In this document: positions 1 to 33,537 of the stretch, piece by piece | Layout of the letters: each line of letters begins with the position of its first letter | Position numbering within the stretch: the first letter of the stretch is position 1 | Assembly (NCBI RefSeq): GCF_006151785.1 | Contig: NZ_VDDD01000024.1 | Location: 1-33,537 of the forward strand | Length of the DNA: 33,537 nucleotides | Direction: 5' to 3' | DNA from: Paracoccus marcusii | Lineage (GTDB): Bacteria; Pseudomonadota; Alphaproteobacteria; Rhodobacterales; Rhodobacteraceae | Notes under the pieces: generated by a model | Told to the model about the DNA's origin: nothing | What the model saw: only the letters and a program-made list of their open reading frames with translations | The model's database searches: none | Program-made: the position numbers and the translations under genes

Positions 1-528
1 CCGCGCATCCAGCCAGCCGCGCAGCCCCGCCACCGCCTGCAGGGCCGGATCGGCGGGGCGCGGCCCCAGGACCCTTGCCAGCGCCGGGTCGGGATCGATC
101 CTGTGGATCAGCGCCAGCTGGCGGCCCAGGTCGCGGCCCAAGGCCTCGCGGTCGCCGCCAAGCGTCGTGTCGCGCACGACCTTGGGGCCATAGCCGGTGC
201 CGCCCACCCAGGCCATCGCCGCGAAGGGCGCGCCGATGACCGTTGGGTCATCGCAGAAGCCTAGGGGTTCGGGCACGCGCACACCCGCGCGGTGGGCCGC
301 GGCGATGATCGCATATTCCTCTGCCCGAGACCGGCTGGCGGCGATGGTCGCGGGGGCGTCGCGCCGGATCACCAGGCGGCGCAACATCCCGTCCGCCGTG
401 ACCGTCACCGCCCAGTTCTCCTGGATCGCGCCGCCAGACAGCTTGTCCGCGGCGGTGACCCGCGCGCCGGGCAGGTCCAGCGTCATCGCCAGCCAGGCGT
501 CAAGCGCGGCGTTATCCGTCAGGCTCAT
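1..528 (-). CDS. Phosphotransferase family protein (APH-type), 3' end beyond the window
   Basis: The first 176 codons of an aminoglycoside-phosphotransferase-like (APH) kinase are present; the rest lies beyond the left edge. The protein starts MSLTDNAALDAWL and contains the glycine-rich stretch KLSGGAIQENW near residues 29-39, a beta-strand with VIRRDA that would carry the nucleotide-contact region, and an AxMAWVGG segment, as seen in APH-family proteins linked to acyl-CoA metabolism. The start ATG (526-528) overlaps the stop of the upstream acyl-CoA dehydrogenase gene as ATGA, so the two are probably translationally coupled. In many bacteria this pair occurs together and resembles the two halves of ACAD10/ACAD11, whose kinase part phosphorylates 4-hydroxyacyl-CoA; that role is an inference here. 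The catalytic HxD region lies outside the window. Confidence 0.85.
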   Translation of the reverse strand, partial: MSLTDNAALDAWLAMTLDLPGARVTAADKLSGGAIQENWAVTVTADGMLRRLVIRRDAPATIAASRSRAEEYAIIAAAHRAGVRVPEPLGFCDDPTVIGAPFAAMAWVGGTGYGPKVVRDTTLGGDREALGRDLGRQLALIHRIDPDPALARVLGPRPADPALQAVAGLRGWLDAR

Positions 529-1736
529 GCGCCCCAGCCCCAGAAGTCGTCCCCTTCCCGTGCATAGGCATCGGCCAGCACCATCCGGTGCACCTCGGAG
601 GCGCCATCGACCAGCCGCGCCTGCCGGGCATAGCGATAGATCCATTCCAGCACCGTGTCGCGGCTGTATCCCCGCGCGCCGTTCAGCTGGATCGCCACGT
701 CGGCGGCCTGATGCAGCGTGTCGGCGACATGCAGCTTTGCCATCGAAACCTCCTTGCGGGCATGGCTGCCGTGGTCCAGCGCCCAAGCCGCATTCATCGT
801 CAGCAGCCGCCCGATCTGAATGTTCAGCGTCACGCCGCCCAGCATCAGCCGCACCGATTCCCGGTCGGCCAGCCGGATGCCGAAGCCCTCGCGCGCGTCG
901 ACATAGGCCTGCGCCTCGGCCATTGCGCGCTTGGCCAGACCCAGCCAGCGCATGCAATGGGTCAGCCGCGCGGTGCCAAGCCGGATCTGCGTGACCTTCA
1001 GCCCGTCGCCCACGCCCATCAGGCGGTTCTCGTCGGGGATCTCCAGCCCGTCGAACTCCAGTTCGCAATGGCCGCCATGCTCCTCGGGGCCCATGATGGC
1101 GATGCGGCGCAGGATCTTCCAGCCGGGCTGGTCGCGGTGGAACAGGAAGGCGGTCAGATGGCGGCGGCGTTCGTCGGGATTCGGGTCGGTGCGCGCGATC
1201 AGGATGAAATGCGCCGCCCCCTCGGCCCCGGTGATGAACCACTTGCGGCCGGTGACGCGCCAGACATCGCCGTCGCGCACGGCGGTCGTGCCGATCATGC
1301 CGGGGTCGGACCCGCCACCCGGCGCGGGTTCGGTCATCACGAAGCTGGACCGCACCTCACCCGCGACCAGCGGCGCCAGCCAGCGCGCCTGCTGATCGGG
1401 GGTGCCCACGCGGGCCAGGATGTCCATGTTCCCGTCATCGGGGGCCGCGCAGTTGAAGACCGCGGGCCCGAAGATCGAGCGGTTCGCCTCCTCGTACATC
1501 ACCGCGCGGCCGGTGACGGGCAGGCCCATGCCCCCCAGGGCCTGCGGCACCTGCGGGCACCACAGCCCCGCCGCGCGCGCAAGCGCGCGCAGCGCCTGCA
1601 GGGGCGCGTCGGCGATGTTGTCATGATCGTCCCAGTTGGCGCGGTCGGCCTCGACCGGCAGGATATGGGTGTCGACGAAATCACGGGTACGGCGGCGGAT
1701 GTCCTCCAACCGGGGGTCCAAGGTGAAATCGATCAT
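525..1736 (-). CDS. Acyl-CoA dehydrogenase family protein
   Basis: A 403-residue FAD-dependent acyl-CoA dehydrogenase that would oxidise an acyl-CoA to the enoyl-CoA in the cytoplasm. It begins MIDFTLDPRLEDIRRR and shows the family order: N-terminal helical domain, a middle beta-domain with FVMTEPAPGGGSDP (FAD/substrate loop) and WRVTGRKWFITGAEGA, and a C-terminal helical domain with QLNGARGYSRDT and DGASEVHRMVLA. The start was chosen at the ATG preceded by a GAGGAGAGG ribosome site about 5 bases upstream; the longer in-frame extension toward 2090 overlaps kup antisense-free coding sequence and looks noncoding. It is coupled to the downstream phosphotransferase gene by a 4-base ATGA overlap, the arrangement typical of ACAD10/11-like pairs. 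The substrate cannot be read from the sequence. Confidence 0.93.
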   Translation of the reverse strand: MIDFTLDPRLEDIRRRTRDFVDTHILPVEADRANWDDHDNIADAPLQALRALARAAGLWCPQVPQALGGMGLPVTGRAVMYEEANRSIFGPAVFNCAAPDDGNMDILARVGTPDQQARWLAPLVAGEVRSSFVMTEPAPGGGSDPGMIGTTAVRDGDVWRVTGRKWFITGAEGAAHFILIARTDPNPDERRRHLTAFLFHRDQPGWKILRRIAIMGPEEHGGHCELEFDGLEIPDENRLMGVGDGLKVTQIRLGTARLTHCMRWLGLAKRAMAEAQAYVDAREGFGIRLADRESVRLMLGGVTLNIQIGRLLTMNAAWALDHGSHARKEVSMAKLHVADTLHQAADVAIQLNGARGYSRDTVLEWIYRYARQARLVDGASEVHRMVLADAYAREGDDFWGWGA

Positions 1737-1834
1737 GTCAGTCCTCTCCTCGCGCCATCCGCGTCCTGCCGGGGCCCACCATCCACCAGCCTCCGCGCGA
1801 TGTCGATGCCGGGCGATCCAGACCCGGCGCCGCG

Positions 1835-3777
1835 TCAGATCAGCAGTTGCTGACCCAGGACGATCACGCGGCTGCTGGGTAGACGATAGAAGTCGGTGGC
1901 GTTCGCAGCGGATTTGGACAGGGACACGAACAGCGTCTCCTGCCAGGCGGGCAGTTCGCGCGTCTTGCCGGGGCGGAACGTGCGGCGGCTGAGGAAGAAG
2001 GACGTCGACATGATGTCGAAGCGCACGCCTTCCTTGCGGGCCAGGGTCAGCGCCTTGGGCAGGTTCGTCTCCTCCATGTAGCCGAAACACATGTCGATGC
2101 GGATGAAGCGGTCGGACAGGCGCGTCACCGTCAGGCGGTCGTTGTCGGCGACATAGGGGCGCGTCGCCACGGTCACGCAGACGATGATGTTCGTCTCGTG
2201 CAGGACATAGTTGTGCTTGAGGTTGTGCAACAGCGCGGCCGGCGCGATGTCGGGTTCCGCGGTCAGGAAGACGGCGGTGCCGGGCACCTCGACCAGCCGG
2301 TCAGAGCGGGCCAGCATCTCGATCAGCGCGGCCGTGGGGGTGGCGCTGCGCCGGGCCTGGGCCTGGACGTGACGGGTGCCGCGGATCCAGGTCCACATCA
2401 GCACGATCATCACGGCGGCCATCATGATCGGCACCCAGCCCCCGTTCGGGATCTTGATCGCGTTCGATCCCAGGAACAGCAGTTCGAGCGCCAGCAGCGG
2501 CGTGACCACCACGGCGACCAGCATCAGGGGCCAGCGCCAGACCCGCAGGAACACGACCGAGGCGAGGATGGTGGTGATGACCATGTCCCCCGTCACCGCG
2601 ATGCCGTACGCCGCGGCCAAGTCCGAGGACGACCCGAACACCACCACCAGCACGACCACGCCGATGGCCAGAATCGCGTTGATCTTGGGCAGGTAGATCT
2701 GCCCCTCCTGGGTCTCGGAGGTGTGCAGGATCTCCAGCCGGGGCAGCAGGTTCATGCGCACCGCCTGCTTGATCATCGAAAACGCGCCCGAGATGACCGC
2801 CTGGCTGGCGATGACCGTGGCCATCGTCGCCAGGATCACCAGGGGCAGCAGCGCCCAGGGCGGCGCCATCAGGAAGAACGGGTTCGTCACCCGGTCGGGA
2901 TGGGCCAGGATCATTGCCCCCTGCCCCAGATAGCTGAGGGTCAGGGCGGGCCAGACCAGCAGCACCCAGGCCATGCGGATCGGGCGACGCCCGAAATGGC
3001 CCATGTCGGCATAAAGCGCCTCTCCTCCGGTGACGGCCAGGAAGACCGATCCCAAGACGATCAACGAGGCCAGCTTGTTCGTGACCAGGAACGCCCCGGC
3101 ATGCACGGGGCTGAGCGCGCGCAGGATCGACCAGTCGTCGCCGATATGGGACAGCCCCATCACCGCCATGACGACGAACCAGGTGACCATGATCGGCCCG
3201 AACAGGATCGACACCGCCCCCGTGCCCCACCGCTGGACGATGAACAGCCCGGTGATGATGGCCAGCGTGACGGGCACCACGTAGGGGCCGAAGGCGGGGG
3301 CCACGATGGTCAGCCCCTCGACCGCGGACAGGACCGACATGGCGGGTGTGATGATCGCGTCCCCGAAGAACAGCGATATGCCGATCATTCCCAGCACCAT
3401 CAGCCAGACGGGCCGCTTGCCCAGTGCCTGCTGGATCAGGGTCACCAGGCTCAGCGTGCCGCCCTCGCCCCGGTTGTCGGCGCGCATGATCAGGGCGACG
3501 TACTTGAAGCTGACGATCGAGATCAGCGTCCAGATCAGCAGCGAGATCACCCCCACCACATCATCCGGCGACAGCCCGTCGCGCGACGCGGCATGCAGCG
3601 ATTCGCGCATCGCATAGATCGGAGAGGTTCCGATGTCGCCATAGACGACCCCGATCGCCCCAGGACCAGCCCGCCCAGGTTGCTGGAACCATGCTGCCCC
3701 GCGGTGGGAAGATCGGACAGGTGCGCCGATGCGGCGGCAGGTTGCGCCGGACCGTCGGGGGTGACGTGATCGCTCAT
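1835..3777 (-). pseudogene. kup: Kup-type potassium transporter, frameshifted near the N-terminus
   Basis: Encodes a KUP/HAK/KT K+:H+ symporter: about 12 membrane segments, the signature GVVYGDIGTSPIYAMRE, and a soluble C-terminal part ending VLGQQLLI. The reading frame is broken. The natural start MSDHVTPDG at 3777 reads through LGGLVLG in one frame, while AIGVVYGDIG and everything after it is one base out of register. The break is at the CCCC run 3658-3661 (GGGG on the coding strand); one extra G would give LGGLVLGAIGVVYGD and a 647-residue protein of normal length. Starting instead at a TTG at 3787 keeps one frame but gives an arginine-rich N-terminus and destroys the first membrane segment. 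Either a real mutation or a homopolymer sequencing error. A stem-loop lies in its leader. Confidence 0.9.
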
Positions 3778-4091
3778 GTGTCGACAACTCTCTTGGCAGC
3801 GCCGTGGCCTGCAGGCGCTGCCGCCTCTAGCAGGCACGCGTCGCATTGAGAAGAACGGCCCGCGTTCATCTGACATCCACGAAGGCGATCACGTCAAACC
3901 CTAGCCCGGCAAGACCGGCACCATGCGTGCCGCCTGCCCATCGTTCAATCAGAACGGCACGATTCTGCCAAGCCGGATCGGGTGGCAGGTTCGATCTGTC
4001 GTTGGGTCACATCGTTACGGGGCCGAATCACGCCTGTCCCGGCGCGACGCGTGCAGGTGGAGCCGGACGTCGCCCGGCTGCCAGAGGTGCA
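3778..4091. other. Intergenic region between kup and guaD (314 bases)
   Basis: No convincing gene. Reading frames across it give low-complexity arginine-rich peptides without recognisable domains. It should hold the kup promoter and leader (with the hairpin at 3795-3822) and the 3' end of the xdh-guaD transcript. A weak hairpin, GCCGG (4062-4066) with CCGGC (4074-4078), lies just downstream of the guaD stop but has no T-run, so it is not called a terminator. Confidence 0.6.
3795..3822 (-). promoter_or_regulatory. Stem-loop in the kup leader
   Basis: A perfect 9-base inverted repeat, GGCAGCGCC (3795-3803) and GGCGCTGCC (3814-3822), separated by 10 bases, lies 18 bases upstream of the kup start codon. 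On the kup transcript it would form a stable hairpin immediately before an AAGAGAG ribosome-site-like stretch. It could be a leader element controlling translation or simply an upstream terminator without a U-run. No known riboswitch class was recognised. Confidence 0.4.
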
Positions 4092-5372
4092 TCAATCCGC
4101 CTTCTGCGGGCGACCGGCGACATAGGTCTGGGCCACCGCGCGGTCGTCGCCCATGATCTGCAGGACAAACAGCTCCTGGGCGAGGGTCTCAGCCTTTTCC
4201 ATCCGCAACGCCATGGCGGGGGTGGCACGGGCGTCGAGGACCACCAGGTCGGCGGCGCTGCCGGGGGCCAGGGTGCCGATCTCGGCCTCCATGCCCAGGG
4301 TCAGCGCGTTGCCGCGCGTGGCCCAGTGGAACGCCGCCAGCGGATGCAGCTTCTGCCCGCGCATCTGCAGGATCTTGTAGCCCTCAGCCAGGGTCTGCAG
4401 CATCGACCAGCTTGTGCCGCCGCCCACATCCGTCGCGATGCCGCTGACGATGCCCGCGGCGCGCAGCCCGTCGGCGTCGAACAGCCCCGACCCCAGGAAC
4501 AGGTTCGAGGTCGGGCAGAACACCGCATGGCTGCCGCTTTCTGCCATCCGGGCGATTTCGCGGGGTTCCAGATGGATAGAATGGCCCAGCAGCAGCTTGT
4601 CGGACAGCAGGCCGTAGCCCTCGTAGATGTCCAGATAGTCGCGCGCCTTGGGATAGAGCGACAGGGTGTATTCGATTTCGTCGACGTTTTCCGACAGATG
4701 CGTCTGCACGTGGCAGTCGGGATGGGCGCGGGCCAGCGCGCCGGCCGCTTCCATCTGTTCGGGGGAGGACGTGATCGCAAAGCGCGGCGTGATCGCATAG
4801 CGCTGCCGGCCCTTGCCGTGCCACTCCTGGATCAGCGCGGCGCTGTCGTCATGGCCCTGCTGCGGCGTGTCCAGCACGGCGGCCGGCGCATTGCGGTCCA
4901 TCATCACCTTGCCCGCGATCATGGCCATGTCGCGATCATGGGCGGCAGAGAACAGCGCCTCGGCGCTGGCCTTGTGGCTGGAGCAGAAGGCAACGGCGGT
5001 CGTCGTGCCATGCGCGGTCAGCTGGTCCAGAAACAGCCCCGCCATGCGGGTGGCATGCGCGGGGTCGGCGAATTCCGCCTCGGCCGGGAAGGTATAGGTG
5101 TTCAGCCAGTCCAGCAGCTGCGCACCCCAGCTGGCAATGACCTGCAACTGGGGAAAATGGATATGCGGGTCGATGAATCCCGCCAGGATCAGATGCGGGC
5201 GGTGGTCGATCTCCTCCAACCCGTCGCGGGTCAGTTCGGCATGATCGCCGACGGCGACGATGCGCCCGTCATCGACCAGGATGGCCCCGTCTTCCCAGAA
5301 GCGATGATTGTCGGCCGTGTCCTGGGGATCGGCATGAAAGTCGAGGACGCGGCCCCGGATCAGCTGTTGCAT
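4092..5372 (-). CDS. guaD: Guanine deaminase
   Basis: Converts guanine to xanthine and ammonia in the cytoplasm, feeding xanthine dehydrogenase. The 426-residue protein is of normal length for the amidohydrolase-superfamily guanine deaminases. Visible motifs are the zinc-ligand pair HxH at H70 and H72 (GFIDPHIHFPQLQ), the HLSENVDEI region, GHSIHLEPRE, and the ATDVGGGTSWSM segment holding the last metal-site aspartate. The start MQQLIRGRVLD at 5372 fits the family; longer in-frame extensions are the shadow of xdhC. The first 13 bases overlap the 3' end of xdhC in another frame, so it is the last gene of the xdhA-xdhB-xdhC-guaD operon and probably depends on translation of xdhC. Confidence 0.96.
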   Translation of the reverse strand: MQQLIRGRVLDFHADPQDTADNHRFWEDGAILVDDGRIVAVGDHAELTRDGLEEIDHRPHLILAGFIDPHIHFPQLQVIASWGAQLLDWLNTYTFPAEAEFADPAHATRMAGLFLDQLTAHGTTTAVAFCSSHKASAEALFSAAHDRDMAMIAGKVMMDRNAPAAVLDTPQQGHDDSAALIQEWHGKGRQRYAITPRFAITSSPEQMEAAGALARAHPDCHVQTHLSENVDEIEYTLSLYPKARDYLDIYEGYGLLSDKLLLGHSIHLEPREIARMAESGSHAVFCPTSNLFLGSGLFDADGLRAAGIVSGIATDVGGGTSWSMLQTLAEGYKILQMRGQKLHPLAAFHWATRGNALTLGMEAEIGTLAPGSAADLVVLDARATPAMALRMEKAETLAQELFVLQIMGDDRAVAQTYVAGRPQKAD

Positions 5373-6091
5373 GGGTATTTTTTCAAAGAAGAAGAGGTGA
5401 GGCGCGCCATCAGTTCGGCGGCGGTGAAGGCGGCGATGATTTCGGGGCGCTTGTCGCGCGAGAAGCCCGCCCCGATGGGACAGGTCAGGCCTGCGGCGTC
5501 GATCCCGCGCGAGGCGGCGAAGCGTTCGAACTGGGCCCGCTTGGTGGCGCTGCCGATCATCCCGACATAGGCCAGGTCGGTGCGGGCAAGCGCCTCGGCC
5601 GCCAGCAGGAAATCCAGTGCGTGATCGTGGGTCACGATCACCACGGACGTGCCGGGCCGGGCTGCGCGGATCTGCGCCTCCGGCAAGGGGGTCAGCAGGG
5701 TCGGGCCGCTGGCCTGCGCCAGCTCCTCCGGCCGGCTGTCGATCAGCAGGGCGTTGACAGGCAGCGGTTCCAGCGCCCGGGCCAGGGCGCGCCCGACATG
5801 GCCCGCGCCAAAGATCAGCGCGTCGGCGTGATCCTGCGGCGCGGGGCCGTGGCGGTCCAGCGTCAGCACCACCCGCCCGCCGCAGCACTGGCCAATCTGG
5901 GGGCCCAACGGCACGTCCATGATGGCATCGGCCTCGTCCCGCGCCAGCATCTGCCGCGCGCGGTCGATCGCCATGTATTCCAGCTGTCCACCGCCGATGG
6001 TGCCGGTGACCCGGTCGGGGGTCACGAACATCTCGGCCCCCGCCTCTCGCGGGGTCGAGCCCAGGGCCCGGGTGACGCGGACGCGGATCAT
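5360..6091 (-). CDS. xdhC: Xanthine dehydrogenase accessory protein XdhC
   Basis: XdhC binds molybdenum cofactor, supports its sulfuration and inserts it into the XdhB subunit. The 243-residue protein has the N-terminal XdhC/CoxI domain (TRALGSTPREAGAEMFV, GTIGGGQLEY, GQCCGGRVVLT) and a C-terminal Rossmann domain (ALIFGAGHVGRALA, VIVTHDHALD, YVGMIGSATKRAQF, CPIGAGFSRDKRPEIIAAF). The start ATG overlaps the xdhB stop as ATGA. Compared with typical XdhC proteins the N-terminus looks some 15 residues short, because the sequence begins directly at the first beta-strand (MIRVRVTRA). No better upstream start was seen, as that frame runs antisense-free inside xdhB and gives alanine/arginine-rich sequence. 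Its 3' end overlaps guaD by 13 bases. Confidence 0.94.
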   Translation of the reverse strand: MIRVRVTRALGSTPREAGAEMFVTPDRVTGTIGGGQLEYMAIDRARQMLARDEADAIMDVPLGPQIGQCCGGRVVLTLDRHGPAPQDHADALIFGAGHVGRALARALEPLPVNALLIDSRPEELAQASGPTLLTPLPEAQIRAARPGTSVVIVTHDHALDFLLAAEALARTDLAYVGMIGSATKRAQFERFAASRGIDAAGLTCPIGAGFSRDKRPEIIAAFTAAELMARLTSSSLKKYPCNS

Positions 6092-8397
6092 CCGCGCAGC
6101 CGCTCGACCGCCATCAGCACGCGTTCGGGCGTGGCGGGCGCATCCAGACGCGCGGGCGTGCGATAGTCGGCGACCGAGGCCACGGCCATGTTGATCGCCT
6201 CGAACACGCTGATGCCCAGGACGAAGGGCGGTTCTCCGACGGCCTTGGACCGCTTGATGGTCCGCTCGCTGGCCTCGGACCAGTCGGCCAGCGCGACGTT
6301 GAAGATGCGCGGGCTGTCGCTGGCAAGGGGCACTTTGTAGGTCGACGGCGCATGGGTGCGCAGGCGGCCCTTGGCATCCCACCACAATTCCTCGGTCGTC
6401 AGCCAGCCGGCACCCTGGACGAACGCGCCCTCGACCTGACCGCGATCCAGCACCGGGTTCAGGCTGCGGCCCACGTCGTGCAGGACGTCGGCGCGGTCGA
6501 TGACGTATTCGCCGGTCAGCGTGTCCACCGACACCTCGGCCACCGCGGCGCCATAGGCGAAATAGTAGAACGGCCGCCCCTGCCCCGTCGTCCGGTCCCA
6601 GTGGATCTTGGGCGTCTTGTAGAAGCCTGCCGCAGACAGCTGGATGCGCGCCATGTAGGCCGCGCGGATCACCTGGGCAAAGGGGATCATCTGATCGCCA
6701 GCCCGTACGTGACCCGGCACGAAGGCCACTTGGTCGGGGGCGACCTGCCATTTTTCGGCCACGAAGGTCACTAGGCGCGCCTTGATCTGTTCCGCCGCAT
6801 CCAGCGCCGCCATGCCGTTCAGGTCGGTCCCCGAGGACGCCGCCGTGGCCGAGGTGTTCGGCACCTTTTCCGTGGTGGTCTTGGTGATCTTGATGCGGCT
6901 CAGGTCACACTGGAACGCCTCGGCGACCACCTGGGCCACCTTGGTGTTCAGACCCTGCCCCATCTCGGTCCCGCCGTGATTCAGGTGGATCGAGCCGTCG
7001 GAATAGACATGGATCAGCGCCCCTGCCTGGTTGAACCAGGTCGCGGTGAAGCTGATGCCGAACTTGACCGGGGTCAGCGCGATGCCCTTGCGGATCACCC
7101 CACCCTTGGCGTTCCAGTCCAGCACTGCCTGCCTGCGGGCGTGATAATCGCTGCTGGCCTCCAGCTCATCGAAGATGCGCGGCAGGATCTGGTCCTGCAC
7201 CGTCTGGTGATAGGGCGTCAGCTGGCCGTTCTGGTACAGGTTGCGCTTGCGTACCTCCAGCGGGTCCATGCCCAAGGCATAGGCGATCTCCTCGACCATG
7301 CGTTCGGCCACGATGGCGCCCTGGGGGCCGCCGAAGCCGCGAAAGGCGGTGTTGCTGACGGTGTTCGTCTTCATCGGGTGGCTGCTGATGCGGACGTCCG
7401 GATAGAAATAGGCGTTGTCGGCGTGAAACAGCGCCCGGTCCGTCACCGGCCCCGACAGGTCCGCCGAAAATCCGCAGCGGGCATAGAAATCGCCCTCCAC
7501 CGACCGGATGCGGCCGTCATCGTCAAAGCCCACGGCGTAATCCACCACGAAATCGTGCCGCTTGCCCGTGGCGATCATGTCGTCGTCCCGGTCGGGGCGG
7601 ATCTTGACCGTCCGGTTCCAGCGCTTGGCCGCGACGGCCGCGACGCAGGCGAACAGGTTCATCTGCGTTTCCTTGCCGCCGAAACCGCCGCCCATGCGCC
7701 GCACGTTCACCACAACCGCGTTGCTGGGCACCCCCAGGACGTGGGCCACCATGTGCTGCACCTCGGACGGGTGCTGGGTCGAGACGTGCAGAACGACCTC
7801 GTCATCCTCGCCCGGCACGGCCATCGCGATCTGGCCCTCCAGATAGAAATGGTCCTGCCCGCCGATGGCAAAGCGACCCTCGATCCGGCGCGGCGCGGCG
7901 GCCATCGCCGCAGGCGCATCGCCGCGCTTGAGGGTCAGGGGGTCGGTCACATAGCCCATGCCCGCGTCGCGCGCCGCGATCGGGTCCAGCGCGTGGGGCA
8001 GCACGTCATAGTCGATCCGCGCCTTGTGCGCCGCGCGGCGCGCCTGGTCGCGCGTTTCGGCGATGACCGCAAAGACCGGCTGGCCCCAGAACTGCACCAC
8101 GCCTTCGGCAAAGATCGGGTCGTCGTTCTTGCCGTTGGGCGACACGTCGTTGACGCCCGGCAGGTCGGCCGCCGTCAGGATGCCCAGCACGCCCGGCTGC
8201 GCCAGCGTGTCGGTGAAATCCATGCCCGTGATGCGGCCATGGGCGCAGGACGACAGGCCCAGATAGGCGTGGATCGTGCCGGTGGGCTCGACCAGATCGT
8301 CGGTGTATTCGGCACGGCCGGTGACATGCTTGGCGGCGCTGTCATGGGCGGTGTCCTGATGGGCCTGGCCCGTGATGGTCGCGGTGTCGTCCTTCAT
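6088..8397 (-). CDS. xdhB: Xanthine dehydrogenase, molybdopterin-binding subunit
   Basis: Large subunit of the heterotetrameric bacterial xanthine dehydrogenase; it holds the molybdenum cofactor where hypoxanthine and xanthine are hydroxylated to urate. The 769-residue protein starts MKDDTATITGQ, enters the aldehyde-oxidase/xanthine-dehydrogenase a/b hammerhead domain (KHVTGRAEYTDD), and then shows the cofactor-binding motifs RRMGGGFGGKETQ, NTAFRGFGGPQG and ATAASSGTDLNGMAA. The catalytic glutamate is visible as E722 in AVGEPPFVLG, matching the GEPP loop of xanthine dehydrogenases. It follows xdhA by 3 bases with an AAGGAG ribosome site inside xdhA, and is followed by xdhC with an ATGA overlap. 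Confidence 0.97.
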   Translation of the reverse strand: MKDDTATITGQAHQDTAHDSAAKHVTGRAEYTDDLVEPTGTIHAYLGLSSCAHGRITGMDFTDTLAQPGVLGILTAADLPGVNDVSPNGKNDDPIFAEGVVQFWGQPVFAVIAETRDQARRAAHKARIDYDVLPHALDPIAARDAGMGYVTDPLTLKRGDAPAAMAAAPRRIEGRFAIGGQDHFYLEGQIAMAVPGEDDEVVLHVSTQHPSEVQHMVAHVLGVPSNAVVVNVRRMGGGFGGKETQMNLFACVAAVAAKRWNRTVKIRPDRDDDMIATGKRHDFVVDYAVGFDDDGRIRSVEGDFYARCGFSADLSGPVTDRALFHADNAYFYPDVRISSHPMKTNTVSNTAFRGFGGPQGAIVAERMVEEIAYALGMDPLEVRKRNLYQNGQLTPYHQTVQDQILPRIFDELEASSDYHARRQAVLDWNAKGGVIRKGIALTPVKFGISFTATWFNQAGALIHVYSDGSIHLNHGGTEMGQGLNTKVAQVVAEAFQCDLSRIKITKTTTEKVPNTSATAASSGTDLNGMAALDAAEQIKARLVTFVAEKWQVAPDQVAFVPGHVRAGDQMIPFAQVIRAAYMARIQLSAAGFYKTPKIHWDRTTGQGRPFYYFAYGAAVAEVSVDTLTGEYVIDRADVLHDVGRSLNPVLDRGQVEGAFVQGAGWLTTEELWWDAKGRLRTHAPSTYKVPLASDSPRIFNVALADWSEASERTIKRSKAVGEPPFVLGISVFEAINMAVASVADYRTPARLDAPATPERVLMAVERLRG

Positions 8398-8400
8398 GGC

Positions 8401-9849
8401 CTAGACTCCTTCGCTCTGGCGCAGCCGCACGGGCAGGCCGGGTTCGGATTGCTCCAGCCAGAACCGCCGGATCAGGTTGCGTGCGACGGTCGCGCGGTAT
8501 TCCGCGCTGGCGCGCATGTCGGACAGCGGCTGGAAATCCTCCGCGATCGCGCGGGCGGCGGCATCGAAGCTTGCCGCCGCGAAGGGCTGCCCCTGCAGCG
8601 CGGCCTCGGCACGGCGGGCGCGCTTGGGCGTTCCGGCCATGCCGCCGAAGGCCAGCCGCGCACGGGTGATCATGCCGTCCGCAACGTCGATGCAGAACCC
8701 CGCCGCGACAGAGGTGATATCGCTGTCGCGCCGCTTGCTGACCTTGTAGGCCGCGATGCGCGCTTGGGGCTGCATGGGGATCAGGACCTCCTCGACGAAC
8801 TCGCCTTGCTGGCGGTCCTGCTTGCCGTAGTCGATGAAGAAATCCTCCAGCGGCAGTTCGCGGCGCGTGTCGCCCCGACGCAGGACGATCCGCGCGTCCA
8901 GCGCGATCAGCAAGGGCGGCGTATCCCCGATCGGAGAGCCGTTGGCGATGTTCGCCCCGATGGTGCCGGCATTGCGCACCTGCCAGCCGCCGATGCGCGA
9001 CCAGTACTCGGCGGCCTGCGGAACATGGCGGGCGATCAGGGGCGCGGCCTCGCTGTAGGTCACGCCGGCACCCAGGCGGATCATGCCGTCCTCGACCGTG
9101 ATGTCCTTCATCAGGTGACCGATGAAGATGGCCGGGCTGATGTCGCGCATGAACTTCGTGACCCACAACCCGACATCGGTGGCGCCCGCGACCAGCGTCG
9201 CCTTGGGTTCGTCCAGCAACAGCTGGGCCAGATCGTCGGTATCGGCGGGGACCAGTGCCCGGTCCGCTCCGCGCGCAAGTGAAACCCGTGCGCCACGCAT
9301 CCCGGCCAGGCGCGCGGCCACCGCGTCGCGTTCGCGGGACAGCGCGTCCTGGGCCTGCCCTCCGGCCGCGCCCGCGGCCAAGGCCGCGCGGATGATCGGC
9401 GCATAGCCCGTGCAGCGGCAGATGTTGCCCTGCAGCGCGGTCTCGATCTCGGCGGCATCGGCATCGGGATTGGTCATCCATAGCCCGTAGAGCGCCATCA
9501 CGATGCCCGGCGTGCAGAAGCCGCACTGGCTGCCGTGATGGTCGACCATCGCGGCCTGGACCGGGTGCAGACCGCCATCGGGGCCGCGCAGATGCTCGAT
9601 CGTAACGATATGGGTGGCATGGCACGAGGCCAGCAGCCGGATGCAGGCGTTCACCGGCTCATAGACCAGCCCTGCGGCGGTCAGGCGTCCCGCAAGCACC
9701 GTGCAGGCGCCGCAATCGCCCTCGGCGCAGCCCTCCTTGGTGCCGGTCATCCGGCGCGCAAGGCGCAGATGATCCAGCAGCGTGTCCGAAGCGCCGACCT
9801 CTGTCAGGGCGATCTCGGTGTCGTTCAGAAGAAACCGCAGCTGGGTCAT
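8401..9849 (-). CDS. xdhA: Xanthine dehydrogenase small subunit (2Fe-2S and FAD)
   Basis: The electron-transfer subunit of xanthine dehydrogenase, passing electrons from the Mo site through two 2Fe-2S clusters to FAD and NAD+. The 482-residue protein has a plant-ferredoxin-like domain with cysteines C41, C46, C49 and C69 (KEGCAEGDCGACTV), a second helical 2Fe-2S domain with C109, C112, C144 and C146 (SQCGFCTPG, NICRCTGYAP), then the FAD-binding domain (VAGATDVGLWV, GTIGANIANGSPIGD) and a CO-dehydrogenase-flavoprotein C-terminal domain. It opens the xdhABC-guaD operon. Its ATG has an AAGGAAAGG ribosome site. A candidate operator (9921-9945) and a small palindrome (9866-9876) lie upstream. Confidence 0.97.
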   Translation of the reverse strand: MTQLRFLLNDTEIALTEVGASDTLLDHLRLARRMTGTKEGCAEGDCGACTVLAGRLTAAGLVYEPVNACIRLLASCHATHIVTIEHLRGPDGGLHPVQAAMVDHHGSQCGFCTPGIVMALYGLWMTNPDADAAEIETALQGNICRCTGYAPIIRAALAAGAAGGQAQDALSRERDAVAARLAGMRGARVSLARGADRALVPADTDDLAQLLLDEPKATLVAGATDVGLWVTKFMRDISPAIFIGHLMKDITVEDGMIRLGAGVTYSEAAPLIARHVPQAAEYWSRIGGWQVRNAGTIGANIANGSPIGDTPPLLIALDARIVLRRGDTRRELPLEDFFIDYGKQDRQQGEFVEEVLIPMQPQARIAAYKVSKRRDSDITSVAAGFCIDVADGMITRARLAFGGMAGTPKRARRAEAALQGQPFAAASFDAAARAIAEDFQPLSDMRASAEYRATVARNLIRRFWLEQSEPGLPVRLRQSEGV

Positions 9850-9865
9850 GATAGCCTTTCCTTGC

Positions 9866-9876
9866 CTTGGTCCAAG
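9866..9876. repeat. Small palindrome in the xdhA leader
   Basis: CTTGG-T-CCAAG, a perfect 5-base inverted repeat around one central base, lies 17 bases upstream of the xdhA start. It could be an operator half of the GntR/TetR kind or have arisen by chance; no second copy was noticed in the window. Confidence 0.25.
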
Positions 9877-9920
9877 TCTACGGCCTGGCGGTGCGTTTCG
9901 AAATCGGCTGTGATCTAGAA

Positions 9921-9945
9921 GACTTTACACGTTCCGTTGAAAGCG
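9921..9945. promoter_or_regulatory. Candidate purine-regulon operator upstream of xdhA
   Basis: Arms GACTTTACA (9921-9929) and TTGAAAGCG (9937-9945) are separated by 7 bases. The spacing equals that of the perfect 9-7-9 inverted repeat in the azgA/puuE divergent region (15803-15827). The left arm agrees with that repeat at 6 of 9 positions and the right arm at 7 of 9; the CTTT and AAAG cores are kept in both. It lies about 72 bases upstream of the xdhA start. Regulation by the same factor is an inference from this shared layout. Confidence 0.4.
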
Positions 9946-10046
9946 GGCCACCGTCACATGGCGTCAGGCGCGAAAGCCGCGCCATCTGCGACAATCTTCG
10001 GCAGCCATTTCCAGCGGTGGCCGGACCTCGCCGGGGGCGCAGAAAG

Positions 10047-10081
10047 GCGCGGCGGCCCCCCATCGAGGGGGACCGCCGCGC
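10047..10081 (-). terminator. Probable terminator of the permease-uraH-puuD operon
   Basis: A strong GC-rich stem-loop with outer arms GCGCGGCGG (10047-10055) and CCGCCGCGC (10073-10081), one mismatch, then a further 5-base-pair stem around the loop ATCGA. On the minus strand it is followed by CTTTCT, a short pyrimidine run. It sits about 65 bases past the puuD stop and separates this operon from xdhA. Confidence 0.6.
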
Positions 10082-10145
10082 CCGGGGGACTGCGCCCCCG
10101 TGTCCCGCCGTTGCGCGGGCCGTTGTCGTTCAGCGAGGGACGGTC

Positions 10146-11399
10146 CTACAGGCCCGCGACCCCCAGGGGTCCGACCTCGCGGAACCAGCGCAGGATCGCG
10201 TCGCGTTCGGCGTCCTCCATCCCGGTGATGTTCGCAGGGGGCATCGCGTCGGTCAGTCCCGCCTGGACATAGACCTGATGCGCGGCGCGGGCGATGTCGG
10301 CGGGCGTCTCCAGCAGGACGCCCTTGGGCGCGGTGCGGATGCCGTCCCAGACCGGTTCGCGCGCATGGCACATCGAACAGCGGCCGATGACGGCCTGGCT
10401 GGCATCCTCGAACCCATCGGCCTCGGCGAAGCGCGTCTCGACCGGGGTCAGGGGCCGAGCCATCGCCTCGTCATAGCTGTCCTGGTTCACGCCGATCGAC
10501 GCCAGCCACATCACCCCGATGAACAGCATCGTCGTGACCGCCCAGGTCCACCACTGGTATCCCTTGCGGGCGTGCATGGTGTTGAAGAAGTGCCGGATGG
10601 TCACACCCATCAGGAAGATCAGCGCCGCGATCAACCAGTTGTACTGGCTGGCGAAGGCCAGCGGGTAGTGGTTCGACAGCATCAGGAAGATGACCGGCAG
10701 CGTCAGGTAGTTGTTGTGCGTCGACCGCAGCTTGGCGATCTTGCCGTATTTCGGGTCGGCGGGGCGCCCGGCCTTCAGGTCGGCGACCACGATGCGCTGG
10801 TTCGGCATGATGATCAGGAACACGTTCGCGGTCATGATCGTCGCGGTGAAGGCGCCCAGATGCAGCAGCGCCGCGCGGCCCGTGAAGATCTGGTCATAGG
10901 CCCAGCCCATCGCCACCAGCGCCGCGAACAGCAGCAGCATCAGTACCGTGGGACGGTTGCCCAGGGGCGACTTGCACAGCCCGTCATAGATCAGCCAGCC
11001 CACCGCCAGCGACCCGCCCGAAATCAGGATCGCCTGCCAGATCGCCAGGTCGGCCTTGGCCGGCTCGATCAGGTACAGGTTGGCGCCGGCCCAATAGGTG
11101 ACCATCAGCAGCGCGGCCCCAGACAGCCAGGTCGCATAGCTTTCCCATTTGAACCAGGTCAGATGCTCGGGCATGCGCTCGGGCGCGACCAGGTACTTGC
11201 GGATGTGATAGAACCCCCCGCCGTGGACCTGCCATTCCTCGCCATGCGCGCCCTTGGGAAGGTCGGGTGCCTTCTGCAGGCCCAGGTCCAGCGCGATGAA
11301 GTAGAACGACGACCCGATCCACGCGATGGCGGTGATCACGTGCAGCCAGCGGACGGCAAAGGAGAGGAACTCCCACAGGATGGCGATTTCCGGGATCAT
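10146..11399 (-). CDS. puuD: Membrane urate hydroxylase PuuD with C-terminal cytochrome c domain
   Basis: Oxidises urate to 5-hydroxyisourate at the inner membrane, giving electrons to a c-type heme rather than to O2 as soluble uricase does. The 417-residue protein has an N-terminal integral-membrane domain with about eight hydrophobic segments (for example WLHVITAIAWIGSSFYFIA, then several up to about residue 305) and conserved HGGGFYHI and KLRSTHNNYLTLP stretches. The C-terminal part is a small cytochrome c domain with the heme motif CSMCH at C341-H345 and a likely axial methionine in DAMPPANIT. It begins 1 base after uraH, whose product acts on the next intermediate. The symbol puuD is also used for an unrelated putrescine-pathway gene. 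Confidence 0.95.
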   Translation of the reverse strand: MIPEIAILWEFLSFAVRWLHVITAIAWIGSSFYFIALDLGLQKAPDLPKGAHGEEWQVHGGGFYHIRKYLVAPERMPEHLTWFKWESYATWLSGAALLMVTYWAGANLYLIEPAKADLAIWQAILISGGSLAVGWLIYDGLCKSPLGNRPTVLMLLLFAALVAMGWAYDQIFTGRAALLHLGAFTATIMTANVFLIIMPNQRIVVADLKAGRPADPKYGKIAKLRSTHNNYLTLPVIFLMLSNHYPLAFASQYNWLIAALIFLMGVTIRHFFNTMHARKGYQWWTWAVTTMLFIGVMWLASIGVNQDSYDEAMARPLTPVETRFAEADGFEDASQAVIGRCSMCHAREPVWDGIRTAPKGVLLETPADIARAAHQVYVQAGLTDAMPPANITGMEDAERDAILRWFREVGPLGVAGL

Positions 11400-11400
11400 C

Positions 11401-11751
11401 TCAGCTGCCCCGATAGGTGGAATAGCCGAACGGAGAGACCAGCAGCGGCACGTGGTAATGGTCGTTCTGCGACATGCCGAAGCGGATCGGGATCACGTCC
11501 AGAAAGCGGGGGCTTTCGGGCGCCACGCCCGACGCGTCCATCCAGGCGCCGGCGTGGAATTCCAGCTCGTAGGTGCCGGTGGCGAAATCGCCCGCCGGCA
11601 GGATATGCGCATCGGTGCGCCCGTCGTCATTGGTCACCATGCGCGCGATCTCCTCGCGCGCGGGCGACAGCCGGAACAGCACCACCTGCATCCCGCGCGC
11701 GGGCAGCCCGCGCGCCGTGTCCAGAACATGCGTTGTCAGAAAACCCGACAT
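11401..11751 (-). CDS. uraH: 5-hydroxyisourate hydrolase
   Basis: Hydrolyses 5-hydroxyisourate, the product of PuuD, to OHCU (2-oxo-4-hydroxy-4-carboxy-5-ureidoimidazoline). The 116-residue protein is the transthyretin-like fold: N-terminal TTHVLDTARG with the active-site histidine, a middle RTDAHIL segment, and the diagnostic C-terminal YRGS. The start MSGFLTTHVLD was chosen because it matches the family N-terminus and has a GGGGGGA ribosome site about 5 bases upstream; an in-frame ATG at 11826 would add 25 unlikely residues. The gene follows the purine permease by 107 bases and precedes puuD by 1 base. Confidence 0.95.
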   Translation of the reverse strand: MSGFLTTHVLDTARGLPARGMQVVLFRLSPAREEIARMVTNDDGRTDAHILPAGDFATGTYELEFHAGAWMDASGVAPESPRFLDVIPIRFGMSQNDHYHVPLLVSPFGYSTYRGS

Positions 11752-11858
11752 GAAATCCCCCCGTCTTGATGGTTCCTGCGCCGTGATACCCGATTTGCCC
11801 AAGGGCGGCAGGGGCTTGATGGACAAGGCAGTCTTAAGAAACCGTGCATAATCGACCC

Positions 11859-13337
11859 TCAGTGATCGGCCAGCCGACCGGCCTCGGCCAGTTCAGCCTC
11901 GTCCGCGGGGGCTGCACCGTTGTAGAACCAGTTCAGCGCCACCGCGCTGACCGCGGCCAGCAGGATGCCCGAATGGATCAGCGGATGGATCGCATGGGGC
12001 AGCCACTGCTTGAAGTTCGGGGCGACCAGCGGGATCATCGCCATGCCGATGCTGATGGCCACGACGAACAGATTGTGGCGGTTGGCGGTGAAATCGACAC
12101 GGCTCAGGATGCGGATGCCGGTGGCGGCGACCATCCCGAACATCACCAGCCCGGCCCCGCCCAGGACGGTGGTCGGCAGGCTTTCGACCAGGGCGCCCAT
12201 CTTGGGGATCAGGCCCAGCACGATCATGATGATGCCGCCCGCCACGCAGACGAACCGCGACCGGATGCCCGTGACCCCCACCAGCCCGACGTTCTGCGAG
12301 AACGAGGTATAGGGGAAGGTGTTGAAGATGCCGCCCAGCATCGTGCCCAGACCGTCGGCACGCAGGCCCGCGGCCAGGCCGCGCGAATTGATCGGACGGC
12401 GGCACATATCCGACAGCGCCAGGAACATGCCCGTCGATTCGATCATCACCACGATCATCACCAGGACCATCGTGACGATCATCACCGGGTCAAAGGTCGG
12501 CAGGCCGAAATGGAAAGGCTTGATGACGGCGAACCAGGCGGCCTCTCCGACCTTGTCGAACTGCATCAGCCCCATCGCCGCCGCAGCGACGCCGCCCACG
12601 GCGATGCCCAGCAGCACGGCGATGTTGGCCATGAAGCCGCGGGCGAACCGCGACACCAGCAGGATCGTGCCCAGCACCAGCACCGCGATCAGGATGTTCG
12701 TCCCCGAAGCATAGGCGGGGTTCGGCATGGCGGGCGCCAGGCGCAGCCCCTCGGGCACGCCGCCCGCGGCGATGGCGCCGTCCAGCCAGGCCTGCTGCGC
12801 GGGATCGACAAGCATCGGCGCGGTCGGACCGACCGGCAGGCCGAAGATCCAGTTGATCCCGATGGGCATCAGGCTGATGCCGATGGCCAGGATGACCGTG
12901 CCGGTGACGACGGGCGGAAAGAACCGCAGGACCCGCCCGATCAACGGCGCCAGCAGGATGGCGATGAGGCCCGCCGCGATGATCGCCCCGAACAGCGCGC
13001 GCGCCCCGTCGGTGCCCGGCGTCTGGCCCGCGATGGCGACCATCGGCCCAACGGCCGCAAAGGTCACGCCCATCATCACCGGCAGGCGGATGCCGAAATA
13101 CTGGGTCATGCCCAGGCTTTGGATCAGGGTCGCCAGTCCGCAGACGAACAGGTCGGCCGAGATCAGGAAGGCCACCTCCTCGGGCGGCAGCTGCAGGGCG
13201 CGGCCCACGATCAGCGGCACCGCGATGGCGCCCGCATACATGACCAGCACGTGCTGGAACCCCAGCGTGATCAATCGCCCCGTGGGCAGCATCTGGTCGA
13301 CGGGATGGACCTGGGTCCGGGAAAGGCTGTCTGTCAT
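11859..13337 (-). CDS. NCS2-family urate/xanthine permease
   Basis: A nucleobase:cation symporter-2 (NAT/NCS2) protein of 492 residues with about 12-14 membrane segments, expected to bring urate and/or xanthine across the inner membrane by proton symport. The NAT signature is visible as SQNVGLVGVTGIRSR (Q-N-x-G-x4-T-G), and the segment ESTGMFLALSDMCRRP matches the conserved TM8 glutamate region. The start MTDSLSRTQVHPVD has an AAGGGGAG ribosome site 8 bases upstream. It leads the operon with uraH and puuD, which supports urate as a substrate (UacT/PucK-like); xanthine cannot be excluded from sequence alone. It is divergent from the IclR-family regulator gene. Confidence 0.92.
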   Translation of the reverse strand: MTDSLSRTQVHPVDQMLPTGRLITLGFQHVLVMYAGAIAVPLIVGRALQLPPEEVAFLISADLFVCGLATLIQSLGMTQYFGIRLPVMMGVTFAAVGPMVAIAGQTPGTDGARALFGAIIAAGLIAILLAPLIGRVLRFFPPVVTGTVILAIGISLMPIGINWIFGLPVGPTAPMLVDPAQQAWLDGAIAAGGVPEGLRLAPAMPNPAYASGTNILIAVLVLGTILLVSRFARGFMANIAVLLGIAVGGVAAAAMGLMQFDKVGEAAWFAVIKPFHFGLPTFDPVMIVTMVLVMIVVMIESTGMFLALSDMCRRPINSRGLAAGLRADGLGTMLGGIFNTFPYTSFSQNVGLVGVTGIRSRFVCVAGGIIMIVLGLIPKMGALVESLPTTVLGGAGLVMFGMVAATGIRILSRVDFTANRHNLFVVAISIGMAMIPLVAPNFKQWLPHAIHPLIHSGILLAAVSAVALNWFYNGAAPADEAELAEAGRLADH

Positions 13338-13518
13338 GGCGGGCTCCCCTTCTGATGTCGCGTCGTGGTTGCGCGACTGACCCAGACCTAGCTTGGCCCG
13401 TCATTTTCCCGAAACGGATTTTCAGGGCGACGTCGGCACCCTACCCCCGGCTGCCCGAAATCCCGGCACCGAATCCGCCCCTGCCCAGCCCGTGCCGGGA
13501 ACCCGCGGCGACCGAAAA

Positions 13519-13533
13519 TGGAAATGTTTTCTA
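13519..13533. promoter_or_regulatory. IclR-type palindrome upstream of the IclR regulator gene
   Basis: The 15-base sequence TGGAAATGTTTTCTA matches the classical IclR operator TGGAAATNATTTCCA, as I recall it, at all but two of the defined positions. It lies 73 bases upstream of the regulator start, in the region shared with the divergent urate permease operon. This fits autoregulation and control of the permease operon. The consensus is from memory and the site is not tested. Confidence 0.45.
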
Positions 13534-13605
13534 AGCGTTGGCTTTTTGGCTTGCGAGGCGTCATTTTCGCCCGCATCTAAAGGCAGCATTAACAAGGGAC
13601 GCATA

Positions 13606-14406
13606 ATGGCCGACCCGACCCGTAAGCGGGGGCGCCCCCGCAAGACCCTGCCCGACGCGCCGGGCACCGTGCAGTCGCTGGACCGGGCGCTGGACCTTCT
13701 GGACCTGCTGGCGGCCCATCCCGGCCTGACCTTGTCCGAGGTGGCGGACCGATCGGCGCAGCCGCCCTCGACCGTGCACCGGGTGCTGCACACGCTGGCC
13801 GCGCGCGGCATGGCCGAAAGCGACCCCGCGACGCAGGCCTGGAACATCGGGCCGCAGGCGTTCCGCCTGGGGTCGGCCTTCATGCGCCGGTCGGGCCTTG
13901 TGGAACGCGCCCGCCCGATCATGCGCGCGCTGATGGAACATACCGGCGAGACCGCGAACCTGGGCATCTTGCAGGGCGACAGCGTGCTGTTCCTGTCCCA
14001 GGTCGAGACCTCCGAGACGATCCGCGCGTTCTTCCCCCCCGGCACCCGGTCGCCCCTGCATGCATCGGGGATCGGCAAGGCGCTGCTGGCGTTCCGGCCC
14101 GACAGCGTCGCGGCACTGGGTCCCCTGGCGCGGTTCACCGACACAACGCTGACCGACCCCGCGGCGCTGGAGGCGGACCTGGCCCGCATCCGGCACCGCG
14201 GCTTTTCCTTCGACGACGAGGAACGCAGCCGGGGCATGCGCTGCATCGCGGCCCCCGTCTTCGATCTGTCCGGAGAGGCGATCGCCGGGATCAGCGTCAG
14301 CGGCCCCACGCACCGCATCGGGGCCGAATACGTCAAGACCCTGGGCGCGGTGGTGGCCGCCGCGGCGGCCAACCTGTCCGATGCCCTGGGCGGCCCGACC
14401 CGCTGA
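13606..14406 (+). CDS. IclR-family transcriptional regulator, probable purine-catabolism regulator
   Basis: A 266-residue IclR-family DNA-binding protein. The N-terminus RKRGRPRK is basic and AT-hook-like; residues about 20-85 form the winged helix-turn-helix (SLDRALDLLDLLAAHPG, LTLSEVADRSAQPPSTVHRVL), and the rest is the effector-binding domain (TGETANLGIL, PLHASGIGKALLA, RGMRCIAAPVFD, AGISVSGP). It resembles the AllR/BhcR group, in which glyoxylate or allantoin-pathway metabolites are sensed; glyoxylate is the end product of this pathway, so such an effector is plausible but inferred. The start ATG at 13606 follows AAGGGACGC. The gene sits between the urate-permease operon and the azgA gene, facing azgA tail to tail. 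Confidence 0.92.
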   Translation: MADPTRKRGRPRKTLPDAPGTVQSLDRALDLLDLLAAHPGLTLSEVADRSAQPPSTVHRVLHTLAARGMAESDPATQAWNIGPQAFRLGSAFMRRSGLVERARPIMRALMEHTGETANLGILQGDSVLFLSQVETSETIRAFFPPGTRSPLHASGIGKALLAFRPDSVAALGPLARFTDTTLTDPAALEADLARIRHRGFSFDDEERSRGMRCIAAPVFDLSGEAIAGISVSGPTHRIGAEYVKTLGAVVAAAAANLSDALGGPTR

Positions 14407-14417
14407 CCGGGGGTCAG
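14403..14417. repeat. Short palindrome holding both stop codons of the convergent genes
   Basis: CTGACC (14403-14408), GGG, GGTCAG (14412-14417) is a perfect inverted repeat. The TGA of the IclR gene (plus) and the TGA of the azgA-like gene (minus) each lie within one arm, and the coding regions are only 7 bases apart. A 6-base-pair stem without a T-run is weak as a terminator, but it would be symmetrical for both transcripts. Confidence 0.35.
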
Positions 14418-15715
14418 TGCGCGCCGAACAGCGCGAACTTTGCCACGAACAGGGCCGCGATGATCCAGGTTGCGGCATGCACCTCGCGCGCGCGGCCGGT
14501 CAGCAGCTTGATCACGGCATAGCTGATGAAGCCGAAGGCCAGGCCGTTGGCGATGGAATAGGTCAGCGGCATGGCGATGGCGGTCAGCACCGAAGGCGCG
14601 GCCTCGGTCACGTCGTCCCAGCTGACCTCGGCCAGCTCGCGCACCATCAGCGTCGCGACATACAGAAGCGCCGGCGCGGTCGCATAGGCGGGCACCGACC
14701 CGGCCAGCGGCGCAAAGAACATCGCGGCCAGGAACAGCAGGCCCACGACCACCGTGGTCAGGCCGGTCCGGCCCCCCGCCTGCACGCCTGACGCGCTCTC
14801 CACATAGGCGGTCGTCGAGGACGTGCCCAGCAGCGCACCGGCCGTGATCGCGGTCGAATCCGCCATCAGCGCACGGCCCAGGTTCTTGTTCTTGTGGGTC
14901 GGCCCCTCGGTCAGCAGGCCTGCGCGCTTGGCCACGCCGATCAGCGTGCCGGTGGCGTCGAAGACCTCGACCAGGACCATGACCAGAACGACCTGGAAGA
15001 TGCCGAAGGTCAGCGCGCCCATCAGGTCCATCTGCAGGAAGGTCGGCGCGATCGACGGCGGCATGGACATGACGCCCGAAAACTGGCTTACGCCAAGAAC
15101 GATCGCCGCGACTGTCACCACCAGGATGCCGATCAGGATCGCCCCCGTGACGCGCAGCGCATCCAGCGTCACGATCAGGAAGAACCCGCAGATCGTCAGC
15201 AGCGTGCCCGTGGCGGTCAGATCGCCCAGCGCGACCAGCGTCGCGGGGTTGCCCACCACGATGCCCGACGACTGCAGCGCAATGATCGCCAGGAACAGCC
15301 CGATGCCCGCCGCGATGGCGCTGCGCATCGACGCGGGGATGCCCGCGATCAGCCAGCGCCGGATGCCCGTCAGCGACAGGAACAGGAAGATCATCCCGCT
15401 GATGAACACCGCGCCCAGCGCCTGCTGCCAGGTAAAGCCCATGACGCCCACGACGGTGAAGGCGAAGAAGGCGTTCAGCCCCATGCCCGGCGCCATGCCG
15501 ATAGGCCAGTTGGCCCACATCCCCATGATCAGCGAGCCCAGCGCCGCGGCAAGGCAGGTCGCGACGAAGACCGCGTCGCGGTCCATGCCGGTTGTGGACA
15601 GGATGTCCGGATTGACGAAGATGATATATGCCATCGTCAGGAAGGTGGTGATCCCGGCGATCACCTCCGTCCTGACGCTGCTGCCTTTTTCGGCAAGTCC
15701 AAAATAGCGTTCCAT
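14414..15715 (-). CDS. AzgA-type NCS2 purine permease (guanine/hypoxanthine/adenine)
   Basis: A 433-residue inner-membrane purine:H+ symporter of the AzgA/PbuG branch of NCS2. Family landmarks: N-terminal RTEVIAGITTFLTMAYIIF with FVNPDIL, then GMAPGMGLNAFFAFTVV, VLVEVFDATGTLIGV, and GTSSTTAYVESASGVQAGGRTGL. The start MERYFGLAEKGSS has a GGGGG ribosome site 4 bases upstream; the longer in-frame form begins in the intergenic region and is not needed. It is divergent from the puuE-allE operon and convergent with the IclR gene. The location supports uptake of the purine bases that GuaD and XdhAB degrade. Which base is carried cannot be told apart from sequence. Confidence 0.93.
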   Translation of the reverse strand: MERYFGLAEKGSSVRTEVIAGITTFLTMAYIIFVNPDILSTTGMDRDAVFVATCLAAALGSLIMGMWANWPIGMAPGMGLNAFFAFTVVGVMGFTWQQALGAVFISGMIFLFLSLTGIRRWLIAGIPASMRSAIAAGIGLFLAIIALQSSGIVVGNPATLVALGDLTATGTLLTICGFFLIVTLDALRVTGAILIGILVVTVAAIVLGVSQFSGVMSMPPSIAPTFLQMDLMGALTFGIFQVVLVMVLVEVFDATGTLIGVAKRAGLLTEGPTHKNKNLGRALMADSTAITAGALLGTSSTTAYVESASGVQAGGRTGLTTVVVGLLFLAAMFFAPLAGSVPAYATAPALLYVATLMVRELAEVSWDDVTEAAPSVLTAIAMPLTYSIANGLAFGFISYAVIKLLTGRAREVHAATWIIAALFVAKFALFGAH

Positions 15716-15802
15716 GCGTCCCCCCTTGGCGGACCCCCCGTCCGCCGTTGGGCCGGACAGTGGGCGGCGCGGCCTCATGCCGCAATTGTCCCCGGCGCGT
15801 AA

Positions 15803-15827
15803 GTCTTTCAACGCGATTTTGAAAGAC
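15803..15827. promoter_or_regulatory. Perfect 9-7-9 inverted repeat in the azgA/puuE divergent promoter region
   Basis: GTCTTTCAA (15803-15811) and TTGAAAGAC (15819-15827) are perfect reverse complements separated by 7 bases. Each arm contains TTGAAA reading outward, which differs from the -35 hexamer TTGACA at one position, so a bound protein would cover a possible -35 box for both divergent operons. A degenerate relative with the same spacing lies upstream of xdhA (9921-9945). The binding protein is unknown; the neighbouring IclR regulator is one candidate, though the arms have the opposite polarity to the usual IclR site. Confidence 0.6.
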
Positions 15828-15933
15828 CCGACCATTGTCGCGCATTCCTTGATACAGAATTCCGCCCCTGACCGCTTGTCCTTACGCGGGAGCCGCGCTT
15901 TGCTGACGCAACGACAGGCACAAGGGGAGAGAG

Positions 15934-17340
15934 ATGCGCTACAGCCGAGACCTGACCGGATATGGCCGGACCACCCCCAATCCCCGCTGGCCGGGCGGTG
16001 CCCGCATCGCGGTCCAGATCGTCCTCAACTATGAGGAAGGCGGAGAGAACAGCATCGAGCATGGCGATCCCGCCTCGGAGGCGTTCCTGTCCGAGATCAT
16101 CGGCGCCCAGCCCTGGCCCGGCCAGCGGCACTGGAACATGGAATCGATCTATGACTATGGCGCGCGGTCGGGCTTCTGGCGGATGCACCGCATGCTTTGC
16201 GACCTGCCGATCACCGTCTATGGCGTCGCCACCGCGCTGGAGCGCAGCCCCGAACAGGTTGCCGCCATGCAGGAGGCCGGGTGGGAGATCGCGACCCATG
16301 GCCTGAAATGGATCGACTATCGCAACGTCCCGCGCGAGGTCGAGGCCGACCACATCGCCCAGGCCGTGGCCCTGCACACCGCCATCACCGGCGAACGCCC
16401 GCACGGTTTCTATCAGGGGCGCACGTCGATGAACACGGTGGCCTTGGGCTGCGAGGAAGGCGGGTTCGCCTATCTGGCCGACACCATCGCGGACGAACTG
16501 CCCTATTGGCACGTCCACAACGACCGGCCGCAGCTGATGGTGCCCTATACGATGGACGCCAATGACATGCGCTTTTCCAGCGGTCAGGGGTTCGGCACGG
16601 GAACTGATTTCTTCGACTATCTGCGCGACAGCTTCGACATCCTCTATGCCGAAGGGGCCGCCGGCGCGCCCAAGATGATGTCCATCGGCCTGCACTGCCG
16701 CCTGGCTGGGCGCCCCGGTCGGGCGATGGCGATCCAGCGGTTCCTGGAGCACGCCCGCAGCCATGAGGGCGTCTGGTTCGCCAGCCGCCTGGACATCGCC
16801 CGCCATTGGACGGCCGAACATCCGTTCCAGCGCCGCACGCGCCCGTCGCAGATGGACCGCGCCGCCTTTGTCGCACGGTTCGGCGGCGTCTATGAACATT
16901 CGCCCTTCATCGCCGAACGCGTCTGGGATGCCGAGATGGGTGCCGTCCACGACACGCCCGGCGGCCTTGCCGGACGCATGGCACAGATGTTCCGCGCGTC
17001 AGGCGACGACGAACGACTGGGCGTGCTGCGGGCCCACCCCGATCTGGCGGGCAAGCTGGCGCAGGCCAAGCGTCTGACCGCCGACAGCACCGCCGAACAG
17101 GCCAGCGCCGGTCTGGACGCGCTGACCGATGCGGAACGGGCCGAATTCACACGCCTGAACGACGCCTATGTCGCCAAGCACGGCTTTCCGTTCATCATCG
17201 CGGTTCGTGACCACGACAAGGCGGGCATCCTGTCCGCCATGCAGGCCCGCGTCGACAACGACACCGCCACCGAACGCGCCACAGCCGAGGCGCAGGTCAC
17301 CCGCATCGCCACCCTTCGCCTGAAAGAGATCCTGAAATGA
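15934..17340 (+). CDS. puuE: Bifunctional allantoinase PuuE / OHCU decarboxylase UraD
   Basis: A 468-residue fusion of two purine enzymes. Residues 1 to about 300 are the PuuE-type allantoinase, a polysaccharide-deacetylase-fold enzyme that hydrolyses allantoin to allantoate (YGRTTPNPRWPGGARIAVQ, NYEEGGENSI, GWEIATHGLKW, MMSIGLHCRL). Residues about 305-468 are OHCU decarboxylase, which makes S-allantoin from OHCU (RAAFVARFGGVYEHSPFIAE, LRAHPDLAGKLA with the catalytic histidine, HGFPFIIAV). The linker is only about 10 residues. The start has a GGGGAGAGAG ribosome site 1-5 bases upstream. It overlaps allE by 4 bases. The fusion joins two non-adjacent activities only by passing through free or channelled allantoin; UraH, which makes the UraD substrate, is encoded in the separate puuD operon. 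Confidence 0.95.
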   Translation: MRYSRDLTGYGRTTPNPRWPGGARIAVQIVLNYEEGGENSIEHGDPASEAFLSEIIGAQPWPGQRHWNMESIYDYGARSGFWRMHRMLCDLPITVYGVATALERSPEQVAAMQEAGWEIATHGLKWIDYRNVPREVEADHIAQAVALHTAITGERPHGFYQGRTSMNTVALGCEEGGFAYLADTIADELPYWHVHNDRPQLMVPYTMDANDMRFSSGQGFGTGTDFFDYLRDSFDILYAEGAAGAPKMMSIGLHCRLAGRPGRAMAIQRFLEHARSHEGVWFASRLDIARHWTAEHPFQRRTRPSQMDRAAFVARFGGVYEHSPFIAERVWDAEMGAVHDTPGGLAGRMAQMFRASGDDERLGVLRAHPDLAGKLAQAKRLTADSTAEQASAGLDALTDAERAEFTRLNDAYVAKHGFPFIIAVRDHDKAGILSAMQARVDNDTATERATAEAQVTRIATLRLKEILK

Positions 17341-18236
17341 CCCAGACCGGCCCCGCGGGCGCCCCCACCGGCGACATCGCCCAGCTTCCCACCGATGATG
17401 CCACCGCGCCGCGCATCCGCTATGCCGGCCCCGTGGCGGGCCTGCCGCCCCAGACGGGGATGACCACCGACACCGCCATCTTCACCGAGGCCTATGCCGT
17501 TATCCCCCGCACCGTGATGCGCGACATCGTCACCAGCTATCTGCCCGGCTGGCAGGGGATGCGGTTCTGGATGTTGGCCCGCCCGCTGACCGGATTTGCG
17601 GAAACCTTCAGCCAGTACATCGTCGAACTGGCCGAAGGCGGCGGCAGCGACACGCCTGACGACGACCCCGAGGTCCAGCACGCGATCTTCGTCACCGGCG
17701 GCGACATGCAGGTCGTGATCGACGGGACCGAGCATTTGCTGTCGCCGGGCGGCTTTGCCTATATCCCGGCTGGCACGCCGTGGCGGGTCCGGAACCGCAC
17801 CGCAGGCCCCGCGGGCTTTCACTGGTGGCGCAAGCGCTGGCAGCCCTTTGCCGGCACGGACAAGCCCGACCCTATCGTGGTGCAGGAACAAGACATCGCC
17901 CCGTCCATGATGCCCGACACGGACGGGGCATGGGGCACCACGCGCTTCATGGACCCGGCCGATCTGCGCCATGACATGCACATCACTGTCGTGACGTTCA
18001 AACCCGGCGGCTCGATCCCCTTCGCGGAAACGCACGTGATGGAACACGGCCTGTTCGTGCTGGAAGGAAAGGCCGTCTATCGCCTGAACCGGGACTGGGT
18101 CGAGGTAGGTCCGGGCGATTACATGTGGCTGCGCGCCTTCTGCCCGCAAGCCTGCTACGCCGGCGGTCCGGGGCCGTTCCGCTATCTGCTGTACAAGGAC
18201 GTGAACCGACACGCGACGCTGTGGCCGAACCGCTAA
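17337..18236 (+). CDS. allE: (S)-ureidoglycine aminohydrolase
   Basis: Hydrolyses (S)-ureidoglycine, formed by allantoate amidohydrolase, to (S)-ureidoglycolate and ammonia. The 299-residue protein is a bicupin: first cupin around residues 85-160 (HAIFVTGGDMQVVIDG, PGGFAYIPAGTPWRV) and second around 215-290 (PGGSIPFAETHVMEHGLFV, VGPGDYMWLRAFCPQACY). The Mn ligands are visible in the second cupin as E231, H233, H237 and Q271, the same spacing as E235, H237, H241 and Q275 of the plant enzyme. The start overlaps the puuE stop as ATGA. The enzyme making its substrate (AllC) is not in this window. Confidence 0.93.
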   Translation: MTQTGPAGAPTGDIAQLPTDDATAPRIRYAGPVAGLPPQTGMTTDTAIFTEAYAVIPRTVMRDIVTSYLPGWQGMRFWMLARPLTGFAETFSQYIVELAEGGGSDTPDDDPEVQHAIFVTGGDMQVVIDGTEHLLSPGGFAYIPAGTPWRVRNRTAGPAGFHWWRKRWQPFAGTDKPDPIVVQEQDIAPSMMPDTDGAWGTTRFMDPADLRHDMHITVVTFKPGGSIPFAETHVMEHGLFVLEGKAVYRLNRDWVEVGPGDYMWLRAFCPQACYAGGPGPFRYLLYKDVNRHATLWPNR

Positions 18237-18242
18237 TTCGCC

Positions 18243-18275
18243 GGGGCCGCGATCACTTCAGCGGATCGTGGCCCC
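18243..18275. terminator. Stem-loop between convergent allE and DUF3140 genes
   Basis: GGGGCCGCGATC (18243-18254) pairs with GATCGTGGCCCC (18264-18275) over 12 positions with one G-T wobble and a 9-base loop. It overlaps the last codons of the DUF3140 gene and starts 6 bases after the allE stop, so it could terminate allE transcription from the plus strand. There is no T-run on either side, so the call is tentative. Confidence 0.4.
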
Positions 18276-18582
18276 AGTTCATCAGGGAATAGCGCCAGTC
18301 GCTGTGTTCCTTGTCCTTTTCGGGGCCACCCTGTGCCAAGTGGCGCTTGATGTAGCCCGCGACCTTGGCCATGTGCGACCAGTCGTCGTCGGTCAGGTCG
18401 GCCTTCTTCTTGTCCTTGATGCGCAGGATGTGGCGGCCTGACTTGTGGCCGGTGCTTTCGCCCTGCCCGCCGGTGTCGCCCACCGACTTGCTGTCGTCAG
18501 TGTCCAGCCAATCCTTCAGCTGGGACGGCGTCATGTTCACCAGCTTCTGCCAGTCGTCCCAAACCTGTTCATGCGATGCCAT
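18253..18582 (-). CDS. DUF3140 domain-containing protein
   Basis: A 109-residue, highly charged protein of unknown function that matches the DUF3140 family in length and layout: an N-terminal WxDWQKLVNMTPSQLKDWLDT stretch, a central HKSGRHILRI, and the ending WRYSLMNWGHDPLK. Such proteins occur across bacteria, often beside unrelated genes, and are thought to bind nucleic acid, though this is not established. The ATG is preceded by a strong AGGAGG ribosome site 6 bases upstream, so expression may be high. It is convergent with allE and divergent from the membrane acyltransferase-like gene. Confidence 0.88.
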   Translation of the reverse strand: MASHEQVWDDWQKLVNMTPSQLKDWLDTDDSKSVGDTGGQGESTGHKSGRHILRIKDKKKADLTDDDWSHMAKVAGYIKRHLAQGGPEKDKEHSDWRYSLMNWGHDPLK

Positions 18583-18663
18583 TGAATCCTCCTGCGATCG
18601 GCGGAAAAACTCTTGGCGCCAATGCGCGGTTCCAATCGGGCGGCATTCTGCTATGACCCCGCG

Positions 18664-18678
18664 TTGCACAGAATGCAA
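18664..18678. repeat. Inverted repeat upstream of the acyltransferase-like gene
   Basis: TTGCA (18664-18668) and TGCAA (18674-18678) with a 5-base spacer lie about 20 bases before the ATG at 18699 in a short AT-richer stretch. It may be an operator or part of the promoter. Arms are short, so chance is possible. Confidence 0.25.
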
Positions 18679-18698
18679 ATTATTAACGTGGTAAACAG

Positions 18699-19895
18699 AT
18701 GCGGATCATTGGCCTTGATGCGGCGCGAAGCCTGGCGATCGTGCTGGCGATGTCGTCGCATGTCTTTGCGGATGTGGGCCTTTACGCCCACATGTCCGAA
18801 CCGCTGACCCGCGTTGCGGGATTTGCCTTCCAGATCGCCACACCGACCTTCATCCTGCTGTTCGGCACGATGCTGGAGGTGGTCTATCGCCCACGCTGGA
18901 CCACGCGTCAGGCGCGCCATGGGGTTGCCATGCGGCTTCTGTCGCGGGCGTTCCAGTGCTGGGTTCTCTATGCGCTGACGATCCTGACATTGACCTTGAC
19001 CGATGACGGCTACTCGGTGCCCTACAGCACCGCGACGATCCTGTTCATGGGAAATTCACCCTATACGGAAATTCTGAAGTTCTATGCCATCGTCCTCGCC
19101 ATTGCGCCGATCCTGTTGTGGATCCGGGCGCGGACCGGGCTGCTGCCGCTGGCGGTCGCCGCGCTGGCTTGTCACGCGGCGTGGCCCCTGCTCAGCGGCC
19201 TTCCGGACGTCCAGAACGATCTGGGCGCGCCCACCCCCGTGGCCAGCCTCGTGCAGTTTCTGACCGGTTTCGGCGACCTGCCGCTTGCAGGTCCGTCCGT
19301 GCTGCACGGACTGACGCTGGTCATCGCCGGACAATGCCTGGGCCGCTATCTGACCGGCCGGTCGCCGGCGGGATCGACAGACCCCTTGGCCGATCCGGGC
19401 TTTGGCCGCCGGGTGCGTGCGCTGCTGGTCGGGGGCGCGGGGGTCGCGCTGATCGGCGGGCTGTTCGTCAGCGTCGACGTGATCGACGGCTTGGCGGATG
19501 GCAGCCTGCGCCGGGACAGCAATCCGCTCTATTTCGCAACTGGCATCCTGTCGGCCACGCTGATGACGCTGTTCTTCGTCTGGATGATCGACATCCGAAA
19601 AGTCGGAAGCATCGGGGCATGGTCCCAAGCCACCTTCTTTGGCCGCACCAGCATGTTCACCTTCGCCTGGGGCAATGTCCTGCTGTATCTGGTCGCCCCC
19701 CAGCCCACCGACGTGACCGGGGCAGTGGGATGGACCGCCGCCCTGCTGGCCGCGCTATGCGTGATGAGCCTTGGTTTCGACCGCGCCGCGCGCCGCTCGA
19801 CGACGGTGGCGACCACGCTGACGCGGCTCAGATGGCCCGCCGACTGGCTGGCCGAACGGCTGCTATGGGGGATGGGCCGACTGCGCGCGGCCTAG
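18699..19895 (+). CDS. Integral-membrane acyltransferase-like protein
   Basis: A 398-residue polytopic membrane protein with about ten hydrophobic segments. The N-terminus IIGLDAARSLAIVLAMSSH resembles the first segment of acyltransferase-3/OpgC-type proteins, where the conserved D-R and the following histidine act in acyl transfer to extracytoplasmic sugars. Other family-like parts are ILKFYAIVLAIAPILLWIRA and FGRTSMFTFAWGNVLLYL. The substrate is unknown and the assignment rests on overall pattern, so a membrane protein of unknown function is the safe reading. It has no clear ribosome site. It is divergent from the DUF3140 gene and ends 1 base before the convergent DMT transporter gene. Confidence 0.7.
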   Translation: MRIIGLDAARSLAIVLAMSSHVFADVGLYAHMSEPLTRVAGFAFQIATPTFILLFGTMLEVVYRPRWTTRQARHGVAMRLLSRAFQCWVLYALTILTLTLTDDGYSVPYSTATILFMGNSPYTEILKFYAIVLAIAPILLWIRARTGLLPLAVAALACHAAWPLLSGLPDVQNDLGAPTPVASLVQFLTGFGDLPLAGPSVLHGLTLVIAGQCLGRYLTGRSPAGSTDPLADPGFGRRVRALLVGGAGVALIGGLFVSVDVIDGLADGSLRRDSNPLYFATGILSATLMTLFFVWMIDIRKVGSIGAWSQATFFGRTSMFTFAWGNVLLYLVAPQPTDVTGAVGWTAALLAALCVMSLGFDRAARRSTTVATTLTRLRWPADWLAERLLWGMGRLRAA

Positions 19896-19896
19896 C

Positions 19897-20805
19897 TCAA
19901 ACCTTGGTGGCGCTGACCGGTGGCGTGACGGTGCGGGCGCGGATGCGCGCCTCGCGCCAGGTGATATAGCTGATCGCCCCGATCATCAGACCGCCGCCCA
20001 GGATCACCCACGGGTCCAGCGGCTCATGAAAGACCAGCACGCCGACCAGGCTGGCCCAGATCAGCTGCAGGAACGTCACCGGCTGCGTGACCGTCAGCGG
20101 CGCCGCCGCAAAGGCCCGCGTCATCGTGTAATGGCCAAGCGTCGCAAAGACCGCGACCAGCGCCAGCCAGCCCAGCTGGCCCATCGTCGGCGGCACCCAC
20201 TGCGCGATGGCCAGCGGTGCCAGACCGACCGATACCGTCAGCGACATCATCGCCACGACCACCGCCGCGGGCACGCGATCCGACAGCTGCTTCGCGATCA
20301 GATAGGACAGACCGAAGGCGACAGCGGCCAGAACCTGGCTCAGATGCCCGGGGTCCAGCTCCCGCAACCCCGGCCGCAGTACGACCAGCGCGCCCATAAG
20401 CGCCACCGCCACCGCCGCGATCCGCCGCGAGGCCAGCTTTTCACCCAAAAACAGCGCGGCGCAGATCGTCACGATGATGGGGTTCAGAAAGCCGATGGCC
20501 GTCACCTCGGCCACGGTGATGCGCGACATCGCATAGAACCAAGCGACCACCGCCACCACGTGCAGCGCCCCACGCAGCGCGAACAGCCCCCAGATCCCCC
20601 GCGAAAACCCGCCCCGCAAGGCGCTGGTGATGACCGGGGCCAGAAACACCAATCCGAACAGAAAGCGGATGAACGCCGCCTGTGCCGCGGGCAGCGCGCC
20701 GTCCAGCCCGCGCACGATGGTGTTGACCGCGACAAAGCACAGCCCTGTCGCCAGCATCCATCCGATGCCGATCAGGTCGCGGCGTGTCTCGCTTTGCATC
20801 TGCAT
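19897..20805 (-). CDS. DMT-family (EamA) transporter
   Basis: A 302-residue drug/metabolite-superfamily exporter with ten predicted membrane helices in two EamA repeats. Repeat one covers about residues 10-140 (AAQAAFIRFLFGLVFLAP, GFLNPIIVTICAALFLGEKL) and repeat two about 150-285 (YTMTRAFAAAPLTVTQPVTF, LVGVLVFHEPLDPW). The substrate is unknown. Start choice is uncertain: ATG at 20805 gives MQMQSE, ATG at 20799 gives MQSE, and a TTG at 20814 has the best-spaced AAAGG ribosome site. It lies downstream of yebC on the same strand but behind a probable terminator, so it is likely transcribed on its own. Confidence 0.88.
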   Translation of the reverse strand: MQMQSETRRDLIGIGWMLATGLCFVAVNTIVRGLDGALPAAQAAFIRFLFGLVFLAPVITSALRGGFSRGIWGLFALRGALHVVAVVAWFYAMSRITVAEVTAIGFLNPIIVTICAALFLGEKLASRRIAAVAVALMGALVVLRPGLRELDPGHLSQVLAAVAFGLSYLIAKQLSDRVPAAVVVAMMSLTVSVGLAPLAIAQWVPPTMGQLGWLALVAVFATLGHYTMTRAFAAAPLTVTQPVTFLQLIWASLVGVLVFHEPLDPWVILGGGLMIGAISYITWREARIRARTVTPPVSATKV

Positions 20806-20856
20806 GATCTGCAATTGCCGCCTTTCCCGGCGGCGCGCAAGGCGCAAAACGCAAGA

Positions 20857-20883
20857 CGGGCCGCCCCCGATGGGAACGGCCCG
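20857..20883 (-). terminator. Probable terminator of yebC
   Basis: CGGGCCG (20857-20863) pairs with CGGCCCG (20877-20883); the stem continues inward through CCCCC and GGGAA on the plus strand, which on the minus-strand RNA pair as two G-U and three G-C, leaving a GAT/ATC loop. The minus-strand RNA then reads TCTTGCGTTTT, a short T-rich tail. It lies 20 bases past the yebC stop. Confidence 0.6.
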
Positions 20884-20902
20884 CCCGCGCGATCGACGGC
20901 GA

Positions 20903-21646
20903 TTACAGTTGCGCCGCGATCTCTTCCGAGATGTCGAAATTGCCGGTGACGGTCTGGACGTCGTCGTCATCCTCCAGCGTGTCGATCAGGCGCATCAGCT
21001 TTTGCGCGGTCTCAAGGTCGGTGACCTCGGTGGGCGCCTGCGGCTTCCAGATCAGCTTGGCGGTGTCGGATTCGCCCAAGGACGCCTCCAATGCGCTGGA
21101 CACCTCGTTCAGCGCGGTGTCGGCGCAATAGATCCAGTGGCCCTCCTCGTCGGATTCGACGTCGTCGGCCCCGGCCTCCAGCGCGGCCAGCATGACCGTA
21201 TCGGCATCGCCAGCGGATGCGGGATAGACGATCTCTCCGACCCGGTCGAACATGAAGCTGACCGAACCGGTCTGGCCCATGTCGCCGCCCGACTTGGTGA
21301 AATAGCTGCGCACGTTCGACGCGGTGCGGTTGCGGTTGTCCGTCATCGCCTCGACCACCAGCGCGATCCCGTTCGGGCCGTAACCCTCATAGCGGATCTC
21401 GTCATAGGTCTCGGCGTCGCCGCCCTGCGATTTCTTGATGGCGCGGTCGATCACGTCCTTGGGGACGGATTTCGACTTGGCCTCCTTGACGGCCAGGCGC
21501 AGGCGCGGGTTCTTTTCAGGATCGGGGTCGCCCATCTTGGCGGCCACGGTGATCTCTTTCGCCAGCTTGGAGAACAGCTTGGACCGCAGCTTGTCCTGCC
21601 GGCCCTTGCGGTGCTGGATGTTGGCCCATTTGGAATGCCCTGCCAT
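20903..21646 (-). CDS. yebC: YebC/PmpR-family regulatory or translation-associated protein
   Basis: A 247-residue YebC-family protein of normal length. The N-terminus [19 protein letters not shown] is the family hallmark, followed by [20 protein letters not shown] and FMFDRVGEI, and an acidic C-terminal half. Members were described as DNA-binding regulators (PmpR); more recent work points to a role in translation of proline-rich stretches. Which applies here is not visible. The ATG has an AAGGA ribosome site about 10 bases upstream. It is single-gene in layout, with its own terminator downstream. Confidence 0.97.
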
Positions 21647-21722
21647 GTCGGGTCGTCCTTCGTGCGGAAACTGGAATATGGCCCGCTTCTAGTCCAGCGG
21701 GCACCCCCATCGCAATGCGAAA

Positions 21723-21742
21723 CGCGGCCCCAGGGGGCCGCG
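21723..21742 (-). terminator. Probable terminator of the DUF1127 gene
   Basis: CGCGGCCC (21723-21730) and GGGCCGCG (21735-21742) form a perfect 8-base-pair stem with a 4-base loop, 28 bases past the DUF1127 stop. The minus-strand RNA continues TTTCGC, a short T-run. Confidence 0.55.
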
Positions 21743-21770
21743 CGGTGGTCGTCCGGTGATCGGGCGCGCC

Positions 21771-21998
21771 TTACAGCGCGGCGGAACCGCCCAGGATGCG
21801 GCGGACTTCGCCGTCGCGGGTCAGGCCCTTGGCGGACAGTTCGGCATCCGACATCTGGCTCAGGCGGTTCAGCGCGCGCATCTGCGGGCTTGCCTCGGCC
21901 AAAGCGATCATGAAGCGGCCCACGGCACGGAACGGCGCCAACAGCGAGCCGGCCGAGAAACCGGTGGATTTGTGATCGACAGAAGCGATGGTCGCCAT
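21771..21998 (-). CDS. DUF1127 domain-containing small protein
   Basis: A 75-residue protein with the short arginine-rich DUF1127 (YjiS-like) helix pair at its C-terminus: LNRLSQMSDAELSAKGLTRDGEVRRIL. In Rhodobacteraceae such proteins include the RNA-binding stress factor CcaF1, so RNA binding is plausible here; that is an inference. The start MATIASVDHK was chosen because of the AAGGAG ribosome site about 8 bases upstream; an ATG at 22022 would add eight residues. It stands alone between two hairpins: the terminator at 21723-21742 and inverted repeats upstream at 22047-22096. Confidence 0.88.
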   Translation of the reverse strand: MATIASVDHKSTGFSAGSLLAPFRAVGRFMIALAEASPQMRALNRLSQMSDAELSAKGLTRDGEVRRILGGSAAL

Positions 21999-22046
21999 GT
22001 GGAAACTCCTTGCATAGGACAAAGTCGTTTCCTCCCCTGCGCCCTA

Positions 22047-22069
22047 GATCGGGGTTTTGCCCCCCGATC
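22047..22069. repeat. 8-base inverted repeat between the SLC13 and DUF1127 genes
   Basis: GATCGGGG (22047-22054) and CCCCGATC (22062-22069) with a 7-base loop. It lies about 50 bases beyond the SLC13 stop on the minus strand and about 50 bases before the DUF1127 start. It may end the SLC13 transcript or form part of the DUF1127 leader. No T-run follows on the minus strand. Confidence 0.4.
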
Positions 22070-22079
22070 GCAACCGCCG

Positions 22080-22096
22080 ATGCTGCATGGCAGCAT
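22080..22096. repeat. 7-base inverted repeat upstream of the DUF1127 gene
   Basis: ATGCTGC (22080-22086), ATG, GCAGCAT (22090-22096): perfect arms around a 3-base centre. It follows the previous repeat by 10 bases, in the 122-base gap holding the DUF1127 promoter. Candidate operator or terminator stem. Confidence 0.35.
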
Positions 22097-22120
22097 TGCA
22101 GTCGCGGCAAACGCAAGGCG

Positions 22121-23905
22121 TCAAGGAACCAGCGGCCACAGGATGGGGATGATCAGGCACGCCACGATGCCGCAGATGATGTCCAGCGGCACGCCCACCT
22201 TGACGAAGTCAGAGAACCGATACCCCCCCGGTCCATAAACCATCATATGTGTCTGATAGCCGATGGGCGTCGCAAAGGCGACGGTTGCCGCGAACATGAC
22301 GGCCACGACATAGGGTCGTGGGTCGTGGCCAAGGGTCGTGGCCAGCGCGATGGCAATGGGCGTCAGCAGGACGGCGACCGCGTTGTTCGACAGGACCTCG
22401 GTCAGGATCAGGCCTAGGAAATAGACCGCGATCAGGGTCAGGAACGGCGGCAGGTCCATCAGGTGCGGCGCCAGGAAGTCGACGATCAGGTTTACCGTCC
22501 CCGTATGTTCCAGCGCCTCGCCCACGGCCAGCATGGCGAAGATCATCGCCATCAGGCGGCCGTCCACGAAAGAGAACGCCTCTTCGGCGTCGACGCAGCG
22601 GGTGATGAGGATCACCGCCGCCGCCAGGAAGGACAGCGCCAGGATCGGGGCGACGTTCAGGGCCGCCAGCGTCACCACGGCCAGCAGGCAGATGATCGCG
22701 ATGGGGGCGCGATTGCGCCGATAGGCCCGCGCCGAGGGGCGCGAGACGTCGACCATCTCCATGTCGGTGGCCAGGCGGCCGATATCCTCGGGCGCGCCCT
22801 CCAGCAGCAGGGTGTCGCCCACGCGCACCACCAGGTCGTCCAGCTGGCGACCGATGTTCTGGTTCCGCCGGTGCGCCGCCAGGACATAGATGCCATAGCG
22901 GCGGCGCAGGCGCAGGTCGCCAAGGCGGCGACCGATCAGATGGCAGCCCGGCGAGATCAGAACCTCGACCGTCTCGGTCGCGACCGAGCCCAGTTTGTCC
23001 AGCATCTGCAGGTTCTTGTTGTCCAGCATCTCCAGCAGGTCGGACATCTCCGACCGCAGGACGACGCGGTCGCCGGGGGCCAGCACGACCTCGGGCAGGT
23101 TGCGGCGCAGCGACGCGTCGCCCCGCAGCACGTCGATCAGGCGCACCGCGTCGCGCTTGAACAGCGCCACCTCGGTCACGGTCTGGCCGACCAGGGACGA
23201 ATCCTCGGGGATCGCGACCTCGGTGAAGTACTTCATCTCGCGGCGCGACCCCAGGAAGCCGGCCAGCGAGGTGCGTTCGGGCAGAAGCTTGCGCCCGATC
23301 AGCAGGAAATAGGCGATCCCGGCAAGGGTGATGGCGATGCCCACCGGGGCGATCTCGAAGATCGTGAAGGGCTCCATCCCGCGTTCGCGCGCCACCCCGT
23401 CGACCAGCAGGTTGGTCGAGGTGCCGATCAACGAGATCATGCCCCCCATCAACGTGAAATAGCTAAGTGGCATCAACAATTTGGACGGCGTTGTTCCAAG
23501 CCGCAGCGCCAGCTGGATGCAGATCGGGATCATCACCGCGACGACCGGCGTGTTGTTCATTACCGCCGATGCAACGATCACGAAGCCGAACAGGCTGGCC
23601 ACCGCCAGCATCGGATTGGTGTCAGCGCGGGCCGACACGATGCTGGACATCAGGTCCAGCGCCCCCGTCCGCATCAGGCCGCCCATCAGCAGGTACATGA
23701 AGGCGATCGTCCAGGGCGCGGCATTTGACAGCACCCCCGCCGCATCCTCGACCGGCAGCAGCCCCAGCACCATCATCGTCGCCGCCGAGGCGATGGCGAT
23801 GACCTCGGGCGGGTGCTTTTCGCGGATGAAGAGGACAAAGGTGATGCTGACGATGATCAGCATGGCAACGGAAGCGGTCGTGCCGGTCAGTTCAAAGCCA
23901 AGCAT
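22121..23905 (-). CDS. SLC13-family permease with TrkA-C domains
   Basis: A 594-residue divalent-anion:Na+-symporter-like (SLC13/ArsB-NhaD) membrane protein. The N-terminal half (residues 1-200) has hydrophobic segments and VIVASAVMNNTPVVAVMIP and ISLIGTSTNLLVDG; the second transport half (about 410-590) has EVLSNNAVAVLLTPIAIA and VAFATPIGYQTHMMVYGPGGY, each carrying the SNT/NNT-type motif of the family. Between them (about 210-385) lie two soluble TrkA-C (RCK_C) domains (FTEVAIPEDSSLVGQTVTE, ISPGCHLIGRRLGDLRLRR) that may bind a regulatory ligand. The substrate could be sulfate, a dicarboxylate or another anion; sequence does not decide. The start at 23905 has an AGGA ribosome site. No accessory genes are nearby. 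Confidence 0.9.
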   Translation of the reverse strand: MLGFELTGTTASVAMLIIVSITFVLFIREKHPPEVIAIASAATMMVLGLLPVEDAAGVLSNAAPWTIAFMYLLMGGLMRTGALDLMSSIVSARADTNPMLAVASLFGFVIVASAVMNNTPVVAVMIPICIQLALRLGTTPSKLLMPLSYFTLMGGMISLIGTSTNLLVDGVARERGMEPFTIFEIAPVGIAITLAGIAYFLLIGRKLLPERTSLAGFLGSRREMKYFTEVAIPEDSSLVGQTVTEVALFKRDAVRLIDVLRGDASLRRNLPEVVLAPGDRVVLRSEMSDLLEMLDNKNLQMLDKLGSVATETVEVLISPGCHLIGRRLGDLRLRRRYGIYVLAAHRRNQNIGRQLDDLVVRVGDTLLLEGAPEDIGRLATDMEMVDVSRPSARAYRRNRAPIAIICLLAVVTLAALNVAPILALSFLAAAVILITRCVDAEEAFSFVDGRLMAMIFAMLAVGEALEHTGTVNLIVDFLAPHLMDLPPFLTLIAVYFLGLILTEVLSNNAVAVLLTPIAIALATTLGHDPRPYVVAVMFAATVAFATPIGYQTHMMVYGPGGYRFSDFVKVGVPLDIICGIVACLIIPILWPLVP

Positions 23906-24007
23906 GAAGATCCTGTCTCGTCACACGGCCCGGATGCGGCCCCGACATCGGGGTGTAGAGCAGTTTTCTGCGCTGCCGCAAGCGAAAGTTGAAACGGTGC
24001 CGGTGGG

Positions 24008-24823
24008 TCAGGCCGGATGCGTGGCCGCCAGCCGACCGCCGTCGCGCACCGGCTGGACGCTGCGCGCCTGCCCCGTGCGGTCGTCCGTCTCGACCAGCAC
24101 GCCGGACAGCGTCGCCTCGCCTTCGGCGGGCACGAAGCGGTCGCGGACCATGCCGGTGATGAAGCGGCGCAGCGGCTCCGCCTTGTCCATGCCGATCACG
24201 CTGTCATAGTCGCCGCACATCCCCGCATCGGTCAGATAGGCCGTTCCGCGCGGCAGCACCTGTGCATCGGCCGTGGGGACGTGGGTGTGGGTGCCCACCA
24301 CCAGGCTGGCGCGCCCGTCGCAGAAATGACCCACGGCCATCTTCTCGCTGGTCGCCTCGGCGTGGATGTCGACCAGGGCGCCCTGCACCATGCCGCCCGG
24401 CGGATGGGCGCGCAGCACGCCGTCCAGTGCCGAGAACGGATCGTCATAGGGACGCGACATGAACACTTGGCCCAAGGCCTGCACGATCAGCGCCTTGCGC
24501 CCGCGCTGGTCGCTGATGATCGTGTGACCGCGGCCCGGCGCCTCGCGCGCGAAGTTCAGAGGGCGCACGATCCGCGGTTCGCGGTCGATGAAGGCCAGCA
24601 TGTCCTTTTGATCAAAGGCATGGTCGCCAAGCGTCAGGCAATCGGCCCCCGCCTCCAGCAGCAGCTGCGCGTGACCCGCGGTCAGGCCCCGCCCGCCGCT
24701 TGCGTTCTCCGAATTGACCACGACAAGATCGGCCTTCAGCCGGGCGCGCAGCCCCGCCAGCCGTTCGGTGATCGCCCGACGGCCCGAACGGCCCATCACA
24801 TCACCAAGAAACAGAATTTTCAT
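24008..24823 (-). CDS. ymdB: YmdB-family (TIGR00282) metallophosphoesterase
   Basis: A 271-residue member of the YmdB family, whose studied Bacillus member is a 2',3'-cyclic-nucleotide phosphodiesterase with two metal ions. Family ligands are visible as D8 (LFLGDVMGR), E39 and N40 (VNSENASGG), H68, H154 (DIHAEATSEK), and H179 and H181 (VVGTHTHVPTAD). The usual asparagine of the GNH motif is D67 here (LTLGDHAFDQ). The length and start MKILFLGDVMG fit the family. It ends 102 bases before the SLC13 start on the same strand; the gap has small hairpins but no clear terminator, so a shared transcript is possible. Confidence 0.93.
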   Translation of the reverse strand: MKILFLGDVMGRSGRRAITERLAGLRARLKADLVVVNSENASGGRGLTAGHAQLLLEAGADCLTLGDHAFDQKDMLAFIDREPRIVRPLNFAREAPGRGHTIISDQRGRKALIVQALGQVFMSRPYDDPFSALDGVLRAHPPGGMVQGALVDIHAEATSEKMAVGHFCDGRASLVVGTHTHVPTADAQVLPRGTAYLTDAGMCGDYDSVIGMDKAEPLRRFITGMVRDRFVPAEGEATLSGVLVETDDRTGQARSVQPVRDGGRLAATHPA

Positions 24824-24872
24824 GGGGGTCTGCTATGCCAATCTGCGTGCGGCCTCAAGCGCGCACATGCAA

Positions 24873-24898
24873 AAAGGGCTGCCTTGCGGCAGCCCTTT
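24873..24898 (-). terminator. Rho-independent terminator of cspA
   Basis: A perfect 11-base-pair stem, AAAGGGCTGCC (24873-24883) with GGCAGCCCTTT (24888-24898), and a 4-base loop. On the minus strand the loop is GCAA, a stable GNRA tetraloop, and the stem is followed by a T-run (TTTTT). It lies 25 bases past the cspA stop. This is the clearest terminator in the window. Confidence 0.9.
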
Positions 24899-24923
24899 CA
24901 TATCGTCGCCGTAAGGCGTCGGA

Positions 24924-25130
24924 TCAGACGAACTGAACGTTCGTTGCCGATTCGCGACCGTCACGGCCACGCTCCAGCTCGAACGTCACCTTCTGGCCGT
25001 CGGCCGGAGCCGACAGGCCCGCGCGCTCGAGAGCCGAGATGTGCAGGAAAACGTCCTGGCGGCCGCCTTCCGGTTGAATGAAGCCGAACCCTTTGGTGCT
25101 GTTGAACCACTTCACGGTGCCGTTGGCCAT
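24924..25130 (-). CDS. cspA: Cold-shock protein (CspA family)
   Basis: A 68-residue single cold-shock domain that binds single-stranded RNA and DNA. It shows both RNP motifs, KGFGFIQPE (residues 13-21) and DVFLHISAL (26-34), and the start MANGTVKWFN. The ATG has an AGGAG ribosome site 8 bases upstream. It is expected to unwind mRNA structure at low temperature or in stationary phase. A leader hairpin lies at 25154-25173 and a strong terminator at 24873-24898, so it is a single-gene transcript. Confidence 0.97.
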   Translation of the reverse strand: MANGTVKWFNSTKGFGFIQPEGGRQDVFLHISALERAGLSAPADGQKVTFELERGRDGRESATNVQFV

Positions 25131-25153
25131 CGTGAGATCTCCTGTCTTAGTGT

Positions 25154-25173
25154 TCCACCCGCAGTATGCGGTG
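25154..25173 (-). promoter_or_regulatory. Hairpin in the cspA leader
   Basis: CCACC(C)GCA (25154-25162) pairs with TGCGGTGG (25166-25173) around the loop GTA, with one bulged base. It lies about 15 bases upstream of the cspA ribosome site. Leader structure in cold-shock mRNAs can control translation with temperature; that role here is inferred. Confidence 0.35.
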
Positions 25174-25285
25174 GCTTGGCCGTCAGATTAACAAAGCAGA
25201 CTGAAGGCAGAAGCAGACAGGATGCAGAGAATTTAACGTAGCCATGTCTAGATAGGGCGGACAGGGCCTTAATGCAAGGGAAACT

Positions 25286-25360
25286 TGGTGCCGGCTGAGG
25301 GATTTGAACCCCCGACCCCCTGATTACAAATCAGACGCTCTACCACTGAGCTAAGCCGGC
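25286..25360 (-). tRNA. tRNA-Thr (anticodon TGT), CCA encoded
   Basis: A complete cloverleaf on the minus strand. The acceptor stem GCCGGCT (5', 25354-25360) pairs with AGCCGGC (25290-25296), the discriminator is A, and a genomic CCA ends the gene at 25286. The D-arm reads AGCTCAGTGGTAGAGC, the anticodon loop TTTGTAA gives anticodon TGT, and the T-arm reads GGGGGTTCAAATCCCTC with the invariant TTCAAAT. It decodes ACA and, with modification, other ACN threonine codons. Confidence 0.97.
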
Positions 25361-25390
25361 ATCGTCGTCCGATTACCAAGCCGCCCGATG

Positions 25391-27097
25391 TTACGCAAGC
25401 GGCGGCTTCGTGCGTCTGGCACCGCCCAGGTTGGTGCGCGCCAGAAGCGCGACCGCGGCCAGCCCTACGGCCATCACCAGCAGTGCCGCGGGCGCGGCGT
25501 TGCCCAGATCCTCCAGGCTGGCGCGTTCGTGGGTGCGGGTGGCCAGCGTCTCGAAGTTGAACGGGCGCAGCAGCAGCGTTGCGGGCAGTTCCTTGACGCA
25601 ATCGACGAAGACCAGCAGCAGCGCCGCCCCCACCGACCCGCGCATCATCGGCAGATAGACCGCGCGCAGGACCCCGGCATTGTCGCGCCCCAGCGACCGC
25701 GCCGCCATCGGCAGCGAGGGCGGCACCCGCGTGAAGGCCGCATCGATCGCCCCCTGCCCGATCGCGAAGAAACGGACCAGATAGGCCAGCACGATGGCCG
25801 TGCCCGTGCCCGTCAGGATCAGCCCCGGATCGGTGCCCGTCACCGCCAGCCAGCCATCCGCGACCCAGTGGTCCAGCGCGGCCAGCGGGATCAGCAGGCC
25901 CACCGCCAGCACCGCCCCCGGCGCGGCATAGCCGATGGTGGTGACCGGCATCAGCAGGCGCGGCAGCGCCCGCCCCGACAGGCGCGTCCCATAGACCATG
26001 ATCAGCGCCATCAGCACCGTCAGCACCGCGGCGATCCCGCCTAATGACACCGTGTGCCACGCGGCCCGCACCAGCCCCGGCGACACCCAACCCTGCGGAT
26101 AGGCCAGCGCATAGGTCGCGATCACCCCCACCGGCAGGACGAACCCCATCGCGAAAGGCAGCGTGCAGGCCATCGTCGCCAGGACCCCCGGCAGGGCACG
26201 CAGGCGCTGACGCTGGATCGGACGCGGCTGCCGGGCGCTTTGGTGATAGCGCGCGTTGCGGCGGGCAAAGCGTTCCCACAGCGACAGAAGCACGATGATG
26301 GCCAGCATCGCGCAGGCGATCTGGGCGGCACCGCCGGCGTTCCGACGCTCCAGCCAGGTGGTGAAGATGCCGGTGTTCAGGGTCTGGACCCCGAAATAGC
26401 TGACGACGCCGTAATCGGCGACCGCCTCCATCATCGCGATGGCCGATCCCGCTACGATGGCCGGGCGCGCCAGCGGCAGGCCAACGCGGGCGAACAGGCC
26501 CCAGGGGCCGGTGCCCAGGGCGCGCGCGACCTCGTATGCGCTGCCCGACTGTTCGTGCAGCGCGGCGCGCGTCAACAGATAGACATAGGGATAGAGGGCG
26601 GAGGCCAGCACCACGATCGCCGCCTCCAGCGAGCGGATGCGGGGGAACCAGTAGTCGCGGGCCGTCTCCCACCCGAACCAGCCGCGCAGGGCGATCTGGA
26701 CCGGGCCGGAATAATCCAGGAAATCGGCCAGCGCATAGGCGCCGATATAGGCGGGCACCGCCAGCGGCAGCAGCAGCAGCCACTGCAGCACGCCACGGCC
26801 CGGAAAGTCGTACATGCTGACCAGCCAGGCCGCCCCGGTGCCCATCGCCGCGGCAAGCAGTCCCGTCCCCATTGCAAGCGCGACCGTATTGCCGAAATAG
26901 CGGGGCATGACGCTGGACAGCAGATGCGGCCAGATGTTGTCGGTGGGGTTCAGCGCCAGCCAGACGACCGAAAGGACCGGCATCAGCACCAGCCCCGCGA
27001 CCAGGACCGCGGCGACCGACCATCCGCGTCCGCCCCCCTGGCGCAGGGCATGATCGTGACGGCGGCTGCGGGTCGGTTCTGGGGCTGTCCGGGTCAT
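25391..27097 (-). CDS. Iron ABC transporter permease, two-domain (FbpB/AfuB-like)
   Basis: A 568-residue inner-membrane permease made of two fused permease domains with about 12 membrane segments, as in ferric-iron importers of the FbpABC type. Each half has its EAA-type loop for ATPase contact: EVARALGTGPWGLFARVGLP around residues 210-230 and AARSLGRDNAGVLRAVYLP in the second half. PAYIGAYALADFLDYSGPVQ and PFNFETLATRTHERASLEDLG are typical of this group. The start MTRTAPEPTRS at 27097 is preceded by no good ribosome site; an in-frame ATG at 27160 is possible. No FbpA or FbpC gene is adjacent. The tRNA-Thr gene follows 31 bases downstream and is divergent genes' neighbour on the other side. 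Confidence 0.92.
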   Translation of the reverse strand: MTRTAPEPTRSRRHDHALRQGGGRGWSVAAVLVAGLVLMPVLSVVWLALNPTDNIWPHLLSSVMPRYFGNTVALAMGTGLLAAAMGTGAAWLVSMYDFPGRGVLQWLLLLPLAVPAYIGAYALADFLDYSGPVQIALRGWFGWETARDYWFPRIRSLEAAIVVLASALYPYVYLLTRAALHEQSGSAYEVARALGTGPWGLFARVGLPLARPAIVAGSAIAMMEAVADYGVVSYFGVQTLNTGIFTTWLERRNAGGAAQIACAMLAIIVLLSLWERFARRNARYHQSARQPRPIQRQRLRALPGVLATMACTLPFAMGFVLPVGVIATYALAYPQGWVSPGLVRAAWHTVSLGGIAAVLTVLMALIMVYGTRLSGRALPRLLMPVTTIGYAAPGAVLAVGLLIPLAALDHWVADGWLAVTGTDPGLILTGTGTAIVLAYLVRFFAIGQGAIDAAFTRVPPSLPMAARSLGRDNAGVLRAVYLPMMRGSVGAALLLVFVDCVKELPATLLLRPFNFETLATRTHERASLEDLGNAAPAALLVMAVGLAAVALLARTNLGGARRTKPPLA

Positions 27098-27212
27098 GCC
27101 CAAGGGCGATATGCCAAAGCGGTTTGACTGTCCACGCCGGACGGTTAATCTGCGCGCCACAACCAGGGTGGGCTTGCCCGCCGCAAGGCCAAGAAAAGAC
27201 GGGACAGTTCAG

Positions 27213-28088
27213 ATGCAGATGGTTTTCCACCTGGGGGTGCACGGCACCGACCGCGACCGCCTGCTCAAGACGCTGCTGAACAACCGCGCCGCCCTGCAGG
27301 GCATCGGCACCGAGGTGGTCACCCCGAACCGCCACCGTGGGCTGTTCGACGAGGCGCTGGCATCGCTGAACGGCGGCACGGCCACGCCCGAGATGGAACA
27401 GATCATGATGGACGCGATGCTGGAAAGCGACGATCCAAAGCGGATCGTGATGTCCACCTCGACCTTCATGGGTGCGCCGGGCCGGGCCGTGGGGCGCGAC
27501 GGGCTCTATCCGCAGATCGGCATGCGCGCGGCCGCGCTGTCGCGGCTGTTCCCGTCGGCGCGGACCGAGTTCTTTTTGGCGATGCGCAATCCAGCCACCC
27601 TGCTGGCCGAGGTCCTGCCCCAGTTCAGCGGCGGCGGCTATGACGACCTGATGCAGGGCAACCACCCGCTGCAGCTGCGCTGGCGGCTGGCCATCCAGAA
27701 GCTGGTCCGATCGGTTCAGGGCCGCCGCCTGGTCCTGTGGTGCCACGAGGATGTGCCGCTGATCTGGCCCGAGGTGGTGCGGCTGATCGGCGCATTGCCC
27801 GACGGCGTGCCGCTGGCGGGAAACATGCCCTACATGTTCGACCTGCTGGGCCCATCCGGGATGGAGAAACTGCGCGCCGCAATGGCGGGCCGCGACCAGA
27901 CCAATGTCGCGCAGCGCCGCCAGATCTATTCCGACGTCCTGGCCGCCCATGCCCTGCCCGAGGTGCTGGAGCAGACCGTCGACCTGCCGGGCTGGACGCA
28001 GGAGCTGGTCGATCAGGTGACCGAAAACTATCGCGCCGACGTGGCCGAGATTGCGGTCCTGCCGGGCGTCGAGTTCATCCTGCCCTAG
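27213..28088 (+). CDS. Conserved hypothetical, degenerate sulfotransferase-like
   Basis: A 291-residue cytoplasmic-looking protein with no signal peptide or membrane segment. The N-terminus MQMVFHLGVHGTDRDRLLKTLLNN has the strand-loop-helix layout of the sulfotransferase P-loop (typically HxGxxKTGTT) but lacks the lysine and paired threonines. A later AMRNPATLLAEVL sits where sulfotransferases have their 3'-phosphate-binding R-x-P segment. I infer a sulfotransferase fold that has lost PAPS binding; similar proteins occur in related Rhodobacteraceae as far as I recall. Function is unknown. The start at 27213 was chosen for its fit; the in-frame extension from 27096 is arginine-rich. It is divergent from the iron permease gene and convergent with the GapR gene. 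Confidence 0.75.
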   Translation: MQMVFHLGVHGTDRDRLLKTLLNNRAALQGIGTEVVTPNRHRGLFDEALASLNGGTATPEMEQIMMDAMLESDDPKRIVMSTSTFMGAPGRAVGRDGLYPQIGMRAAALSRLFPSARTEFFLAMRNPATLLAEVLPQFSGGGYDDLMQGNHPLQLRWRLAIQKLVRSVQGRRLVLWCHEDVPLIWPEVVRLIGALPDGVPLAGNMPYMFDLLGPSGMEKLRAAMAGRDQTNVAQRRQIYSDVLAAHALPEVLEQTVDLPGWTQELVDQVTENYRADVAEIAVLPGVEFILP

Positions 28089-28118
28089 GGCCGCGCGGGC
28101 GGCCCCGGGACGGGTGCG

Positions 28119-28370
28119 TCAGACCATGCCCAGGGCAGCCTTGTACATATCCAGGATCGCCTCTTCCTCGGCGATGTCGTCCTTGTCGCGGCGGCGCAGG
28201 GCGATGATCTGCTTCATCACCTTGGTGTCGTATCCGCGGGCCTTGGCCTCGGCCATCACCTCTTTCTGGCGTTCGGCGATGTCCTTCTTTTCGGCCTCAA
28301 GCTGCTCGAACTGTTCGATGAACTGGCGCAGCTCGTCCGCGGCCACCCCATAGGCTTGATCGTCCTGCAT
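28119..28370 (-). CDS. gapR: GapR-family (DUF2312) nucleoid-associated protein
   Basis: An 83-residue DUF2312 protein. The Caulobacter member GapR binds overtwisted AT-rich DNA ahead of replication and transcription forks. It shows the family pattern: VAADELRQFIEQFEQLEAEKKDIAE, KARGYDTKVMKQIIALRRRD, and EEEAILDMYKAALGM, forming a long antiparallel coiled coil. The start MQDDQAYG at 28370 has an AAGGGA ribosome site about 10 bases upstream; one could read two codons further. It lies 30 bases from the end of the convergent hypothetical gene and is divergent from the small membrane protein gene. Confidence 0.92.
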   Translation of the reverse strand: MQDDQAYGVAADELRQFIEQFEQLEAEKKDIAERQKEVMAEAKARGYDTKVMKQIIALRRRDKDDIAEEEAILDMYKAALGMV

Positions 28371-28481
28371 CGGATTCGTCCCTTCTTGCGCGTTTGCACC
28401 GGGTGTTAGGCGGTCTTGTTGCGGGGTGCAATCGCCGCTAGGGGACGGTCGCGAAACCCCGCTTTGCGCAAGGAGACGACC

Positions 28482-28709
28482 ATGACCCTGTTCGACTGGA
28501 TCATCTGGAGCGGCGCGGCCCTGACCCTGATCGGGCTGGGCGCCCTTGTCTGGTGCATCTGGACCGTCAGCCGCGCCCGCGCGCGGGGCTTGGACGACGC
28601 GGCGCTGCGCGAGAAGATGCGCGGCGTGCTGGCCGTGAACATGGGTGCGCTGGCGGCATCGGTCATCGGCCTGATGATGGTCGTGATCGGCATCGTGCTG
28701 GCCCGGTGA
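28482..28709 (+). CDS. Small two-TM membrane protein, unknown function
   Basis: A 75-residue protein with two hydrophobic helices: [21 protein letters not shown] (about residues 7-27) and [21 protein letters not shown] (about 54-74), joined by a basic charged loop ([19 protein letters not shown]). The ATG has an AGGAGA ribosome site 6 bases upstream, which supports real expression and this start. The dtd gene starts 7 bases after its stop, so the two form an operon. No family name was recognised. Confidence 0.8.
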
Positions 28710-28716
28710 CCCGACG

Positions 28717-29166
28717 ATGAGGGTCCTGATCCAGCGCGTCACCGAAGCCCGCGTCACCGTCGACGCCCAGATCGTGGGGCAGACGGGGCCGGGCCTGCTG
28801 ATCCTGGCCTGCGCCATGCAGGGCGACGACGACGCGACCGCCGCGGCGCTGGCCGGGCGGGTAGCGCGGTTGCGCATCTTCCGCGACGATCAGGGGCGGA
28901 TGAACCGGTCGGTGCTGGACACGGGCGGCACGGCGCTGGTCGTCAGCCAGTTCACCTTGGCCGCCGACACCCGCAGCGGCAACCGCCCCGGCTTCTCCTC
29001 GGCCGCCGCGCCCGACGATGGCCGGCGCCTGTACGAACGCTTCGCTCAGGCGCTGCGCGACCTGGGGGTCGCCACCGAAACCGGGCGCTTTGGCGCGGAC
29101 ATGCAGGTGGCTTTGGTCAATGACGGGCCGGTGACGATCTGGATGGACAGCGCCGACCGCGCCTGA
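28717..29166 (+). CDS. dtd: D-aminoacyl-tRNA deacylase
   Basis: Removes D-amino acids (and glycine wrongly attached to tRNA-Ala) from tRNA. The 149-residue protein has normal family length and both catalytic-pocket motifs, [16 protein letters not shown] (SQFTL) near residues 75-90 and [12 protein letters not shown] near the C-terminus, the cross-subunit Gly-cisPro region of the dimer. The start [16 protein letters not shown] is typical. It follows the small membrane protein gene by 7 bases and precedes the DEAD-box helicase gene by a 254-base leader. Confidence 0.97.
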
Positions 29167-29420
29167 CCATCCAGGGCCGTGCCTGACGGGGCTTGACTTT
29201 CACGTCATTTCCGCCCATCTGACCCCCATCGCCGTCCGCTGCCGCGTGAGCAGCCTTGGGCCCCTGCCCGATGACGCCGACACCCAATCCAGTTTCCCAT
29301 TCACGCGGGGAGGCAGCAGGCATCCTCGTATCGCGCCTGCACCCCTGCCACTGGCCGCGCCCTGCGCGGGGCCCCTGCCTTTGCGTCCGATACGGGGGAC
29401 GGAAGGGACGAAAGATCCTG
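29167..29420. other. Leader/intergenic region before the DEAD-box helicase gene (254 bases)
   Basis: No gene; the in-frame extension upstream of the helicase ATG is low-complexity. It contains TTGACT at about 29192-29197, a possible -35 hexamer without a good -10 partner, and the hairpin CCGCGC-CCT-GCGCGG near 29355-29370. Long structured leaders occur in cold-inducible helicase mRNAs, so a regulatory leader is possible. Confidence 0.35.
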
Positions 29421-30794
29421 ATGGAACAGAACAACACCCGCCGCCGCCCCAACCGTGGCGGCAAGTCCACCCCCGCCCGCCCGCCGATCCAGGCCAACGA
29501 AGGCCGCCGCGCCCCCGCCCGCGAACCCGTCATCACCGGTCCCTTTGCGGATATGGGGATCGACCATCGCATCAACGCCAACATCATCGCGATGGGCCTG
29601 ACCACGCCCACCCCGATCCAGGAACAGGGCATCCCTGCCATCGTGCAGGGCCGCGACGTGCTGGGCCTGGCCCAGACCGGCACCGGCAAGACGGCGGCCT
29701 TCGGCCTGCCGATGCTGACCCGCCTGATCAACTATGGGAAGAAGCCCGACCCCAAGACCTGCCGCGCGCTGATTTTGGCACCGACCCGCGAACTGGCCAC
29801 CCAGATCGCGACGAACATCGACGCCTATGCCGAGGGGACGCCGATCCGGTCGTTCCGCGTCGTGGGCGGCGCCTCGATCAACACCCAGACCGAGCGGCTG
29901 TCGCGCGGCGTGGACGTTCTGATCGCGACGCCTGGCCGCCTGATGGACCTGATCGAGCGTCGCGCGATCAGCCTGGAGGCCACCACCTATCTGGTGCTGG
30001 ACGAGGCTGACCAGATGCTGGACATCGGCTTCATCCACACGCTGCGCAAGATCGCGCGGATGCTGCCACGTGAACGCCAGACGCTGATGTTCTCGGCCAC
30101 CATGCCCAAGCTGATGTCGGAACTGTCGGATACCTACCTGACCAACCCGGTCAAGGTCGCCGTCAACCCGCCGGGCCAGGCCGCCAAGAAGATCGAGCAG
30201 GGTGTCCACTTCGTCAGCCAGGGCGACAAGGCCACGCTGCTGGCCGAATACATGTCCAAGCACACCAACGAGCTGGCGATGGTCTTCGGCCGCACCAAGC
30301 ACGGCTGCGAAAAGCTGGCCAAGCTGCTGGAAAAGTGGGGCTTCGCGGTCGCCGCGATCCACGGCAACAAGAGCCAGGGCCAGCGCGAGCGTGCGCTGGA
30401 GGCCTTCCGCAAGGGAGAGACCAAGGTGCTGGTCGCCACCGACGTGGCCGCCCGCGGCCTGGACATCCCCGAGGTCGCGCATGTCTACAACTACGACCTG
30501 CCGAACGTCCCCGAGAACTATGTCCACCGCATCGGCCGGACGGCGCGTGCGGGCCGTGACGGTCGCGCCGTGGCCTTCTGCTCGCCTGCCGAATTGGGAG
30601 AGCTGCGCGCCATCGAGAAGGCGATGAAGAACGCCATTCCGGTGATCGGCGGCGACGTGCCCTCGGCTGCCGCGGCCGCAGCGGCGGGTCCTGCCGGCGG
30701 CGCACAGCGCGGACGTGGCAAGCCGATGGACGGGGGCGCCCACAAGCGTCCGGCACGCCGCCCGTCGCGCGCGCCCAAGAGCCGCACCGCCTGA
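29421..30794 (+). CDS. rhlE: DEAD-box ATP-dependent RNA helicase (RhlE-like)
   Basis: A 457-residue DEAD-box RNA helicase for ribosome assembly, RNA decay or cold adaptation. Motifs in order: Q motif GLTTPTPIQEQGIP, motif I AQTGTGKT at residues 84-91, PTRELA, TPGRLMDLIE, DEAD at 194-197, SAT at 225-227, ARGLDIPEV, and HRIGRTARAG at 369-378. The tail after about residue 415 is alanine-rich and then basic (RPARRPSRAPKSRTA), typical of RNA-binding RhlE tails. The start MEQNNTRRRPNRGG at 29421 has a GGGACGAAAG site upstream; earlier in-frame starts are unlikely. It is monocistronic, with a possible terminator downstream. Confidence 0.93.
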   Translation: MEQNNTRRRPNRGGKSTPARPPIQANEGRRAPAREPVITGPFADMGIDHRINANIIAMGLTTPTPIQEQGIPAIVQGRDVLGLAQTGTGKTAAFGLPMLTRLINYGKKPDPKTCRALILAPTRELATQIATNIDAYAEGTPIRSFRVVGGASINTQTERLSRGVDVLIATPGRLMDLIERRAISLEATTYLVLDEADQMLDIGFIHTLRKIARMLPRERQTLMFSATMPKLMSELSDTYLTNPVKVAVNPPGQAAKKIEQGVHFVSQGDKATLLAEYMSKHTNELAMVFGRTKHGCEKLAKLLEKWGFAVAAIHGNKSQGQRERALEAFRKGETKVLVATDVAARGLDIPEVAHVYNYDLPNVPENYVHRIGRTARAGRDGRAVAFCSPAELGELRAIEKAMKNAIPVIGGDVPSAAAAAAAGPAGGAQRGRGKPMDGGAHKRPARRPSRAPKSRTA

Positions 30795-30835
30795 TCCCTG
30801 CCGCAAGGCGGAATCTGTATCTGGACAACGAACAG

Positions 30836-30861
30836 GCCGCCGGGGCGCAATCTCCGGCGGC
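30836..30861 (+). terminator. Possible terminator of the helicase gene
   Basis: GCCGCCGG (30836-30843) pairs perfectly with CCGGCGGC (30854-30861) around a 10-base loop, 42 bases past the helicase stop, and is followed by TTTCGCTTG. The T-run is short. Confidence 0.5.
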
Positions 30862-30905
30862 TTTCGCTTGTCGCGCGTGATGCGCGCGGGTATGGGCCGG
30901 GCACC

Positions 30906-31478
30906 ATGGCAAAGCTGTATTTCAACTATTCGACGATGAACGCGGGCAAGAGCACGCTGCTGCTTCAGGCGTCCTACAACTATCGCGAACGCGGGATGGA
31001 GACGCTGCTGCTGACCGCGGCGCTGGACGACCGCGCCGGCAAGGGGCGCATCGCCAGCCGGATCGGCATCGCCGACGAGGCGCTGTCCTTTGACAGCGCG
31101 TCCGACCTGCTGACGCTGGTGGCGCAGACTGCGCCACGCCCCGCCTGCGTGTTCGTCGACGAGGCGCAGTTCCTGACCGCGGACCAGGTCTGGCAGCTGG
31201 CCCGCGTGGCCGACGACCTGGGCATTCCGGTCATGTGCTATGGGCTGCGAGTCGATTTCCGGGGCATGCTGTTTCCGGGATCCGCTGCCCTGCTGGCGCT
31301 GGCCGACGACATGCGCGAGGTGCGCACCATCTGTCACTGCGGCAAGAAGGCCACCATGGTCATCCGCCGCAACGAGGCGGGACAGGCGATCACCGAGGGC
31401 GCGCAGGTGCAGGTTGGCGGGAACGAGACCTATGTCTCGCTCTGCCGCAGGCACTGGCGCGAGGCCACGGGAAACTGA
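30906..31478 (+). CDS. tdk: Thymidine kinase
   Basis: Phosphorylates thymidine to dTMP for nucleotide salvage. The 190-residue protein is a type II thymidine kinase: P-loop STMNAGKST (residues 9-17), VFVDEAQFL with the catalytic glutamate, YGLRVDF, and the zinc-binding pairs CHCGKKA and LCRRH near the C-terminus. The start MAKLYFNYSTMNAGKS fits; no strong ribosome site is seen. The downstream D-alanyl-D-alanine carboxypeptidase gene is on the same strand 88 bases on. Confidence 0.97.
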   Translation: MAKLYFNYSTMNAGKSTLLLQASYNYRERGMETLLLTAALDDRAGKGRIASRIGIADEALSFDSASDLLTLVAQTAPRPACVFVDEAQFLTADQVWQLARVADDLGIPVMCYGLRVDFRGMLFPGSAALLALADDMREVRTICHCGKKATMVIRRNEAGQAITEGAQVQVGGNETYVSLCRRHWREATGN

Positions 31479-31566
31479 TCACGATTGCCCCGCCCCGGCC
31501 ATGGCGCGTTGCGGGGCGGATTGGGTTGATGTAACCATCATGGAAAACAACCTAGGGGGACTTATC

Positions 31567-32721
31567 ATGCGCGGATTCCTGATCTGGGTGGCGGCCGTGC
31601 TGGCCATGACGGCCCCCGCCAGGGCCTTTGACACGACAGCATCGGCCGCGTGGGTCTATGACGTCCAGACCGGCACCGTGCTGATGGAGAAGAACGCCGA
31701 GACGCCGCTTCCCCCGGCCTCGATGTCCAAGCTGATGACCCTAACCATGCTGTTCGAGGCGCTGCGCGATGGGCGCGTGAGCATGGACACGACCTTTCCG
31801 GTGTCCGAGAAGGCCTGGCGCATGGGCGGGTCCAAGATGTTCGTGGAACCAGCCGACCGCCCCTCGGTCGAGGATCTGATCCACGGCATCATCATCAATT
31901 CCGGCAACGACGCCTGCGTCGTCGTGGCCGAGGGCCTGGCCGGGACCGAAGAGGCCTTTGCCCGCCAGATGAACGAACGCGCGGCGCAGCTGGGACTGAC
32001 ACACACGACGCTGACGAATGCCTCCGGCTGGCCCGACCCGGGACATCGCATGTCGATGGAGGATCTGGGTCTGCTGGCCACCTACATCATCACGGAATTC
32101 CCGGATCTCTATCCGAACTTCGCCATGACCTCGTTCAACTACAAGGGCCGCGTGCCGTCGAATGCAGGCAACCGCAACCCGCTGCTGTCCATCGGCACGG
32201 GCGAATGGACCGCCGACGGGCTGAAGACAGGCCACACCCAGGAGGCCGGATACGGCCTGGTCGGGTCGGCCATCCAGGACGGGCGTCGCATCATCTTCGT
32301 CATCACCGGCCTGACAAGCGACCGTGCCCGGGCCGAGGAATCCGAACGCCTGGTCAACTGGGCATTCCGCGAATTCAGCATGCGCACCCTGGTCCCCGCC
32401 GGAGAGGACGTGGCGCAGGCCCCCGTCTGGCTGGGCACCGTGTCGAGGGTCGGCCTGACCACCCAGAACGGCGTCAACGTCCTGGTTCCCGCCGGCGTCC
32501 AGGACCAGGTCAAGGTCGAGGTGGTCTACGATTCCCCCGTCCCCGCGCCCATCGCGCGAGGGGACCGCCTTGGCCAGTTGGTGGTGACCATCCCCGGCAC
32601 GCGCGACACCGTCACGCCCCTGATCGCCACGCAGGACGTCCCCGAAGCCGGGCTGGTGGGCCGCATGAAGGGGGCCGTGATGCAGCTTGGCCAGCGTGCC
32701 ATCACCGCCGTCACCGGCTGA
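31567..32721 (+). CDS. D-alanyl-D-alanine carboxypeptidase (DacF/PBP5-like)
   Basis: A 384-residue periplasmic penicillin-binding protein that trims the terminal D-Ala of peptidoglycan peptides. It has a Sec signal peptide with likely cleavage after A20 (TAPARA). Catalytic motifs are SMSK with the nucleophile S52 and K55, SGN at residues 112-114, and KTG at 220-222. A beta-rich C-terminal domain follows (from about 280), as in PBP5. The start at 31567 has a GGGGGAC ribosome site and gives the signal peptide directly. Its stop overlaps the tmk start by one base (TGATG), so the two are co-translated. Confidence 0.95.
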   Translation: MRGFLIWVAAVLAMTAPARAFDTTASAAWVYDVQTGTVLMEKNAETPLPPASMSKLMTLTMLFEALRDGRVSMDTTFPVSEKAWRMGGSKMFVEPADRPSVEDLIHGIIINSGNDACVVVAEGLAGTEEAFARQMNERAAQLGLTHTTLTNASGWPDPGHRMSMEDLGLLATYIITEFPDLYPNFAMTSFNYKGRVPSNAGNRNPLLSIGTGEWTADGLKTGHTQEAGYGLVGSAIQDGRRIIFVITGLTSDRARAEESERLVNWAFREFSMRTLVPAGEDVAQAPVWLGTVSRVGLTTQNGVNVLVPAGVQDQVKVEVVYDSPVPAPIARGDRLGQLVVTIPGTRDTVTPLIATQDVPEAGLVGRMKGAVMQLGQRAITAVTG

Positions 32722-33317
32722 TGCTGATCAGCCTGGAAGGAATCGACGGCTGCGGCAAGTCCACCCAGTCCCGCCTGCTGGCCGACGCGCTGCGGGCGCA
32801 GGGCCGCGAGGTCGTGCTGACCCGAGAGCCCGGCGGCAGCCCCGGCGCCGAGGAGATCCGCCGCCTGCTGGTCGAGGGGTCGGGCGAACGCTGGTCGCCC
32901 GAGACGGAATGCCTGCTGTTCACCGCCGCCCGGCGCGATCATCTGGAACGCACGATCCGACCCGCGCTGCAGGCCGGGCAGGTCGTCGTGACCGACCGGT
33001 TCGCCGACAGCACCCGCGTCTATCAGGGTGCGGCGCGGGGCGACCTGCGGGACATGGTGGACCGGCTGCACGCGCTGATGATCGGGGTCGAGCCGGACCG
33101 GACATTCGTCATCGACATCGACCCAGAAACGGGGCTTGCCCGCGGCACTGCGCGCGGCGGGGCCGAGGACCGCTTTGAAAGCCTGGGGCTGGCCTTCCAG
33201 CAGCGGCTGGCCACGGGCTTTCGCGCGCTGGCCGCCGAATATCCCGACCGCGTCCGGCTGATCGACGGCAGAGGCAGCGCCGCGGACGTGTCCGCCCGCA
33301 TCATGGCCGCGTTGTGA
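32721..33317 (+). CDS. tmk: Thymidylate kinase
   Basis: Converts dTMP to dTDP. The 198-residue protein has the P-loop EGIDGCGKST (residues 6-15), the TREPGGSPGAEEIR segment and DRFADST (the DRY/DRF motif that binds dTMP). The family LID is RGTARGGAEDRFE. The ATG overlaps the dac stop as TGATG, and the stop overlaps the holB GTG as GTGA, so dac-tmk-holB is one translationally coupled operon. It links naturally with the nearby tdk, which makes its substrate. Confidence 0.97.
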   Translation: MLISLEGIDGCGKSTQSRLLADALRAQGREVVLTREPGGSPGAEEIRRLLVEGSGERWSPETECLLFTAARRDHLERTIRPALQAGQVVVTDRFADSTRVYQGAARGDLRDMVDRLHALMIGVEPDRTFVIDIDPETGLARGTARGGAEDRFESLGLAFQQRLATGFRALAAEYPDRVRLIDGRGSAADVSARIMAAL

Positions 33318-33537
33318 AGACCGAGGCAGCCGACATCCCCGAACCCGACCGGGTTCCGGGCGCACCCCATCCGCGTCACGCGACGCGCGTGATCGGCCAG
33401 GACGCGGCTGCGGCGGCGTTCCTGCAGGCCGCGCAGGGCGACCGGCTGCATCACGCCTGGCTGCTGACCGGGCCGCGCGGGGTCGGAAAGGCGACGCTGG
33501 CCTGGGCCATCGCGCGCTGGCTGCTGGCCGAGACCGG
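33314..33537 (+). CDS. holB: DNA polymerase III subunit delta' (N-terminal part)
   Basis: The first 74 codons of delta', a clamp-loader subunit, are present; the gene runs off the right edge. The sequence starts with GTG (33314), reads KTEAADIPEPDRVPG, then VIGQDAAAAAFLQAA and HHAWLLTGPRGVGKATLA, a P-loop that is the family hallmark, with the Walker A as GPRGVGKAT. The GTG overlaps the tmk stop. The position after tmk matches the usual tmk-holB order. Confidence 0.9.
   Translation, partial: MKTEAADIPEPDRVPGAPHPRHATRVIGQDAAAAAFLQAAQGDRLHHAWLLTGPRGVGKATLAWAIARWLLAET

Follow-up and report, generated by a model that had tools for sequence, protein, structure and literature searches.

A conserved pair of candidate LysR-type operators at the purine genes of Paracoccus marcusii, whose genomes yielded no gene for the regulator

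The window analysed here (the whole stretch of DNA, 33,537 nucleotides from Paracoccus marcusii) carries a cluster of purine genes whose coordinates are collected in Table 1, and which also encodes an amidohydrolase, by reading a guanine deaminase. The urate oxidase, with its PF06181 match, is presumably of the PuuD type. The longer open reading frame of azgA, reaching to position 15835, would cross the palindrome described below; the true N-terminus of the protein looks like MERYFGLAEKG, beginning at 15715.

Table 1. Features of the window, with positions on the forward strand and the basis of each assignment.
Feature	Position	Strand	Basis or remark
xdhC, accessory protein	5360..6091	-	start by reading
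xdhB, xanthine dehydrogenase molybdopterin subunit	6088..8397	-	TIGR02965
xdhA, xanthine dehydrogenase small subunit	8401..9849	-	TIGR02963
xdhA operator (predicted), ACTTTACA-N7-TTGAAAGC	9922..9944	+	lysR/xdhA divergent operator in relatives
Stretch where relatives carry lysR, between site and uox (~200 bp)	9946..10145	.	
Urate oxidase (uox)	10146..11399	-	PF06181
hiuH, HIU hydrolase	11401..11826	-	ORF; true start probably shorter
Xanthine permease	11859..13337	-	TIGR03173
TGGAAATGTTTTCTA, candidate operator of local IclR/BhcR	13519..13533	+	unlike the palindrome
IclR-family gene, BhcR ortholog	13606..14406	+	NF045644
azgA, NCS2-type purine permease	14414..15715	-	gene name from the initial annotation; start by reading
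Primary operator (predicted), GTCTTTCAA-N7-TTGAAAGAC	15803..15827	.	intergenic azgA/puuE
Second conserved element; candidate secondary (activation) site and/or core promoter	15834..15861	+	conservation
puuE-uraD fusion (allantoinase + OHCU decarboxylase)	15934..17340	+	TIGR03212, TIGR03164
(S)-ureidoglycine aminohydrolase	17337..18236	+	
tRNA gene	25289-25360	minus	no other Rfam match in the window reaches gathering scores

The sequence at 15803-15827, between the divergent azgA and puuE genes, reads GTCTTTCAA CGCGATT TTGAAAGAC; its 9-base arms match perfectly across a 7-base spacer and TTGAAA reads outward on both sides, in agreement with the initial annotation. The palindrome centre lies ~100 bp from the azgA start codon and ~119 bp from that of puuE. 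The window is G+C-rich and has many nine-base inverted repeats (53 pairs no more than 12 bases apart, the 25 listed being mostly GC-rich), so that palindromicity alone proves little, and the weight of the case rests on the common pattern and its conservation and not on the palindrome itself. The degenerate relative proposed at 9921-9945, before xdhA, turned out to be exactly as described: it reads GACTTTACA CGTTCCG TTGAAAGCG and agrees with the azgA/puuE site at 6/9 and 7/9 arm bases.

A pattern composed from both sites after they had been seen, CTTT-N-(A/C)-A-N7-TTGAAAG, occurs without mismatch at only these two places in the 3.67-Mb genome. With up to two mismatches, CTTTNMAN7TTGAAAG gave four strand-hits, all at the two sites (shuffle mean 0.17, maximum 2), and with one mismatch allowed it stood barely above its reversed control (5 versus 3 strand-hits in G000, one of the two genomes of the species). 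Both genomes, G000 and G263, hold the perfect pattern at just the two sites, and in 12 hand-picked Paracoccus genomes all 21 perfect places (18 verified on fetched loci and 3 by coordinates) fall at azgA/puuE or beside xdhA or lysR. An extra perfect place in a genome from outside the genus (G145, locus L303) was considered as a sign of a wider regulon; no purine protein matched there, and it was taken as chance.

Upstream regions of puuE were compared at 81 loci, with one further locus (L051) left out because its upstream DNA was too short. At least 13 of the 16 arm bases are present in 16 of the 81 regions, whereas shuffled versions (20 per region) never exceeded 12, and the arms are thus kept in orthologous regions far above the shuffled level; the other 65 loci lack a strong site. 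The distance between the site and puuE is 86-116 bp in Paracoccus (mostly 102-116 bp), and in other genera the stronger sites stand 55-61 bp ahead of puuE, in most cases with hiuH divergent. The spacer sequence is free: over 47 Paracoccus sequences, selected for matching 12 or more of 14 arm bases, a choice that inflates the arm value, the arms hold 2.02 bits per base against 0.46 in the spacer and 0.40 in the upstream flank. A score matrix derived from puuE sites only (18 of the 81 best puuE hits, picked by eye for recognisable arms) recovers the xdhA site of the window; given this training set, puuE counts are partly circular and lysR counts are out of sample. The proposal of a protein-binding operator of the purine pathway shared by two intergenic regions is supported, the site being conserved in relatives and the xdhA copy a true relative.

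About 30 bp from the palindrome, on the puuE side, lies a second conserved element, which takes the form GATCTTTGYCGATTCGTTGATACAGAATT in relatives and includes a CTTT-N9-TTGATA arrangement. It holds 1.01 bits per base between 28 and 58 bases from the site start in the 47 sequences picked for good arms, of which 31 have TTGATA-like bases at exactly +45 and 9 have them at +44. The element persists in relatives that lack the palindrome (G262, G245 and G209, for example), and this weaker conserved element resembles, we infer, the activation site of LysR-type transcriptional regulators (LTTRs). A scan of 15716-15933 found no sigma-70-like promoter pair, and the conserved TTGATACAG block is too distant from TTGAAA to serve as its -10; the suggestion that TTGAAA provides a -35 box for both operons, which a bound protein would block, is accordingly not supported. 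A scan of the azgA/puuE intergenic region for terminator-like sites likewise found none.

In Paracoccus sp. C2R09 (L020) and Roseovarius autotrophicus (L062), where a LysR-family gene diverges from xdhA, the matrix also finds a site between the two genes; in R. autotrophicus ACTTTCAACGGTCTGTTGAAAGT stands between lysR and xdhA. The C2R09 protein carries PF00126 (HTH_1) at its N-terminus and PF03466 (LysR_substrate) at its C-terminus, both above gathering scores. It was used as the query at E 1e-60, the LysR of another locus (L006) having proved too distant, and matched a LysR-family gene in 103 of 121 Paracoccus genomes, three of them (G156, G178 and G255) at only 51-53%. In each of the best 30 of these 103 lysR loci the site precedes lysR by 10-12 bp, and in 28 of them xdhA lies divergent on the opposite side, which places the candidate site between regulator and target; of the two exceptions, one locus (L118) ends before xdhA and the other (L120) has other genes there. 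Forty of the remaining 73 loci were scored as well, the other 33 being left out of the count: 32 reach at least 13, and 8 have, by reading, a diverged AGTTTA..GAAA form at the same place. Outside the genus, the palindrome occurs at hiuH/puuE in two genomes (G145 and G100), in which the LysR gene adjoins hiuH. P. versutus-like genomes have a puuE site that has drifted (e.g. AGTTTCAATGAGATATTTATAAA) and a lysR site reading ACTTTCAGCGATTCCTTGAAAGA; the two sites thus differ in evolutionary rate. No description of such a regulator, and nothing usable on a named purine or xdh LysR regulator, was found in the open-licence PMC papers searched, PMC5343134 among them.

Neither genome of the window species contains a match to the LysR of relatives above 35% identity; the top LysR matches within the genome itself reach 33-35% identity, and the three paralogs chosen for alignment have other recognition helices. 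The gene order xdhA-site-lysR-uox of relatives such as L117 and L127 is replaced in the window by xdhA-site-uox, an arrangement shared by G263, which is 98.3% identical to G000 over 15.5 kb. The right part of the stretch between site and uox resembles DNA found just downstream of lysR in two relatives (L104 and L108). Within the same interval, at ~10030-10110, there is a G+C-rich inverted repeat, a partial copy of which occurs on contig C243. The initial annotation had considered the local IclR protein or one encoded elsewhere as the regulator, and it overlooked that the regulator gene is absent from the place where relatives carry it. The closest puuE genes are those of Paracoccus sp. PAMC 22219 (best segment 92%) and of P. 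lichenicola and P. homiensis (87%). PAMC 22219 has lysR on another contig, and its xdhA contig stops right beside the xdhA site; the neighbours of its lysR and the associated operator are bhc genes and another IclR gene in place of xdhA, as would be expected if lysR had been relocated or duplicated. Because this close relative still has a lysR, the loss in the window species appears to be recent.

The IclR-family gene next to the palindrome reaches 397.9 bits against NF045644 (cut-off 350). Upstream regions of iclR carry, by reading, TG(G/A)AAA-N3-TTTyCA (e.g. TGGAAA-N3-TTTCCA) or a close form in 14 of the 16 listed, matches starting after residue 15 having been left out, and the 9-7-9 palindrome differs from this palindrome of the relatives. 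In five loci of other Rhodobacterales (L049, L051, L052, L057 and L076) iclR is preceded by an A/T-rich palindrome resembling TTTTTGAAAACGTTTTTCAAAAA, of which L051 has a shorter form. By reading, bhc genes adjoin iclR in L012 and L049. Such genes are absent from 13338-13605 of the window, where the xanthine permease gene still has bhcR and the candidate BhcR operator as neighbours, and a search of both whole genomes of the species gave no match to BhcC.

Co-occurrence was counted in 109 Paracoccus genomes (120 puuE regions minus eleven), of which 38 lack a strong site at puuE. The puuE site is present in 71 of the 84 genomes with BhcR (at least 60% identity) and in 0 of the 25 without it (Fisher 1.9e-15), as against 67 of the 92 with LysR and 4 of the 17 without (Fisher 1.8e-4), both counts being confounded by descent and gene order. 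Two of the four site-bearing LysR-negative genomes belong to the window species and the other two are 71% complete. Eleven of the 40 further lysR loci come from genomes that lack a close BhcR, and there the lysR site is itself weak (only 3 score at least 13, the best 15.3), suggesting that site form, BhcR and gene order track the same clades. Outside the genus, G145 and G100 likewise possess a BhcR relative (53 and 58%), situated about 10 kb away. If anything, co-occurrence favours BhcR over LysR. The motif at each regulator's own promoter favours LysR, as lysR has the 9-7-9 motif and iclR a distinct palindrome.

We consider it likely that both sites are primary operators, with a T-N13-A core, of an unnamed purine LysR regulator that has been lost here, leaving the sites orphaned. 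In relatives the regulator gene diverges from xdhA, and only 10-12 bp separate the start of lysR from the second copy of the site; bound LysR may repress its own gene and, upon sensing a pathway metabolite, may activate the divergent catabolic operon. At azgA/puuE the same site lies between two divergent operons, the second element ~30 bp toward puuE possibly serving for activation; inducer, sign of regulation and binding as a tetramer are all postulated. A dedicated repressor had been proposed at first; the layout in relatives would fit an activator of the LysR family whose own gene is subject to its repression. In the window species, where lysR appears to have gone from between the operator and uox, the purine genes may be uninducible through the LysR route or under other control.

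Several observations sit uneasily with an orphaned LysR operator pair: the tighter co-occurrence with BhcR, the weak lysR site where BhcR is not close, the puuE regions without a strong site (38/109 in Paracoccus and 65/81 loci), many of them in genomes with lysR, a core that is T-N13-A and not the commoner T-N11-A, and the retention of both sites in a species without lysR. The palindrome could instead be an operator of the local IclR protein, BhcR, linking purine breakdown to its end product glyoxylate; the initial annotation had named this protein as one possible repressor. The iclR gene adjoins the palindrome, its co-occurrence with the puuE site is the tightest found, the site survives in the window species with BhcR and without LysR, and, according to PMC11323563, binding by BhcR of P. 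denitrificans responds to glyoxylate. This assignment has nevertheless become the less supported one, and we hold it to be unlikely, since a different palindrome precedes iclR (in the window at 13519-13533) and in relatives the 9-7-9 motif stands at the lysR promoter. The lysR motif, mostly diverged (2 of 7 at 13 or more), is moreover found in seven fetched genomes without any BhcR match, and six genomes with both regulators (G209, G262, G245, G243, G172 and G154) lack the puuE palindrome, an absence equally awkward for LysR. The related notion that the operators are no relics at all, and that BhcR or some other regulator not orthologous to LysR continues to use them, the regulon having changed its master protein and kept the operator sequence, we likewise regard as doubtful.

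A takeover of both operators by a different LTTR or some other factor after the loss of LysR would explain why both sites are intact in G000 and G263, when the other 12 examined LysR-negative genomes (at least 86% complete) all lack the puuE site; many of those 12 have a different gene order at puuE. The loss looks recent, however, and together with the near identity of G000 and G263 this means that retention of the sites needs no selection; the own-genome LysR matches are, besides, remote and differ in recognition helix where aligned, and we judge such a takeover quite improbable. A chance palindrome or an RNA element deserves hardly any credence. Although nine-base inverted repeats are not rare in the window, the conservation in orthologous regions is far above that of shuffles, and all 21 perfect places lie in the two purine promoters or at lysR. 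The arms of the second copy, at xdhA, do not pair, which makes an RNA hairpin unlikely. An RNA element or riboswitch was also sought directly in Rfam and rejected, as no match at gathering scores fell on the sites.

We regard the two sites as a real, conserved pair of operators of apparent LTTR type belonging to a purine regulon, although searches of this species turned up no gene for the regulator. On this reading Rhodobacterales should possess a LysR regulon for purine breakdown that has not been described so far, with a defined operator and with xdhABC, azgA and puuE as predicted targets, to which hiuH is added in other genera. Loss of a regulator with its operators intact would offer a natural case for following how fast a regulon decays or is rewired.

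Among the closest known systems is that of BhcR in Paracoccus denitrificans (IclR family), the gene adjoining the palindrome being its ortholog; it differs in that the candidate operator is TGGAAA-N3-TTTCCA-like, not 9-7-9, and that BhcC has no match in this genome. By protein, the LysR of relatives points to the CrgA/YafC/TtdR/AaeR branch: its best solved-structure match is 3hhg, which we take to be CrgA, and the NCBIfam models that fit it best are YafC, TtdR, an unnamed LysR model and AaeR. As all 25 listed NCBIfam matches fall below the curated cut-offs, it is none of these named regulators. The lack of a regulator gene in the window species sets the present system apart from classical LTTRs, as does the presence of another divergent promoter region, azgA/puuE, at a distance from the regulator gene. 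The core here is C-N11-G / T-N13-A and not the T-N11-A of LTTR operators, within a palindrome that does have the 7-bp spacing; T-n12-A and T-n13-A variants are reported in PMC12609908, and a T-n13-A site for IlvY in PMC4834489 and PMC12609908. As described in the same two papers, the palindrome bound by a classical LTTR is located near -65 and overlaps the regulator's own promoter; the protein thereby represses itself, and it activates the divergent operon through a secondary site. Like the classical regulators with paired recognition and activation sites (RBS/ABS; BenM, CbnR and IlvY), the present system has a primary site whose palindromic arms are 7 bp apart and, ~3 helical turns downstream, a second, weaker element as a candidate activation site; in relatives the primary site immediately precedes the regulator gene, with a divergent target on its other side. 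The lysR/xdhA layout of relatives fits this classical LTTR model.
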